The notes below the pieces were generated by a model. The model had not been told where the DNA came from, made no database searches, and saw only the letters and a program-made list of their open reading frames with translations. Positions 1-64,000 of a stretch of 64,000 nt of DNA are shown one piece after another (positions within the stretch are counted from its first letter, which is position 1; each line of letters opens with the position of its first letter). This stretch comes from Streptomyces sp. NBC_01275 (GTDB lineage Bacteria > Actinomycetota > Actinomycetes > Streptomycetales > Streptomycetaceae): contig NZ_JAPEOZ010000001.1 of NCBI RefSeq assembly GCF_026340655.1, positions 6,262,001 to 6,326,000 of the forward strand, written 5' to 3'. A program made the translations under genes and the position numbers.

Positions 1-251
1 CCACCACGAACGACGACGCCACCACCCTGCTCTACCTCTTCAGCGACGGTACGACCACGCGGCTCCCCCTCGCGGGCCTCAGCCTGGACATGGCCAAGCC
101 GCTGCTCGAAAAGACGCAGACGAAACTCGGCACCGTCACCAAGAAGGCCGTCAAGGGCTGCAAGCCGACCTCGGTGCTCGAGGTGACTCCGCACGCCCCG
201 AAGACCATCAAGCCGGGCGACACGGTCAACTTCACCATCTGCGCCGGCTGA
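1..251 (+). CDS. C-terminal end of a protein of unknown function (5' end outside window)
   Basis: An open frame enters from the left edge (first full codon at 3) and ends at TGA 249-251, leaving about 82 residues. The visible part ends TIKPGDTVNFTICAG, a beta-rich tail with two cysteines (in KGCK and TICAG) that could form a disulphide. This resembles the closing strands of a secreted PASTA- or Ig-like domain, but there is too little sequence to assign a family. It is followed by a strong terminator and faces the fumarase gene tail to tail. Confidence 0.6.
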   Translation, partial: TTNDDATTLLYLFSDGTTTRLPLAGLSLDMAKPLLEKTQTKLGTVTKKAVKGCKPTSVLEVTPHAPKTIKPGDTVNFTICAG

Positions 252-271
252 CCGGGCCCTGACCTGACAAC

Positions 272-306
272 GACGCCCGCCCCTGCACCAATCAGGGGCG
301 GGCGTC
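272..306. terminator. Perfect 14-bp hairpin between convergent genes
   Basis: GACGCCCGCCCCTG (272-285) pairs perfectly with 293-306 around a 7-nt loop. There is no T-run, as is common in Streptomyces. It lies between the convergent upstream gene and fumarase and can serve both. Confidence 0.8.
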
Positions 307-325
307 CGTCACAGGATCACATCCG

Positions 326-1993
<1,668 letters not shown>

Positions 1994-2149
1994 GTCGCCC
2001 ATTCCTCTTTCGACAGACGGCGCGGCCAGCCGCCATTGGCGGGCGCCCTCCAGGGTAGAACCTGTCTCTGACGGCGAGCTGGTGAGGTAAGACTCAGTTC
2101 GCCCGCCGCTCGTTCCCGGACAGGGGTATCGCGATCTATCGTGTTTGGG

Positions 2150-2155
2150 TACGCT
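2150..2155 (+). promoter_or_regulatory. -10 box of a likely leaderless promoter (DUF1707 gene)
   Basis: TACGCT lies 6 nt before the GTG at 2162. Transcription from this box would begin at or next to the start codon. No good -35 or ribosome binding site is visible. Confidence 0.5.
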
Positions 2156-2161
2156 GCTGTC

Positions 2162-2851
2162 GTGGACCTTCAGAAGCAGACGACCGCGACGACCGCACCC
2201 ACACCGGCCGCCGAGCTGCGCGCCTCGGACGCCGACCGTGACCGCATCGCCGACATCCTCCGCGACGCCCTGGCGGAGGGCCGGCTGACCGCCGAAGAGC
2301 ACGCGGAGCGCGTCGAGGGCGTGCTGTCCGCCAAGACGGTCGGCGAACTGGACGTCTTCGTACGGGACCTGCCCGCCGCGCACGAGCCGCGCACGGGCCC
2401 GGGCGTCACCCCCAACCGCCCCGCCGCCGGCGCGATACCCGCCGACCCCGACGACAACGTGATCGCGGTCTTCAGCAGCGCCGTCCGCCGGGGCCGCTGG
2501 CGCGCGGGCCGCCGTATCCACGCGTACGCCGTCTTCGGCAGCGTCGAGATCGACCTCAGCGAGGCGCTCTTCGAGCACCAGCAGGTCGTGATCAAGGCGA
2601 TGGCGGTCTTCGGGAACGTCGAGGTCCGCGTCCCGGAGAACGTCTCGTTGCGGGGCACCGGCGCCGGAGTGCTCGGCAACTTCGAGGTGGACACGCTCGA
2701 CTCGGCCGACCCCGAGGCCCCGGTCGTCTACGTCGACGGGTGGGCCGTTCTGGGCAACATCGAAGGCAAGCCGAAGCGCGGCAAGCTCGTCGCGGACATC
2801 CTCGATCGCGTTCAGCGCAAGGTCGACAAGGGTTTGCGCAAGCACCTGTGA
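2162..2851 (+). CDS. DUF1707 / LiaF-like C-terminal domain protein
   Basis: The 229-residue protein starts with a DUF1707 segment (residues ~15-70, [15 protein letters not shown]...[12 protein letters not shown]), an SHOCT-like module of actinobacteria. After a Pro/Ala linker comes a right-handed beta region with repeated AVFGxVE/VLGNxE turns (~100-205), typical of the C-terminal domain of LiaF/DUF2154 cell-envelope stress proteins. No membrane segment is seen. The function is unknown; an envelope-response role is inferred from LiaF. GTG 2162 is preferred over ATG 2141 because of the -10 box 6 nt upstream. Confidence 0.8.
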
Positions 2852-3033
2852 CCGTTGACGGTCGTGAATCCGGTCGGGCCCGGTCGGGTCCCGAATCCGG
2901 CCCGTCCCGTCCCGGGAGCGCTCAGAAAACCCCGTAATCCAGCGGTTCGGAACTCAGTGCATAGGCACGCGCACAGCGGGTAGGCCTTGCTGCATCGTCT
3001 CTCGCTCGCGAAGCCGTCGTCAGGAGTAGACCC

Positions 3034-3414
3034 GTGCTGCAACCGCCGCATTCGTCCCTGCAGGTCGCCGCTGTTCCGGCCCCGCGGGTGCCAGCGCGCG
3101 ACAGGGACCAAGACGCTCCCTGGCACACCGAGGCGGTGTGCCGGCGCGACGAGGCAGGCCTGTTCTTCGCACCGTCGAAGGAGCCCACCGCCGCCCGCCT
3201 CTCCCGCGAGGAGGCCGCCAAGCGGGTCTGTGCCCGCTGTCCCGTCATGGTCGAGTGCCGCGAACACGCGCTGCTGCAACCCGAGCCGTACGGCGTCTGG
3301 GGCGGCCTCACGGCCGCCGAGCGCCGTGTGGTCCTGGCCCGGCGCCGCCGCCGCGACATGGAGCTGAAGAAGGCCGCGAGGTCGACGACGGACCGCATAG
3401 CGGCAGCCGGCTAG
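3034..3414 (+). CDS. wblI: WhiB-like iron-sulfur transcription factor
   Basis: This is a small (126 aa) 4Fe-4S regulator of the actinobacterial Wbl family. Four cysteines are in the family pattern: Cys36, then Cys66-x2-Cys69-x5-Cys75. They are followed by the GVWGG turn (87-91) and a basic tail (RRRRRDMELKKAA) of the kind that contacts DNA or sigma factor. GTG 3034 has AGGAG 7 nt upstream. Wbl proteins bind sigma factor region 4 and control development, antibiotic production or redox responses. The wblI label rests on position between fumarase and glpX, as I recall for SCO5046. Confidence 0.88.
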   Translation: MLQPPHSSLQVAAVPAPRVPARDRDQDAPWHTEAVCRRDEAGLFFAPSKEPTAARLSREEAAKRVCARCPVMVECREHALLQPEPYGVWGGLTAAERRVVLARRRRRDMELKKAARSTTDRIAAAG

Positions 3415-3428
3415 CCGGCGGGCGGCCG

Positions 3429-3482
3429 CGGCACGCGGCTCACGGCACGCGGCTCAGGCTCACGGCACGCGGCTCAGGCTCA
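3429..3482. repeat. 20-bp tandem repeat downstream of wblI
   Basis: The unit CGGCACGCGGCTCAGGCTCA occurs twice exactly (3443-3462, 3463-3482), preceded by a 14-nt partial copy. It is non-coding and sits between the wblI stop and its terminator. Confidence 0.9.
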
Positions 3483-3495
3483 CGGCCAAGCGAAC

Positions 3496-3525
3496 GGGGC
3501 GCCCCCTCCGCACCGGGGGCGCCCC
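3496..3525. terminator. Terminator between wblI and glpX
   Basis: GGGGCGCCCCC (3496-3506) pairs perfectly with 3515-3525 around an 8-nt loop, followed by ACCTTTT. It lies between convergent wblI and glpX. Confidence 0.75.
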
Positions 3526-3581
3526 ACCTTTTCGGGTCGCTTCTCTGTGAGCTGCTTCTCTGCGATCTGCTTCTCTGTGCG

Positions 3582-4616
3582 CTACTTCGCCCGGTCGAAG
3601 TCCACCGCGCTGTACGCGCGCAGCTTGCTCAGCCGGTGCTCGGAGTCGATCCGACGGACCGTCCCCGACTTCGACCGCATCACGATCGAGTCGGTCGTGG
3701 CCGTCTCCGACCGGTACCGCACCCCGCGCAGCAGCTCGCCGTCGGTGATCCCGGTCGCGACGAAGAACACGTTCTCCCCGGTCACCAGGTCCTCGGTGGT
3801 CAGCACCCGGTCGAGGTCGTGCCCGGCGTCGATCGCCCGCTGTCGCTCCTCGTCGTCCTTGGGCCACAGCTTGCCCTGGATGGTGCCGCCCAGGCACTTC
3901 ACCGCACAGGCCGAGATGATGCCCTCGGGGGTGCCGCCGATGCCGAGCAGCAGGTCGATGCCGGTGCCCTCGCGCAGCGCCAGGATCGAGCCGGCCACGT
4001 CGCCGTCGGAGATCAGCTTGATGCGCGCCCCGGTCGCCCGGATCTCCTCGATGATGCCCTCGTGCCGGGGCCGGTCCAGGATGACGACGGTGACGTCCTC
4101 CGGCGTGGCCCGCTTCGCCTTGGCGACCCGGCGGATGTTCACCGCCACGGGTGCGTCGATGTCGACGAAGTCGGCGGCCTCGGGGCCGGTGACCAGTTTG
4201 TCCATGTAGAACACGGCGGACGGGTCGAACATCGCGCCCCGCTCGGTGGCCGCGAGGACGGCGATCGCGTTCGGCATGCCCTTGGCCGTCAGCGTGGTGC
4301 CGTCGATCGGGTCGACGGCGATGTCGACCTCGGGCCCGGTGCCGTCGCCGACGCGCTCGCCGTTGAAGAGCATCGGCGCCTCGTCCTTCTCGCCCTCGCC
4401 GATGACGACCACGCCGTTCATCGACACGGTGGAGACGAGGGTCCGCATCGCGCGGACAGCGGCGCCGTCGGCGCCGTTCTTGTCGCCGCGGCCCACCCAG
4501 CGGCCCGCGGCCATCGCGGCGGCTTCGGTCACCCGGACGAGTTCCAGGGCGAGGTTGCGGTCGGGGGCCTCGGAGGGGACATCGAGTTCGGACGGCAAGT
4601 GATGATGCTCGGTCAT
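3582..4616 (-). CDS. glpX: Class II fructose-1,6-bisphosphatase
   Basis: GlpX hydrolyses fructose-1,6-bisphosphate to fructose-6-phosphate in gluconeogenesis in the cytosol. The 344-residue protein has the metal and substrate motifs of the lithium-sensitive phosphatase fold: [10 protein letters not shown] (73-82), DPIDGTT (102-108) and [15 protein letters not shown]. Class I FBPase is absent from most actinobacteria, so this is probably the main enzyme. ATG 4616 has AAAGG about 9 nt upstream; the frame stays open further upstream without family-like sequence. A tandem TTCTCTG-type repeat (3538-3580) abuts its stop codon. Confidence 0.95.
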
Positions 4617-4747
4617 CGGAGCGCACCTTTCTGACTGATACGACGACGGCCGGATGAGGGTTCGACTCTCGACTCTATCGTCAGTCCGACAAAATGAGCA
4701 GGGGACCCCACGGATGAGCGCATCGGGCACCTGCGACGATAGGGGGC

Positions 4748-5272
4748 GTGGCAGGTTCGAACGGCAAGCAGAAGACGGCCCGGGACATGATCCTCTCCCT
4801 GGGCCTGATCATGATCGCGGCGTGGGTCATATACCTCTTCATCCCGCACGACGATCGCGCTCCCGACGTCAAACGGGTCGACTACCGCGTCGAGCTCCTC
4901 ACGGCTCGCCGCGCGGCCTCGTACCCGGTGGCCGCACCCGAGGGTCTGCCCGAGAGCTGGAAGGCGACCTCCGTGCGCTTCCGCGGCGACGACTTCGACG
5001 CCTGGCATCTCGGCTTCCAGGCCCCCGACGGGGAGTACGTGACCATCGAGCAGTCCACTCAGAAGCGCTCGACGTTCATCGACGAGGCCAGTCAGGGCGG
5101 GCGGGCCACCAAGGTCGCCGAGGAGATCGGCGGCCGCACCTGGATCCGCTACACCGGCGGCCGCTACGACGCGCTCGTCCTGCAGGACACCGACGGCTCG
5201 ACGACGGTCGTCGCAGGCACGGCGTCCTTCGACCGGCTGAAGACGATGGTCGGAGCGCTGAAGCTGGCGTGA
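4748..5272 (+). CDS. DUF4245 membrane-anchored protein
   Basis: The 174-residue protein begins with a charged N terminus and one membrane helix ([19 protein letters not shown], ~14-32), followed by an extracytoplasmic domain. [19 protein letters not shown] and [18 protein letters not shown] match the DUF4245 family found beside glpX in actinobacteria. Function is unknown. GTG 4748 is 7 nt after GACGAT (4735-4740), so the message is probably leaderless. It diverges from glpX across 131 bp. Confidence 0.82.
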
Positions 5273-5304
5273 GCGCGGTGTGACCTACGAAAGAGGTACG
5301 TGAG

Positions 5305-5349
5305 ACGTACGAAAGAGGCCCCCGGTGTCCGGGGGCCTCTTTCGTACGT
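5305..5349. terminator. Perfect 21-bp bidirectional hairpin
   Basis: Positions 5305-5325 pair without mismatch to 5329-5349 around a TGT loop, making one of the longest stems in the window. It separates the convergent DUF4245 and nitroreductase genes. Confidence 0.92.
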
Positions 5350-5396
5350 GCGTGTCCTACGTCCGTACACGTCCGTCAGGCGTCAGCGCACGTCCG

Positions 5397-5987
5397 TCAG
5401 ACGGTGGTGATGACCTCGTCGTAGGCCAGGCGCGGGGAGCGCGGGTACCAGGCGTCCTGGCCCGGCTTGCCGATGTTGACCACCATCAGCGGGGTGTGGT
5501 CGTCGTCGAGGAACTCCTTGCGGACGCCCTCGAAGTCCACGCCGGTCATCGGGCCGGCGGCGAGGCCGGCGGCGCGCACGCCGACGATGAAGTACGCGGC
5601 CTGCAGGGCGGCGTTCACCGTGGCCGAGCCCTCACGGGCCGGGCGCTCGCTGAAGAAGAGGTCCTTGGCCTGCGGGAACGCCGGGAACAGGGTCGGCAGC
5701 TCCTCGTGGAACTCGTTGTCCGCGGAGAGGATCGCGACCAGCGGGGCGGTGGAGGTCTTGGCCTGGTTGCCCTCGGCCATGTGCTTCACCAGGCGCTCGC
5801 GGGCCTCGGCGGAGCGGACCAGGGTGATGCGCAGGGGGGTCTGGTTGAAGGCGGTCGGGCCGTACTTGACCAGGTCGTAGATCGCCTGGATCTGCTCGTC
5901 GGTCACCGGCTCGTCGGTGAAGGTGTTCGCGGTGCGGGCCTCGCGGAACAGCAGGTCCTGGGCGGCGGGGTCAAGAACGAGAGACAT
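5397..5987 (-). CDS. Nitroreductase-family protein, RutE-like (malonic semialdehyde reductase)
   Basis: The 196-residue protein belongs to the FMN-dependent nitroreductase family. It has the RutE/HadB-type signatures FREARTANTF near the N terminus, YGPTAFNQTPLRI (~45-57), and a C-terminal ARLAYDEVITTV-like end. In E. coli RutE reduces malonic semialdehyde with NADPH during uracil breakdown; here no rut genes are adjacent, so the substrate is unknown. ATG 5987 follows AGGAAG by 7 nt. It reads toward the 21-bp terminator. Confidence 0.82.
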   Translation of the reverse strand: MSLVLDPAAQDLLFREARTANTFTDEPVTDEQIQAIYDLVKYGPTAFNQTPLRITLVRSAEARERLVKHMAEGNQAKTSTAPLVAILSADNEFHEELPTLFPAFPQAKDLFFSERPAREGSATVNAALQAAYFIVGVRAAGLAAGPMTGVDFEGVRKEFLDDDHTPLMVVNIGKPGQDAWYPRSPRLAYDEVITTV

Positions 5988-6170
5988 GCGTGAACTTCCT
6001 CGGGGTGGGGTCCGGGCGGAGGTACCGGACCGTGGTCCGGATCGGCTGACGAGACCGACGGTACGCGAGAGAAGGTTCAAGGTTCAACAAAAGCCGGGGA
6101 GTGGTGACCCGCATCACAGTCGCCGCGCCGACTTGTGTCGGCTCACCCCGCCCTGACCGCGCCGCCGGGG

Positions 6171-6398
6171 CTACTCGCCGCTCTCCTTCTCTCCCGTCTC
6201 CTCGGCCAGCGCCGCGTCCAGCCGGGCCCGTGCGCCCTCCAGCCAGCGCCGGCACACCTTGGCCAGCTCCTCGCCGCGCTCCCACAGGGCGAGGGACTCC
6301 TCCAGCGTCGTACCCCCCGCCTCCAACCGGCGGACGACCTCGATCAGCTCGTCGCGTGCCTGCTCGTATCCGAGCGCTTCGTCCGTCTTGCTCGTCAT
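6171..6398 (-). CDS. xseB: Exodeoxyribonuclease VII small subunit
   Basis: XseB (75 aa) binds several-fold to XseA to form exonuclease VII, which degrades single-stranded DNA from both ends. [35 protein letters not shown] is the classic helical hairpin of the family. ATG 6398 has AGGGAT 7 nt upstream and lies 4 nt beyond the xseA stop, so the genes are co-transcribed. An ATG at 6437 would overlap xseA by 35 nt and adds non-family residues. Confidence 0.93.
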
Positions 6399-6402
6399 GC
6401 AC

Positions 6403-7617
6403 TCATCCCTGGTCGTCGACACGAACACTGAACTCACCCTCGGCGACCCGCGCGCGCAGCGGCTCGTCCGCCGTCACCTCGCCCGGATCCCGGACCACAT
6501 GCCCGTCAACCTTCTGCAGCACCGCGTACCCCCGCTTCAGCGTCGCGGCCGGCGAAAGGGCCACCACGCGCGCGTGCGTGTGCGTCAGCTCGGAGTCCGC
6601 GCGGTCCAGGAGGTGCCCGAGCGTGCGCCGGGAACGGTCGACGAGCGCCGAGACATGAGCGGCCCGCTCGTCGATCATCCGGTGCGGATCCTGTATGGCG
6701 GGCCGCGCCAGCGCATGGGCGAGCCCGCGCTCCTCCCGCTCCAGGAACCCCGCCACGCACCGGCGCGCCCGCCCGCGCAGCATCCGCACCCGCTCCAGCT
6801 CCTCGCCGACGTCCGGCACGACCTTCTTCGCCGCGTCGGTCGGCGTCGAGGCGCGCAGGTCGGCCACATGGTCCAGCAGCGGGTTGTCCGGCTCGTGCCC
6901 GATCGCCGAGACCACCGGCGTACGGCAGGCCGCCACCGCGCGGATCAGCTGCTCGTCGGAGAACGGCAGCAGGTCCTCCACGCTGCCGCCGCCGCGCGCG
7001 ACGACGATCACGTCCACCTCCGCCAGCGCGTCCAGCTCCTTCACGGCCTGGACCACCTGCGGCACCGCGTGCACCCCCTGCACCGCGACGTTGCGCACCT
7101 CGAAGCGGACGGCGGGCCAGCGGTGCCGGGCGTTCTCCAGGACGTCCCGCTCGGCGGCGGACGCCCGGCCGCACACCAGCCCGATGAGCTGCGGCAGGAA
7201 CGGCAGCGGCTTCTTGCGCTCCGGCGCGAACAGCCCCTCGGCCGCCAGGGACTTCTTCAGCTGCTCCAGCCGGGCCAGCAGCTCCCCGACGCCCACCGGC
7301 CTTATCTCGACCGCCCGCAGCGACAGCTGCCCCCGCGGCGCATACCACTCCGGCTTCGCGTGGACGACGACCCGCGCGCCCTCGCCGACGACGTCCGCCA
7401 CGTCGTCGAACACCTGCCGAAAGCAGGTCACGCTCACGGAGACGTCGTACGACGGATCGCGCAGCGTCAGGAACACGACGCCCGCGCCCGGGCGCCGCGA
7501 CAGCTGGGTGATCTGCCCCTCCACCCACACCGCGCCGAGCCGGTCGATCCAGCTCCCGATGAGCCGCGAGATCTCGCCGACGGGCAGCGGAGTCTCAGCG
7601 GACGTGTTCACAGCCAT
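6403..7617 (-). CDS. xseA: Exodeoxyribonuclease VII large subunit
   Basis: This is the catalytic subunit of exonuclease VII. The 404 residues show an N-terminal OB fold ([22 protein letters not shown]...GVVFLTLRD), then the catalytic domain with [42 protein letters not shown] and [27 protein letters not shown]. The coiled-coil then leads to a C-terminal LKRGYAVL segment. ATG 7617 is 6 nt after a TACGCT box (minus strand) with no Shine-Dalgarno sequence, so the operon is probably leaderless. xseB follows. Confidence 0.95.
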
Positions 7618-7623
7618 GTCGCG

Positions 7624-7629
7624 AGCGTA
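7624..7629 (-). promoter_or_regulatory. -10 box of leaderless xseAB promoter
   Basis: Read on the minus strand this is TACGCT, ending 6 nt before the ATG at 7617. Confidence 0.5.
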
Positions 7630-7766
7630 ACGGCCACCACCGACAACGCCGCGTCCCGCGCTCCAGCCCACCTCGAGGGTCCCCCCGGGCTTCCCCCTCG
7701 GCTCCCGGCCGCCCTCCCCGGCCTCCCTGCCCTCCCCGGCCTCCCGCCCTCCGCGACGAGGCGATC

Positions 7767-7794
7767 TTCGACCCCTCGGGCGCGGCCTTACGAT
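7767..7794 (+). promoter_or_regulatory. ispH promoter, leaderless
   Basis: TTCGAC (7767-7772) and TACGAT (7789-7794) are 16 bp apart, and the -10 ends 7 nt before the ATG at 7802. The upstream segment 7680-7752 is a CTCCCCGGC-type polypyrimidine run. Confidence 0.6.
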
Positions 7795-7801
7795 GGGACG
7801 C

Positions 7802-8842
7802 ATGACTGCTTCGTCTGGCCGCCGTGTCCTGCTCGCCGCCCCCCGGGGCTACTGCGCGGGCGTCGACCGTGCCGTGATCGCCGTCGAGAAAGCCCTCGAG
7901 CAGTACGGGGCGCCGGTCTACGTCCGGCACGAGATCGTCCACAACAAGTACGTCGTGCAGACCCTGGAGCGGAAGGGCGCCGTCTTCGTCGAGCGGACGG
8001 AGGAGGTCCCGCCGGGCAACATCGTGATGTTCTCCGCGCACGGCGTCGCCCCCGTCGTCCACGAGGAGGCCGCCCGCGGCAGCCTCGCCACCATCGACGC
8101 GACCTGCCCCCTGGTCACCAAGGTCCACAAGGAAGCCGTCCGCTTCGCCCAGGAGGACTACGACATCCTCCTGATCGGGCACGAGGGCCACGAGGAGGTC
8201 ATCGGCACCTCCGGCGAGGCCCCCGACCACATCACGATCGTCGACGGCCCCGAGGACGTGGCGAAGGTCGAGGTCCGCGACCCGTCCAGGGTCGTCTGGC
8301 TCTCCCAGACCACGCTGTCGGTCGACGAGACCATGGAGACCGTCGACGCGCTCAAGGGCAAGTTCCCGCAGCTCATCTCCCCGCCCAGCGACGACATCTG
8401 CTACGCCACGCAGAACCGTCAGCTCGCGGTGAAGCAGATGGGCGCCGAGGCCGAGCTGGTGATCGTGGTCGGCTCCCGCAACTCCTCCAACTCCGTGCGG
8501 CTGGTCGAGGTCGCCAAGCTCGCCGGCTCGCGCTCGGCCCACCTCGTGGACTTCGCGAGCGAGATCGACGAGGCCTGGCTGGAGGGCGTGACCACGGTCG
8601 GCGTCACCTCCGGTGCGTCCGTTCCCGAGGTCCTCGTCGAAGAGGTCCTGGCCTGGCTCTCCGAGCGCGGCTACGCGGACGTCGAGCTGGTCAAGGCCGC
8701 CGACGAGCACATCACCTTCTCGCTGCCCAAGGAACTCCGCCGTGACCTGCGCGACGAGGCGGCCGCGCTGCTGGCCGAGCGCGGCGTGAGCGGTGCGGTG
8801 TCGGGTGCGGCCTCTGGTCCGGCGGGCACCTCGACTGAGTGA
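7802..8842 (+). CDS. ispH: 4-hydroxy-3-methylbut-2-enyl diphosphate reductase
   Basis: IspH carries out the last step of the MEP isoprenoid pathway, reducing HMBPP to IPP and DMAPP with a 4Fe-4S cluster. Counting from ATG 7802 (346 aa), the three ligands are Cys18 (GYCAGVDRA), Cys102 (ATCPLV) and Cys200 ([10 protein letters not shown]). Also present are conserved His43, the [11 protein letters not shown] loop and TSGASVPE. The alternative ATG at 7793 overlaps the -10 box. The C-terminal ~20 residues are a Gly/Ala/Ser tail ([13 protein letters not shown]) beyond the conserved fold. Confidence 0.96.
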
Positions 8843-8859
8843 CTGTCAGTCGATCGTCG

Positions 8860-8865
8860 TAACGT
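8860..8865 (+). promoter_or_regulatory. -10 box of leaderless ppgK promoter
   Basis: TAACGT lies 6 nt before the ATG at 8872, within the 29-bp gap after ispH. Confidence 0.5.
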
Positions 8866-8871
8866 AGAGCC

Positions 8872-9618
8872 ATGCAGATCTTCGGCGTGGACATCGGTGG
8901 ATCCGGGATCAAGGGCGCTCCCGTGGACCTGGACAAGGGCGACCTGGCCCAGGAGCGCCTCAAGGTGCTCACCCCGCAACCGGCGACGCCCGACGGCGTG
9001 GCCGACGGGGTGAAGGAGGTCGTCGACCACTTCGGCTGGACCGGCCCGGTCGGCCTCACCTTCCCCGGCGTGGTCACCGGCGGGTCCACGATCCGTACGG
9101 CGGCCAATGTCGACAAGAGCTGGATCGACCTGGACGCGCGCGCGTTGTTCAGCGAGCGGCTGGGCGGGCTGCCCGTGACGGTGGTCAACGACGCGGACGC
9201 GGCAGGCGTCGCCGAGATGTCCTTCGGCGCGGGACGCGACCGCAGCGGCACGGTCGTGCTGCTGACGTTCGGCACCGGCATCGGCAGCGCCCTCTTCGTC
9301 GACGGCACGCTCGTGCCCAACACCGAGCTCGGCCACCTGGAGCTGCACGGCCACGACGCGGAGAAGCGCGCCAGCAGCAAGGCCAAGGAGGACGGCGAGC
9401 TGACCTGGGAGCACTGGGCGCAGCGCGTCCAGAAGTACCTCGCCCACGTCGAGATGCTCTTCTCGCCCGAGCTGTTCATCATCGGCGGCGGAGTCAGCCG
9501 CAAGTCCGAGAAGTTCCTGCACTTCATCGAGGACGTCAAGGCCGAGATCGTCCCGGCGCAGCTGCAGAACAACGCGGGGATCGTGGGCGCGGCGATGCAC
9601 GCGGTGAAGGGGCACTAG
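8872..9618 (+). CDS. ppgK: Polyphosphate glucokinase
   Basis: PpgK phosphorylates glucose in the cytosol using polyphosphate (or ATP). The 248-residue ROK-fold kinase shows the N-terminal phosphate loop [22 protein letters not shown], the catalytic NDADAAG (Asn106-Asp107) and [12 protein letters not shown]. The [10 protein letters not shown] segment with KRAS... and a C-terminal IIGGGVSRK are specific to polyphosphate glucokinases rather than ordinary ROK sugar kinases. It sits 29 bp after ispH but has its own TANNNT box. Confidence 0.92.
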
Positions 9619-9655
9619 GCGCCTTTCGGAGGCTCCGGGCGCTGTGCGCGGGGCG

Positions 9656-10252
9656 TTACGCGCGGGCGGCGGGGCGTCGGTTCGCGGCGGCTCGTCGACG
9701 GGCGGCCGCGAACCGGAACCCGCGGACGAGGACCGTCACACCGGCCGTCGCCGTCCCGCCGTACAGCCAGCCGGCCTGGGTGGCCAGGGCCGTGACCAGG
9801 CCCATCAGGCGGGCGGCGAAGCCGTTCCCGCTCTCGGCCAGGGGCAGCAGGCCGACGGTGAAGGCGATCGGCATGACCACGGGCGCCGACAGCTGGTCGC
9901 CCCGGCGGATCCACAGGGCGGTCAGCACGCTCAGCGGCAGGAACAGCACGCCGTACACGGTCAGCGAGCCCTCGAACAGCAGCTGGTCCAGACAGCCCAG
10001 CGCGAACATCACCGCCCCGCTGAACAGCCCGCCGCCGAGCCCGGTGAGCCGGGGGTTCGGCATCCGCCGGACGGCCCGGACAGCTCGGACGGCCCGGACA
10101 GCTCGGACGGTGGCACGGGACGCGTCACGGCTCGGGGCACGATCGCGGATCCGCTCCCGGTCCCGGCTCGCCTGGGGCGGAAGGGGCGGAAGGGGCGGTG
10201 TGTCCCGGCGTCGCGTTCCTTGGTGCGGGGGGCGCGTCCTGTGTTGCTCCAC
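9656..10252 (-). CDS. DUF6542-like integral membrane protein
   Basis: The 198-residue protein has an Arg/Pro-rich cytosolic N terminus, then about four membrane helices (GLGGGLFSGAVMFALGCL, YGVLFLPLSVLTALWI, VVMPIAFTVGLLPLA, ALATQAGWLYGGTATAGVTVLV), and a basic tail. The layout fits the Streptomyces DUF6542 family next to ychF. Function unknown. GTG 10252 is preceded by TAAGTT at 6 nt, so it is likely leaderless. An 18-bp tandem duplication gives the run (AVR)n at residues ~49-60. Convergent with ppgK. Confidence 0.72.
   Translation of the reverse strand: MEQHRTRPPHQGTRRRDTPPLPPLPPQASRDRERIRDRAPSRDASRATVRAVRAVRAVRAVRRMPNPRLTGLGGGLFSGAVMFALGCLDQLLFEGSLTVYGVLFLPLSVLTALWIRRGDQLSAPVVMPIAFTVGLLPLAESGNGFAARLMGLVTALATQAGWLYGGTATAGVTVLVRGFRFAAARRRAAANRRPAARA
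10070..10105. repeat. 18-bp tandem repeat inside the DUF6542 gene
   Basis: GACGGCCCGGACAGCTCG occurs at 10070-10087 and 10088-10105. Eighteen bases keep the frame and encode repeated Ala-Val-Arg. Confidence 0.9.
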
Positions 10253-10258
10253 TGCACC

Positions 10259-10264
10259 AACTTA
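10259..10264 (-). promoter_or_regulatory. -10 box of leaderless DUF6542 gene
   Basis: Minus-strand TAAGTT ends 6 nt before the GTG at 10252. Confidence 0.45.
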
Positions 10265-10333
10265 GGTCGGTTTATGTGCCGAATCGGGTGTCGGACACGC
10301 CGTAAACTGGGGGATCGGCCAGCCCCCTGGCCT

Positions 10334-10381
10334 CTGGCCCTCTCACTACGGGACCGGCCCCCTGGCCCTCTCACAACGGGA
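10334..10381. repeat. 28-bp-period duplication upstream of ychF
   Basis: CTGGCCCTCTCACTACGGGA (10334-10353) recurs at 10362-10381 with one mismatch. The second copy supplies the GGGA part of the ychF ribosome binding site. Confidence 0.85.
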
Positions 10382-10390
10382 AGTCGCAAC

Positions 10391-11479
<1,089 letters not shown>

Positions 11480-11495
11480 CCGGGTACCTAGAGGC

Positions 11496-11525
11496 GGCCT
11501 GACCTGCGGCGATGCAGGTCAGGCC
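11496..11525. terminator. Hairpin after ychF, inside the island
   Basis: GGCCTGACCTGC (11496-11507) pairs perfectly with 11514-11525 around a 6-nt loop. It lies inside the left repeat, so it arrived with the element and now ends both ychF and the convergent STAND gene. Confidence 0.75.
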
Positions 11526-11530
11526 GTCGT

Positions 11531-11560
11531 GCTGTCCGCAGCTGTCCGCAGCAGTCCGCA
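11531..11560. repeat. Three 10-bp tandem units at the left end of the island
   Basis: GCTGTCCGCA occurs twice, then GCAGTCCGCA. A related GCCAGTCCGC pair lies near the right end. Possible recombinase arm sites. Confidence 0.75.
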
Positions 11561-11584
11561 GGACTTCAGCCCGGGGAGTCGTAC

Positions 11585-14500
11585 TCAGGCATACAGATCG
11601 GTGTCGGCTGCCAGGGTGGCGGTAGCGGCCAGTACTCGCGCAAAGCTGGCTACAGCCGGCTCGTCCAGGTGCTCCATCGCCCCACGGAGGCGCTCCTCCC
11701 AGTCGAGGCGGAACTCGTAAGCGAGTAGGTGCCCCTCTCGGTGGGTGGCCGGGTTGATGCCGAGCAGAGCGTTCAAATCGGGCGCCGGAAAGACTACGGG
11801 GGACCGGAAGATCTCGCGCTCCGCGGCGCCCGGGGCAAGCAGGCTCTGGCCGATCAGGAGGGCCGGGTCTACCAACCGCGCTGCTTCCTCGCACCAGACG
11901 GTTACGTGCCCCCGGACTTCCCCGTTCTGTGTGACCACCGGCGGAAGCCCCCAGTCCGGCAGGTCGACCGATCTACCGTCACCTCGGGTTACCCGCAACA
12001 TGGTAGGGACCAGTCGGCACTCCAGTCCCAGGAAGCGTAGGGCCGTGGTGAATGCCAGCACGAGGAAGGCAGGAGAGGGCGCTGCTTGCCCACCCAGGTG
12101 ATAAGAGGTGGCTCCCAGCAGGCTGTAAAGCGAGCGCGCATCGGGCGGAACGGCCCGGGTGAGAGCTACGGCGTTGCGCCAGGGGTATTCGTCTATCAGA
12201 TACGTTCCACTGCCTCCCGACGGTGGCAGCGGAAAGTGAGGAGGCCCCTCCAGGCTCACCGTTTCGGAAGGCTCGTCGTGCGGATCCTGTTCATGCAGCT
12301 CCAGGAACTGGCGTGCTGTGACCGCGAGCGGTACGTGGCTCTGCCCCGCAGCCTCGAACAGCTCAAGGCTCTCTCGCATCAGGGCGCGGCACAGCTCCGG
12401 GTCACTGTCTGGATGCCCCAGAAGGTGTCGGGTCCAGGCGAGCACAGCGCGTCGGTGCGTGACATGGGCCAGTACGTCCGGCCCGGCTTCGGTGTGTGCT
12501 ACGAGCAGCGCCTCAGCCTGGTCGATCAACAACCCTGCGGCTTTGAGGATCCAGGCTTCAGTGGGTAGCCCCTTCTCCTGCCTGCGGAGGCTGCCCACCG
12601 TCAGGGCATGGGCCGCGTCCACCATATGGTCCGCGTGGTGGCGCATGATGTTCACGGCTTCCCGCTCGGCGGGCTCGGGGATTCCCGCGGTGACGGCGAG
12701 GGCCTCCTCCAGCCGACCCGTGGATGCTTTGACGATGGCGTCCAGGAAGTGGAGTTCCGCGCTCGTCTCGGCGTCTGCCGGAGCCGCCGCCTTAGCCTGG
12801 TCGATGGCCATAGCCGCGTCGTCCCAGTTCTGGATCCACACGAGCGACTGCACCTGTTCCAACCGGATTCCGAAGGCTGTCGAGGGAGCCACATCCTCGC
12901 GCTGCAGAACCGCCTCGAGCCTGGCGTTGGCGCGGGCGATGTCAGCGAAGCGGTCCGTTGCCACTGCCGCGCGCATGTCGGCGACGTGGGCCAACAGCAG
13001 GTGCTCGACGCCCTCAGCGTGGAGTGAGTCCATGCCTTCCAGCAAAGTCCAGGCAGTCTGTGCCGCCTGTGCGGCCTCGTCGAACCGCGACTGATTCATC
13101 AGGCACTGGGCCAGTGTGGTCGTCGTGGCGGCTCGGCGGTAGACGGGATCGTCGATTGCCCCTTCGCCGGCGTGCTCCACGATCGTCAGTGCCTCACGTA
13201 ACAGTCCCTCGCTGCGCACCAGATCACCGTGGATGTTTGAGATCGCTCCCGCGACATTGGCCAGCAGTGCCACGGTGTTGGCGTCCGCATAGCCGCTATT
13301 GGTCACGCGATGCGCCACATGAACCGCATGCTCAATCAGGGTGGCGGCCTCGGCCCATGAGTGCTGTTTCTGGCAGTCCACCAGCCGTTTCACCAGCTCG
13401 TGCTGGAAGCGTCCTTGCATCGTATTGACGGCCTCGCCGTCCAGCATCGCGCGGATGATTTCCTGGACGATGCGGTGGATTGCGAGAAAGCCGTCTCGGG
13501 GGTCGACCAGGGAAAATCTGCGCAGCTCCGCCACAGCCCTGTAGACGGCAGATCCGGTCGGCAGGTCGAGTGTTGCGAGGTGAAGCGGAATGAAGTCTGG
13601 GGCGAGCAGGGCACAGCGGGCGAGCAGCCCCGCGGCGAGATGCTGTCCCGAGTCGTCGGACGAGTGCAGCGCCTGATCGAGCACCCTTTTTACGCTGAGG
13701 GTGACCGCCGCGGTCAGTGTCGCGCCCTCCCGGTAGTCGAGCGGCACGAAGCCGCGGTCGTCGAGCAACTGGGCGCGGCAGTTGGCGAGTTCAGTCAGAT
13801 AGACGCCGACCGGGCACTGGGTCGCCGCGATGTAGCCGATGGCCTGGGCGATGCCGAGCGGGATGCCCTCCACTGCGTTGACCAGCGCGGACACCTCGGA
13901 CTCGGAGATATCCGGCAGCCGTTCTCCAGCCCAGGCAGTGGCCTCCTCGGCCGTCATCCGTTCAACGACTAGCCCGCCGTCTGCCGCAGCCCAGGCCGAG
14001 TCGCGGGTGGTGACCAACACATGCGCACCTTCGCAGGTCGGCAGCAGACCTTGCAGCTGCTCCCGGTCCGCGACGTTGTCGTAGATGAGCAGCAGCCTGG
14101 TGCCCAGGTGCGCTAGGCGGAGGCCGACCTGAGTGAGGATCTCCACGTCGGTGGCTGGCTCGGTGTCCTGTCGCTCCTCGGTGACCATCCGCCGATATGC
14201 GGCGATGACGTCCTCCCGGGTATCGGACGGGATCCACCAAACAAAGTCGTACTGGTCTCGGTGTCGGTGGGCATACAGCCGTGCGATGCTCGATTTGCCG
14301 ATCCCACCGAGTCCGGACACCACCACCCGGGGTGTCCCTGCATCGGGCTCCCTGCTGAATCGTTCCCTGAGCGTCGTCAGCTCCCTGCTCCGGCCGCGCA
14401 CACCGGCAGCCGAAGGGACCTCACGGAAGAGCGCGCGGCCGGGCCCGGGCAGCTTGATTGCCTCGGCCCCAGGCGTGGCACGGCGTCCGCGCACGAGCCG

Positions 14501-15136
14501 CGGAAGCTCGGCCAACCGGAACGTGCGTCGGGCGAGCAGGTGGTCCCCGGACCACTGAAACATCTTCACAAACAGTGCGTCGACCGTGCTGTCGATGTCT
14601 TCCGCCGCCATGGCGACGGGGGACAGGCGCAGCAGCTCCAACCGGGCCTGGTCGAGGATCTGCTCCCAGGGCCCGATCCGAGTATCAATCTCCAGCCGTC
14701 GGAGCAACGCGTGATCGTTGACGGTCAGCCTGATCGAGGCCGGCACTTCGTCCTTGCACTCTGCCAGCCATTGGCCAGGGTCCGGCACGGCCCGAGCACG
14801 TGCCACCGCGTTCCGCAGTGCATGTCCTGATGAGTGCACGGGTGCGTCCGAGAGGAACCGCAGCACCGCCGTGCCTCCGGGATCTGCGGAGCCCCAGCGT
14901 CGAGCCAGCCTTACCAGTTCCGGACCTGACCACGAGCCCGGCTCGACGCGGGTCTTCGCCTGTGCGAGCAGCAGCGGCCGTCCCTGCGCGTCGCGTACTT
15001 CGAAGTCGATGGCCTCATCAGCGCCCTCGACCCGGAAGGTCTCGGCGTCCGGGTACTCCTCCGGAGTGCGGATGAGCTGCAGAATGGCGCACGCCGTCTG
15101 GAAACTCATGCCCCGTGCCGTATCGACTCCGCCCAT
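11585..15136 (-). CDS. STAND NTPase with nuclease-like N terminus, TPR-like repeats and C-terminal sensor-like domain
   Basis: The 1183-residue protein is built like an NLR-type immune ATPase. Residues ~8-65 resemble Cap4/DUF4297-type PD-(D/E)xK nucleases: GMSFQTACAILQL, then EGADEAIDFEV (Asp44) and LLLAQAK (Gln59, Lys61). The NB-ARC module has Walker A GLGGIGKSS (275-283), Walker B RLLLIYDNV (347-355) and VLVTTRD (373-379). Helical TPR-like repeats fill ~550-950. Near the C terminus, FTTALRFLGLECRLV followed by HVTVW (His1077) and LVDP (Asp1090) recall a transglutaminase-like core, with Ser1021 where a Cys is expected. ATG 15136 follows GGGGGAAT by 7 nt. Third codon positions look less GC-biased than the neighbours, consistent with transfer. 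Antiphage defence is inferred, not shown. Confidence 0.8.
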   Translation of the reverse strand: MGGVDTARGMSFQTACAILQLIRTPEEYPDAETFRVEGADEAIDFEVRDAQGRPLLLAQAKTRVEPGSWSGPELVRLARRWGSADPGGTAVLRFLSDAPVHSSGHALRNAVARARAVPDPGQWLAECKDEVPASIRLTVNDHALLRRLEIDTRIGPWEQILDQARLELLRLSPVAMAAEDIDSTVDALFVKMFQWSGDHLLARRTFRLAELPRLVRGRRATPGAEAIKLPGPGRALFREVPSAAGVRGRSRELTTLRERFSREPDAGTPRVVVSGLGGIGKSSIARLYAHRHRDQYDFVWWIPSDTREDVIAAYRRMVTEERQDTEPATDVEILTQVGLRLAHLGTRLLLIYDNVADREQLQGLLPTCEGAHVLVTTRDSAWAAADGGLVVERMTAEEATAWAGERLPDISESEVSALVNAVEGIPLGIAQAIGYIAATQCPVGVYLTELANCRAQLLDDRGFVPLDYREGATLTAAVTLSVKRVLDQALHSSDDSGQHLAAGLLARCALLAPDFIPLHLATLDLPTGSAVYRAVAELRRFSLVDPRDGFLAIHRIVQEIIRAMLDGEAVNTMQGRFQHELVKRLVDCQKQHSWAEAATLIEHAVHVAHRVTNSGYADANTVALLANVAGAISNIHGDLVRSEGLLREALTIVEHAGEGAIDDPVYRRAATTTTLAQCLMNQSRFDEAAQAAQTAWTLLEGMDSLHAEGVEHLLLAHVADMRAAVATDRFADIARANARLEAVLQREDVAPSTAFGIRLEQVQSLVWIQNWDDAAMAIDQAKAAAPADAETSAELHFLDAIVKASTGRLEEALAVTAGIPEPAEREAVNIMRHHADHMVDAAHALTVGSLRRQEKGLPTEAWILKAAGLLIDQAEALLVAHTEAGPDVLAHVTHRRAVLAWTRHLLGHPDSDPELCRALMRESLELFEAAGQSHVPLAVTARQFLELHEQDPHDEPSETVSLEGPPHFPLPPSGGSGTYLIDEYPWRNAVALTRAVPPDARSLYSLLGATSYHLGGQAAPSPAFLVLAFTTALRFLGLECRLVPTMLRVTRGDGRSVDLPDWGLPPVVTQNGEVRGHVTVWCEEAARLVDPALLIGQSLLAPGAAEREIFRSPVVFPAPDLNALLGINPATHREGHLLAYEFRLDWEERLRGAMEHLDEPAVASFARVLAATATLAADTDLYA

Positions 15137-15338
15137 ATGGCGATTCCCCCTTGGCCTCGGTGTCGCCCTCTAGCATGCAGGGCACCACTGACAGTCCACA
15201 TCGCAACGGTTCACAAGCTGCCACGTAGGCGTCCCCCTGGACCTGGCAGGGGGGAGCGTTGTGACCCTCTGACTAGCCCATCCACGTCGTCTTTTCGAGG
15301 TGAGCGTCTGACGCCGTGGCCTGAGGCACTGTTCTCGA
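15137..15338. other. Intergenic region upstream of the STAND gene
   Basis: The 202 bp between the DUF6000 stop and the STAND start must hold the STAND promoter. I see no clear -35/-10 pair, hairpin or repeat. Confidence 0.5.
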
Positions 15339-15971
15339 CTATGCGCGGGACCAGCCGTTGGTGAAGTCGCAGTGGAGGTCCGTCCAGCGGCGCTGCTCAG
15401 CAACGGTGTAGGCGGGGTCGTCGCGGAGGTGGACCAGGGCGTTGACCCACTGGTCCCAGAGGCCGTCGGGCTGGGTGAAGCGGTCGGCGTGGTGGGTGCC
15501 GAGGTGGGCGTCGAGGCGGAGGAGGGCACCGAGGGCTGCGGGCTGGTCGTAGCGGAGGTCGGGGCGGGGGAGGTAGCGGTCCAGGTAGGAAGCGAGGATC
15601 TCGGCGTCCGCGTGGGTGCCGAAGCGGGCCAGGGCGAAGCAGTAGCCGCCGCCAGAGAAGCAGAACTCGCTGGCCAGGAGTAGGTCGCCGATGCGTTCGC
15701 GGAACGTGGCGCGTCGGCCTACGCCGATCAGCCAGGCGGCGGTGAGGCGTGAGCGCCACTCGTAGCCGAGGAGGGCCTCCAGCTCGGCATCGGTGATCGT
15801 GGCTGCGTCGTCGATGAGGTGCCAGGCGAAGCGTTCGGCGTGTGGCCACCCGGGCCGCAGGACACGACCGCTTTTCAGGTCGCGGTAGCGCGGGTGGTCC
15901 GAGTCCTTCCTCGTCACGTAGCGCTCGATCACGTAGCCGTAGCCGATCTCCTCGGGGTGCTGGAACGGCAT
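15339..15971 (-). CDS. DUF6000 family protein
   Basis: The 210-residue protein contains the DUF6000 core as I recall it: TDAELEALLGYEWRSRLTAAWLIG, RERIGDLLLASEFCFSGGGYCFALARFG and YLDRYLPRPDLRYDQPAALGAL. It is a helical, soluble protein of unknown function, frequent in Streptomyces accessory clusters. ATG 15971 has GGAGAGGT upstream and starts 3 nt after the HEAT gene stop, so it is the last gene of a three-gene operon. A role as an immunity-type protein is inference from its company. Confidence 0.72.
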   Translation of the reverse strand: MPFQHPEEIGYGYVIERYVTRKDSDHPRYRDLKSGRVLRPGWPHAERFAWHLIDDAATITDAELEALLGYEWRSRLTAAWLIGVGRRATFRERIGDLLLASEFCFSGGGYCFALARFGTHADAEILASYLDRYLPRPDLRYDQPAALGALLRLDAHLGTHHADRFTQPDGLWDQWVNALVHLRDDPAYTVAEQRRWTDLHCDFTNGWSRA

Positions 15972-15974
15972 CGG

Positions 15975-16706
15975 TCACCTCTCCGGGTATAGGTCGGTAC
16001 GGTCGATCCAGGTGGGGGCGACGAAGATGTTGTCGCCGGCGGGGGCTTCTGAGGCTTCCAGCAGGGACCAGGTGCGGGACTCTTCGACCAGGTGCTCCCA
16101 GGGCGCAGTCCAGTCGAGTTCCCAGTCCAGGCCGGTGCCGGAGACGCCGTACGTGCGGCCCGCGTCCACCCGCCAGACCTGGGAGTAGAGGATCACCTGG
16201 GCGTGGTCGGCCAGGTCGTTGATGATCTCGGCGAAGTGAGCCGAGGGCCAGCCAGGGGTGTCGTCCGCAGCGGTGGCTCGTAGGCGCGCGGTGAGCGGCG
16301 GGACGACAGGGCTGCGTGCGCCGAGTTCGGTCAGGGCCCAGCGGATGCCGTCGGGCTCGCTCCAGTCCGGTGGCGTCGCCCGTTCCAGGCAGGCGCGATT
16401 GGCGCGGCGCAGGGGCTCGACCGCGCCGTCGATCTCCAGGCTCGCCAAGGCCATCGCCGCCCATTCCCGGACGGTCGGGTCGTCGCTGTCCAGGAGGGCG
16501 ATCAGAGCGGGGCCGCAGCGTGGGTCCGCTACCTCTTCGAAGACCTCGATGGCGGTCAGCTGACCGAAGCTGCCCAGGGCGGGTAGTCCGTCGGTGATCG
16601 TGAGGGTTGCGTCACGACCGATGTCGACCAGCTGCACGCGGGCGGCGTACGAGGCGTCGTCATCCCCGTCGAGCTGTTGGACGAGGGCCTCGATGGGGGA
16701 CGTCAT
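15975..16706 (-). CDS. HEAT-repeat protein
   Basis: The 243-residue protein has HEAT-like helical repeats in its first half (VQLVDIGRDATLTITDGLPAL; AIEVFEEVADPRCGPALIALLDSDDPTVREWAAMAL), giving a protein-binding solenoid. The second half (DHAQVILYSQVWRVDAGRTYG...WTAPWEHLVEE) is an unassigned Trp-rich domain. ATG 16706 overlaps the CPCC stop in an ATGA junction, indicating translational coupling. No enzyme motif is seen. Confidence 0.7.
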   Translation of the reverse strand: MTSPIEALVQQLDGDDDASYAARVQLVDIGRDATLTITDGLPALGSFGQLTAIEVFEEVADPRCGPALIALLDSDDPTVREWAAMALASLEIDGAVEPLRRANRACLERATPPDWSEPDGIRWALTELGARSPVVPPLTARLRATAADDTPGWPSAHFAEIINDLADHAQVILYSQVWRVDAGRTYGVSGTGLDWELDWTAPWEHLVEESRTWSLLEASEAPAGDNIFVAPTWIDRTDLYPER

Positions 16707-17092
16707 GATGCCGCCGGGTGACCGCGACGCCAGAAGGTGGGCAGCCACCAGCAGAGCACCGAGCGGTCGTCGGGCCACGGGGCTCGGTCCTCGGCTTCCC
16801 AGTCCTCGAAGGAGTCGCGCGTCAGGTCGATGGGGCGCCAGGCGGGGTCGAGCGGCTCGTCCGCGGCTGGCGGGCGGACGTACTGCCGGCCGTGTTGGTC
16901 GCAGGCCCCGAAGTCCTGGTAGTTCCGCTGCGCCTCGATCAGGGAGACCCTGTTCGCTCCGCCGTCCATGGTCGGCCAGCGGAACTGGATCCCGTCGTCC
17001 TCCCAGAAGCAGACGGGGCAGATCTCGTGGGAGCCGGGCATGTCGTCGAGCACGCGGTGCCCGCAGCAGGGACAGGGGTAGGAGTCGCTCAC
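16703..17092 (-). CDS. CPCC cysteine-rich family protein
   Basis: The 129-residue protein opens with the CPCC zinc-ribbon pattern: YPCPCCGHRVLDDMPGSHEICPVCFWEDDG. Two CxxC pairs would bind one zinc ion. NRVSLIEAQRNYQDFGAC is also typical of the family. GTG 17092 is the best start because the conserved part begins at once; no strong ribosome binding site is seen. It is the first gene of the CPCC-HEAT-DUF6000 operon. CPCC genes are common near polymorphic-toxin immunity genes, which suggests but does not prove that role. Confidence 0.78.
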   Translation of the reverse strand: MSDSYPCPCCGHRVLDDMPGSHEICPVCFWEDDGIQFRWPTMDGGANRVSLIEAQRNYQDFGACDQHGRQYVRPPAADEPLDPAWRPIDLTRDSFEDWEAEDRAPWPDDRSVLCWWLPTFWRRGHPAAS

Positions 17093-17154
17093 CTGCGCAG
17101 TCTCGTTGCAGGTCCCGCCGGTGGGCCATGGATTTCTCTGCCTCGGCGTACCCA

Positions 17155-17176
17155 GCCAGTCCGCAGCCAGTCCGCG
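17155..17176. repeat. 11-bp tandem pair near the right end of the island
   Basis: GCCAGTCCGCA and GCCAGTCCGCG are adjacent, related to the decamers at 11531-11560. A second local pair TGCCAACG occurs at 17201-17218. Confidence 0.7.
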
Positions 17177-17270
17177 GGACGCCCGTAAACGGCCGTCGGG
17201 TGCCAACGTCTGCCAACGAGGAAATCCCAGGTCAGGGTCCTGCGCGGGGCTCCGCCGCAGTCAGGCAGGT

Positions 17271-17296
17271 TGTGGTGGAGTTCCGCTTCAACGTGT
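17271..17296 (+). repeat. attR-like copy of the 26-bp ychF end
   Basis: Identical to 11452-11477 and continues to a TAG that would end the same frame. No other ychF sequence precedes it. Confidence 0.85.
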
Positions 17297-17348
17297 AGCG
17301 GGTGACATCTCACCACGTCGCTGATCTGGCAAACATGCAGGTCGGGAA

Positions 17349-17374
17349 GGGTTCGACTCTTCGGAGTCGGGCCC
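17349..17374 (+). terminator. Probable original ychF terminator, right of the island
   Basis: GGGTTCGACTC (17349-17359), a TTCG tetraloop and GAGTCGGGCCC (17364-17374) form an 11-bp stem with two G-U pairs, followed by TTGATTCTTTCT. No gene now reads into it from the left, consistent with it being the pre-insertion ychF terminator. Confidence 0.7.
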
Positions 17375-17462
17375 TTGATTCTTTCTCGTGCTGGGATGGC
17401 GCTGGGATGGCCGACCCCTCGTCGCCTGTCATCATGCCTGGTCATCCGCACCTGAGGTCGCA

Positions 17463-17497
17463 TACTAATGTCCATGTTAGTAACATCGTCGTTAGTG
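17463..17497. promoter_or_regulatory. Palindromic operator-like cluster upstream of the ATPase gene
   Basis: TACTAA (17463-17468) and TTAGTA (17477-17482) form an inverted repeat. ATGTTAGTAACAT (17474-17486) is a perfect 13-bp palindrome, and a third TTAGT follows at 17492-17496. Repeated ACTAA/TTAGT half-sites are typical of TetR-type operators; no regulator gene is adjacent. The segment is distinctly AT-rich for this genome. Confidence 0.55.
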
Positions 17498-17519
17498 TCA
17501 TGCGTGGAGGTCGGCGGAC

Positions 17520-18938
17520 ATGGTGGACTTTGTGGGCCGTCGGCAGGAGCTGGCGACGCTGGAGCGAGAGCTGCAGAAGGTGGCGGCAGGGGTTGGCGGG
17601 GAGCGGCCCGGTCGGTGTGTGATGTTGCGTGGGCGGCGCCGGGTGGGCAAGTCGCGGCTGGTCGAGCGGTTTGCGGAGCGCTCCGGAGCCCCGTTCTTGT
17701 TCTACGCGGCGACCGGTGCGTCTCCCAGGGATGATCTGGCACGGCTGGCCCGGGACGCCCAAGCGTCGACACTGCCGTCGGCGGGGCTGGTGGCCGCAGC
17801 GCGGCCGGAGAGTTGGGATGCCGCGTTCGATGTGCTCGCCGCGGCGTTGCCCGCCGACGGGGCGAGCGTGCTGGTCATCGACGAGGTGCCGTACCTGATG
17901 GACGCTGACGGCGCCTTTGAGGGGATGCTGCAACGGGCCTGGGACCGGGTGCTGGAGACCAAGCCGGTGCTGCTGGTCCTCATCGGCTCCGACCTGTCGA
18001 TGATGGAGGCCCTGAACAGCTACGGACGCCCCTTCCATCAGCGCGGCCGGGAGATGGTGCTAGGGCCGCTGAACCCCGCCGAGGTGGGGCAGATGCTCGG
18101 GTTGGAACCGGCGGAAGCCTTCGACGCCGCGCTGGTCACCGGTGGTCTGCCGCTGATCTGCGCGGAGTGGCCGCGGGGCGCAGGGCTGTGGGATTTCCTC
18201 GGCGAGGCGCTGAGCGACCCGGTCTCGGCCCTGCTGGTGTCGGCCGAGCGCTCGCTGGCTGCCGAATTCCCCCCGCAGGCTCAGGCGCGTACGGTGCTGG
18301 CGGCTATCGGCAGTGGTGAGCGGACCTTCACCAACATCGCTCGTGCGGCCGGCGGGATCGGGGCCACGCCGCTGCAGCGGGCGCTGGAGCTGCTTACGGG
18401 CAAGCGGATCGTCGCGGCGGAGCTGCCCGTATCGCTGCGTCCGTCGAAGGATCGCCGCTACCGGGTGACAGACCCCTACCTGCGGTTTTGGCTGCACCTG
18501 CTCGGCCCGTCCATGGAGGAGATCGAGCGGGGACGGGGCGATCTGACGTTGGCGCGGATCCGGGAGAACTGGACCAGCTGGCGCGGCCGAGCCGTCGAGC
18601 CCCTTGTCCGCGAGGCCCTGGCGCGGATACTGCCCGATGACAGGCTGCCCGCGGCCCCCGCAGTGGGCGGCTACTGGACCCGTACCAACGACGTCGAGAT
18701 CGACATCGTCGGGGCGGACCACGCCCCCATCGCCAAGGAGATGTTCTTCGTCGGCTCCATCAAGTGGCTGGAGCAGTCGCCCTTCGACCGGCACGACCTG
18801 GCAGCTCTCCACCGCCACCGCGCCGCCCTCACCGGCGAACCCGTTCCAGTCGTGGCGGTCTCGCGCAGCGGAGTCGACTGTCCGGGGCTCGATGCCGTCT
18901 ACGGCCCTGGCGATTTGCTGACCGCCTGGTCGCTGTGA
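17520..18938 (+). CDS. Archaeal-type ATPase with DUF234 C-terminal domain
   Basis: The 472-residue protein has an AAA/STAND-like ATPase domain: FVGRRQEL box, Walker A GRRRVGKS (38-45) and Walker B VLVIDEVPYL (117-126). A winged-helix segment follows (RYRVTDPYLRFWLHLL). The DUF234 tail has EIDIVG (393-398) and GSIKW (412-416). In relatives that last motif reads GECKW, part of a PD-(D/E)xK core, so the acidic residue is Ser here. ATG 17520 has GGAGG 9 nt upstream. Function is unknown; such genes are frequent in accessory and defence regions. Confidence 0.8.
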   Translation: MVDFVGRRQELATLERELQKVAAGVGGERPGRCVMLRGRRRVGKSRLVERFAERSGAPFLFYAATGASPRDDLARLARDAQASTLPSAGLVAAARPESWDAAFDVLAAALPADGASVLVIDEVPYLMDADGAFEGMLQRAWDRVLETKPVLLVLIGSDLSMMEALNSYGRPFHQRGREMVLGPLNPAEVGQMLGLEPAEAFDAALVTGGLPLICAEWPRGAGLWDFLGEALSDPVSALLVSAERSLAAEFPPQAQARTVLAAIGSGERTFTNIARAAGGIGATPLQRALELLTGKRIVAAELPVSLRPSKDRRYRVTDPYLRFWLHLLGPSMEEIERGRGDLTLARIRENWTSWRGRAVEPLVREALARILPDDRLPAAPAVGGYWTRTNDVEIDIVGADHAPIAKEMFFVGSIKWLEQSPFDRHDLAALHRHRAALTGEPVPVVAVSRSGVDCPGLDAVYGPGDLLTAWSL

Positions 18939-19013
18939 GTGGCGGATAACGGGCAAGACAAGGGAGTTGGGGAGCGCGATCCCGCCGCAGACGTGTCACG
19001 TGGGCGCCGGCTT

Positions 19014-19595
19014 CTAGGCGGGCCGGGGCGGGGTGAGCCCGGTGAGGTCCAGGGTGATCTCGAAGGGGACGGGGCGTTTCAGGGTGCCGCGGAAGATGCC
19101 GGCAGGGGCGTAGGCGCCGGTCGGTTCGTCCAGTTCGTAGGCGTGGACGACGGGGGCGCCGTTCTCGTCCTCGATGCACCAGTAGTGCGGGATGCCGGCC
19201 TCCGCGTACTTGCGGAGCTTGACCGCGCGATCCCGGTGCGCGGACTCGGGTGAGACGACCTCGATGACGAGCTTCACGGCCTCCGGGGCGTACCAGGTGC
19301 GGTCCGGGTCGTAGGGCAGGTCCGTGAGCAAGAGGTCCGGCTCGGGGCGGTTACGGGCATCGAGGCGGATCGTCATCTCCCGCTCGACCTCGAAGCCGGC
19401 TGGTGCCTGCGCTGTGAGCGTCGTGGTCAGGGCAGTGACGAGACGGCCGTGCCAGGACCGCTGGGGCGACATCATGAAGACGAGGGCTCCGTCGATCAGC
19501 TCGGTGTGGCGTGGTGCCTCGGGGAGGTGGTCCAGGTCCTCCGCGAACCAGCCTTCCAAGCGCGGCGGGCGCATCCAGTCGGGCAGTGCGGTCAT
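19014..19595 (-). CDS. Uma2 family (DUF820) restriction-endonuclease-fold protein
   Basis: The 193-residue protein shows the Uma2 pattern: ELIDGALVFMM, RPEPDLLL (Glu/Asp of the catalytic core), LVIEVVSPESAHRDRAVKLRKYAEAGIPHYWCIE. The E-x-V after the catalytic Asp replaces the usual E-x-K. Uma2 proteins are abundant in Streptomyces and cyanobacteria and have the PD-(D/E)xK fold, but their role is unknown. ATG 19595 is 6 nt after minus-strand TACGGT, so it is likely leaderless. It converges on the ATPase gene. Confidence 0.88.
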   Translation of the reverse strand: MTALPDWMRPPRLEGWFAEDLDHLPEAPRHTELIDGALVFMMSPQRSWHGRLVTALTTTLTAQAPAGFEVEREMTIRLDARNRPEPDLLLTDLPYDPDRTWYAPEAVKLVIEVVSPESAHRDRAVKLRKYAEAGIPHYWCIEDENGAPVVHAYELDEPTGAYAPAGIFRGTLKRPVPFEITLDLTGLTPPRPA

Positions 19596-19601
19596 GGCTC
19601 A

Positions 19602-19607
19602 ACCGTA
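19602..19607 (-). promoter_or_regulatory. -10 box of leaderless Uma2 gene
   Basis: Minus-strand TACGGT ends 6 nt before the ATG at 19595. Confidence 0.45.
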
Positions 19608-19761
19608 GCGATTCGGCGGGGTGCGGGCCACGAGATCGTCGGCCGCGCACCTGGCCCGAGATCGCCGTTCCGCCCCGGTGCGCTGCCCGCTTACGATGCG
19701 CGCAGTCGTACGGCAGTTCTACGCAGCTGTCGGAATCGTTCGAACCAGGAGCACGGTACTC

Positions 19762-21048
19762 GTGTCCATACCCCCGCCCCCAGGGCCTCACCAGCCCCAG
19801 GACCCGTACCAGCCCCAGCCCCAGCCCCAACCCCAGGATCCGTACGCCCAGCCGCCGTACGCCCAACAGCCTCCCTACGGGACTCAGGGGCCGTACTCCC
19901 CGTATGCGCCGTACCCCCAGGGCTCGTACGGAGGTGCTCCCTATCAGGTCTGGGGGCAGGGCTACAGTCCCTTCGCGCGGCCGACGCCGGTCAACGGGGT
20001 CGCCATCGCCGCGCTCGTCCTGGGCGTCCTCTGCTTCCTGCCGGCCGTGGGACTGGTCCTCGGGGTCATCGCGCTGGTGCAGATCAAGAAGCGCGGAGAG
20101 CGGGGCAAGGGGATGGCGATCGCTGGGGCGATCCTGTCCACCGTGGGGCTCGCGCTGTGGATCGTGTCGCTGTCCACCGGCGTCGTCTCCGAGGCCTGGG
20201 AGGGGTTCAAGGAGGGTGCGAGCGGCAACAGCAGCTTCTCGCTCGCCAAGGGCGACTGCTTCGACGTGCCGGGAGCCGGCTTCGACCAGGACGTCTACGA
20301 CGTCGACGAGGTGCCCTGCGCGGGAAGGCACGACGCCGAGGTGTTCGGCACGATCCCGCTGTCCGGGGCCGACTATCCGGGCGACGACCATGTCACGGAC
20401 GTGGCCGAGGACAAGTGCTACACCCTCCAGGACGCGTATGCGATGGACACCTGGGCGCTGACCGACGAGGTCGACGTCTACTACCTCACGCCCACCTCCG
20501 ACAGCTGGAGCTGGGGCGACCGCGAGATCACCTGCGTCTTCGCCAACACCGACGAGCAGGGCACCCTGACCGGCTCGCTGCGCGCCGACGCGACGACCCT
20601 CGACGCCGACCAGCTGGCCTTCCTCAAGGCGATGGCCGCCGTCGACGAAGTGCTCTTCGAGGAGCCGGAGGAGTACGCCGAGGAGGACCTGGAGAGCAAC
20701 CGGACCTGGGCGGGCGAGACCGGGGACGTGACCGGAGCGCAGGCGAAGGCGTTGAGCGGGCACACCTGGTCCGGCGCGGGCCGTGAGCCCGTCGCCGCGC
20801 TGGTGAAGGACATGCGGGACGCGAGCGACGAGTGGGCGGGGGCGGCCGAGGCGACCGACGTCGACACGTTCTACGAGCACTACGACAACGCCTACGACTA
20901 CGTCGACGGCGACACGACAGTTGCCGCGCGCGAGGCCCTGGGTCTGGCGACCACCCCGCCGTCGTACGACGAGGGTGGGGGCGACGGCGGGGGCGGCGGC
21001 GGGGGCGGCGGCGGGGGCGGCGGCGGCAGTGGGGGGCTCGACGTGTGA
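19762..21048 (+). CDS. DUF4190 / septum-formation domain membrane protein
   Basis: The 428-residue protein has a Pro/Gln/Tyr-rich N terminus (residues 1-70, repeated PQ and PY units), then two membrane helices in a DUF4190 arrangement (GVAIAALVLGVLCFLPAVGLVLGVIAL and GAILSTVGLALWIVSL). The extracytoplasmic domain matches the Septum_form family: GDCFDVPG, VPCAGRHDAEVFG, DKC and ITCVF cysteines likely form disulphides. The C terminus is a poly-Gly run (about 17 Gly). GTG 19762 follows AGGAG by 10 nt. The role in septation is from the family name only. Confidence 0.8.
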   Translation: MSIPPPPGPHQPQDPYQPQPQPQPQDPYAQPPYAQQPPYGTQGPYSPYAPYPQGSYGGAPYQVWGQGYSPFARPTPVNGVAIAALVLGVLCFLPAVGLVLGVIALVQIKKRGERGKGMAIAGAILSTVGLALWIVSLSTGVVSEAWEGFKEGASGNSSFSLAKGDCFDVPGAGFDQDVYDVDEVPCAGRHDAEVFGTIPLSGADYPGDDHVTDVAEDKCYTLQDAYAMDTWALTDEVDVYYLTPTSDSWSWGDREITCVFANTDEQGTLTGSLRADATTLDADQLAFLKAMAAVDEVLFEEPEEYAEEDLESNRTWAGETGDVTGAQAKALSGHTWSGAGREPVAALVKDMRDASDEWAGAAEATDVDTFYEHYDNAYDYVDGDTTVAAREALGLATTPPSYDEGGGDGGGGGGGGGGGGGGSGGLDV

Positions 21049-21235
21049 CGCCGATGCTGATGACGCCGACGTGATCTCCATGTGTTGATCACGCCCATAG
21101 TGGGGAGAAAGTGCCTGCGTAAAGGCTTTCCCGGGCACATGTCATCACATCGAGTGATTCTCTGGCCTTTGCTTGCATCGTTGAACCCACGGTTGCCAGG
21201 CTGTAGCTGTCTGTACAACCTGATGGGAGCGGCCA
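21049..21235. other. Intergenic region upstream of the GntR gene
   Basis: It contains two TTGATCAC/TGATCTCC-like stretches and the sequence TGTCTGTACAACC just before the GntR ribosome binding site, which may be an autoregulatory operator. No terminator is clear. Confidence 0.35.
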
Positions 21236-21988
21236 GTGACATTCGGTGAGCAGCCGGCATATCTGCGGGTCGCGGGGGATCTTCGCAAGAAGATCGTCAA
21301 CGGCTCGTTGCCACCGCACACCCGACTCCCGTCGCAGGCCAGAATCCGCGAGGAGTACGGCGTCTCGGACACCGTGGCGCTCGAGGCGCGCAAGGTGCTG
21401 ATGGCGGAGGGGCTGGTCGAGGGCCGCTCCGGTTCGGGCACGTATGTGCGTGAGCGGCCCGTGCCGCGTCGGATCGCCCGCTCCGGCTACCGCCCCGAGA
21501 GCGGGGCCACGCCGTTCCGCCAGGAGCAGGCCGACGTCCAGACGCGCGGGACGTGGGAGTCCGGCAGCGAGCAGGCCGAGGCGAGCGTGGCCGTCGCCGA
21601 GCGGCTCGGCATCAACGCAGGTGACCGTGTGATGTGCACGCGGTATGTGTTCCGGGAGGCCGGCGAGGCGATGATGCTCTCCACCTCCTGGGAGCCCCTC
21701 GCGGTCACCGGCCGCACGCCCGTGATGCTGCCCGAGGAGGGCCCGCTGGGCGGCATGGGCGTCGTCGAGCGCATGCGGGCCATCGACGTCATCGTCGACA
21801 ACATGACGGAGGAGGTCGGAGCCCGCCCCGGTCTCGCCGAGGAGCTCCTCGCCCTCGGAGGCGTCCCGGGCCATGTCGTCCTGGTCGTCCAGCGCACCTA
21901 CTACGCCTCGGGCCGCCCGGTGGAAACGGCCGACGTGGTCATCCCGGCCGACCGCTACCGGGTGGCGTACCACCTGCCGGTGAGATAG
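21236..21988 (+). CDS. GntR/HutC-family transcriptional regulator with UTRA domain
   Basis: The 250-residue protein has an N-terminal winged helix (YLRVAGDLRKKIVNGSLPPHTRLPSQARIREEYGVSDTVALEARKVLMAEGLVEGRSGSGTYV, residues ~9-73). A UTRA effector-binding domain follows (AERLGINAGDRVMCTRYVF...; VVLVVQRTYYASGRPVETADVVIPADRYRV). GTG 21236 has GGGAG 6 nt upstream. UTRA domains bind small ligands such as sugars or amino acid derivatives; the ligand here is not deducible. It stands alone between two hypothetical genes. Confidence 0.9.
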   Translation: MTFGEQPAYLRVAGDLRKKIVNGSLPPHTRLPSQARIREEYGVSDTVALEARKVLMAEGLVEGRSGSGTYVRERPVPRRIARSGYRPESGATPFRQEQADVQTRGTWESGSEQAEASVAVAERLGINAGDRVMCTRYVFREAGEAMMLSTSWEPLAVTGRTPVMLPEEGPLGGMGVVERMRAIDVIVDNMTEEVGARPGLAEELLALGGVPGHVVLVVQRTYYASGRPVETADVVIPADRYRVAYHLPVR

Positions 21989-22031
21989 CGGGGAGAAGGG
22001 AGGGGCGGGCAAGGGTCCCCTGTGTCGGCGT

Positions 22032-22103
22032 CCCCGCCTGCCCCCGCCCGGCGCACCCCGCCTGCCCCCGCCCGGCGCACCTCGCCTGCCCCCGCGCCCG
22101 CAG
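22032..22103. repeat. ~23-bp GC-rich tandem repeat
   Basis: CCCGCCTGCCCCCGCCCGGC-type units recur about three times with small differences (22033-22103). They fill the start of the 406-bp gap between the GntR and SPOR-like genes. The rest of the gap (to 22394) shows no ORF I would call. Confidence 0.7.
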
Positions 22104-22394
22104 CCCGACGGCGCACACCCTCCGGTGATCGCCCCCGGTGACGGCCCGGCGTGGAGTCGGGGGCAGGGCGTCGGAATCCGGTCGTTTCCGGTCGTTCTCG
22201 CAGGTCGTCCGGTCAGTGCCGGTTACCCCGCCGACCGGAGGCCTCGCAGCGCGCGCAGGGCGCGTTCTCTCTCGTGCGCCCCCTCCGTCTTGGCTGGTTG
22301 CGTACCTCTTTGTGAAAATCCGTGTTCGCTGAGTAAAGGTAAGGCGTACGCTCGGGCATATGCGGACTGCGGTTTCCCTAGAGAGAGGGGCGCG

Positions 22395-22598
22395 ATGAAC
22401 GACGGCGCCCTCTCCCTCCCCTGGCTCGTCATACGGCAGGACGACAACGGCAACCGCTACCGAGTGGGCCGGTACGCGACCCGGGCCGAGGCCCAGAAGA
22501 TCGCGGACAGCCTCGACGGTCGCGGACACAAGCAGCTCTACTGGGTCGAAAGGATCGGCCAGACCTCGAGCCCCAGCGAAGAGGGCACCAGGAACTGA
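22395..22598 (+). CDS. Small SPOR-like protein
   Basis: This 67-residue soluble protein has the compact pattern WLVIRQDDNGNRYRVGRYATRAEAQKIADSLDGRGHKQLYWVE. That matches SPOR-like small proteins of Streptomyces, with the beta-alpha-beta-beta signature RVG-Y-TRAEAQ. ATG 22395 follows GAGAGAGGGG. It has no membrane segment, so if it binds peptidoglycan like true SPOR domains it would need a partner. Function unknown. Confidence 0.75.
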   Translation: MNDGALSLPWLVIRQDDNGNRYRVGRYATRAEAQKIADSLDGRGHKQLYWVERIGQTSSPSEEGTRN

Positions 22599-22631
22599 CG
22601 GCGCCGGGAACGGACCCGCGCGGCGGTCCCG

Positions 22632-22637
22632 TAGGCT
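22632..22637 (+). promoter_or_regulatory. -10 box of leaderless NUDIX gene
   Basis: TAGGCT ends 7 nt before the ATG at 22645. Confidence 0.5.
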
Positions 22638-22644
22638 CCGGCGC

Positions 22645-23067
22645 ATGACCGAACGGACCGCGGAACGGATCGTGGTGGTCGCGGCCGCCCTGCTCGACGG
22701 CGTCCGCCTCCTCGCCGCGCGCCGCAGCGCGCCCCCCGAACTCGCCGGGCGCTGGGAGCTGCCCGGCGGCAAGGTCGAGGCCGGGGAGCGCCCCGAGGCG
22801 GCCCTGGTGCGCGAACTGCGCGAGGAACTCGGCGTCGACGCCGAGGCCGTGGAGCGCGTCCCGGGGGAGTGGCCTCTGAAGCCGCCCTACGTCCTGCAGG
22901 TGTGGACCGCCCGGCTGCGCCCCGGCTCCGCAGCCCCCGCGCCGCTGGAGGACCACGACGAGCTGCGCTGGCTGGCCCCCGTCGACGTCTGGGACGTGAA
23001 CTGGCTCGACCAGGACGTCCCCGCCGTACGCCAGGCCCTCGCGCACCTGGGAGCCGGGGCTCGCTGA
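22645..23067 (+). CDS. NUDIX hydrolase, MutT-like
   Basis: The 140-residue protein contains the Nudix box GG-KVEAGERPEAALVRELREELGV (residues ~39-62), which binds Mg2+ and the diphosphate. The preceding RRSAPPELAGRWELPGGK fits the MutT/8-oxo-dGTPase subgroup, which removes oxidised nucleotides; CTP or other NTP diphosphatase activity is equally possible. It is 46 bp after the SPOR-like gene but has its own TANNNT box. Confidence 0.88.
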   Translation: MTERTAERIVVVAAALLDGVRLLAARRSAPPELAGRWELPGGKVEAGERPEAALVRELREELGVDAEAVERVPGEWPLKPPYVLQVWTARLRPGSAAPAPLEDHDELRWLAPVDVWDVNWLDQDVPAVRQALAHLGAGAR

Positions 23068-23100
23068 CCGGGGCGTATGCCTCGCCCTCTACGCCGTTCG

Positions 23101-23120
23101 CCCACAGTGCGCCCTGTGGG
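23101..23120. terminator. Short hairpin after the NUDIX gene
   Basis: CCCACAG (23101-23107) pairs with CTGTGGG (23114-23120) around a 6-nt loop. A weak terminator candidate. Confidence 0.4.
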
Positions 23121-23146
23121 GCGGTAATGCCCCCCGGATATCGGGT

Positions 23147-23608
23147 ATGTGCCCATTAACCCCACTAAACCGGACATGGGTGAACTCGCTGGCCTGGGAA
23201 GTGATCGGCGTGATCGACACCGAAGGCGACCGCGTCGAGTGGACCTTCCCCGCTGACCCCGGCGCGGTGCGCACCGCGCGCCGAGCCGTCCGGGGCCAGC
23301 TGCGCGGCTGGGGCCTGGACAGTCTGGGCGACGTCGCGACCCTGCTGGTCAGTGAGCTGGTGACCAACTCCCTGCGGCACGCCACCGGCCCCATCGGCGT
23401 CCGGCTGGTCCGCCCGGCCGGGCTGGAGGGCGTCCTGCTGGTCGAGGTCTCCGACCCTCTGCCGGACCCGCCGCGCGAGCGTGTCGCCCGGCCGGAGGAC
23501 GAGAGCGGCCGTGGACTTCAGCTGGTGGCCTCCTCCTCGCGCCGCTGGGGCACCCGTCTGGGTGACACCGGGAAGACGGTGTGGTTCGAACTGGCGGTGC
23601 CGGGTTGA
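23147..23608 (+). CDS. Stand-alone HATPase_c (anti-sigma/SpoIIAB-like) protein
   Basis: The 153-residue protein is a single histidine-kinase-type ATPase domain with no phospho-acceptor. Motifs are LLVSELVTNSLRHATG (N box), LLVEVSDPLPDPP (G1 region), ESGRGLQLV (G2) and GKTVWFEL. Such proteins act as anti-sigma factors or switch kinases in Streptomyces. These motifs closely match the C-terminal domain of the large phosphatase encoded just downstream. The start is uncertain: ATG 23147 is given, but GTG 23180 (VNSLAWEVIG) is possible and neither has a clear ribosome binding site. Confidence 0.82.
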   Translation: MCPLTPLNRTWVNSLAWEVIGVIDTEGDRVEWTFPADPGAVRTARRAVRGQLRGWGLDSLGDVATLLVSELVTNSLRHATGPIGVRLVRPAGLEGVLLVEVSDPLPDPPRERVARPEDESGRGLQLVASSSRRWGTRLGDTGKTVWFELAVPG

Positions 23609-23951
23609 GGGGTGCCCGAGAAGGTGTACGGGAAGGCGTGCGAGCGGGAGTGGCGGAAGGTGTGCGAGCGGGAGTACCAGAAGGTGTACGAGGGGGTGTG
23701 CAGGCGCATGTACACACGGCGGGTCCGTGTCGCCGATCGGTTCCGGCCGCAGGTCGGTTCCGGAAGGTGTGGTTCGACGGCGTGCCCGCTGGTTAGAAGA
23801 CTGGAAGTGTTGTCGCGGGACGGGCCAAAAAGCGCCTGGACCGTGCTGTGATCGTGAACACCGTGTCGTGCGGACCCGTAGTGCTGGATACTGCGGGCAG
23901 CCGCTGCCGGTGACCGGTGCCGGACGCGGTGAGCTGGAGGGGACGGTTCGC
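23609..23951. other. Intergenic region with imperfect tandem repeats
   Basis: Between 23620 and 23712 a GAAGGTGTGCGAGCGGGAGT-like unit recurs about three to four times with drift. The remaining sequence up to the phosphatase ribosome binding site shows no convincing ORF or promoter. Confidence 0.6.
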
Positions 23952-26591
23952 GTGAGCGAGATACCAGCGAAGGCCACGGAGTCCGAGGACCCGTCGGGCG
24001 GCGCGAGGGCGAAAGCCGATGGTGCGCTCGCCGCCGACGCCGGGCATGGCCTCGCGGACGGCGGGACGACGCTCGGTGACGCCATGTGGCAGAGCAGTCC
24101 GCCCGGCTCCATCTACGACTACATCAGGGTCGCCTCGTTCTCGATCGGTCCCGACGGTCTCGTCGACCAGTGGAGCCTGCGCGCCGAGCAGGTCTTCGGC
24201 ATCCCCGCCGAGCGGGCCGTGGGCATGGACCCCATCGACGCGTTCATCGACCCGGACCTGCGCGAGCGCGGTCAGCGCAAGATGGCCGAGATCCTCGACG
24301 GGCGGGAGTGGACCGGAGTGGTCCCCTTCCGCATCCCCGACGCCGTGCCGGGCGGCGGACGCGGCGAGCGGGGCCTCGCCGAGGTGTACGTCATGCCGAC
24401 GCGCAGCCTGGACGGCGACAAGGCCGCCGTGTGCATCGTCGTCGACGTCCGCACCCTGCGCAGCATCGAGACCGACCTCGCCGCCTCACAGGCGATTTTC
24501 GGTCAATCCCCGTTCGGGTTCCTGCTGATCGACCCCGACCTGCGGGTCCGCCGGGCCAACGAGCGGTTCGCCTCCCTCTTCGGCGGGACCCCCGACGACC
24601 ACCGGGGCAAGGGGGTGCACGACTACCTGCCCAGGTCCGAGGCCGAGCGGGTCAGCGCGATACTGCGCCGGGTGCTGCAGACCGGCGACTCCATCACGGA
24701 CATGCACGTCACGGGCTTCGTGCCGGACTCCGAGGAGCGCCGGCACTGGTCGATCAACCTCTACCGCGTGCACAGCGGCACCGGCCGTCCCATCGGCGTC
24801 GCCTGGCTCGGCACCGACATCACCGCCCGCCGCGCCGCCGCCCGCGAGGCCGCCGCGGCACGGCGCAATCTCGCCCTTCTCAACGAGGCGGGAGCCCGCA
24901 TAGGGAACTCCCTCGACCTGGAGACGACCGCGCGCGAGCTTCTCGACGTCGTCGTGCCCGGATTCTGCGACCTGGCCACCGTCGACCTCTACCAGGGCCT
25001 CCTGGCCGGCGACGAGACCCCGCCCGGCCTCGCCGACGGCAGCGCCGAACTGCGCCGGGTGGCCTTCTCCTCCGCCGTCTCCGACGCCCCCTTCGCGGGC
25101 TCGGGCCCGCCCGTCGCGGTCGGCGCGGTCCACCACTTCCCGTTCAACTCGCCCTGCGCGGACGCCCTGCGCACCGCCCGCCCGCAGTCCATCCCCGGCG
25201 AGGAGGGCGGCCTCGTGCAGTCCACCCTCGCCATCCCGATGGTCGCCCACGACACGGTCGTAGGGCTGGCGCAGTTCTCGCGGACCAAGGGGAGTGAGCC
25301 GTTCGGGGACCGGGACCGGGATCTGGCGGTGGAGTTGGCGGCTCGGGCGGCGGTCTGTATCGACAACGCCCGGCTGTACCGGCGTGAGCACGAGCGGGCG
25401 TTGATGCTGCAGCGGTCGTTGCTGCCGCCCGGCGACCCAGTCGCCTCCGGTCTGGACATCGCCTGCCGCTATCTGCCCGGCAACGTCTCCACCGGGCGGC
25501 CCAGCGAGGTCGGCGGCGACTGGTTCGACGTCATCGAGCTCCCCGGCCACCGTACGGCGTTGGTGGTCGGCGACGTGATGGGCCGCGGTCTGCGGGCCGC
25601 CGTCGCCATGGGCGAACTCCGCACGGCGGTCAGGACCCTGGCCCTCCTCGACCTCGAACCGGCGGAGGTGCTCTCGGCGTTGGACGAGATCGCGCGCGGT
25701 CTCGGCACCCCCGGCGGAGTCCAGCAGGCCACCCGCGCGGCCCGCCGCCCCCGGGAGGCCGACCTGTCCGAGGTCTACCTCGCGACGTGCGTGTACGCGG
25801 TCTACGACTCCGTGACCCGCCGGTGCACCTTCGCCAACGCGGGCCATCTGCCCCCCGTCCTGGTCGAGCCCGGCGAGCCCGCCCTGATGCTCGACGTGCC
25901 GCCGGGCATGCCGCTCGGCGTCGGGGGGGAGCCCTTCGAGGAGGTGGAGGTCGAACTCCCCGAGGGCGCGCTGCTCGCGCTCTACACGGACGGCCTCGTC
26001 GAATCCCGCGACCATCCGCTGGACGAGGGCCTCAACGCGTTCGTGGGAGCCCTCACCGACCCCTCGGCGCCGTTGGAGGACGTCTGCGACCACGTCCTGA
26101 ACACCCTCGACACCCACCACGGCGAGGACGACATCGCGCTGCTGATGGCACGTGTCCAGGGCATGCCCGCCGATTCCGTCGGCGACTGGACGCTGCCGCG
26201 CGAGCCGCGCAGCGTGGGCCGCGCCCGCGAGTACGCCCGCACCCGGCTGATCGGCTGGGGCCTCGAACCCCTCGTCGACACCACCGAGTTGCTGGTCAGC
26301 GAGCTGGTGACGAACGCGCTGCGGTACGGCGAGGGCGAGATCAGGCTCCGTCTCCTCCTGGACCGCACGCTGGTGTGCGAGGTCTGGGACGCGGGCCTCG
26401 TCCAACCGCGCCGCCGACGCGCCCGGGACACCGACGAGGGCGGCCGCGGACTCCAGCTCGTCGGCCTCCTGTCGGCCGCCTGGGGCTCCCGCCGCACGCC
26501 ACGCGGCAAGACGGTGTGGTTCGAACTTCCGCTTCCCGACGGCGAGACGGGCCTCGCGGACCCGGCGGAGGCGTTGCTGAGCCTGTTCTGA
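23952..26591 (+). CDS. PAS-PAS-GAF-PP2C (SpoIIE) phosphatase with C-terminal HATPase domain
   Basis: The 879-residue regulator contains two PAS domains (~45-165; ~175-300, ending WLGTDITARRAA), a GAF domain (~315-475), a PPM/SpoIIE phosphatase domain with VGGDWFDVIEL, VGDVMGRGLRAAVAMGEL, FANAGHLPPVLV and LYTDGLVESR, and an HATPase_c domain (LLVSELVTNALRYGEG; GGRGLQLVG). It thus combines a phosphatase for an anti-anti-sigma factor with an anti-sigma-type kinase, controlling an unknown sigma factor in response to a sensed ligand. GTG 23952 follows GGAGGGG by about 9 nt. The neighbouring gene at 23147 encodes a paralogue of the last domain. Confidence 0.9.
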   Translation: MSEIPAKATESEDPSGGARAKADGALAADAGHGLADGGTTLGDAMWQSSPPGSIYDYIRVASFSIGPDGLVDQWSLRAEQVFGIPAERAVGMDPIDAFIDPDLRERGQRKMAEILDGREWTGVVPFRIPDAVPGGGRGERGLAEVYVMPTRSLDGDKAAVCIVVDVRTLRSIETDLAASQAIFGQSPFGFLLIDPDLRVRRANERFASLFGGTPDDHRGKGVHDYLPRSEAERVSAILRRVLQTGDSITDMHVTGFVPDSEERRHWSINLYRVHSGTGRPIGVAWLGTDITARRAAAREAAAARRNLALLNEAGARIGNSLDLETTARELLDVVVPGFCDLATVDLYQGLLAGDETPPGLADGSAELRRVAFSSAVSDAPFAGSGPPVAVGAVHHFPFNSPCADALRTARPQSIPGEEGGLVQSTLAIPMVAHDTVVGLAQFSRTKGSEPFGDRDRDLAVELAARAAVCIDNARLYRREHERALMLQRSLLPPGDPVASGLDIACRYLPGNVSTGRPSEVGGDWFDVIELPGHRTALVVGDVMGRGLRAAVAMGELRTAVRTLALLDLEPAEVLSALDEIARGLGTPGGVQQATRAARRPREADLSEVYLATCVYAVYDSVTRRCTFANAGHLPPVLVEPGEPALMLDVPPGMPLGVGGEPFEEVEVELPEGALLALYTDGLVESRDHPLDEGLNAFVGALTDPSAPLEDVCDHVLNTLDTHHGEDDIALLMARVQGMPADSVGDWTLPREPRSVGRAREYARTRLIGWGLEPLVDTTELLVSELVTNALRYGEGEIRLRLLLDRTLVCEVWDAGLVQPRRRRARDTDEGGRGLQLVGLLSAAWGSRRTPRGKTVWFELPLPDGETGLADPAEALLSLF

Positions 26592-26688
26592 CGAGACGGA
26601 CGGGGACCGACGGGGACCCGACCGGGACGGGCCGAGACGGAGTGGGGCGGGCCGGGACGGACTGGGACGGGCCGGGGCGGACGGGGGA
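26592..26688. repeat. Degenerate GGGACGGGC-type repeats
   Basis: The gap between the convergent phosphatase and TPM-like genes is made of GGGACGG/GGACGGGCC units repeated with variation. No hairpin stands out. Confidence 0.6.
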
Positions 26689-28302
26689 TCATCCGGGAGT
26701 CGTCGGTCTGCCGAATCCGGCCGGCGGCCCGTTCTCGGGGTCGTCCGCCGGGACGACCCCGCCGAGGACGGCCCCGCCGGTTCCGGCGGTCGTACGGCCC
26801 GCCCCGGCGGAGCCGGTGTAGGGGTTTCCGTGCGCCCGCACGTCCCGCTCGGACAGTTCCAGGGCCTCCAGGGCCAGCGTGTCGGCCTGCGCGCGGGTCG
26901 TCGGGTCGCCGGCGGCGAGGAGGCGTTCCGCCTCCGCGAGCCGGGTGCGGGGGGTGGCGCTCACCGCGCCCCGGTGCGTGGTGACGAAGTCGGCCGCGGC
27001 GGCGGTGGAACTGCGGGCGACGACCAGACCGGCGGCCGCCAGCACCCCGGCCCGCCCCGAGGCGAGGGGCGCGGTGGCCCGTACGATCCGCCGCAGCACG
27101 CCGATCGGATCGCCGGGCTGCCGACCGGTCGACTCCTGGCGTACGGCGGCGAGGACGGCGTCGGCGTGCGGCAACCGTGCCGCCGCGCCCGGGTCCTTGC
27201 CCTCTCCGCCGGCCCCCTCGGCCGCGTCGGGACGACCTCGCGCATCGGCCAGCTCCGCCTCCGCGCCGGTCAGCGCGGCCGCCACCAGCCCTTCCGCCTC
27301 CCGTAGTTCGCCGGCCAGCCGGTCGACGCCCTCGACGAGGACGGCCGCCTGGGCGACCGCGCCCTCGGCTGCCCGCAGCTGCCGGGCGGCCCGCTCCGGC
27401 TGCCCCGAATCGGCCGCCTGCCGGGCCTGGTTGAGCCGTACGGTGGCGAACAGCAGCCGGTCCTTGGCCTGTTCGACGCTTCCGGTGACGGCGGCGCTCG
27501 CGGTGGGCGCGTACCGGGCGCCGAGCCCGGCGAGTACGGCGTCCACGGCCCCGGTCCGCCCGGCCAGCTCCCGGAACCGGGCCTCGGCGACGCCCAGCGC
27601 CGCGTCCACCCCCTGTCCCTCCAGCCCGCGCAGCCGGTCGAAGTCCCCGGCCACGGCGTCCAGCCGCCGCCCGGCCTCCACGCACCGCCCCACGATCCCG
27701 GCGAGCGCGTGCCGCCGTTCGGCCTCCTCCGCCGGGACGCCCTCGTCGTACCGCTGCCGCATACGGAAGGCGGCGGCCAGCTCGTTCTCGGCGTCGCGGG
27801 TCGCCCGGCGGAAGGGGGTCACGGCCCCCGGCCCGAACAGGGCCTCGGCGAAGCCGAGTTCGGCGCGTGCGGCCCGCAGTCGGTCGTCGGCCTCGACCAG
27901 CGCCGCACAGGCCCGCTCGTCGAGCCCGGCGAGCGGCGGGGACGCGGCCCGGGGCGGCGGACTGCCGACCCCGCCGGGCGTGGTCCGACGCCGGGCCCGC
28001 CGGACCCGGCGCACGTACCCGTATCCGGCGGCCACACCCACCGCGCCGACCGCGACGAGGGGAAGCACGAGGTCGGCGCCGGACGTCTCGTCCTCGGCGG
28101 CGGGCAGGGCGGACACGGCGGACACGGCGGACACGGCGGGCGCGGGCTCCTTGATCGCAACCGGAGCGTCCGCCCCTGACGTCATCCCCGGCAACACCAG
28201 CCACACGACCCCGGCCGCACCGCCCACCAGGGCATGCGCCACGCGCACGGATATGTGCGACTTGGCATGCCGGGCTCGACCTCGGGGCGGAGATGGCGTC
28301 AC
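26689..28302 (-). CDS. TPM-family C-terminal region without the TPM domain
   Basis: The 537-residue protein has one N-terminal helix (HALVGGAAGVVWLVLPGM), an Ala/Pro linker, a second helix (LVLPLVAVGAVGVAAGYGYV) and a long alanine-rich coiled-coil region (~125-510) ending AAADFVTTHRGAVSATPRTRLAEAE, ERDVRAHGNPYTG and GGAVLGGVV. This corresponds to the second half of the long Streptomyces TPM-domain proteins as I remember them. The usual signal peptide plus TPM phosphatase-like domain is replaced by about 60 residues. GTG 28302 follows TACGCT by 7 nt (leaderless). Function unknown. Confidence 0.72.
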   Translation of the reverse strand: MTPSPPRGRARHAKSHISVRVAHALVGGAAGVVWLVLPGMTSGADAPVAIKEPAPAVSAVSAVSALPAAEDETSGADLVLPLVAVGAVGVAAGYGYVRRVRRARRRTTPGGVGSPPPRAASPPLAGLDERACAALVEADDRLRAARAELGFAEALFGPGAVTPFRRATRDAENELAAAFRMRQRYDEGVPAEEAERRHALAGIVGRCVEAGRRLDAVAGDFDRLRGLEGQGVDAALGVAEARFRELAGRTGAVDAVLAGLGARYAPTASAAVTGSVEQAKDRLLFATVRLNQARQAADSGQPERAARQLRAAEGAVAQAAVLVEGVDRLAGELREAEGLVAAALTGAEAELADARGRPDAAEGAGGEGKDPGAAARLPHADAVLAAVRQESTGRQPGDPIGVLRRIVRATAPLASGRAGVLAAAGLVVARSSTAAAADFVTTHRGAVSATPRTRLAEAERLLAAGDPTTRAQADTLALEALELSERDVRAHGNPYTGSAGAGRTTAGTGGAVLGGVVPADDPENGPPAGFGRPTTPG

Positions 28303-28309
28303 ATTTCGG

Positions 28310-28315
28310 AGCGTA
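28310..28315 (-). promoter_or_regulatory. -10 box of leaderless TPM-like gene
   Basis: Minus-strand TACGCT ends 7 nt before the GTG at 28302. Confidence 0.5.
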
Positions 28316-28396
28316 TGGCCGCGAATGCAGCCACGCGAGCTGAATACACCCGACTCGGGGACCGTGAGGCAGACCGACACGGGAGGGGACACGGGG

Positions 28397-29599
28397 ATGA
28401 ACCAGACGGGGCGCACGGGGCCGACGGAGGCCGGGACCGAGCCGCGGTCGGAGGCTGATCAGGACCCGGGGGCGGAGGTCGGCCAGGACCCGGGGGCGAA
28501 GGGGGAGATCCGCCCCGCGCCCGATGACGGCGAAGAGGCCTCGCCGGGGCCGCCCGCCCCCGACGAGGCGGCGGCCGAGGCGGCTCGGCGGCGTGGACGC
28601 CGTAGGCGCTGGCGTCGCGCCGGCCTCGCCCTCGTTCTGGTGCTCCTCGCGCCCCTCGTCGTCGTCCAGGTCGCGCTCGGCGTGAACTACCTGGGGGACC
28701 CCGCCGACGGGACGTACACCCGGGGCAGGGACGCCGTCTGGCTGGGGCACGCCTGGGTCGACGGGCGTAAGGGCGAGGCCGATGTGCGCGCGCTGGCCGG
28801 GCGTCTGCGCGACACCGGCATGCGCGATCTCTACGTCCATGCCGGTCCGCTGGAGCACGACGGCACGCTTCCCGAGTCCGCGTATGCGAACGCGCGGTGG
28901 TTCATAGCGGCCGTGCATCGGGAGGCTCCCGGCCTGCGGGTGCAGGCCTGGCTGGGGGACGTGCTCGCCAGTGAGGGACCGACGGGCATGCGGCTGGAGC
29001 GGGCCGGGACGCGGTCCGCCGTGGTGCGGTCCGCCCGCGAGATCCTCGACGCCGGCTTCGAGGGCGTCCACTTCGACCTCGAACCCCTCCACTCCGGCGA
29101 CCGGGACTACCTCGCCCTCCTCGACTCACTGCACGCCCTCACCCGCGCGCACCACGCCCAACTCTCCGTCGCCGCCCACCAGATCGACCCCGTCCCCGGC
29201 TTCCACTCCTTCTGGGGCGCGACCACCGGTCATCCGAAGTGGTGGTCGCAGTGGTTCTTCGGGCAGGTCGCGCGCCGCGTCGACCAGATCGCCGTGATGT
29301 CGTACGACACCATGCAGCCGCTGGAGAGCACCTACGGCGGCTACGTCGCCCAGCAGACCTCCCTCGCCCTGGAGGTCACCCCGCCCTCCACCGACCTGCT
29401 GATGGGCCTGCCCTTCTACCACGAGAACCGGTTCGGGCACTGGGCGCACGCCGAGACGGTCGCCGCCGCGGTCCGGGGCGTCCGCCTGGGGCTGTCCCGC
29501 ACCGACGCCGGCCGCGCGCACTTCGGCGTGGCCGCGTACGTCGACTTCGCGGCGACGGAGGCCGACTGGACGGCGTACGAAAAGGGCTGGGTCCGGTAG
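28397..29599 (+). CDS. Membrane-anchored GH18-like glycosidase-fold protein
   Basis: The 400-residue protein has a charged cytosolic N terminus (~1-70), one membrane helix (AGLALVLVLLAPLVVVQVAL) and an outside TIM-barrel domain. FEGVHFDLEPLHSGD corresponds to the GH18 DxxDxE region, with DLE retained but the first Asp lacking. DQIAVMSYDTM matches the later MSYD strand of GH18 barrels. Activity on chitin or peptidoglycan is possible, but some such barrels are inactive. ATG 28397 follows GGAGGGG. It diverges from the TPM-like gene. Confidence 0.72.
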   Translation: MNQTGRTGPTEAGTEPRSEADQDPGAEVGQDPGAKGEIRPAPDDGEEASPGPPAPDEAAAEAARRRGRRRRWRRAGLALVLVLLAPLVVVQVALGVNYLGDPADGTYTRGRDAVWLGHAWVDGRKGEADVRALAGRLRDTGMRDLYVHAGPLEHDGTLPESAYANARWFIAAVHREAPGLRVQAWLGDVLASEGPTGMRLERAGTRSAVVRSAREILDAGFEGVHFDLEPLHSGDRDYLALLDSLHALTRAHHAQLSVAAHQIDPVPGFHSFWGATTGHPKWWSQWFFGQVARRVDQIAVMSYDTMQPLESTYGGYVAQQTSLALEVTPPSTDLLMGLPFYHENRFGHWAHAETVAAAVRGVRLGLSRTDAGRAHFGVAAYVDFAATEADWTAYEKGWVR

Positions 29600-29623
29600 G
29601 CCGCCTGACGCGAGACTGGCCCG

Positions 29624-30640
29624 GTGACCCGTATCCGGCAGCATCTCGCCCTGTCCGACCTCGCCCCTCTCGCTGCCGCCGCCGCGGGACCCCACCGCGC
29701 CCTGGCCGGTGTCAGCCGGGTGCACGGCGGCACCAAGAAGGGCTCCTACCGGCTCGCGTACGACGACGGCTCGACGGCGATCGCGTACGTCTGGTCGCCG
29801 CAGGAGAACTACTGGGACGACCCGGAGGCCGGCGCGGGCGTGGCCGCCCCCGACCCGCGCGCCCCCTTCTCGCCCGCCACCGGCCTCGACCTGTTCGTCG
29901 CCGCCCACGACCGGCTGACGGCCGCCGGGGTCCGTGCGCCCCGGCTGCTCCTGGTGGACCCCGACCGCCGGTACCTCCCGGCGGACGCGGTCGTCGTCGA
30001 GGACGTCCGGGGCGGCAGCCTGGAGGAGGCCCTGGACCGGGACCCGGCCGCGGCGGCCCCGATCGTGGACCGGCTGGCAGGGCAGCTGCGCGCGCTGCAC
30101 GCCCACGCCGGCCCCCGCTACGGCAAGGTCGCCGTCGTCGACGCGGGCCTCTCCTCGCACGGCACCTCCTGCGTCCAGGCCGTCCTCGACGGGGCCCTGC
30201 GCGACGTCGAGGAGGCCGCCCGCCGGGACGCGCGCATCGGCGTCCTGCGCGAGGCGATCGCCGAGCGGGTGCGCGACCTCGCCGCCGCGGTCGAGCCCCG
30301 CAGCCGGTACACCCTCATCCACGGCGAACTCGGCCCCGACCACGTTCTGTTGACCGCCGACGGCGAACCGGTCCTGATCGACGTCGAGGGTCTGATGTAC
30401 TTCGACGTCGAGCACGAACACGTCTTCCTCGCCCTGCGCTTCGGCGAGTGGTACGACCGGCTGCGCGCCCCCGGTCTCGAACTCGACGAGGACCGGCTGG
30501 CGTTCTACCGGCTCGCCATGCACGTCTCCCTCGTCGCAGGGCCGTTGCGCCTGCTGGACGGCGATTTCCCAAGGCCTGCGGAAATGCGGGCCATCGCCGA
30601 GTCAAATCTCTTGCGGGTGCTGGAGCTGGTGGGACCATGA
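29624..30640 (+). CDS. Aminoglycoside-phosphotransferase-fold (APH) protein
   Basis: The 338-residue protein has the APH kinase layout: N-lobe with VHGGTKKGSYRLAYDDGSTAIAYVW, linker VVVEDVRGGSLEEAL, and C-lobe YTLIHGELGPDHVLLTADGEPVLIDVEGLMYFDVEHEHVFLAL. The catalytic loop reads HGELGPDH where classical APH enzymes have HGDxxxxN, so Asp is Glu and Asn is His; the metal-binding Asp in LIDVEG is kept. Substrate unknown; resistance is not implied. GTG 29624 starts 24 nt after the GH18-like gene. Confidence 0.8.
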   Translation: MTRIRQHLALSDLAPLAAAAAGPHRALAGVSRVHGGTKKGSYRLAYDDGSTAIAYVWSPQENYWDDPEAGAGVAAPDPRAPFSPATGLDLFVAAHDRLTAAGVRAPRLLLVDPDRRYLPADAVVVEDVRGGSLEEALDRDPAAAAPIVDRLAGQLRALHAHAGPRYGKVAVVDAGLSSHGTSCVQAVLDGALRDVEEAARRDARIGVLREAIAERVRDLAAAVEPRSRYTLIHGELGPDHVLLTADGEPVLIDVEGLMYFDVEHEHVFLALRFGEWYDRLRAPGLELDEDRLAFYRLAMHVSLVAGPLRLLDGDFPRPAEMRAIAESNLLRVLELVGP

Positions 30641-30644
30641 CCGC

Positions 30645-30980
30645 ATGCTGCACTGGACTCTGGTGATCACGGCGGTCGTCTGCGTGACGGCCTCGACGGC
30701 GGTCGGCGTCGCGGCCGTCACGCGGGAGTGGGTGCCGCCGTTCGGCCGCGTGCTGGTGCTGCGGCCGAGGCTCTGGGGCACCGGCGTCCTGATGAGCGCC
30801 CTGGGCCTGAGTCTCTTCATGTTCCTGGGCCCGCTGGGCTCCGACGACCTGGCGGTGAACTTCTACGTCCCGCTCGTCGGGATGGCCGTCAACTTCGCCG
30901 GGCTCGCCGTTCAGGCGCTCGCCAGGCGTCCCGGCCGCACGCCCGGACTGCCCCCGACGTCTACGACGACCGCCTCCTGA
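30645..30980 (+). CDS. Small integral membrane protein
   Basis: The 111-residue protein has three predicted helices (WTLVITAVVCVTASTAVGVAAV; LWGTGVLMSALGLSLFMFLG; VPLVGMAVNFAGLAVQAL) and a short basic tail. No family recognised. It begins 4 nt after the kinase-fold gene and is probably co-transcribed. Its 3' end overlaps the convergent sdhB by 20 bp. Confidence 0.68.
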   Translation: MLHWTLVITAVVCVTASTAVGVAAVTREWVPPFGRVLVLRPRLWGTGVLMSALGLSLFMFLGPLGSDDLAVNFYVPLVGMAVNFAGLAVQALARRPGRTPGLPPTSTTTAS

Positions 30981-31731
30981 TCTTCGACCCCAGCCACACC
31001 AGCGGGTCGTACTTGCGGTCGACCGCCCGTTCCTTCAAGGGGATCAGCGCGTTGTCCGTGATCTTGATGCCCTCGGGGCAGACCTCCGTGCAGCACTTGG
31101 TGATGTTGCAGTAGCCGAGGCCGTGTTCGTCCTGGGCCGTGCGCTTGCGGTCCAGGCCGGACTCCTCGGCCGCGTCCAGCGGGTGCATGTCCAGCTCCGC
31201 CACCCGCATCAGGAAGCGCGGGCCCGCGAACGCCGTCTTGTTCTCCTCGTGGTCGCGCACGACATGACAGGTGTCCTGGCACAGGAAGCACTCGATGCAC
31301 TTGCGGAACTCCTGCGAGCGGTCCACGTCCTCCTGCATCATCCGGTACTCGCCGAGACCCACCCCCTCCGGCGGCACGAACGCCGGAACCTCCCTGGCCT
31401 TCTGGTAGTTGAAGCCGACGTCCGTGACGAGATCGCGGATCACCGGGAAGGCGCGCAGCGGAGTGACGGTGATCGTCTCCTCGCGGTCGAACACCGACAT
31501 ACGGGTCATGCACATCAGCCGGGGCCGCCCGTTGATCTCCGCCGAGCACGAACCGCACTTGCCCGCCTTGCAGTTCCAGCGGACGGCGAGATCGGGGGCC
31601 TGGGTCGCCTGGAGGCGGTGGACGATGTCCAGGACCACCTCGCCGTCGTTGACCTCGATCTTGTAGTCCTCCAGGCCGCCGCCCCCGACGTCACCCCGCC
31701 ACACCCTGAAGTGGGCCGTGTAGCTGCTCAT
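30961..31731 (-). CDS. sdhB: Succinate dehydrogenase / fumarate reductase iron-sulfur subunit
   Basis: SdhB (256 aa) passes electrons from the flavoprotein to quinone. It has 2Fe-2S ligands Cys54, Cys59, Cys62 and Cys74 (NCKAGKCGSC...LMC), then KCIECFLCQDTC (145-155) and YCNITKCCTEVC (208-218) for the 4Fe-4S and 3Fe-4S clusters. ATG 31731 overlaps the sdhA stop in an ATGA junction. It is the last gene of the membrane subunit-sdhA-sdhB operon, the order seen in the mycobacterial Sdh1 operon. Confidence 0.94.
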   Translation of the reverse strand: MSSYTAHFRVWRGDVGGGGLEDYKIEVNDGEVVLDIVHRLQATQAPDLAVRWNCKAGKCGSCSAEINGRPRLMCMTRMSVFDREETITVTPLRAFPVIRDLVTDVGFNYQKAREVPAFVPPEGVGLGEYRMMQEDVDRSQEFRKCIECFLCQDTCHVVRDHEENKTAFAGPRFLMRVAELDMHPLDAAEESGLDRKRTAQDEHGLGYCNITKCCTEVCPEGIKITDNALIPLKERAVDRKYDPLVWLGSKIRRRSS

Positions 31732-33713
31732 TCGTACAGCTCCTCTTCGGCGAGGTACTTGACCAGCTCCTCCTTGTCGAAGAGGGCGAGCAGGTCGGTT
31801 CGGATGGGTTCGGTGTTCTCCCGTGCGAGGTCGATCTGGCCGCGGACCGGGTCCGTCGCCGCCAGGCCGCCGGTCGGGTCGACGAGCCGGCACAGCAGGT
31901 TCACGTTGCGCCACCGGCGCTCCATCGCAGGATGGTCCTCGCGGGTGTGGCCGCCGCGCGACTCGGTGCGCTCCAGCGCGGCCCGCGCCACGCACTCGCT
32001 GACCAGCAGCATGTTCCGCAGGTCCAGGGCGAGATGCCAGCCGGGGTTGAACTGCCGGTGGCCCTCCACCCCGGCCCGCCGGGCCCGGACGCGCAGCTCC
32101 GCGAGCTTCTCCAGGGCCTGCTCCATCTCGCCCTCGCGACGGATGATGCCGACCAGGTCGTTCATGGTCTGCTGGAGCTCCTGATGGAGGGTGTACGGGT
32201 TCTCCGGCGGCCTCGAGGGCGTGCCCGCGGACGTGGCCGCGGACGTGCTCGCGGACGGCTCCCCGCTCTCCGCCTCGGCCGAGAGCTCCGCCGAGAAGGG
32301 GCGCAGGGCCTCGGCCGCCGCCGCGTCGATCTGTACGTCGTCCACCGGGGACCTCGCGGGGACGCCCGCCGCGTGCTCAGCCGCGTGCAGGCCCGCCCGG
32401 CGGCCGAACACCAGCAGGTCGGAGAGGGAGTTGCCGCCGAGCCGGTTGGAGCCGTGCATGCCTCCGGCGACCTCACCGGCCGCGTACAGGCCGGGCACCC
32501 CGCGGGCGGCGGCCGTCTCGGAGTCGACCGCGATGCCGCCCATCACGTAGTGACAGGTCGGCCCGACCTCCATCGCCTCCGCCGTGATGTCGACGTCCGC
32601 CAGCTCCTTGAACTGGTGGTACATGGAGGGCAGTCGGCGGCGGATGACCTCCGCCGGCATCCGCGTGGACACGTCGAGGAAGACGCCGCCGTGCGGGGAG
32701 CCGCGGCCCGCCTTCACCTCCGAGTTGATGGCGCGGGCGACCTCGTCGCGGGGGAGCAGCTCGGGGGGACGCCGGTTGTGGTCCGGGTCCTCGTACCAGC
32801 GGTCGCCCTCGTCCTCCGACTCGGCGTACTTCTCCTTGAAGACGTCCGGGACGTAGTCGAACATGAACCGCTTGCCGTCGGAGTTGCGCAGCACGCCGCC
32901 GTCGCCGCGGACGGACTCGGTGACCAGGATCCCCTTCACCGACGGAGGCCAGACCATGCCCGTCGGGTGGAACTGCACGAACTCCATGTTCAGCAGCGGC
33001 GCGCCGGCGAGCAGAGCCAGCGCGTGGCCGTCGCCGGTGTACTCCCACGAGTTCGACGTGACCTTGAAGGACTTGCCGATGCCCCCGGTCGCGATCACCA
33101 CGGCGGGGGCTTCCAGGACGAAGAAACGGCCCGTCTCACGGTCGTAGGCGAAGACGCCGGAGACTCCGGTGCCGTCCTTGAGGATGCGGGTGACCGTGCA
33201 CTCCTGGAAGACCTTCAGGCGGGACTCGTATGCGCCGGTCTCCCGGTGGTCCTCCTGCTGGAGTGCGACGATCTTCTGCTGGAGGGTGCGGATCAGCTCC
33301 AGGCCGGTGCGGTCGCCGACGTGGGCGAGGCGCGGGTACTCGTGGCCGCCGAAGTTGCGCTGGGAGATGCGGCCGTCGGCGGTGCGGTCGAAGAGGGCGC
33401 CCCAGGTCTCCAGCTCCCACACCCGGTCCGGGGCCTCCTGCGCGTGCAGCTCGGCCATCCGCCACTGGTTGAGGAACTTGCCGCCGCGCATGGTGTCGCG
33501 GAAGTGCACCTGCCAGCTGTCGTGCTCGTTGGCGTTGGCCATGGCCGCGGCGATGCCGCCCTCGGCCATCACGGTGTGCGCCTTGCCGAACAGCGACTTG
33601 CAGATGACGGCCGTACGGGCGCCGCGCTCGCGCGCCTCGATGGCGGCCCGCAGGCCCGCGCCTCCCGCGCCGACCACGACGACGTCCCACTCCTGGCGGT
33701 CGACCACGGACAT
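31728..33713 (-). CDS. sdhA: Succinate dehydrogenase / fumarate reductase flavoprotein subunit
   Basis: This 661-residue FAD enzyme oxidises succinate to fumarate. WDVVVVGAGGAGLRAAIEARERG is the FAD-binding fold, FGKAHTVMAEGGIAA holds the His-FAD attachment region, and HPTGM, GVFLDV, GGIAVDSET and LYAAGEVAGGMHGSNRLGGNSLSDLLVFG are active-site and FAD segments. A low-complexity Ser/Ala/Thr insert (SASTSAATSAGT) lies in the helical domain. ATG 33713 is 17 nt after the membrane-subunit stop; the Shine-Dalgarno sequence is weak. This is probably the second, Sdh1-like complex. Confidence 0.94.
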   Translation of the reverse strand: MSVVDRQEWDVVVVGAGGAGLRAAIEARERGARTAVICKSLFGKAHTVMAEGGIAAAMANANEHDSWQVHFRDTMRGGKFLNQWRMAELHAQEAPDRVWELETWGALFDRTADGRISQRNFGGHEYPRLAHVGDRTGLELIRTLQQKIVALQQEDHRETGAYESRLKVFQECTVTRILKDGTGVSGVFAYDRETGRFFVLEAPAVVIATGGIGKSFKVTSNSWEYTGDGHALALLAGAPLLNMEFVQFHPTGMVWPPSVKGILVTESVRGDGGVLRNSDGKRFMFDYVPDVFKEKYAESEDEGDRWYEDPDHNRRPPELLPRDEVARAINSEVKAGRGSPHGGVFLDVSTRMPAEVIRRRLPSMYHQFKELADVDITAEAMEVGPTCHYVMGGIAVDSETAAARGVPGLYAAGEVAGGMHGSNRLGGNSLSDLLVFGRRAGLHAAEHAAGVPARSPVDDVQIDAAAAEALRPFSAELSAEAESGEPSASTSAATSAGTPSRPPENPYTLHQELQQTMNDLVGIIRREGEMEQALEKLAELRVRARRAGVEGHRQFNPGWHLALDLRNMLLVSECVARAALERTESRGGHTREDHPAMERRWRNVNLLCRLVDPTGGLAATDPVRGQIDLARENTEPIRTDLLALFDKEELVKYLAEEELYE

Positions 33714-33730
33714 CAGTTGGCCCCACTCAT

Positions 33731-34567
33731 CTAGAAGAACCTCGGATCGTCGAAGGCGCCGGAAGCGACCAGGTACACGTAGAAGTCGGCGAGCGCCACG
33801 CTCACCAGCGACGCCCAGGCCAGCTGCATGTGGCGGGCGTTCAGCTTCCCGATCAGCTGCCATGCCCGGTAGCGCACGGGATGTCGGGAGAAGTGCTTCA
33901 GCTTGCCGCCGACGATGTGCCGGCAGGAGTGGCAGGAGAGCGTGTACGCCCAGATCAGCGTGATGTTGAGCAGGAAGACGAGGGTGCCCAGGCCCATGTG
34001 GCCCCAGCGGTAGTGCTCGTCGCGGAAGGAGAGCACGGTGTCGTAGGTGAGGATCCCGGCCACGACGATCGCCGCGTAGAAGAAGTACCGGTGGATGTTC
34101 TGCAGGATCAGCGGGAAGCGGGTCTCGCCGGTGTACTTCGCGTGCGGCTCGGCCACCGCGCAGGCCGGCGGGGACGCCCAGAAGCCCCGGTAGTAGGCCT
34201 TGCGGTAGTAGTAGCAGGTCAGCCGGAAGCCGAGCGGGAAGATCAGGATGATGATCGCCGGGGAGATCCCCCACCAGCCGCCGAAGAGGTCGGCGTTGGG
34301 TCCGGCGCGCATGGTCCGGCAGTTCTCCGCCAGGCACGGCGAGTAGAACGGCGAGACGTACGGCGCCGCGTAGTAGTCGGCGTTCGCGAACGCCCGCCAT
34401 GTCGAGTACACGATGAAGGCGAGCAGCCCGGCGGCGGTGGCGGCGGGGGCCAGCCACCAGCGGTCGGTCCGCAGATGGCGGGGGGTGATCGCGGCGCGCG
34501 TGGCGGAGTGCACGCCGCCGCTTCGGGGATGGGGTTCGGTGGCTGGGGGTTCCGTACCAGTGGCCAA
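33731..34567 (-). CDS. Membrane-anchor subunit of Sdh1-type succinate dehydrogenase
   Basis: The 278-residue protein has about five membrane helices (WLAPAATAAGLLAFIVY; ISPAIIILIFPLGF; YFFYAAIVVAGILTY; GLGTLVFLLNITLIWAYTL; LAWASLVSVALADFYVYL). Histidines near the helices (NIHRYFF, GHMGLGT, CHSCRH) could bind haem. This matches the actinobacterial cytochrome b-like subunit encoded ahead of sdhA in Sdh1 operons. The start is a TTG (34567): it is preceded by GGAG 7 nt upstream, whereas no in-frame ATG is suitably placed. Confidence 0.82.
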   Translation of the reverse strand: MATGTEPPATEPHPRSGGVHSATRAAITPRHLRTDRWWLAPAATAAGLLAFIVYSTWRAFANADYYAAPYVSPFYSPCLAENCRTMRAGPNADLFGGWWGISPAIIILIFPLGFRLTCYYYRKAYYRGFWASPPACAVAEPHAKYTGETRFPLILQNIHRYFFYAAIVVAGILTYDTVLSFRDEHYRWGHMGLGTLVFLLNITLIWAYTLSCHSCRHIVGGKLKHFSRHPVRYRAWQLIGKLNARHMQLAWASLVSVALADFYVYLVASGAFDDPRFF

Positions 34568-34625
34568 CGTATGACTCCGGTCGGGTCAGGGGGCGTGCGT
34601 GCCGGGCGCGGGCGCCGGGCGCGCG

Positions 34626-34916
34626 TCAGGGGGCGTGCCGGTCGCGGGCCCCCAGTCCCTCGTCGTCGGTGTCCACCCACAGGCTGTCGTCGTAGGGGGT
34701 GTCGGGGATGGTGACCAGCTGGGGCCGGGCCGGGGCGGCGGGCCCCGCGGCGGCCTCGCGCAGCAGCGCGACGCTCTCCCTCAGGTGGTCGGAGTCGGTG
34801 CGGACGCGGCGCATCTCCAGGCCGCCGCTGCCGAGCTGCTGCTCCAGGCGGCCGACGGACCGGGAGAGGTCGTCGAGACAGCGCTGGACCGATGTCAGGT
34901 CGTCGTGCACGGACAT
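34626..34916 (-). CDS. Small coiled-coil hypothetical protein
   Basis: The 96-residue acidic protein begins MSVHDDLTSVQRCLDDLSRSVGRLEQQLG, with heptad-like Leu/Val spacing predicting a coiled coil to ~60, then a Pro/Asp-rich tail (DTPYDDSLWVDTDDEG). No family recognised; relatives lie beside Streptomyces sdh genes by memory. ATG 34916 has GGTA upstream; the longer frame adds unlike residues. It is 58 bp upstream of the sdh operon. Confidence 0.6.
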   Translation of the reverse strand: MSVHDDLTSVQRCLDDLSRSVGRLEQQLGSGGLEMRRVRTDSDHLRESVALLREAAAGPAAPARPQLVTIPDTPYDDSLWVDTDDEGLGARDRHAP

Positions 34917-35216
34917 GACGTACCTCGCTTCCATGGGCGGTGCCCGGGACGGCAACGTTCATGCGCCTGCGAGTGTTGCGCGTCACACCGGTCGGTGTGA
35001 AGGCGTGTGCAGCGATTGGCGGACGCGGGGCCCCCGGATGGCTCTCGGTTGCTCCGCACGGGTGGGCTTGCGTGTCCTCGTCGCCGTGTCGCTCCCGGCA
35101 GGCGAACCCTTTCCTCTTCAGTGAGCCGTAGATCTGATCAACTCCAAAATACCGCCAAACGTGATCAGAACGCACCCGTGTCACCGGCGGCAGCGGCTCC
35201 CCCGGAGGTACCAGAG
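34917..35216. promoter_or_regulatory. Divergent intergenic region with CTGATCA/TGATCAG inverted repeat
   Basis: The 300-bp gap separates the coiled-coil gene from the lipoprotein gene. CTGATCA (35134-35140) and TGATCAG (35162-35168) form an inverted repeat around an AT-rich 21-bp spacer about 50 bp before the lipoprotein start, a possible operator or promoter zone. Confidence 0.4.
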
Positions 35217-37415
35217 ATGTCCCACGACGGCGTTGGACTGCGCGCGGTCATGCGCTCGGTCGCCTTCCTCACCGCGGGCGTGCTCGCGGTGCCCCTGCTG
35301 ACCGCCTGCGGCGCCGAGGACGAGGCCGGCAAACCGCTGGCCCGCCAGGACATCGCCGCGGCCGGACGGGCCCAGGTGGCGGACGGGGGCACCCTGCACT
35401 GGGCTGTGGACGCGATCCCGGAGACCTTCAACACCTTCCAGTCGGACGCCGACGCCACGACCACGCGGGTCGCCCAGGCCGTCCTGCCGTCGATGTACCG
35501 GCTCTCCGCCAGCGGCCGGCCGCAGCGCAACGCCGACTATCTGGAGTCGGCGAAGGTCGTCGACACCGAGCCCAAGCAGGTCGTGCTGTACAAGCTGAAC
35601 CAGCAGGCCGTCTGGAGCGACGGACGCGAGATCGGCGCCGCCGACTTCGCCGCCCAGTGGCGGGCCCTGTCGGGCAAGGACAGCGCCTACTGGACCGCCC
35701 GCAACGCCGGCTACGACCGCATCGAGAAGATCGAGCGGGGCGCCAACGACCTGGAGGTCCGGGTCACCTTCGGCCGGCCCTACTCCGACTGGCAGTCCCT
35801 GTTCTCGCCGCTCTACCCCAAGGGCGTCATGGGCACGCCCGACTCGTTCAACGACGGGGCGCGGCGCAAGCTGAAGGTGACCGCCGGGCCGTTCGTGGTG
35901 AAGAAGGTCGATCGCAAGAAGGACCAGGTGCGGCTCACCCGCAACCCGCGCTGGTGGGGCCGTCCGGCCAAGCTCACCGAGATCGTGCTGAAGGCCGTGC
36001 CCCGGGAGAAGCGGGCCGCCGCGCTGGCCGCCGGGAAGATCGAGCTGGCCGAGATCGACCCCGCCACCGCGCAGCGCGTCGACAGCGCGGCGCACGGCAG
36101 CGCGGGGCCGCTGGGCGGTCCCGGCGCCGGACGCACCGCGGCGAAGGCGCTGCGGTCCTGGGCGCTGGCGCACGGCTCCGACGAGGAGGCCGCCGAGGGC
36201 GAGCTGTACGCCCACAAGAAGCTCCTCAAGGCGATCGCGAAGTGGGAGAAGCAGCAGAAGGCGCTGCGCGACTTCGAGGTGCGCAGATCGCTGGAGCCCG
36301 CGTACACGCAGCTGGCGCTGAACGGCGCCGACGGTCCGCTGGCGGACGAGCGGGTGCGGCGGGCCGTGGCCCGGGCGCTGAACCGCAAGGAGCTGGCGAA
36401 GATCGCCCTGAAGCCGCTGGGCCTGCCCGCCGTACCGGTCGGCAGCCATCTGGCGCTGTCCGGGCAGGACGCCTACGCCGACAACAGCGGGGCGCTGGGC
36501 GGCCAGGACACCTCCGAGGCGCAGGCGCTGCTCGCCGACGCCGGGTGGGTGCCCGGGGGCCCGGTCAAGGAGCGGAAGAAGGGCGAGGAGGCGGCCGGCG
36601 GCAAGGGCGAGACGTCCGATGACGGCGAGGCCGGCGCGGACGACGCGGCCGACGGCGACGGAACGTACATCGTCGGCGAGGACGACAAGGCGCGTGGCGA
36701 GACGGACGGCGACGGCGAGCGGCACGGCGACGGGGGCCGCCAGCTCGCGCAGGACGGCAGGCAGTACCAGCACCCGCACCAGGGCGGCGCGGCCGGCGCG
36801 TACGCCCCGAAGGGCACCGCCGCTCCGGCGGGCACCTCGGCCGGGGTGCTGGCCAAGGACGGCAAGGCGTTGTCGCTGCGGTTCGTGCTGCCGTCCGGGG
36901 CGGGTTCGGACTCGCTGCGCACGGTGGCCGACCGGATCGCGAAGATGCTGCGGAAGGTCGGCATCCGCACGGAGATCACCAAGGTCTCGGACGAGAGCTA
37001 CTTCAAGGACCACGTCGCCTCCGGTCAGTACGACCTCGCCCTGTACTCCTGGCCCGCCTCCGCCTTCCCGGCCACCGACGCCCGCCCGATCTACGCCAAG
37101 CCGGTGCCGGCCGCCGACGGGTCGCTGAGCGTCGAGCAGAACTACACCCGGGTCGGCACCGACCAGGTCGACCAGCTGTTCGACCAGGCGATCGCCACGC
37201 TGGACGAGGACGAGGAGCGGTCCCTGATCCGCAAGGCCGACGCCCGCATCTGGGCCGCTGCCGGATCGATTCCTCTCTACCAGCGCCCCCAGCTCACGGC
37301 CGCGAAGAAGAACGTCGCCAACGCGGGCGCGTTCGGCTTCCAGACGCCGGTCTACGAGGACATGGGCTTCCTGAAGAAGGGCACGAAGGCCTCGGCGAGC
37401 CCATCGAAGAAATGA
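35217..37415 (+). CDS. Peptide-binding lipoprotein (SBP_bac_5) with low-complexity insert
   Basis: The 732-residue lipoprotein has a signal peptide and lipobox LLTAC at ~30. The DppA/OppA fold is seen in GTLHWAVDAIPETFN, WSDGREIGAADFAAQW, RNPRWWG and DERVRRAVARALNRKELA. The domain is interrupted by a Lys/Glu-rich helix (~325-350) and a long acidic/Gly/His insert (~443-535, KERKKGEE... to ...PKGTAAPAGTSAG), making it some 130 residues longer than usual. It sits before typA, as SCO5110 does. ATG 35217 follows GGAGGTA. No permease genes accompany it; it may serve the nearby bldK-like transporter. Confidence 0.86.
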   Translation: MSHDGVGLRAVMRSVAFLTAGVLAVPLLTACGAEDEAGKPLARQDIAAAGRAQVADGGTLHWAVDAIPETFNTFQSDADATTTRVAQAVLPSMYRLSASGRPQRNADYLESAKVVDTEPKQVVLYKLNQQAVWSDGREIGAADFAAQWRALSGKDSAYWTARNAGYDRIEKIERGANDLEVRVTFGRPYSDWQSLFSPLYPKGVMGTPDSFNDGARRKLKVTAGPFVVKKVDRKKDQVRLTRNPRWWGRPAKLTEIVLKAVPREKRAAALAAGKIELAEIDPATAQRVDSAAHGSAGPLGGPGAGRTAAKALRSWALAHGSDEEAAEGELYAHKKLLKAIAKWEKQQKALRDFEVRRSLEPAYTQLALNGADGPLADERVRRAVARALNRKELAKIALKPLGLPAVPVGSHLALSGQDAYADNSGALGGQDTSEAQALLADAGWVPGGPVKERKKGEEAAGGKGETSDDGEAGADDAADGDGTYIVGEDDKARGETDGDGERHGDGGRQLAQDGRQYQHPHQGGAAGAYAPKGTAAPAGTSAGVLAKDGKALSLRFVLPSGAGSDSLRTVADRIAKMLRKVGIRTEITKVSDESYFKDHVASGQYDLALYSWPASAFPATDARPIYAKPVPAADGSLSVEQNYTRVGTDQVDQLFDQAIATLDEDEERSLIRKADARIWAAAGSIPLYQRPQLTAAKKNVANAGAFGFQTPVYEDMGFLKKGTKASASPSKK

Positions 37416-37488
37416 CCGAGGAAACGATCCGGAAGTGACCGACGCAACGACCGCAGAGGCACCGGAAAAGTGACCGAACGGGGCCTTG

Positions 37489-37524
37489 CGTGGCCCTGCG
37501 GAGGCCGTCCCCCGCGGGGCCACG
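37489..37524. terminator. Hairpin between lipoprotein gene and typA
   Basis: CGTGGCCCTGCGG (37489-37501) pairs with CCGCGGGGCCACG (37512-37524), one G-U pair. It ends 99 nt before typA and could be a terminator for the lipoprotein gene or lie in the typA leader. Confidence 0.55.
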
Positions 37525-37623
37525 TACCATGGGGTGAGGCCGTGGCATGTCAAGCCCGGCAGGGTCCGCGTACCACAGACGTACGCAGCAGGGCCGTCCT
37601 TCACTCCGGGAGATCGCCGCAAT

Positions 37624-39531
37624 ATGGCCACGCGCCACGACATCCGCAACGTCGCCATCGTCGCCCACGTCGACCATGGCAAGACCACCCTGGTCGACGC
37701 CATGCTCAAGCAGGCCGGTGCCTTCGCCGCGCATGCCGCCGAGTCGCTCGACGACCGCATGATGGACTCGAACGACCTGGAGCGTGAGAAGGGCATCACG
37801 ATCCTGGCCAAGAACACGGCGGTGAAGTACCACCCGAAGGATGGCTCCGACGTCATCACCATCAACATCATCGACACCCCCGGTCACGCCGACTTCGGTG
37901 GCGAGGTCGAGCGCGGTCTGTCGATGGTGGACGCGGTGGTGCTGCTCGTCGACGCCTCCGAGGGCCCGCTGCCGCAGACCCGGTTCGTGCTGCGCAAGGC
38001 GCTGCAGCAGCGCCTGCCGGTCATCCTGTGCATCAACAAGACCGACCGCCCCGACTCCCGGATCGACGAGGTCGTCAACGAGACGTACGACCTCTTCCTC
38101 GACCTGGACGCGGACGAGGAGCAGATCGAGTTCCCCATCGTCTACGCGTGTGCGCGGGACGGCGTGGCCTCGCTGACCAAGCCGGAGGACGGCACCGTCC
38201 CGGCCGACAGCGACAGCCTGGAGCCCTTCTTCTCCACGATCCTGTCCCACGTCCCGGCCCCCGAGTACGACGAGGAGGCCCCGCTCCAGGCGCACGTCAC
38301 CAACCTGGACGCCGACAACTTCCTCGGCCGTATCGCGCTGCTGCGCGTCGAGCAGGGCGAGCTGCGCAAGGGCCAGACCGTCACCTGGATCAAGCGCGAC
38401 GGCACGATGTCCAACGTGCGCATCACCGAGCTGCTGATGACCGAGGCGCTCACCCGCAAGCCCGCCGAGAAGGCCGGCCCCGGTGACATCTGCGCCGTCG
38501 CCGGCATCGCGGACATCATGATCGGCGAGACCCTCGCCGACCCCGAGAACCCGATCGCGCTGCCGCTCATCACGGTCGACGAGCCGGCCATCTCCATGAC
38601 CATCGGCACCAACACCTCGCCGCTGGTCGGCCGGGGCGGCACCGGCAAGGGCGCGGAGAACAAGGCCGCGGTCAAGGACCGCAAGGTCACCGCCCGCCAG
38701 GTCAAGGACCGCCTGGACCGCGAGCTGGTCGGCAACGTCTCGCTCCGCGTGCTCGACACCGAGCGCCCCGACGCCTGGGAGGTGCAGGGCCGCGGCGAGC
38801 TGGCGCTGGCCATCCTGGTGGAGCAGATGCGCCGCGAGGGCTTCGAGCTGACCATCGGCAAGCCGCAGGTGGTCACCAAGGAGGTCGAGGGCAAGACGTA
38901 CGAGCCCGTCGAGCGCATGACGATCGACGTGCCCGAGGAGCACATGGGCGCGGTCACGCAGCTCATGGGCGTCCGCAAGGGCCGGATGGACAACATGTCC
39001 AACCACGGCTCCGGCTGGGTCCGCATGGAGTTCGTCGTCCCGTCCCGTGGTCTCATCGGTTTCCGGACCGAGTTCCTGACCGGCACGCGGGGCACGGGCA
39101 TCGCCCACTCCATCCACGAGGGCCACGAGCCGTGGTTCGGCACGCTGACGACCCGTAACAACGGCTCGCTGGTCGCCGACCGCGCCGGCGCCGTCACCGC
39201 CTTCGCGATGACGAACCTCCAGGAGCGAGGCGTCCTGTTCACCGACCCCGGCACCGAGGTGTACGAGGGCATGATCGTCGGCGAGAACTCGCGCTCCGAC
39301 GACATGGACGTGAACATCACCAAGGAGAAGAAGCTCACGAACATGCGGTCGTCCTCGGCCGACTCGTTCGAGGCGATCGTGCCGCCGCGCAAGCTCTCCC
39401 TGGAGCAGTCCCTGGAGTTCTGCCGCGACGACGAGTGCGTCGAGGTCACCCCGGAGGCGGTCCGTATCCGCAAGGTCGTGCTGGACCAGCGTGACCGGGC
39501 CCGCACGGCGAGCCGCGCCAAGCACGGCTGA
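37624..39531 (+). CDS. typA: Translational GTPase TypA/BipA
   Basis: TypA is an EF-G-like ribosome-binding GTPase involved in 50S assembly and stress adaptation. The 635 residues contain AHVDHGKTT (14-22), EREKGITI, DTPGHADFGGEVER, NKTDRPD, and the BipA-specific C-terminal domain (PSRGLIGFRTEFLTGTRGTGI, LTNMRSSSADSFEAIVPPRKLSLEQSLEFC). ATG 37624 follows GGGAGAT by about 9 nt. It lies directly upstream of the bldK-like operon, the order of SCO5111-5112 as I recall. Confidence 0.96.
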   Translation: MATRHDIRNVAIVAHVDHGKTTLVDAMLKQAGAFAAHAAESLDDRMMDSNDLEREKGITILAKNTAVKYHPKDGSDVITINIIDTPGHADFGGEVERGLSMVDAVVLLVDASEGPLPQTRFVLRKALQQRLPVILCINKTDRPDSRIDEVVNETYDLFLDLDADEEQIEFPIVYACARDGVASLTKPEDGTVPADSDSLEPFFSTILSHVPAPEYDEEAPLQAHVTNLDADNFLGRIALLRVEQGELRKGQTVTWIKRDGTMSNVRITELLMTEALTRKPAEKAGPGDICAVAGIADIMIGETLADPENPIALPLITVDEPAISMTIGTNTSPLVGRGGTGKGAENKAAVKDRKVTARQVKDRLDRELVGNVSLRVLDTERPDAWEVQGRGELALAILVEQMRREGFELTIGKPQVVTKEVEGKTYEPVERMTIDVPEEHMGAVTQLMGVRKGRMDNMSNHGSGWVRMEFVVPSRGLIGFRTEFLTGTRGTGIAHSIHEGHEPWFGTLTTRNNGSLVADRAGAVTAFAMTNLQERGVLFTDPGTEVYEGMIVGENSRSDDMDVNITKEKKLTNMRSSSADSFEAIVPPRKLSLEQSLEFCRDDECVEVTPEAVRIRKVVLDQRDRARTASRAKHG

Positions 39532-39554
39532 TCCAAAGGAAGTTCACGGCTGAG

Positions 39555-39592
39555 GCCCGGGTGCCCCCATGGTGGGGGCGCCCGGGCTTTTT
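39555..39592 (+). terminator. Intrinsic terminator of typA
   Basis: GCCCGGGTGCCCCC (39555-39568) pairs with 39574-39587 (one G-U pair), followed by TTTTT. This is the clearest hairpin-plus-T-run terminator in the window. Confidence 0.93.
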
Positions 39593-40224
39593 GCAACCCA
39601 TTTTTCGGGGTCGACCGTCCGGAATCCGGAGACCCGCGACCGATACCCATGTAACAAGTCCGTTTCGTGGCCTTCTCGCGGCAGAGTGTTTGTCCGGATT
39701 TTGGAAGATCTACGCGTCAGCTGTGACTGAATTGAGATTTAAAGACGGTGGTCGGCATCTGACCGCATGGCAGATAGTTAGCCGCGTAACGCTCGGGTCA
39801 ATGGGTCTCGCGCTGTGGGGACAGCGCCGACTCGCGAGCACCAGGGGGTGTCTGACCCTCCGTCAGGGGTGTCGGAGGACAGACGAGCGCCCTCTCCTGT
39901 CGGTGAACACGTGGAGTCACGAGGAGGATCCCCATGCGGTCCATGTCGTTCCTGCGGTCCGTGCCGTTCCCGCAGCCCACGGCGGCCGAGTCGGCTGTGC
40001 CGACCGCGCCGTTCACCGTGGGCCGGATCGTCCCGGCGTCCGGCGGCTGTCACTGAGTTCCCGTTCGGCCGTTCAGTGCGGCCGTTCGACTACGCGCGTC
40101 CGGCTGCGGGTTTCCCCGCGTCCCGGAGTGTTCTGACGTCCCTTCACGAACCGGTCGGCGACCGCGCGTCCACCGCGCGCCCCTCGCCGGTTCGGCACAC
40201 CCACACCTGTGAGATGGGCGAACT
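39593..40224. promoter_or_regulatory. Long leader region of the bldK-like operon
   Basis: This 632-bp gap separates typA from bldKA. It holds an AT-richer stretch (~39720-39795, with TTGAGATTTAAAG) that may contain the promoter and a CCTCCG/CGGAGG stem (39856-39889). It also holds a small ORF (39934-40056) and a CACTGA/TCAGTG hairpin (40051-40078) whose 5' arm contains that ORF's stop codon. A long structured leader is likely. Confidence 0.5.
39934..40056 (+). CDS. Candidate 40-codon small ORF in the bldK leader
   Basis: ATG 39934 has an excellent ribosome binding site GAGGAGG (39921-39927) with 6-nt spacing, stronger than that of bldKA itself. The predicted peptide starts MRSMSFLRSVPFPQ and ends VPASGGCH; it is Pro/Ala/Val-rich with two Arg near the N terminus, no clear signal peptide and a single near-terminal Cys. 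It ends 168 nt before bldKA. It may be a leader peptide, a small secreted peptide, or a chance ORF; I know of no family. Confidence 0.45.
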   Translation: MRSMSFLRSVPFPQPTAAESAVPTAPFTVGRIVPASGGCH

Positions 40225-41256
40225 GTGACGAGTCCTACCGACATTGAGGGCGGCGGCACGCCGGTCGTGGCCGACGGCGACCAGCCGCCTTCGACGACCG
40301 AGGCCAAGGTGCCCGAGGGCCGGTCCCCCGGCCGGCTCATGTGGCTGCGCTTCAAGCGCGACCGCACGGGCGTGATCTCGGCCTACGTCGTGGGCTTCTT
40401 CTTCCTGATCGCCCTGGCCGCCCCTCTGATCGCGAAGCTGTACGGCAAGGACCCGTACACCGTGTACGCCGACGAGCGACCGGAGTTGTTCGACAGCGCG
40501 GGCGTGCCGGTGCAGCCCAACGGCGGGATCAGCGGCGAGTTCTGGTTCGGCCTCGAACCCGGCAACGGCTACGACGTCTTCACCAAGCTGATCTACGCCG
40601 TCCGCACCTCGTTGACGATCTCCGTCGCCGTCACCGTCGCGGTCGTCGTCACCGGCATCCTGCTGGGCATCGCGGCCGGCTATCTCGGCGGCCGGACCGA
40701 CTACTTCATCGGCCGCCTCATCGACTTCCTTCTCGCCTTCCCCGCCCAGCTGTTCTTCATCGCGAGCATGCCCGTCGTGGTCTCGCTGTTCGTCAGCCCA
40801 CGCGACGAGACGCCGACGTACGTCCGGGTCGTCGCGCTCATCGCGGTGCAGTGGTTCCTGGGCTGGATGAGTCTCGCCCGCATCCTGCGCGGCACCTCGC
40901 TCGCCCTGCGGGAACGGGAGTTCATCGAGGCGGCCAAGGTGAGCGGGGCCTCGCCGTGGCGGATCATCAGCAAGGAGATCCTGCCCAACGTGGTCACCCC
41001 GCTGCTGGTGCAGTCGACGTATCTGCTGCCCAACTTCGTGACGGCCGAGGCCGGTCTGTCCTTCCTCGGGGTGGGCATCGTCGAACCCACCCCGGACTGG
41101 GGGCAGATGTTCTCCAAGGCGTCCACCCAGCTGGTGATGCAGAACGACATCACCTACATGTTCTTCCCCGGCGTCTCGATGATCATCTTCATCGTGGCCT
41201 TCAACCTGCTCGGGGACTCGGTCAGGGACGCCTTCGACCCGAAGACGGCCCGCTGA
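40225..41256 (+). CDS. bldKA: Oligopeptide ABC transporter permease, DppC-type
   Basis: This 343-residue inner-membrane permease carries peptides inward together with the BldKC permease. It has a ~45-residue cytosolic N terminus, six predicted helices (first: [20 protein letters not shown]) and the EAA loop REFIEAAKVSGASPWRIISKEILPN that docks the ATPases. LSFLGVGIVEPTPDWGQM is typical of DppC/OppC. GTG 40225 starts the gene; its ribosome binding site is weak (GGGCGA). In S. coelicolor the bldK transporter imports a signal needed for aerial growth. The name rests on gene order next to typA. Confidence 0.88.
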   Translation: MTSPTDIEGGGTPVVADGDQPPSTTEAKVPEGRSPGRLMWLRFKRDRTGVISAYVVGFFFLIALAAPLIAKLYGKDPYTVYADERPELFDSAGVPVQPNGGISGEFWFGLEPGNGYDVFTKLIYAVRTSLTISVAVTVAVVVTGILLGIAAGYLGGRTDYFIGRLIDFLLAFPAQLFFIASMPVVVSLFVSPRDETPTYVRVVALIAVQWFLGWMSLARILRGTSLALREREFIEAAKVSGASPWRIISKEILPNVVTPLLVQSTYLLPNFVTAEAGLSFLGVGIVEPTPDWGQMFSKASTQLVMQNDITYMFFPGVSMIIFIVAFNLLGDSVRDAFDPKTAR

Positions 41257-41361
41257 CCGGGCAGTTCGGCACCGCACTCGCCGCAGTACCCCTGTTTTAC
41301 CCCCTGGTTTTTCCTGGCAACTCCGTGCACTGGTGATACACAGATGGGTGGAAACTGAGTG

Positions 41362-43170
41362 ATGAGTAGGGGCGGACGCCACGCATACGCCGCGCTTTCC
41401 GTGCTCGCGGCCGGAGCTCTCGTGCTCACCGGTTGCAGCAAGGGCGGCAGCGACGCAGGCGACGACAAGAAACAGGACAAGCAGAACGCCCAACGGCAGC
41501 AGGCGTCCATCAAGTTCGGTGACGCGAAGGACTCCACGGGCCCCGCCGCCGAGATCGCGGGGGCCAAGTCGGGCGGCACGGTCGAAGTCCTCCAGCGGGA
41601 CAGCTACGCGCACTTCGACCCGGGGCAGATCTACGTCTCCGACGAGATGTCGCTCTCCCAGCTGATCCACAGAGGCCTGACCGGCTACAAGGCGACCGAC
41701 GACAAGGGCCAGGCGCACGAGGTCGTCGGCGACCTCGCCACGGACTCCGGCAAGACCTCGGACGGCGGCAAGACCTGGTCGTACACGCTGAAGGACGGCA
41801 TCAAGTTCGAGGACGGGTCGCCGATCACGTCCAAGGACATCCGCCACACCTTCGAGAGACAGTTCGCCGACTTCATCAACCAGGGCCCGCCCTACATCCA
41901 GCAGTGGCTGTCCGACGCCCCCGGCGCCGACTACCGCAAGCTGCTGCCCGGCGGCCCCTACAAGGGCAAGCACCTCCCGGACACCGTCCTGGAGACGCCG
42001 GACGACAAGACGATCGTCTTCCACTTCAAGACGGCCCACCCCGACCTGCCGTACGCCCTGGCCATGGCGGGCTACTCGGTCGTCTCCCAGAAGGGCGACA
42101 CCCAGGCCAAGTACGACAAGGCCCCGGTGACGAGCGGCCCCTACAAGATCAAGGAGTTCAAGTCGGGCAAGTCCATGATCCTGGTGAAGAACACCAACTG
42201 GGACCCGAAGACGGACCCGATCCGCCACCAGTACGTGGACCAGTTCGACTTCACCTTCAACCAGCAGTTCGAGGCCTCCACCAAGGCCCTGCTGGCCGAC
42301 AGCGGCGCCGACCAGACCGGCCTCAGCCTCAACAACCAGGTCGACGCGGGCAACCTGTCCAACGTCCTGAAGGACCCGGCGCTGAAGTCCCGCACGGTCT
42401 CCGGCTTCCAGTCCTACGTCGGCCAGATGAACATCAACATGAGCCACGCGGCGCTCAAGGACATCAAGATCCGCCAGGCCATCGCCTACGCGCTGCCCAT
42501 CACGCCGTTCGTCCGCGCCTTCGGCGGCACCGACGCGATGGAGGTCGCCGGCGGTCTGATCAGCCCGACCGTCAGCGGCTACGACGCCGCCTTCGACCCG
42601 TGGGGCAAGAAGAAGAAGCCCGCCGGCGACCCGGCCAAGGCCAAGAAGCTCCTTGAGGAGGCCGGCAAGGTCGGCATGAAGCTGACCTTCGGCTACATCA
42701 ACACCCCCGAGGGCCAGCAGTACTCCACCGCCATGGCGGCAGGCCTGGAGAAGGCCGGCTTCGACGTCCAGCGCCAGGAGATCCCGGCCGAGACCTACTA
42801 CGACCAGGTCAGCAAGCTGGACAACGACTACGACATCTTCCACACCGCGTGGGGCGCCGACTGGCCGTCCGCCTCGACCGTGATCCCGCCGCTGTACGAC
42901 GGCCGTGCGATCGCCGACGGCGCGCAGAACTACTCGCAGGTCAACGACCCGAAGATCAACAGCGAGATCGACCGCATCAACAAGGTCACCGACCCGCAGC
43001 AGGCCGCGGCCGACTGGGAGAAGCTCGACCAGTACATCGTGAAGGACGTCGTCAACGTCGTCCCGACCGCGTACTACAAGCAGACCCAGATCGCCGGCTC
43101 CAAGATCGGCGGCCTGGTCTACGACGACGTCATCGGCGGCATCGACCCGCGCCGGCTGTTCGTCAAGTAA
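41362..43170 (+). CDS. bldKB: Oligopeptide-binding lipoprotein
   Basis: This 602-residue extracellular binding protein delivers peptides to the permeases. The signal peptide ends in lipobox LTGC (Cys ~23) followed by a charged linker (KKQDKQNAQRQQ). The SBP_bac_5 domain has LIHRGLTGYK, WSYTLKDGIKFEDGSPITSKDIRHTFER, VTSGPYKI, IRQAIAYAL and WGADWPSASTVIPPL. ATG 41362 or GTG 41359 are both open; GGTGGA lies upstream. A perfect hairpin follows the stop. BldKB is the specificity determinant of the S. coelicolor transporter. Confidence 0.9.
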   Translation: MSRGGRHAYAALSVLAAGALVLTGCSKGGSDAGDDKKQDKQNAQRQQASIKFGDAKDSTGPAAEIAGAKSGGTVEVLQRDSYAHFDPGQIYVSDEMSLSQLIHRGLTGYKATDDKGQAHEVVGDLATDSGKTSDGGKTWSYTLKDGIKFEDGSPITSKDIRHTFERQFADFINQGPPYIQQWLSDAPGADYRKLLPGGPYKGKHLPDTVLETPDDKTIVFHFKTAHPDLPYALAMAGYSVVSQKGDTQAKYDKAPVTSGPYKIKEFKSGKSMILVKNTNWDPKTDPIRHQYVDQFDFTFNQQFEASTKALLADSGADQTGLSLNNQVDAGNLSNVLKDPALKSRTVSGFQSYVGQMNINMSHAALKDIKIRQAIAYALPITPFVRAFGGTDAMEVAGGLISPTVSGYDAAFDPWGKKKKPAGDPAKAKKLLEEAGKVGMKLTFGYINTPEGQQYSTAMAAGLEKAGFDVQRQEIPAETYYDQVSKLDNDYDIFHTAWGADWPSASTVIPPLYDGRAIADGAQNYSQVNDPKINSEIDRINKVTDPQQAAADWEKLDQYIVKDVVNVVPTAYYKQTQIAGSKIGGLVYDDVIGGIDPRRLFVK

Positions 43171-43177
43171 GCCACCC

Positions 43178-43214
43178 GCCGGGCACGCCCTCCGGTGCTG
43201 AGGGCGTGCCCGGC
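43178..43214 (+). terminator. Intercistronic hairpin after bldKB
   Basis: GCCGGGCACGCCCT (43178-43191) pairs perfectly with 43201-43214 around a 9-nt loop, 8 nt after the bldKB stop. With no T-run and inside an operon, it more likely stabilises the bldKB message or attenuates readthrough than ends transcription. Confidence 0.75.
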
Positions 43215-43245
43215 CTCCCCGCCGACGTCTGAGAGCTGCCCTGTC

Positions 43246-44226
43246 ATGCTGCGCTTCCTCGTACGCCGCGCACTCGGCGCCGTCGTCATCCTCTTCCTGC
43301 TCAGTGTCGTGACCTTCCTGATCTTCTTCGGGATGCCGCGTGACCCGGGCCTGCTGATGTGCGGCAAGACGTGCACCCCGGCCAACCTCGAGAACATCCA
43401 CCATGTGCTCGGCCTCGACAAGTCCATCCCCGAGCAGTACTGGATCTTCCTGCACAACCTCCTGGTCGGCAGCGACGACTTCATCCAGGGACCCTGCCCG
43501 GCCCCCTGCTTCGGCTACTCGTTCCACACCGACGACCCGGTCTGGGAGACGCTCCTGGACCGACTGCCCACGACCTTCTCGCTCACCCTGGGCGGCGCGT
43601 TCTTCTTCCTGCTCATCGGCCTGAGCACGGGCCTGATCGCCGCCTGGAAGCGGGGCACGCTGATCGACAAGTCGTTCACCGCGGGCGCCATGGTGATCAG
43701 CTCGATGCAGATCTACTTCCTCGGCCCGCTGGCGCTCGCGGTCCTCGTCTACCAGACCCACGCCTTCGAGAAGCCCGCGTACAACGAGTTCACCGCCGAC
43801 CCCGTCAGCTGGTTCGCCGGACTGATCATCCCCTGGGTGGTGCTGTCGACGATCTTCGCCGCGCAGTACACGCGTATGGCGCGCTCGTCGATGATCGAGC
43901 AGCTCCAGGAGGAGCACGTGCGCACCGCCCGCGCCAAGGGCATGTCCCGCCGCTACGTCTTCTTCCGCTACGCCTGGCGCGGCTCGCTGATCCCCATCAT
44001 CACCATCTTCGGCATCGACCTGGGCACCCTGTTCGGCGGCGCGATCATCACCGAGACCACCTTCGGACTGCCCGGACTCGGGCAACTCGCCGTGCAGGCC
44101 GTCATCTTCAGCGATCTGCCGCTGCTGCTCGGCGTGATGCTGTTCTCCGCCACCATGATCCTGATCTTCAACATCCTCGTCGACGCCTGCTACGCCTTCA
44201 TCGACCCGCGCGTGCGGCTCTCCTGA
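43246..44226 (+). CDS. bldKC: Oligopeptide ABC transporter permease, DppB-type
   Basis: The 326-residue permease starts MLRFLVRRALGAVVILFLLSVVTFLIFF, the standard DppB first helix, and has six helices in total. The EAA loop is RTARAKGMSRRYVFFRYAWRGSLIPIITIFG, followed by IITETTFGLPGLGQLAVQAV. Between helices 1 and 2 a long extracytoplasmic loop with four Cys (MCGKTC, CPAPC) could be disulphide-bonded; the same loop occurs in the paralogue at 59010. ATG 43246 is preferred to an upstream frame that lacks similarity. Confidence 0.88.
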   Translation: MLRFLVRRALGAVVILFLLSVVTFLIFFGMPRDPGLLMCGKTCTPANLENIHHVLGLDKSIPEQYWIFLHNLLVGSDDFIQGPCPAPCFGYSFHTDDPVWETLLDRLPTTFSLTLGGAFFFLLIGLSTGLIAAWKRGTLIDKSFTAGAMVISSMQIYFLGPLALAVLVYQTHAFEKPAYNEFTADPVSWFAGLIIPWVVLSTIFAAQYTRMARSSMIEQLQEEHVRTARAKGMSRRYVFFRYAWRGSLIPIITIFGIDLGTLFGGAIITETTFGLPGLGQLAVQAVIFSDLPLLLGVMLFSATMILIFNILVDACYAFIDPRVRLS

Positions 44227-44247
44227 ACCGCCGTTAGGAGCACTGTC

Positions 44248-45309
44248 GTGACCACTGTGACCAAGGAGGCCGGCGCCCCCGTACCGGCCGGCGCGGGCGC
44301 GTTCCTCTCGGTGCGGGACCTGTACGTCAGCTTCCGCACCGAGGACGGCGTCGTCCGGGCCGTCGACGGGCTCTCCTTCGACCTCGAACGCGGCCGGACG
44401 CTCGGCATCGTCGGCGAGTCGGGCTCCGGGAAGTCCGTCACCAACCTGACCATCCTCGGCCTGCACAACCCGATGTTCACCACCGTCGAGGGCGAGATCC
44501 TGCTGGACGGACAGGAGCTGACCACGGCCCGCGAGTCGGACCTGGAGAAGCTGCGCGGCAACAAGGTCGCGATGGTCTTCCAGGACCCGCTCACCGCGCT
44601 CTCCCCGTACTACACGGTGGGCCGCCAGATCGCCGAGCCCTATATGAAGCACCGGGGCGCGTCGAAGAAGGCCGCCTGGGAGCGGGCGGTGGAGATGCTC
44701 GGCAAGGTCGGCATCCCGCACCCCCGGGAGCGGGCGAAGGACTACCCCCACCAGTTCTCCGGCGGCATGCGCCAGCGCGCGATGATCGCCATGGCCCTGG
44801 TCTGCGACCCCGACCTGCTGATCGCCGACGAGCCGACCACCGCCCTCGACGTGACCGTCCAGGCGCAGATCCTCGACCTGCTCAAGGACCTTCAGCAGGA
44901 GGTCGGTTCGGCCATCGTGTTCATCACGCACGACCTGGGCGTCATCGCCGACATGGCCGACGACATCATGGTGATGTACGCGGGCGGGGCGATCGAACGC
45001 GGGAGCACGAACGAGGTGCTGCGCTCACCCCGACACCCGTACACCTGGGGCCTGTTGAACTCCATGCCCCGGCTGGACTCGGACCTGGGCGCACCCCTGG
45101 CCCCCATCCCCGGCGCCCCGCCCTCGCTGCTCAACCCGCCCTCCGGCTGCCGGTTCCACCCCCGCTGCACCTTCCAGGACCGGGTCGGCGGCGGCCGCTG
45201 TGCGAACGAACGCCCGCTGCTCGCCCCCGACCGCGCCTCCGCCTGCCATCTCACGGCGGAGCAGAAGCGGACCATCTTCGTCGAAGAGATCAAGCCCCGA
45301 CTGGGGTAG
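44248..45309 (+). CDS. bldKD: Oligopeptide ABC transporter ATPase, DppD-type
   Basis: The 353-residue ATPase powers the transporter with BldKE. It has Walker A GESGSGKS (56-63), FSGGMRQR signature, [16 protein letters not shown] (Walker B and D loop) and FITHDLG. The C-terminal oligopeptide extension holds SGCRFHPRC and GGRCANERP plus a later Cys (ACHL). That four-Cys pattern has been shown to hold a 4Fe-4S cluster in some OppD/DppD proteins. GTG 44248 follows TTAGGAG by 7 nt, 21 nt after bldKC. Confidence 0.9.
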
Positions 45310-45336
45310 GTACAGGCCGGCCCCAAGGAGGAGCAC

Positions 45337-46455
45337 GTGAAGAAAGAGGACCTCGTCCTCCCCGCACCCAGGGAGGCCTCCCCGCAGGGGGAGCCGTTGC
45401 TGGCGGTGGCGGGGCTGACCAAGCACTTCCCGGTCAAGGGCGGCTTCCCGATCCGGCGGACCGTCGGATCGGTCCAGGCGGTGGACGGCATCGACCTGAC
45501 CGTGGCCGTCGGGGAGACCTTCGGCCTGGTGGGGGAGTCGGGCTGCGGCAAGTCGACCACCGGGCGGCTGATCACCCGGCTCATGGAGCCCACGGCCGGC
45601 ACGATCACCTACCGCGGCCAGGACATCAGCCGCGCCTCACGCAAACAGCTGGCGCCCATCCGGTCCGAGATCCAGATGATCTTCCAGGACCCCTATTCCT
45701 CCCTCAACCCCCGCCAGACCGTCGGCAAGATCATCTCCGGTCCGATGGAGATCAACGGGATCGAGCCCGAGGGCGGGCGCGAGAAGCGGGTGCGGGAGCT
45801 GCTGGAGATCGTGGGCCTCAACCCCGAGCACTACAACCGCTTCCCGCACGAGTTCTCCGGGGGTCAGCGCCAGCGCATCGGCGTGGCCCGGGCGCTGGCC
45901 CTCGAACCGAAGCTGATCGTGGCCGACGAGCCGGTCTCCGCGCTCGACGTGTCCATCCAGGCCCAGGTGATGAACCTGCTCCAGCAGGTGCAGCGGGACC
46001 TCGGCATCGCGTTCCTGTTCATCGCCCACGACCTGGCCGTCGTACGGCACTTCTCGCAGCGCGTGGCCGTGATGTACCTCGGCAAGATCATCGAGGTCGG
46101 GGACCGCGACTCCATCTACATCCGGCCACGCCACCCCTACACCCACGCCCTGCTCTCCGCGGTCCCCGAGGTCGCGATCACGGAGGGGGACGCGCCCCGG
46201 CGGGAGCGGATCCGGCTGGCCGGAGACGTGCCGTCGCCCATCTCCCCGCCCTCCGGCTGCCGCTTTCGCACCCGGTGCTGGAAGGCGCAGGACAAGTGCG
46301 CCGCCGAGGAGCCGCCGCTGGTCCGGATCTCCGGCAACCACGAGGGCCATCTGACGGCCTGCCACTTCCCCGAGGAGCCGACGATCGAGGGGCGTGCGGA
46401 GGACATCGTCCTGGACCCGGCGCTGGCTGCGCTGGAGGAGGGCGGCGAAGGGTAG
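45337..46455 (+). CDS. bldKE: Oligopeptide ABC transporter ATPase, DppF-type
   Basis: The 372-residue second ATPase contains [56 protein letters not shown] and [13 protein letters not shown]-terminal [16 protein letters not shown] cysteine motif follows. GTG 45337 has AAGGAGG at ideal spacing, 27 nt after bldKD. It is the last gene of the five-gene operon. Its closest relative in view is the gene at 56835. Confidence 0.9.
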
Positions 46456-46566
46456 CCGCCGGGGCGGAATCGACGCCGATGCGCGTGGGGGCGGGGGACT
46501 GGGCGGGGGGAGGGGGTGTGCGGGTCGGCGGCGGTGCCGGTGCCGGTGAGTCGGCGTCGGCGTCCG

Positions 46567-47313
46567 TCAAGCCGTCGGGGCCGCCTCCGCCACCGTGATG
46601 ATCTCGGGGCTCGCGGGGGTCAACGGCCCCCTCCCCCAGTCGCCGTACTGCTCCACCACCCGCAGTCCCGCCTCGGCGAGGAGGCCGGCGAGGGGCTCGG
46701 GGCCGAGGAAGCGGAGCGTGGCGCGGCTGACCCTGCGCCGGGGCCAGCCGGGGCTCTCGAAGGTCTCGGTGAACGTGACCCGGTCCCCGGCGTGCACGCC
46801 CTCGACCTCGTGCCACACCCGTACGACCGTGCCGTCCGGGCCGGTCGCCTCGCGCACCCGGTCCGGGGTCCAGGTCTCCCAGGCCCGCGCCCCGGGGTGC
46901 CGCGTCTCGAACACGAACCGGCCGCCGTCGCCCAGAGCCGACCGCACGGACCGCAGCGCGGTGCGCACCTCCTCGTCGCCGAGCAGCACCTGGAAGGCGT
47001 GCCCCTTCATCACGACGAGGTCGAACTCCCGGTCCCACAGCCGGCTGCGGAGGTCGCCGAGCACCCACTCCACGCCGGGCGCCCGCCGCCGGGCCTGGAC
47101 GAGCATCGCGGCCGCCGGGTCGAGGCCCACCAGCCGCCCCGGGTGGCCGTCGCTCCCGGCGCGCGCGAGCAGCCGGCCCGTGCCGCAGCCGACGTCCAGC
47201 ACCGTGCCGGCGGACCTGACGAGGTCCAGATAGAAGTCGTCGTCCGGACCCCACGGATTGATGCTGTCGTACAGCGCGGCGAGTGCGAGATCCGCGAACG
47301 AATGATCGACCAC
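46567..47313 (-). CDS. Class I SAM-dependent methyltransferase
   Basis: The 248-residue protein has the SAM-binding strand VLDVGCGTGRLLARA (~41-55), acidic LVGLDPAAAMLVQARRR, EWVLGDLRSRLW and FDLVVMKGHAF. This is a Methyltransf_25-type enzyme with unknown substrate. The start GTG 47313 (VVDHSFADLA) is judged from where conserved sequence begins; no ribosome binding site is seen. It converges on bldKE and diverges from the DinB gene. Confidence 0.85.
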   Translation of the reverse strand: MVDHSFADLALAALYDSINPWGPDDDFYLDLVRSAGTVLDVGCGTGRLLARAGSDGHPGRLVGLDPAAAMLVQARRRAPGVEWVLGDLRSRLWDREFDLVVMKGHAFQVLLGDEEVRTALRSVRSALGDGGRFVFETRHPGARAWETWTPDRVREATGPDGTVVRVWHEVEGVHAGDRVTFTETFESPGWPRRRVSRATLRFLGPEPLAGLLAEAGLRVVEQYGDWGRGPLTPASPEIITVAEAAPTA

Positions 47314-47414
47314 CGCGGCAGTCTGCCACACGGCGGTGCACGGCAGCACAAGATCCACAACAATGGGGAAATTCCCTCGACAACCGTGCCCGCGGCCGGA
47401 CATGCTCCCCCGCG

Positions 47415-47921
47415 ATGACCAGAACAGACGACATGCCTCCGGCGTGGGACGAGCGCACCCAGCTCACCACGTTCCTCGACTACGCCCGTGACACCGCCCG
47501 CGCGAAGTGCGAGGACCTCTCCGACGGGGACGCCCGCAAGGCGCCGCTGTCCGGCTCGCCGCTGATGACCCCGAGCGGCCTGATCAACCATCTGCGGTGG
47601 GTCGAGTACTACTGGTTCCAGGTGATGTTCCTCGGCGAGGCGGACGAGGGCCCGTGGACCGACGAGGACCCCGACCGCGAGATGCGCATCGCGGTCGACT
47701 TCCCGCTCGCGCAGCTGCTGGCGGAGTACGACGAACAGGCCGCCCGGTACCGGGAGTTGGTCGCCGCGCACGATCTGGACGCCAAGGCGAAGCAGCCCGC
47801 CCGCGACGGCCGTGCGGTGGACCTCCGCTGGATCCTGCTGCACCTGATCGAGGAGACGGCCCGGCACAACGGTCACCTCGACGTCCTGCGCGAGCTGATC
47901 GACGGGAAGACCGGGGTGTGA
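47415..47921 (+). CDS. DinB/DUF664 family protein
   Basis: The 168-residue four-helix protein shows the DinB-like metal site residues: LINHLRWVEYYWF (His), and EETARHNGHLDVLREL (two His near the C terminus). DinB/DUF664 proteins include mycothiol- or bacillithiol-dependent S-transferases; an actinobacterial role with mycothiol is plausible but not shown. ATG 47415 lacks a clear ribosome binding site. Confidence 0.85.
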   Translation: MTRTDDMPPAWDERTQLTTFLDYARDTARAKCEDLSDGDARKAPLSGSPLMTPSGLINHLRWVEYYWFQVMFLGEADEGPWTDEDPDREMRIAVDFPLAQLLAEYDEQAARYRELVAAHDLDAKAKQPARDGRAVDLRWILLHLIEETARHNGHLDVLRELIDGKTGV

Positions 47922-47976
47922 AACGGGCGTCGAAGCGGGCAGTGGGAGACCACGGGCAGTGAAAGACCGCGGCAGT

Positions 47977-48031
47977 GAAAGACCACTGAAAGACCACTGA
48001 AAGACCACTGAAAGATCGCTGAAAGAGCGCG
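47977..48031. repeat. 11-bp tandem repeat array
   Basis: GAAAGACCACT occurs three times in a row (47977-48009), then two diverged units GAAAGATCGCT and GAAAGAGCGCG. It lies between the DinB stop and its terminator and is notably A-rich for this genome. Confidence 0.9.
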
Positions 48032-48059
48032 GAAAGGCTGTGCCCGCAGTCTTGTTCGA

Positions 48060-48107
48060 GCGGGGCGGGCGACCCACGGGGGAAACACGGCGCCCGCCCC
48101 GCTTTTT
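48060..48107 (+). terminator. Terminator after the DinB gene
   Basis: GCGGGGCGGGCG (48060-48071) pairs perfectly with 48091-48102, followed by TTTTT. The 19-nt loop is larger than usual. Confidence 0.8.
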
Positions 48108-48143
48108 CTGCCTGGTGGGCCCCCGCTTTCGGAGGGGCCGCCG

Positions 48144-49024
48144 GTGTCCGAGGCGCATGACACGAAGCTCACCGCGGGCGAGCGCGAGCGCTACCGTGCG
48201 AATCACGCCTACTTCCGCGCCGCCGACCCGCGGCCCGCCGGCGATCCCTGGGACTCCCAACTCCTGCTGAAGCACGCCCGGGTGACCGTCCTCGGCGTCG
48301 GCGGCGCGGGCAGCCACGCCGCCTGGTCGCTGGCCGCCGCCGGGGTCGGCTCCGTGCACCTCGTGGACCCCGGGCGGGTCGAGGAGCCCCATCTCGCCTG
48401 GCAGTCGCTGTACACCGAGGCCGATCTGGGCCGCCCCAAGGCGGAGGTCGCCGCCCGTCGTCTCACCGCCGTCAACTCCATGGGCCGCCACACCTACGAG
48501 GCCCGGCGCGCCGACACCGAGGAGGCCCTGACCGCGCTCGTCCGGGACTGCGACGTCTTCGCCCTCTGCACGGACGGGATGGACGGGATGGACGGGATGG
48601 ACGGGGCGGGCGGGACAGGCGGCGCAGACGGTGCGGACGGCACGGACGGCGACCGTATCCGCGAGGCGGCGAGCCGCGTCTGCGTCACCCTGGGCGTGCC
48701 CTGGGTCTGCGCCGGAACCGACGGACTCCTCGCCACGGTCGGCGTCTACGCCCCCGAAGGACCCTGCTTCGAGTGCGTCGCCGCGGGCGAGGGGGAGCGG
48801 CCCGAGCCCGGCCGGAAGCCGTCCCCAGCGCCGGCCCCCGTCGCCGGGGTCTGCGGACAGCTCGTCGCCCACGAGGTCGTCTCCCTGCTCACCGGCATCG
48901 CCACGACCCCGCCGGGCTATGTCCGGGGCCTGCACCTGAACGCCCCCGACCAGCACGTCTTCGTACGGCATCCGGCCCGCCCGGACTGCCGGTCGTGCCA
49001 TCCCCAGGCCGGCTGTCCGGCCGA

Positions 49025-49040
<16 letters not shown>
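48144..49040 (+). CDS. ThiF/E1-like adenylating enzyme
   Basis: The 298-residue protein has the E1 nucleotide-binding fold: ARVTVLGVGGAGSHAAWSLAAAGVGSVHLVDPGRVEEPHLAWQSLYTEADLGRPKAEVAARRL. Zinc-type cysteines (CFEC and CRSCHPQAGC) follow. It may adenylate a protein or peptide C terminus as ThiF, MoeB or MccB do; no ubiquitin-like or sulfur-carrier gene is adjacent. A repeat insert DGMDGMDGMDGAGG (~148-170) from 9-bp tandem DNA repeats interrupts the domain. GTG 48144 follows GGAGGGG. The 3' end overlaps the UvrA-like gene by 16 bp. Confidence 0.85.
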
Positions 49041-51454
<2,414 letters not shown>

Positions 51455-51456
51455 GG

Positions 51457-51867
51457 CTATCGCCGTTCCTGGATGCGGACCATGTTGCCCGCCGGGTCGC
51501 GGAAGGCGCAGTCGCGGACCCCGTACGGCTGCTCGGTCGGCTCCTGGACGACCTCGACGTCGCCTGCCTGGAGCCGGGCGAAGGTGTCGTCGAGGTCGGG
51601 GGTGGCCAGGAGGATGCTGCCGTAGGTGCCCTTGGCCATCATCTCGGCGATCGTGCGGCGCTCGTCCTCGGTGACGCCGGGGTCGGCGGCCGGCGGATGC
51701 AGGACGATGGACGTGCCGGGCTGGCCGACCGGGCCGACCGTGATCCAGCGCAGCCCCGCGTAGCCGACGTCGTTGCGCACCTCGAAGCCGAGGGCGTCGC
51801 GGTAGAAGGCCAGCGCCGCCTCGGGGTCGTCCTGCGGGAGGAAGCTCGAGTGAATCGTGATGTCCAT
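51457..51867 (-). CDS. VOC/glyoxalase-bleomycin-resistance family protein
   Basis: The 136-residue protein has paired beta-alpha-beta-beta-beta modules: [34 protein letters not shown], and [50 protein letters not shown]. The fold covers drug-binding proteins and lyases; no enzyme can be assigned. ATG 51867 is 7 nt after minus-strand TAGCGT. Middle gene of an AraC-VOC-UvrA-like cluster. Confidence 0.88.
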
Positions 51868-51874
51868 GGCCGTC

Positions 51875-51880
51875 ACGCTA
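51875..51880 (-). promoter_or_regulatory. -10 box for leaderless VOC-UvrA-like transcript
   Basis: Minus-strand TAGCGT ends 7 nt before the ATG at 51867. It overlaps the 3' end of the AraC gene, so the VOC pair may have its own promoter besides readthrough. Confidence 0.45.
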
Positions 51881-52330
51881 GCCGGGGCTCTGGGACGGCG
51901 CTTCTCGATTCCTGATCGGTCTGGTCACCTGTTTCGCCACGCAGGACGGCATCCCCGCCGTCGCGCTCGCCGCGAGCCGCCGGTAGGCGCTGGGCGGCAT
52001 CCCGACGAGTTCGCTGAAGCGGGTGCTGAAGGTGCCCAGCGACTGGCAGCCGACCGCGAAGCAGACCTCCGTGACGCTGAGGTCGCCGCGGCGCAGCAGG
52101 GCCATCGCGCGCTCGATGCGGCGGGTCATGAGATAGCCGTAGGGCGACTCGCCGTAGGCGGCCCGGAACTCGCGGCTGAGGTGTCCGGCCGACATGTGCA
52201 CCCCGCGGGCGAGGGCCTCGACGTCCAGCGGCTGCGCGTACTCCCGGTCGATCCGGTCGCGGACGCGGCGCAGGCGCGCGAGGTCGCGCAGGCGCTGCGG
52301 GTCGGCGGCTCCGGCGGGTCTGCTGGTCAC
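51878..52330 (-). CDS. AraC-family regulator, DNA-binding domain only
   Basis: The 150-residue protein is little more than the double helix-turn-helix domain: IDREYAQPLDVEALARGVHMSAGHLSREFRAAYGESPYGYLMTRRIERAMALLRRGDLSVTEVCFAVGCQSLGTFSTRFSELVGMPPSAYRR. No effector domain precedes it. The start is uncertain: GTG 52330 fits the conserved region; ATG 52348 adds six residues. It is 10 nt upstream of the VOC gene and probably controls that operon. Confidence 0.88.
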   Translation of the reverse strand: MTSRPAGAADPQRLRDLARLRRVRDRIDREYAQPLDVEALARGVHMSAGHLSREFRAAYGESPYGYLMTRRIERAMALLRRGDLSVTEVCFAVGCQSLGTFSTRFSELVGMPPSAYRRLAASATAGMPSCVAKQVTRPIRNREAPSQSPG

Positions 52331-52463
52331 CTCAGAAGCCTGCCACATCGCACGGGGCGGCGGTCGGGGCCGCGAAGCGGAGCTGTTGGCTTGATCCCGA
52401 CCCTGTCCGTCCCCTCGGTCGCCGTTGGAAGGGGCTGGCGTTGCCCGGCCGTCGTGGCTGCAT

Positions 52464-52469
52464 TACGTT
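52464..52469 (+). promoter_or_regulatory. -10 box of leaderless AfsR-like gene
   Basis: TACGTT ends 6 nt before the ATG at 52476. Confidence 0.5.
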
Positions 52470-52475
52470 CTGTGA

Positions 52476-55400
52476 ATGCTCACCCCACGGCTCAGGTTCC
52501 GCCTGCTCGGACCCCTGGACGTCGAGATCGACGGCCGGGCCGTCGTGCTCACCGGGCGGCAGCGCGCACTGTGCGCGGTGCTCCTGCTGCACGCCAACCA
52601 CGTCGTCTCCGTCGACCGGCTGATTCAGTGCCTGTGGGACGACCGTCCGCCGGGCGCGGGCGCGGCGCGCGTACGGGCCCTGGTCGCGGAGGTGCGCCGG
52701 GCGCTCGGCCCCTCGGGACCGGAGGTGCTGGCCACCCGCCGCCCGGGATACGTCATGCACGCGAGCCCCGACGAACTGGACCTGCTCGCCTTCGAGGACC
52801 TCATCCGGGACGGCTCGCGGGCCGCGGCCGACGGCGACTGGCGCACGGCCCGGGGCCGTGGCGAACAGGCCCTCGCGCTGTGGCGGGGCGAGCCCCTGTC
52901 GGACCTGTCGGAGGCGGCGGTGCGCGAGGCCGAGCGGCAACGCCTCGGCGAACTGCACCTCGCGGCCCGGGAGGGCATGGCGGAGGCGGAGATCGAGACC
53001 GGCCGCCACCGGGAGGCCATCGCCGAGCTCCTCCGGCTGACGGCCGCCCACCCGCTGCGCGAACGCCCGCACGCGCTGCTGATGCGCGCGCTCCAACAGG
53101 ACGGCCGCACCGCCGAGGCCCTGGAGCTGTACACCGCGCTGCGCCGCCGCATGGTCGACGAGCTGGGCATGGAGCCGTCGGACGACATCAGGGCCCTGCA
53201 CGGCCGTCTGCTGCAAGGCGGCGGCGCCCCCGCAGCGGCCCCGCCCGGACGCCCCGCCGCCACCGCCCCCGCCCATCCCGTCCCGCGCCAACTCCCGCCC
53301 GCACCACGGCGCTTCGTCGGCCGCGACGGGGAGCTGGACCGCCTCGACGCCTGTCTGCGCACCGCCGAGCCCCTCGCCCTGATCGTCGGCCCGGCCGGCG
53401 TCGGCAAGAGCGCCCTGGCGCTGCACTGGGCCCACCGGGTCGCCGACCGCTTCCCCGACGGGCAGCTCTTCCTCGACCTGCGCGGCTTCGACAACGCCGA
53501 GCCGATGACCCCTCAGGAGGCCCTGCCCCTCCTCCTCCAGGGCCTGGGCTGCGCCCCGCGCGACATCCCGCTGGGCGCGGAGGCGCAGACCGCGCTGTAC
53601 CGGACGCTGCTGGCGGACCGCCGGGTGCTGGTCGTCCTGGACGACGTCGCCGACGCCTCCTCCGTACGGCAGCTGCTGCCCGCCTCCGAGGGCTCCCTGA
53701 CGCTGGTGACCAGCCGGGACAAGCTCAGCGGCCTGGTCACCCTCGACGGGGCCTACCGGGTCTCCTGCGACGTCCTCGACAGCGCCGCCGCCCTGGAGCT
53801 GATCAGCGGCGCGGTCGGCGCGGAGGCCGTCGCCGCCGACCCGGAGGCCGCCGCCCGGCTGGTCGAGCTCTGCGACCGGCTGCCGCTCGCCCTGTGCGTC
53901 GCCGGCTCCTGGATCGGCGACCGGCCGGGCAGCATCCGCGCCTACGTCCGCGACCTCGCCGACCGCGGCCGGCTGGCCCGGCTGCACGTCGAGGGCGAGG
54001 AGTCCGTCGCCGTACGGGCCGCGCTGGACCTGTCCTACGGGGTGCTGCCGCAGGAGGCGCGGCGGGCCTTCCGCTCGCTGGGCGTGCTGCCGGGCACGGG
54101 CCGGTCGGTCGCGGCGGCCGCCGCTGCCGCCGGGCTCGACGAGCCGGGCACCGCCGACCTGCTGCGGCTGGCCCAGCGCGTCCACCTGCTGCGCGACGTC
54201 GAGCACGGCCGCCCCGCCTGGCACGACCTCGTGCACGAGTACGCCCGCGACCGCACCGCCGCGGAGGACGCGCCGCAGGAGCGGGCGGCCGCCGTCGAAC
54301 GCGTCCTCGACCACTATCTGCAGAGCGTCGTCCACGCGGCCGCGACCGCGGGCCTGTACGTCATGCGCATGCGCCCGAGCCCCGTCGAGGGCTCCCTGGC
54401 ACGGGAGTTCGCCACCGCCGAGGAGGCGTACGCCTGGTTCGACGGCGAGTGGGACGACATCGCCGCCGCCATCGGCCACGCCGCCGAGCACGGCCCCGCC
54501 CGCTTCGTCTGGTGGCTGGTGGACGCCCTCCAGGACCTCTTCCACCACCGTCGCCCGCTCTCCGACTGGATGCGGCTGGCCGGCCTCGCCCGGGAGGTGG
54601 CCGCGCGCGAAGGGGACGAGGTCGGCCAGGCCTCCATGTGCCTGTCCCTGGGCAGCGCCCGCTGGCGCAACGGCGACCTGCGCGGGGCCCTGGCGGAGTA
54701 CGAGGAGGCGGAGGAGCTGGCGCGCCGCGCCGGGTGGACGTACGGCGAGGCCGGCAGCCTCCAGGGCAAGGGCGTCACCCTCAAGCTCCTGGGCGAGCTG
54801 CGCCGCGCCCTGCCCTGCTACGACCGCGCCCTCGCGCTCTACCGCACCCTGGGCAACGTCAAGAACGTGGAGATCATGCTGATCAACACGGCGTCCCTGA
54901 ACCTCGCCCTGGGCCGCCTCGACGCGGCCGAGGAGGCGGCCTGCGCGGCCCTCGACCTGATCGGCGACACCGCCCACCACAACCGCGCGATGGCCCTCGT
55001 CAACCTCGCCCTGGTGCTCCAGCGACAGGCCCGGTTCGCGGAGGCGGCGAGCGCGCTGCGCACCTGCTTCCTCGTCTCCCGCGAATCCGGCTCCACCTAC
55101 ACCGAGGCCGTGGCCCTGGAGGCGCTGGGCCGGGTGCGCGCCGACGCCGGCCAGGACGACCGTGCGCTCCTCGCCTACGAGGACGCCCTCGCCGTCTCCC
55201 GCCGGGTGGAGAACCGCAACTGCCAGGTCGACTCGCTGGTGGGTCTGGCGTCGGTGAAGCTGCGCGCGGGCCGCGCGGAGGAGGCGGCCGACCATCTCGA
55301 CGCCGCGTTCGAGACCGCCGAGCGCACCGGGCACCGCGCGGGCCTCGTCGAGGTCCTGCTGGCCCGCGCCGACCTGGCCCGCTTCCAGGGCCGCCCCGCC

Positions 55401-55820
55401 GAGGCCCTGGACCGCCTGGAGCGCGCCGAACGCCTCGCGGCCGACGGCAACCCCCTCACCCTCCCGCGCATCCACCTCGCCGCCGCCCTGACCCTGCTGG
55501 AGACCGGCGAGCCGGTCCGGGCCCAGGACGCGGCGGCGGAGGCCGTCAAGCTGGCCCACACCTCCGGCCAGCGCCTGGTGCACGCCCGGGCCGCCGCCGC
55601 CCTGGCGTCCGCCCACGAGGCCCAGGGCGACGCCGAACAGGCCCGCATCGCCCACACCGAGGCCGGGACCGCGCTCTCCGCGATCGCGGGCCTCGGCCCC
55701 CCGCCCGACCCCGGCGGCCGCGCCGCCGGAGGCCCCCTGCCCCACCGCCGTCACCATGACCTCCCCCTCGACGCGGAGTCCCGCCTGACCCTGTACCTGA
55801 CCGAACACTTCGCGGACTGA
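52476..55820 (+). CDS. AfsR-type SARP regulator with NB-ARC and TPR domains
   Basis: The 1114-residue transcription factor has a SARP DNA-binding domain (~8-95), bacterial transcriptional activation domain (~100-245), an NB-ARC STAND ATPase with Walker A GPAGVGKS (305-312), LVVLDDVADA and LVTSRD, and TPR repeats over the C-terminal ~450 residues (LGSARWRNGDLRGALAEYEEAEEL; LGELRRALPCYDRALALY). SARPs activate secondary-metabolite genes; the large type integrates further signals. No biosynthetic cluster lies beside it in this window. Convergent with the small SARP, with 20 bp between stops. Confidence 0.92.
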   Translation: MLTPRLRFRLLGPLDVEIDGRAVVLTGRQRALCAVLLLHANHVVSVDRLIQCLWDDRPPGAGAARVRALVAEVRRALGPSGPEVLATRRPGYVMHASPDELDLLAFEDLIRDGSRAAADGDWRTARGRGEQALALWRGEPLSDLSEAAVREAERQRLGELHLAAREGMAEAEIETGRHREAIAELLRLTAAHPLRERPHALLMRALQQDGRTAEALELYTALRRRMVDELGMEPSDDIRALHGRLLQGGGAPAAAPPGRPAATAPAHPVPRQLPPAPRRFVGRDGELDRLDACLRTAEPLALIVGPAGVGKSALALHWAHRVADRFPDGQLFLDLRGFDNAEPMTPQEALPLLLQGLGCAPRDIPLGAEAQTALYRTLLADRRVLVVLDDVADASSVRQLLPASEGSLTLVTSRDKLSGLVTLDGAYRVSCDVLDSAAALELISGAVGAEAVAADPEAAARLVELCDRLPLALCVAGSWIGDRPGSIRAYVRDLADRGRLARLHVEGEESVAVRAALDLSYGVLPQEARRAFRSLGVLPGTGRSVAAAAAAAGLDEPGTADLLRLAQRVHLLRDVEHGRPAWHDLVHEYARDRTAAEDAPQERAAAVERVLDHYLQSVVHAAATAGLYVMRMRPSPVEGSLAREFATAEEAYAWFDGEWDDIAAAIGHAAEHGPARFVWWLVDALQDLFHHRRPLSDWMRLAGLAREVAAREGDEVGQASMCLSLGSARWRNGDLRGALAEYEEAEELARRAGWTYGEAGSLQGKGVTLKLLGELRRALPCYDRALALYRTLGNVKNVEIMLINTASLNLALGRLDAAEEAACAALDLIGDTAHHNRAMALVNLALVLQRQARFAEAASALRTCFLVSRESGSTYTEAVALEALGRVRADAGQDDRALLAYEDALAVSRRVENRNCQVDSLVGLASVKLRAGRAEEAADHLDAAFETAERTGHRAGLVEVLLARADLARFQGRPAEALDRLERAERLAADGNPLTLPRIHLAAALTLLETGEPVRAQDAAAEAVKLAHTSGQRLVHARAAAALASAHEAQGDAEQARIAHTEAGTALSAIAGLGPPPDPGGRAAGGPLPHRRHHDLPLDAESRLTLYLTEHFAD

Positions 55821-55840
55821 GGCCGCCCGACGCGGGTCGG

Positions 55841-56626
55841 TCAGACGCTCGCCGCGTACGCCGTACGTCCCTGGAGGCGCGGGTCGCCGGACAGGATCCG
55901 CCCGTGCAGGGCACGCACCTCCGGGCCGGGCTCGCAGCCCAGCAGGTCGACCATGCGCAGGCGCAGCAGCTGGAAGCAGTCCAGGGCGTCCGCCTGCCGG
56001 CCGCCCCGGTACAGGGCGAGCATCAGCAGGCCGGCGACCTTCTCGTCGAACGGGTGCATTTCCGCCAGCCAGTGCAGCTGCGGCAGGCACTCCTCGTGCC
56101 GCCCCGAGCGCAGATACAGCTCCGTGCTGCCGACCAGCGCCTCCCGGTGCTCGCGGCGCAGCGCCACCCGCGCCGACTCCGCCCAGGCCGTGCGCACGTC
56201 CGACAGCGGCTCGCCCCGCCACAGCTCCAGGGCCCGCCCGTAGAGGTCGAGCGCGGCCTCGGTCTCGCCGACGCGCGCCGTGTGCTGCGCCTGCCGTACC
56301 AGGGCGCGGAAGCGGGAGGTGTCCACGCTGTGCTCGTCGACCACGAGGACGTAACCGCCGCGCTTGCGGGCCAGTTCGAAGCCCTGGCCGGCCTGTCCGT
56401 CGGGCTGCAGCGCCTTGCGCAGCCGGGTGGCCTGGATGTACAGGGCGTCGCGAGGATGCTGGGGCCGCCGCTCCGGCCACACCCGCTCGATCAGCGCCTC
56501 GTCGGACACGAACGTGCCCGGGGCCCACGCCAGCGCCGCCAGCAGCAGCCTGGTGCCGTGCGGCAGCGGCAGTTTGTCGCCGGAGTGGGCGCGTGCCTCG
56601 ACGCAGCCGAGCAGCTGAATTTCCAT
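55841..56626 (-). CDS. Small SARP transcriptional regulator
   Basis: The 261-residue protein has the two-domain SARP form: OmpR-like winged helix (MEIQLLGCVEA... LLLAALAWAPGTFVSDEALIERVWPERRPQHPRDALYIQATRLRKAL, ~1-75) and the BTAD helical domain (~95-240, ALELWRGEPLSDV, RQADALDCFQLLRLRMVDLLGCEPGPEVRALHGRIL). ATG 56626 follows GGGGAAA; the frame is open further upstream but unlike the family. Confidence 0.9.
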   Translation of the reverse strand: MEIQLLGCVEARAHSGDKLPLPHGTRLLLAALAWAPGTFVSDEALIERVWPERRPQHPRDALYIQATRLRKALQPDGQAGQGFELARKRGGYVLVVDEHSVDTSRFRALVRQAQHTARVGETEAALDLYGRALELWRGEPLSDVRTAWAESARVALRREHREALVGSTELYLRSGRHEECLPQLHWLAEMHPFDEKVAGLLMLALYRGGRQADALDCFQLLRLRMVDLLGCEPGPEVRALHGRILSGDPRLQGRTAYAASV

Positions 56627-56715
56627 GGCTTTCCCCGTACCTCGAACCACTGGAGTCTCTACTGTGCGCGGCGGGTGTTCGGCTGGCGCATGGATGCTGC
56701 ACGGGTGGAAAGAGT

Positions 56716-56746
56716 GAAGGCCCGCGCCGGGTGAGCGCGGGCCTTC
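56716..56746 (-). terminator. Terminator of the second peptide-transport operon
   Basis: GAAGGCCCGCGC (56716-56727) pairs perfectly with 56735-56746 around a 7-nt loop. It lies 88 nt past the DppF-type stop (minus strand) and upstream of the small SARP gene. Confidence 0.82.
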
Positions 56747-56834
56747 GTTCCCCTGGACCGGACGTTCGTGGGCTCGGGTCAATGGGCCGGGAATGTCCGC
56801 TCCGAAAGGAGGCGACTGACGGTAAAGGGGTGTG

Positions 56835-57896
<1,062 letters not shown>

Positions 57897-57922
57897 GGTG
57901 GTGAAATCCCGTCTCTTGTACG

Positions 57923-58960
57923 TCAGTTCGCCGCGCTGCCGGCGAGTTCGGCGAAGAACTCGGCGCGCTGGTCGGCAGTCAGGTGGCAGGCGGAACCCCG
58001 TCCGTCCGTGAGCTCCAGGAGCGGACTCTCCTTGGCGCACCGGCCCCCGTCGACCTTGTCGGCGAAGGCGCACCGCGGGTGGAAGCGGCAGCCCGAGGGC
58101 GGGTTCAGCAGCGACGGCGGCGAACCCGGGATCGGGTTGAGCGGCACGTCCACCGGGTGGTCCAGGCTCGGCATCGAGCTCAGCAGCCCCAGCGTGTACG
58201 GGTGCTGCGGCGAGCGCAGCACCTCCCGCTTGGTGCCGCGCTCCACGCACCGGCCGCCGTACATCACCAGCACGTCGTCGGCGATGTCGGCGATGACGCC
58301 CAGGTCGTGGGTGATGAAGATGATCGCGGTGCCGAACTCCTGCTGGAGGTCCTTGAGCAGGTCCATGATCTGGGCCTGCACGGTCACGTCGAGGGCCGTG
58401 GTCGGCTCGTCGGCGATCAGCAGCTCGGGGTCGCACACCAGCGCCATCGCGATCATCGCGCGCTGGCGCATACCGCCGGAGAACTGGTGCGGGTAGTCGT
58501 CCACCCGGGTCTCCGGCTGCGGGATCCCCACCCGCGTCAGCATCTCGATGGCCCGGGCACGCGACTCCTTCTTGGAGGCGCCGGTGTGCTTGCGGTACGT
58601 CTCGCTGATCTGCTTGCCGATGGTGTGGAACGGCGACAGCGAGGCCAGGGCGTCCTGGAAGATCATGGCCATCTTGTTGCCGCGCAGCCGCTCCAGCTCC
58701 TTCTCGGAGGCCGTCAGCAGCTCCTTGTCGTCGAGGACGATCTCGCCCTCGATCGCGGTGCGGTCGCGGTCGTGCAGACCCAGGACGGCCAGGTTGGTGA
58801 CCGACTTGCCGGAGCCCGACTCGCCCACGATGCCGAGCGTCTTGCCCTTCAGCAGGTCGAACGAGAGACCGTCGACGGCCTTGACGACGCCGTCCTCGGT
58901 GGAGAAGTGAACTTTCAGGTCCCTGACGGAGAGGAAGGGCTGCTGATCGGTGCTCGTCAC
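57923..58960 (-). CDS. Peptide ABC transporter ATPase, DppD-type (second operon)
   Basis: The 345-residue ATPase has [27 protein letters not shown] (Ala in place of the usual Pro of QDP), [51 protein letters not shown], and a C-terminal SGCRFHPRC...GGRC...ACHL cysteine set of the kind that can hold 4Fe-4S. GTG 58960 follows AGGAG by 7 nt. Paralogue of bldKD. Confidence 0.9.
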   Translation of the reverse strand: MTSTDQQPFLSVRDLKVHFSTEDGVVKAVDGLSFDLLKGKTLGIVGESGSGKSVTNLAVLGLHDRDRTAIEGEIVLDDKELLTASEKELERLRGNKMAMIFQDALASLSPFHTIGKQISETYRKHTGASKKESRARAIEMLTRVGIPQPETRVDDYPHQFSGGMRQRAMIAMALVCDPELLIADEPTTALDVTVQAQIMDLLKDLQQEFGTAIIFITHDLGVIADIADDVLVMYGGRCVERGTKREVLRSPQHPYTLGLLSSMPSLDHPVDVPLNPIPGSPPSLLNPPSGCRFHPRCAFADKVDGGRCAKESPLLELTDGRGSACHLTADQRAEFFAELAGSAAN

Positions 58961-59009
58961 GGGGACGCTCCTGGGGGGTGATGCGGGGGGTAGGGGGCTA
59001 CGGCGGAGG

Positions 59010-59990
59010 TCAGGCGAGCCGGATCCGCGGGTCGATGAGCGCGTAGACGGCATCGACGACGATGTTGAAGAACACGATCGCACCGGAGGCCAGCACGGTG
59101 ACGCCCAGCAGCATCGGCAGATCGCTCTGGTCCACGGAGTGCACCGCGAGCCGGCCGATGCCCTGGAGGCTGAAGGTCGACTCGGTGATGATCGCGCCGC
59201 CGATGAGCGTGCCCAGGTCGATGCCGAAGACCGTGACGATCGGGCCCATCGCACCGCGCCAGGCGAACCGGAAGAACACGTTCGCCCGGGACAGGCCCTT
59301 GGCGCGGGCCGTGCGGACGTAGTCCTCGCTGAGCTGCTCCACCAGCTGGGAGCGGGCCATGCGGGTGTAGTTGGCGGTGAAGATGATCGCCAGCACCAGC
59401 CAGGGCAGCAGCAGCCCGGAGAACCAGGCGGCCGGGTCCTCGGTGAGCGGGGTGTACGACGGCTGGTCGAGGATGCCCAGCTTCGAGACCAGGAAGAACA
59501 TGGCGATGTAGCCGACGAAGTAGATCTGCAGGGACGAGCCGAGCAGCGACGCCGAACTGGCGAACTTGTCCAGGAACTTGCCCTGCTTGAGGGCTGCGAG
59601 CATGCCCGCGCCGACGCCGAGGAACAGGAAGACGACGGCCGCGCCGAAGGCCAGCGACAGGGTCAGCGGCAGCCGGTCCATGAGCGTCGCGAAGACGGGC
59701 TCGCGGTTGGCGAAGGAGTAGCCCAGGCAGGGCGCGTCGCAGTGGCCGTAGCCGGTGTACTCGCGGCCGACGAAGACGCCCTTGAGCCACTCCCAGTACT
59801 GGACCGGGATCGGGTGGTCGATGCCCAGGTTGTGCCGCACCTGCGCGAGCACGTCGGGGGTGCAGTTCTTGCCGCACGACATCATGGCGGGGTCACGCGG
59901 AACGGCGTAGAAGAGCCAGAAGGTGACGGCGCTGATGATCAACAGGATGACCATCGCGCCGGTGACTCGGCGGACAAGGAAGCGGAGCAT
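59010..59990 (-). CDS. Peptide ABC transporter permease, DppB-type (second operon)
   Basis: The 326-residue permease matches bldKC in length and motifs: MLRFLVRRVTGAMVILLIISAVTFWLFY first helix, a Cys-bearing outside loop (SCGKNC, CDAPC), the EAA loop VRTARAKGLSRANVFFRFAWRGAMGPIVTVFG, and IITESTFSLQGIG. It lies 49 bp before the DppD-type gene and downstream of the binding-protein hairpin. Confidence 0.9.
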   Translation of the reverse strand: MLRFLVRRVTGAMVILLIISAVTFWLFYAVPRDPAMMSCGKNCTPDVLAQVRHNLGIDHPIPVQYWEWLKGVFVGREYTGYGHCDAPCLGYSFANREPVFATLMDRLPLTLSLAFGAAVVFLFLGVGAGMLAALKQGKFLDKFASSASLLGSSLQIYFVGYIAMFFLVSKLGILDQPSYTPLTEDPAAWFSGLLLPWLVLAIIFTANYTRMARSQLVEQLSEDYVRTARAKGLSRANVFFRFAWRGAMGPIVTVFGIDLGTLIGGAIITESTFSLQGIGRLAVHSVDQSDLPMLLGVTVLASGAIVFFNIVVDAVYALIDPRIRLA

Positions 59991-60051
59991 GGGGCGTGAC
60001 TTTCCGGACGGGGCGCCGTCGCCGGGGGAGTTGTGAGGGGGGTGGGCCGCA

Positions 60052-60079
60052 GGGGGCGGCCGCCGTGACGGCCGCCCCC
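60052..60079 (-). terminator. Intercistronic hairpin after the binding-protein gene (second operon)
   Basis: Positions 60052-60062 pair perfectly with 60069-60079 (11 bp, 6-nt loop), 16 nt after the binding-protein stop. Its place mirrors the hairpin after bldKB. Confidence 0.75.
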
Positions 60080-60095
60080 CGAGGATCGTGCGCGC

Positions 60096-61856
60096 TTACT
60101 TCATGGCGTACAGCTTGGTGAGCGCGATGCAGGTGTTGCCGGCGTCGTACACGATGTTGCCGACCTTGGATCCGTACATCCAGTTGCGGATCGAGTGGTA
60201 GTCGGGCACGCAGGCCGCGAGCTCCATGATCTGGCGGTCGATGGCGCCCCAGGCCTTGTTGGCGGCCGACGCGTCGGCGACGAGGGACGCGGCGTCGATG
60301 GCCTTGTTGACGCTCGTGTCGTTCAGCTGCGACCAGTTGGTGCCGCCGTCCGCGACCGCCTTGCCGGACCAGCAGGGGTAGAAGACGGAGTAGCCGCCCG
60401 GCCAGTCCGGGCTCCAGCCGGCGGCGAACAGGTCGAACTCGTTGTCGAGCTTGCTGATCTGGGTGTAGAAGGTCGACTTGTCGACCTGCTTGTTGACGAC
60501 CGTGAAGCCCGCCGCCTCCAGGGCCTGCTTGATGGCGACGGCCTGCTTCACCGCGTTGTCGGACTGCTGGTAGGCGATGACCAGCTTCTGGCCCACCTTG
60601 CCGGCTTCCTTCAGCAGGGCCTTGGCCTTGGCCGGGTCGCCACCGGGCTTCTTGTCCACGCCGTACAGGTCGAACTTCTCGTAACCGGGGGTCACCGGGC
60701 TGAGGATCGTGGTGGCCAGCTCGCTGGTGGAGGCGCCGCCGCGGATGGTCTGCAGCTGCTGGTGCGGCCACGCCCAGTTGATCGCCTGACGGATCTTGAC
60801 GTCCGTGATGCGCTTGGTGTTGATCGGCCAGTAGTAGGTGACCGTGTCGATCGCGGTGAGGACGCGCTTCTTCAGCGTGGCGTTGGTCAGGACCTGGGCG
60901 ATGCGCTCAGGGGCGATCTCGTTGAAGATCGACATCGTGTACTGGTCGTTGCCCTTGTCCGCGATGTAGCGGTCGGTCGACGCCAGCAGCTCGAAGCCGT
61001 ACTGGAAGAGGAACTTGTCCGGGTAGGCGTTGCGGATCGGGTCCGTCTTGGCGTCCCAGTGCTCGTTGCGCACGTAGGTCATCGACTTGCCGATGCTGCG
61101 GCTGTCGATGCGGTACGGGCCGCAGGAGAAGGGCTGCTTGTCGTACTTCTCCTTGGTGTCCTTGGCCTTGGGCACCAGGGCGTAACCGCGCATCGCGAGC
61201 GTGAAGTTGAAGTCGCCGCGGGCCTCGCTGAGGCGGAAGGTGACGGTCTTGCCGGAGACCTCGATGGAGTCGAGGTGCTTGCCGCCGTAGGGGCCCTTGT
61301 AGTCCTTCGCGCCCTCGAGCCAGTTCTGGACGTAGCGGGGGCCCTCGGTGATGAACGTGGCGTAGATGCGCTCGAAGGTGTGGCGGACGTCGTCGCCGGT
61401 GACCTCGGAGCCGTCCTCCCACTTCAGGCCGTCCTTCAGGGTGAAGGACCAGGTCTTGCCGCCGTCCTTCATGGTTCCGGCGTCGGTGGCGAGGTCGCCG
61501 ACCAGCGTGGCGCCGCCCTTGTCGTCGATCTTGTAGCCGGTCAGACCGCGCAGGATCGGGACGGTGATGGCGCCGGTGGTCGAGGAGTAGATCTGCGCCG
61601 GGTCCAGGTGGTCCATGTCGAACTGGTCGAGAGAGTAGATCGTCCCGCCCTTGACCGCGCCCGTGACCTCCGGAGCCGGACCCGTGGAGTCGGCCTTGGT
61701 GCCGACCGGGATCTCGGTCTTCTTGGTGCCGGTGACCTTGGGGGCCTTGGCGTTGCCGGAGCCGCCCTCGCTGCCGCTGCTGCAGGCGGACAGCACCGTG
61801 GTGGAGGCTGCGACCACACCGGTGGCGATCATGAAGTTTCTGCGGGAAAAGGACAT
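60096..61856 (-). CDS. Peptide-binding lipoprotein with Tat-type signal (second operon)
   Basis: The 586-residue protein begins MSFSRRNFMIATGVVAASTTVLSAC, combining a twin-arginine motif (SRRNFM) and a lipobox (LSAC), so it is probably a Tat-exported lipoprotein. BldKB lacks the RR pair. The SBP_bac_5 domain has PILRGLTGYK, WSFTLKDGLKWEDGSEVTGDDVRHTFER, FSCGPYRI, IRQAINWAWP and WSPDWPGGYSVFYPCWSG. ATG 61856 has AGGCT upstream. Confidence 0.9.
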   Translation of the reverse strand: MSFSRRNFMIATGVVAASTTVLSACSSGSEGGSGNAKAPKVTGTKKTEIPVGTKADSTGPAPEVTGAVKGGTIYSLDQFDMDHLDPAQIYSSTTGAITVPILRGLTGYKIDDKGGATLVGDLATDAGTMKDGGKTWSFTLKDGLKWEDGSEVTGDDVRHTFERIYATFITEGPRYVQNWLEGAKDYKGPYGGKHLDSIEVSGKTVTFRLSEARGDFNFTLAMRGYALVPKAKDTKEKYDKQPFSCGPYRIDSRSIGKSMTYVRNEHWDAKTDPIRNAYPDKFLFQYGFELLASTDRYIADKGNDQYTMSIFNEIAPERIAQVLTNATLKKRVLTAIDTVTYYWPINTKRITDVKIRQAINWAWPHQQLQTIRGGASTSELATTILSPVTPGYEKFDLYGVDKKPGGDPAKAKALLKEAGKVGQKLVIAYQQSDNAVKQAVAIKQALEAAGFTVVNKQVDKSTFYTQISKLDNEFDLFAAGWSPDWPGGYSVFYPCWSGKAVADGGTNWSQLNDTSVNKAIDAASLVADASAANKAWGAIDRQIMELAACVPDYHSIRNWMYGSKVGNIVYDAGNTCIALTKLYAMK

Positions 61857-61937
61857 GGAGAGCCTGCCTAGTAGGTCAATCGGGACGGTCGGGACCAGCC
61901 GGACGTCGTTGAACCGGGCCGGTGGTGGAGCTGGGTG

Positions 61938-62966
61938 TTACCGCTTGGACTTCGGGTCGAGAGCGTCGCGCACCGAGTCGCCGAGCAGGTTGAAAGCGAG
62001 GACGAAGATCACCATCGACAGGCCCGGGAAGAGCATGAACGTGATGTCCTCGGTGTAGAACTGGGCGCCCCGCTGGATCATGACGCCCCAGTCCGGGGTC
62101 GGGTCGATGATGCCGACGCCGAGGAAGGCGAGACCCGCCTCCGCGGTCACGTAGGCCGGGAGCATCAGCGTGGACTGGATGATGATCGGCGTCCACAGGT
62201 TCGGCAGCAGCTCCTTGAAAACGATGCGCCGCGGTGACGCGCCCGTGATCTTGGCGGCCTCGACGAACTCCCGCTCGCGCAGGCCGAGTACCTGGCCGCG
62301 CAGCAGACGGGCGATGGAGGCCCAGCCGAAGGCGGAGAGGACGAGGATCAGACAGGTGGCCCGCAGCGAGGTCGGGACGTCCTCGTCGGCGGCGACGAAC
62401 AGCCCGTAGACCACCGGCATGAAGGCGATGAAGAACAGCGTGGACGGGAACGACAGCAGGATGTCGATGATCCGGCCGACGAGGTAGTCGGTCCTGCCGC
62501 CCAGGTAGCCGGCCGTGATGCCGACGATGACGCCGAGGACCGTGGTCAGCAGGGTGGCGGCGACGGCGATGCCCAGCGAGGTCCGGATGCCGTAGAGCAG
62601 GAACGTGAAGACGTCCCGGCCGAGCTGGGGCTCGATGCCGAACCAGAACTCGGAGCTCATCCCGCCGTTCGGGCCGGAGGGGTAGGAGAAGGCGTTGAGG
62701 AGCTCCGGCCGCTGGCTCGCGTACGTGGTGTACGGGTCCTTGCCGTAGAGCTTGGCTATCAGCGGAGCGGCGAGCGCGATCACGAAGAAGAAGATCACGA
62801 TAAAGGCGGATATGACGCCCGCGCGGTCACGCTTGAAGCGCTTCCATGCCAGTCGCCCGGGAGACCGGCTCTCGTTGGCCTTCGGAGCGTCGGAAGTGGT
62901 CGACTTCTCGACGCTCTCGTCGGTCACCTCGAGCGGGGCAGCCGCTGATGGAGTTGGGGGGGTCAT
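61938..62966 (-). CDS. Peptide ABC transporter permease, DppC-type (second operon)
   Basis: The 342-residue permease parallels bldKA, including a long cytosolic N terminus with [23 protein letters not shown], the segment [17 protein letters not shown] and [15 protein letters not shown]. The EAA loop is [25 protein letters not shown], then [21 protein letters not shown] 62966 follows AGGAG by 4 nt. It opens the operon order permease-binding protein-permease-ATPase-ATPase, the same as bldKA-E. Confidence 0.9.
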
Positions 62967-63521
62967 GGTGCTCCTGGCCCACGGGAGGGACTGATGACTC
63001 CGCAGGGCACTCCCCTACGGGCTACGCGGGACTTTTTCAACCTAATTCGTTCAAGGTCAATAAATTCTGGTCCGCCTTGGTCTTCTCTTTACCTTCTTTG
63101 CTCTGTCTTGACTGTTCCGTAGCTACGCGTGTAGCGCGCCGTAATCGTTCCGTGTCTGAATTCGGACCAACTGCGCGAAACGGGCAACGAGTTCGATATC
63201 CGGACGCCTCAGTGTCGGAATGCGTACATCCTGTGGTCACAATCCAACGGTTCGGCATCGGATGCCGGTGATCCGTTGCGCACTACACCGATGATCCATT
63301 GTGACGTGCGAAGAAGATCCTTTTCGACCCCCCAGCAGGAAGTTGCAACCGGCGTCCGGCACTCTTCCACGATCCCTCGAACAGCCCTCTGTCGGCCCCC
63401 GGGTGGGCGCGGCCCGAGTGCGTTATACGGCTTTGGAGTTGATATTGACCGTTAATGGATCAGTGTTTCGGCGCTGACGGCACAGCGCTCAGGTAAAGGC
63501 GCGGTCAATGAGGAGGCATCC
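62967..63521. promoter_or_regulatory. Divergent intergenic region between two peptide-transport loci
   Basis: The 555 bp must hold promoters for the minus-strand operon and for the lipoprotein gene at 63522. The stretch 63029-63120 (TTTTTCAACCTAATTCGTTC and after) is the most AT-rich part of the window. TTGATATTGACCGTTAATGG at 63439-63458 is another AT-rich site. I cannot fix a -35/-10 pair with confidence and see no ORF. Confidence 0.45.
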
Positions 63522-64000
63522 ATGCGTGGAGCCACGCACGCCAAGTGGGCCGCGGCCGCGGCCGCGGTAGCGCTCGCGGCGACGGCCTGCGGGGGCGGCG
63601 ACAGCGGCGGCGGTGACACGAGCGCGGTGCTCAGCTCCTCCTGGGGTGACCCGCAGAACCCACTGGAACCGGCCAACACCAACGAGGTGCAGGGCGGCAA
63701 GGTCCTCGACATGCTCTTCCGCAGCCTGAAGCGCTACGACCCGGAGAGCGGCAAGGCCGAGGACATGCTGGCCGAGAAGATCGACACCACCGACTCGCAG
63801 AACTTCACCATCACCGTCAAGGACGGCTGGACGTTCAGCAATGGCGAGAAAGTGACGGCGAAATCCTTCGTCGACGCCTGGAACTACGGCGCGAGCCTGA
63901 AGAACAACCAGAAGAACGCGTACTTCTTCAGCTACATCGACGGCTACGACGAGACGCACCCCGAGGACGGCAGCGCACAGAGCGCCGACACCCTCTCCGG
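63522..64000 (+). CDS. Peptide-binding lipoprotein, N-terminal part (runs off the window)
   Basis: ATG 63522 has AGGAGG 6 nt upstream. The first 159 residues show a signal peptide with lipobox ATACG (Cys ~23) and an SBP_bac_5 start: LSSSWGDPQNPLEPANTNEVQGGKVLDMLFRSLKRYD, FTITVKDGWTFSNGEKVTAKSFVDAWNYG. Its pattern (PANTNEVQG, NGEKVTAKSFVDAWNYG) is nearer OppA-type proteins than the other binding proteins here. Probably the first gene of a third peptide transporter. Confidence 0.88.
   Translation, partial: MRGATHAKWAAAAAAVALAATACGGGDSGGGDTSAVLSSSWGDPQNPLEPANTNEVQGGKVLDMLFRSLKRYDPESGKAEDMLAEKIDTTDSQNFTITVKDGWTFSNGEKVTAKSFVDAWNYGASLKNNQKNAYFFSYIDGYDETHPEDGSAQSADTLS

Follow-up and report, generated by a model that had tools for sequence, protein, structure and literature searches.

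The closest described systems to the locus reported here are the aviX1-associated islands of scab Streptomyces, TR1 (an IME/CIME) and TR2 (an ICE); both tandem integration at the 3' end of the gene and small islands with conserved borders, but without integration or conjugation genes, have been reported for aviX1 (PMC10711302). The published aviX1 border of TR1 and TR2, TAGACGTTGAAGCGGAAC, is the reverse complement of GTTCCGCTTCAACGTCTA, the tail of ychF, and judging from this border aviX1 appears to be ychF itself; the gene aviX12 is distinct from aviX1. Among the literature matches listed, none reports integration in Streptomyces under the name ychF, and the prior art is found under aviX1. 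The preliminary description of the locus regarded ychF as an unusual target, a view we have to abandon since the site appears to be known: the new island appears to belong to a known kind, docked at a ychF-end site that is used by many Streptomyces elements and appears to have been described under the name aviX1. This would connect a docking site of pathogenicity islands with ychF, a widely conserved GTPase gene.

The TR islands differ from ours in their context of potato-scab virulence, whereas no virulence gene was recognised in the cargo of our island and no conjugative element adjoins it. CIMEs and defective AICEs are similar in being bounded by att sites and in lacking genes for an integrase or for conjugation; Streptomyces AICEs have been described as undergoing decay and accretion (PMC9513070), and most tyrosine-recombinase AICEs are reported to be located in tRNA genes (PMC3218068). 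AICEs differ in that L094, the complete relative of our island, carries a relaxase, while no AICE traB or rep domain was found among its seven scanned proteins. PAISt of S. turgidiscabies is reported to be a modular tyrosine-recombinase island at the 3' end of a protein gene, with integrase and recombination sites eroded in relatives, but its target is bacA and its core is 8 bp; pneumococcal phages and satellites likewise have their attB in the neighbourhood of ychF, but integrate between genes upstream of it and not at its 3' end.

Borders and gene content of the island

The window, i.e. the whole stretch of 64,000 nucleotides from Streptomyces sp. NBC_01275 that was analysed, contains ychF with the island behind it (Table 1). 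The earlier claim that 26 bp from the 3' end of ychF recur about 5.8 kb away and bound accessory genes is confirmed here: the copies are identical and lie 5,819 bp apart, and extending the repeat to 29 nt leaves 97% identity between them. In the whole source genome, a search for the 26-mer with up to three mismatches returned these two places alone, and the backwards control returned 0. The direct repeats put a ychF tail on both sides of the island, and the ychF reading frame is preserved. The interval given in the preliminary description (11452..17296) begins within ychF. A hidden tRNA or tmRNA target was ruled out, as none is present within the window and no Rfam family was found at 9-20 kb.

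Table 1. Features of the ychF locus (positions in the window)
Feature	Position	Strand	Evidence
ychF, host gene; its 3' end is the putative attachment site	10391-11479	+	Pfam YchF-GTPase_C E 1.5e-38, MMR_HSR1 4.3e-22
Putative left att copy: 26-bp ychF tail, encodes ...VVEFRFNV	11452-11477	+	perfect direct repeat
Island left end: hairpin 11496-11525 and three GTCCGCAG arm-like repeats (11534, 11544, 11554)	11478-11562	+	sequence; Markov control
STAND ATPase with NB-ARC domain, 1183 aa, cargo	11585-15136	-	NB-ARC E 2.2e-8
DUF6000 protein, element gene	15339-15971	-	PF19463 E 1.5e-76
HEAT-repeat protein, element gene	15975-16706	-	HEAT_2 E 5.6e-7
Cys-rich CPCC protein, longest ORF, true start perhaps internal	16703-17206	-	PF14206 E 2.4e-34
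Island right end: GTCCGCAG 17159, GTCCGCGG 17170, then conserved stretch reaching the core	17155-17270	+	
Putative right att copy: second ychF tail, common to the next cassette	17271-17296	+	perfect 26-mer
Left end of second, tandem cassette: terminator-like hairpin ~17349-17377 and arm pair GTGCTGGGATGGCGCTGGGAT 17388-17408	17297-17408	+	
ATPase (AAA_22 / DUF234), second-cassette cargo	17520-18938	+	domain search

The hairpin terminator that had been placed just inside the left copy is indeed found there as a terminator-like hairpin, its arms being GGCCTGACCTGC (11496-11507) and GCAGGTCAGGCC (11514-11525) as read from the sequence. Left ends similar to that of the island are seen in L030, L082, L107, L146 and L200/L194, while right-end sequence of the island type precedes the core in L094, L088/89, L107, L063, L068, L136, L146 and L147; about 20 bp just before the right copy are unlike other right ends. 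The + strand of the window contains three tandem GTCCGC(A/G)G pairs, none of them outside the two ends of the island, compared to a mean of 0.01 and a maximum of 1 under a first-order Markov model.

The claim that the island has no recombinase is borne out by all three approaches used: a domain search of the four island proteins found no integrase or relaxase domain, a six-frame search of 11478-17270 with both integrase types gave no match, and the 11 integrase matches in the source genome all lie outside the island. AICE marks (a traB translocase or Rep domain) are equally absent from the four proteins. In its content the island thus fits a CIME, with attL and attR and without recombination or conjugation genes; it is not an autonomous integrative mobilizable element, having no integrase and relaxase of its own, whereas L094 has both. 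DNA relatives of the NB-ARC gene are present in 6 of 382 genomes, our own included, and two of these are partial. The DUF6000 gene also sits near the right end of L094, and DNA collinear with the HEAT-repeat gene is found in L094, L107, L146 and L200. In PADLOC the NB-ARC gene reached only E 0.007, and the DUF6000, HEAT and CPCC proteins gave no match.

Copies of the ychF tail in other Streptomyces

In at least 30 of 392 genomes from the genus, ours among them, the ychF tail is repeated in the same orientation no farther than 60 kb away, compared to 0 for the opposite strand; the number is a lower bound, because the 25-mer search overlooks sites with only a 14-bp core in common (such as that of G132). 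In the other 15 of the 45 multi-copy genomes, the copies are on separate contigs or farther apart. The arm motif precedes 26 of 31 second copies examined (from 28 genomes, with those of G185 and the window left out) and is absent at the remaining 5; the arm pattern was found in 35 of 199 genomes, with a single match (G002) in the backwards control. Among the loci examined, 32 occurrences of the published border 18-mer were counted, 28 of them at a ychF end; relative to it, the left copy in the window has 2 mismatches in 18 bp and the right copy 1 in 18. It has 16 exact places in 150 genomes, and the 7 that were compared by hand all coincide with 25-mer places.

Unrelated spacing of the copies had been named beforehand as a sign that the repeat is no attachment site. 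This outcome is partly seen, the distance between copies ranging from 1.7 to 36 kb, but in the stretches that were read the element ends are shared and the cargo between them varies, as would be expected of a hot spot; taken as a comparison of sequences, the role of the ychF 3' end as an attachment site in Streptomyces is well supported. A search for the native empty site did not pinpoint one: among 26 spacings from ychF to the flank, G095 has the shortest (1.4 kb), and even there the downstream region resembles a decayed left end by eye. On contig C155 of G376, two copies occur close together, with ychF absent. Integrase-less short stretches that lie between ychF-tail copies and have conserved ends on both sides recur, for instance in L050, L057, L033 and L051; the cargo of such stretches consists mainly of toxin-antitoxin, ATPase or type I restriction genes. 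Our results suggest that much of the traffic at the ychF site is made up of restriction, toxin-antitoxin and STAND genes, and the locus may be one to mine for defence genes.

A second tail might also arise from ordinary segmental duplication or homologous recombination instead of site-specific integration, and the second copy in L040 does include a longer, decayed piece of ychF, near an NB-ARC gene like that of the window. We nonetheless consider such an origin highly improbable: the core stays constant across many genomes whose cargo differs, the second copies found within 60 kb share the strand of the first, and arm-like repeats and integrase genes are found at a fixed distance.

A complete relative and its integrase clade

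Other cargo and recombinase genes between duplicated ychF ends, which the preliminary description proposed to look for, do exist, one example being L094, with a tyrosine integrase between its cores. This element measures 16.4 kb core to core and has the order left end, tyrosine integrase, HTH-like gene, DUF3631 gene, relaxase, NUDIX gene and others, then the DUF6000-HEAT-CPCC genes and finally a right end that includes a ychF tail of its own (Pfam E-values: Phage_integrase 9.2e-24, relaxase 1.1e-9, NUDIX 2e-20, DUF6000 2.4e-78, HEAT_2 1.1e-7). Window positions 15336-17296 align to it with 88.9% identity, and the alignment runs through the core; the right end, the GTCCGCAG repeats and the DUF6000-HEAT-CPCC genes are common to both.

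The best 80 of 114 integrase matches correspond to 78 loci, which split by identity into 35 close (68-100%) and 43 distant ones (about 41-46%); the record from which the query came is L115, and the contig of L094 is L118. Among these best 80 matches, the integrase match ends 116-160 bp from a ychF-tail core at 29 of the 35 close loci, while a core is near 0 of the 43 distant homologues; 25 of the 29 are in ychF itself, and 25 have the distance of 116-117 bp. As for the six close loci without a near core, L131 stops 64 bp past the integrase match, L127 and L144 have a ychF end ~7.5 kb away, and L133, L140 and L143 have no ychF-tail core within 400 bp.

We suggest that the island (11478-17270) very probably derives, by a deletion that left it without an integrase, from an integrative mobilizable element targeting the last codons of ychF through tyrosine-integrase recombination, because its right end, its repeats and its DUF6000-HEAT-CPCC genes, in the same order, are shared with L094, and because integrase and core are associated in its relatives. 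A tyrosine integrase of the L094 clade would have made the insertion, with the GTCCGCAG repeats presumably acting as its arm sites. Integration would swap the ychF tail, the element supplying its own tail and terminator-like hairpin, so that ychF would stay intact and gain this hairpin. The absence of an integrase is best understood as loss, since the complete relative carries one; the integrase-relaxase half would have disappeared, its place being occupied by the STAND/NB-ARC gene, and this loss may have followed integration, perhaps via recombination between tandem elements. No integrase of the L094 clade was found in the source genome, where the best match has 37% identity, and the island would now be immobile unless a helper integrase comes in. 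The att pairs, along with the integrase, provide a starting point for work on mobilisation in cis and trans.

The second cassette and tandem elements at ychF

In the preliminary description, the element had brought its own ychF tail and pushed the old downstream region away, leaving an orphan terminator outside the right copy. The island does have its own tail and hairpin, and a hairpin is present outside the right copy, but it is not native ychF downstream DNA; we reject that assignment because the sequence is the conserved left end of another element, and the displaced DNA is a second cassette. Its left-end sequence lies directly 3' of ychF in many genomes, while its arm pair GTGCTGGGATGGCGCTGGGAT occurs once in our own. 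The island-less order that had been predicted, with ychF running directly into the terminator sequence at 17349, is seen in G040, where ychF is followed by the sequence of window positions 17272-17431 and 17461-18994 with the ychF tail alone between. The stretch 17461-18994 has ~92% DNA identity to cassettes of L057, L041 and L061, which have arms and an att site downstream of the ATPase gene, whereas homology in the window ends at 18994-18995. The second cassette is of another end type than the island, its right end is missing, and it has no integrase.

Both kinds of element do occur in tandem: L107 and L146 each have a left end of the window type immediately behind a DUF6000-HEAT-CPCC right end. 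L107 has 2.85 kb between its cores, a stretch that contains DUF6000-HEAT and matched neither integrase type, while the cores of L146 are 10.2 kb apart, with pieces of a broken integrase between them in two reading frames; in L199, the NB-ARC gene adjoins ychF without the DUF6000 genes. The left end of the window resembles integrase-bearing left ends mainly in layout, and no clade integrase was found in the stretches searched beside a window-type left end (window, L107, L200, L030, L082 and 0.7 kb of L146); the island may for this reason be a composite of two elements. A deletion between tandem ychF elements would then have joined the left end and NB-ARC gene of one to the DUF6000-HEAT-CPCC right end of another, as the junctions in L107 and L146 and the arrangement in L199 would allow. 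However, L200, from another species, has the same arrangement (island genes collinear at 85-86% identity, no second core), so the event would have to be old, or the composite to have spread as a unit. We put this forward as a serious but tentative possibility; it refines the deletion-derivative model and is compatible with it.

The island might instead be a non-autonomous cassette, mobilizable in cis or trans and retaining its mobility whenever an integrase-bearing element occupies the same site. The recurrent integrase-less stretches with both ends conserved (see above) and the description of TR1 as a CIME dependent on TR2 are in line with this, as is the likeness of the ATPase gene between window and L061, which at third positions (86.9%) exceeds that of ychF (79.5%). 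For the other two relatives, however, the likeness of the ATPase is close to or below that of ychF (L057, 84.8 vs 84.0; L041, 82.9 vs 85.1), such that cargo likeness between species is not consistently above that of ychF; in addition, the neighbouring cassette is truncated and contains no integrase, and the source genome has none of the L094 clade. On the whole we find a still-moving cassette rather doubtful. Integrase-less cassettes with defence or toxin-antitoxin genes, each with its own tail, terminator and arms, could even be loaded, stacked and exchanged at the ychF tail by two integrase classes from other elements, in an integron-like manner, but we believe this to be unlikely. PADLOC matched the ATPase of the second cassette to PDC-S27 (1.5e-21) and to Uma2 PDC-S03 (1.5e-16), where we take the PDC prefix to denote candidate models.

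The ychF 3' end as a probable attachment site

The 26-bp 3' end of ychF is repeated perfectly at 17271-17296, 5,819 bp downstream, as the preliminary description had it; these are the only two copies of the ychF tail in the strain's genome (10.4 Mb, 9 contigs, up to 3 mismatches). Four minus-strand genes lie between them, encoding NB-ARC STAND, DUF6000, HEAT-repeat and CPCC proteins. No tRNA, known RNA family or integrase match was found between the copies, so that the reported lack of an integrase inside the island holds.

Across the genus, a 25-mer of the ychF tail (up to 3 mismatches) matched 371 of 392 genomes, while its backwards sequence gave zero matches. At least two matches were present in 45 genomes; 30 of these, our strain included, carry a pair on the same contig and strand less than 60 kb apart (spacing 1.7 to 36 kb), and an opposite-strand pair at this distance occurs in none of the 45. 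At most fetched loci, ychF ends in the first copy, and the second is the same core (the putative attachment, or att, sequence) with different upstream DNA. The exceptions are L040 (genome G180), with a second copy that is still ychF-like, and contig C155 of G376 (L059, L060), with ychF at neither copy. We consider it well supported that the window feature is a real attachment-site island.

At 11870 of the oriented locus, the second copy of L040 has a longer, frame-broken ychF piece ahead of the core and could represent partial duplication of ychF; near it lies an NB-ARC gene that shares 79% identity with the one in the window. In L037 (~1126, oriented) the ychF tail, and in L039 (~5593, oriented) the second copy, is followed by an inverted repeat of its own sequence (GAACTCCACCAC ... 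GTGGTGGAGTTC), and the coding end could thus form part of a terminator-like hairpin; the YchF C-terminus in L037 is FNN, not FNV.

DNA relatives of the NB-ARC gene were found in 6 of 382 genomes, our own included, two of the six being partial. By eye, the N-terminus of its product carries a PD-(D/E)XK nuclease-like motif (EAIDFEVRD...LLLAQAK), also present in the L199 homologue and covered by no Pfam domain; this is possibly a nuclease-STAND defence protein.

Features at the ychF site (window coordinates)
Feature	Position	Strand	Remark
ychF	10391-11479		
GTCCGC(A/G)G repeats, left	11534, 11544, 11554		island end
NB-ARC STAND protein gene	11585-15136	-	1183 aa
GTCCGC(A/G)G repeats, right	17159, 17170		island end
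Type 1 arm pair	17388		
ATPase gene	17520-18938		second cassette
Uma2 gene	19014-19595		between truncated cassette and chromosomal block

Two kinds of element ends, stacked in the window

We coined the labels type 1 and type 2 for two groups of element ends. At most paired loci, the type 1 left end is conserved DNA after ychF that brings a terminator-like hairpin of its own together with a GTGCTGGGAT pair; the right end is conserved DNA before the second copy, bearing the same pair. At least one GTGCTGGGAT-type motif lies within 90 bp of 26 of 31 second copies, those lacking an arm motif at this distance being L035, L038, L040, L059 and L060. A type 1 tyrosine integrase is found in L083, 1.7 kb from the right end, with fragments at other loci. 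Short type 1 stretches carry mainly PIN toxin-antitoxin, type I restriction or ATPase genes; among 36 stretches between tail copies (L033-L069), 17 have PIN-type toxin genes and 12 to 13 type I restriction genes.

Judged by its ends, the window island belongs to the other group, type 2. All three tandem GTCCGC(A/G)G pairs on the plus strand of the window lie at the island ends (200 first-order Markov sequences gave a mean of 0.01 and at most 1); on the minus strand there is a single pair, near 32.2 kb. The right end is common to L094, L088/89, L107, L063, L068, L136, L146 and L147, and is shorter or more divergent in L055, L133 and L145.

The 'orphan terminator' at 17349 had been taken for the old ychF downstream DNA, but the DNA right of the second copy is the type 1 left end of another cassette, whose arm pair is the genome's only type 1 pair. 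This left end and the ATPase gene match a cassette directly following ychF in G040 (L057/L108), so that the predicted order without the island, with ychF running straight into 17349-type sequence, is found in that genome; further relatives are in L041 and L061. Homology ends at 18994-18995, short of the expected arms and att. The present order is thus ychF, island, truncated cassette, Uma2 gene, chromosomal block, with two stacked elements, the right-hand one truncated. The block, from about 19.6 kb, is matched in part in 150 of 150 genomes; it lies 8.1 kb from ychF in the window and 1.4 to 169 kb over 26 genomes, where larger spacings may include rearrangements besides element insertion. DNA similar to the Uma2 gene occurs in L043, L038, L048 and L068.

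Relatives and their integrase

L094 (G278) is a complete relative, with a ychF-tail core near 190, type 2 left end, minus-strand tyrosine integrase, HTH-like gene (below Pfam's cut-off), DUF3631 gene, relaxase, NUDIX gene, DUF6000 and HEAT genes ordered as in the window, the right end and, near 16,560, another core. Its alignment with window 15336-17296, which takes in the CPCC region, has 88.9% identity. A type 1 stretch precedes the left core of L094, and this core is itself a second copy of the tail. L146 (S. actuosus) has a 10.2-kb version with both att cores intact (9872 and 20111) and the clade integrase split into two reading frames, directly followed by a window-type left end; it is another case of decay at the ychF site. 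Among derivatives that lack an integrase, L107 (G132) has cores 2.85 kb apart that enclose DUF6000-HEAT and the right end, with no integrase match between them. The genes of the island recur in collinear order in L200 (G162), at 85-86% identity, but a second core is missing there; in L199 (G249) NB-ARC adjoins ychF and the other island genes are absent.

For the L088 integrase, 29 of 35 close relatives (68-100% identity) and 0 of 43 distant homologues (about 41-46%) have a 14-bp core, with no more than 2 mismatches, at most 400 bp from the end of the match. The distance is 116-117 bp in 25 of the 29 and 127-160 bp in the others, in three of which the match stops short of the C-terminus; the core is within ychF itself in 25 of the 29.

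Known islands and transfer of cargo

The island belongs to an already known kind of element. An excerpt of PMC10711302 gives a border sequence for the aviX1-associated islands TR1.A/TR2 that is the ychF tail in reverse complement; the paper also describes small aviX1 islands with conserved borders and no integration or conjugation genes. The exact border 18-mer stands at a ychF end in 28 of 32 occurrences in the fetched loci (L027 and L082 being one place), from which we infer that aviX1 is ychF. Excerpts of PMC8369830 (crediting Zhang and Loria 2017) and PMC9513070 respectively term TR1 a cis-mobilizable element (CIME) dependent on TR2 and describe accretion and decay of AICEs, the actinomycete integrative/conjugative kind. 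Pneumococcal integration is upstream of ychF and not in its 3' end. New here are the survey of the ychF site in a genus sample, the integrase clade tied to it, the complete relative and the recognition of two stacked elements.

Third-position identity to the window is higher for cargo than for ychF in L061 (ATPase 86.9 vs 79.5%) and L055 (HEAT 83.2 vs 76.0%), roughly equal in L057 (ATPase 84.8 vs 84.0%), and lower in L041 (ATPase 82.9 vs 85.1%) and L107 (HEAT 80.3 vs 84.8%); these values are compatible with transfer of the cargo, though not proof of it.
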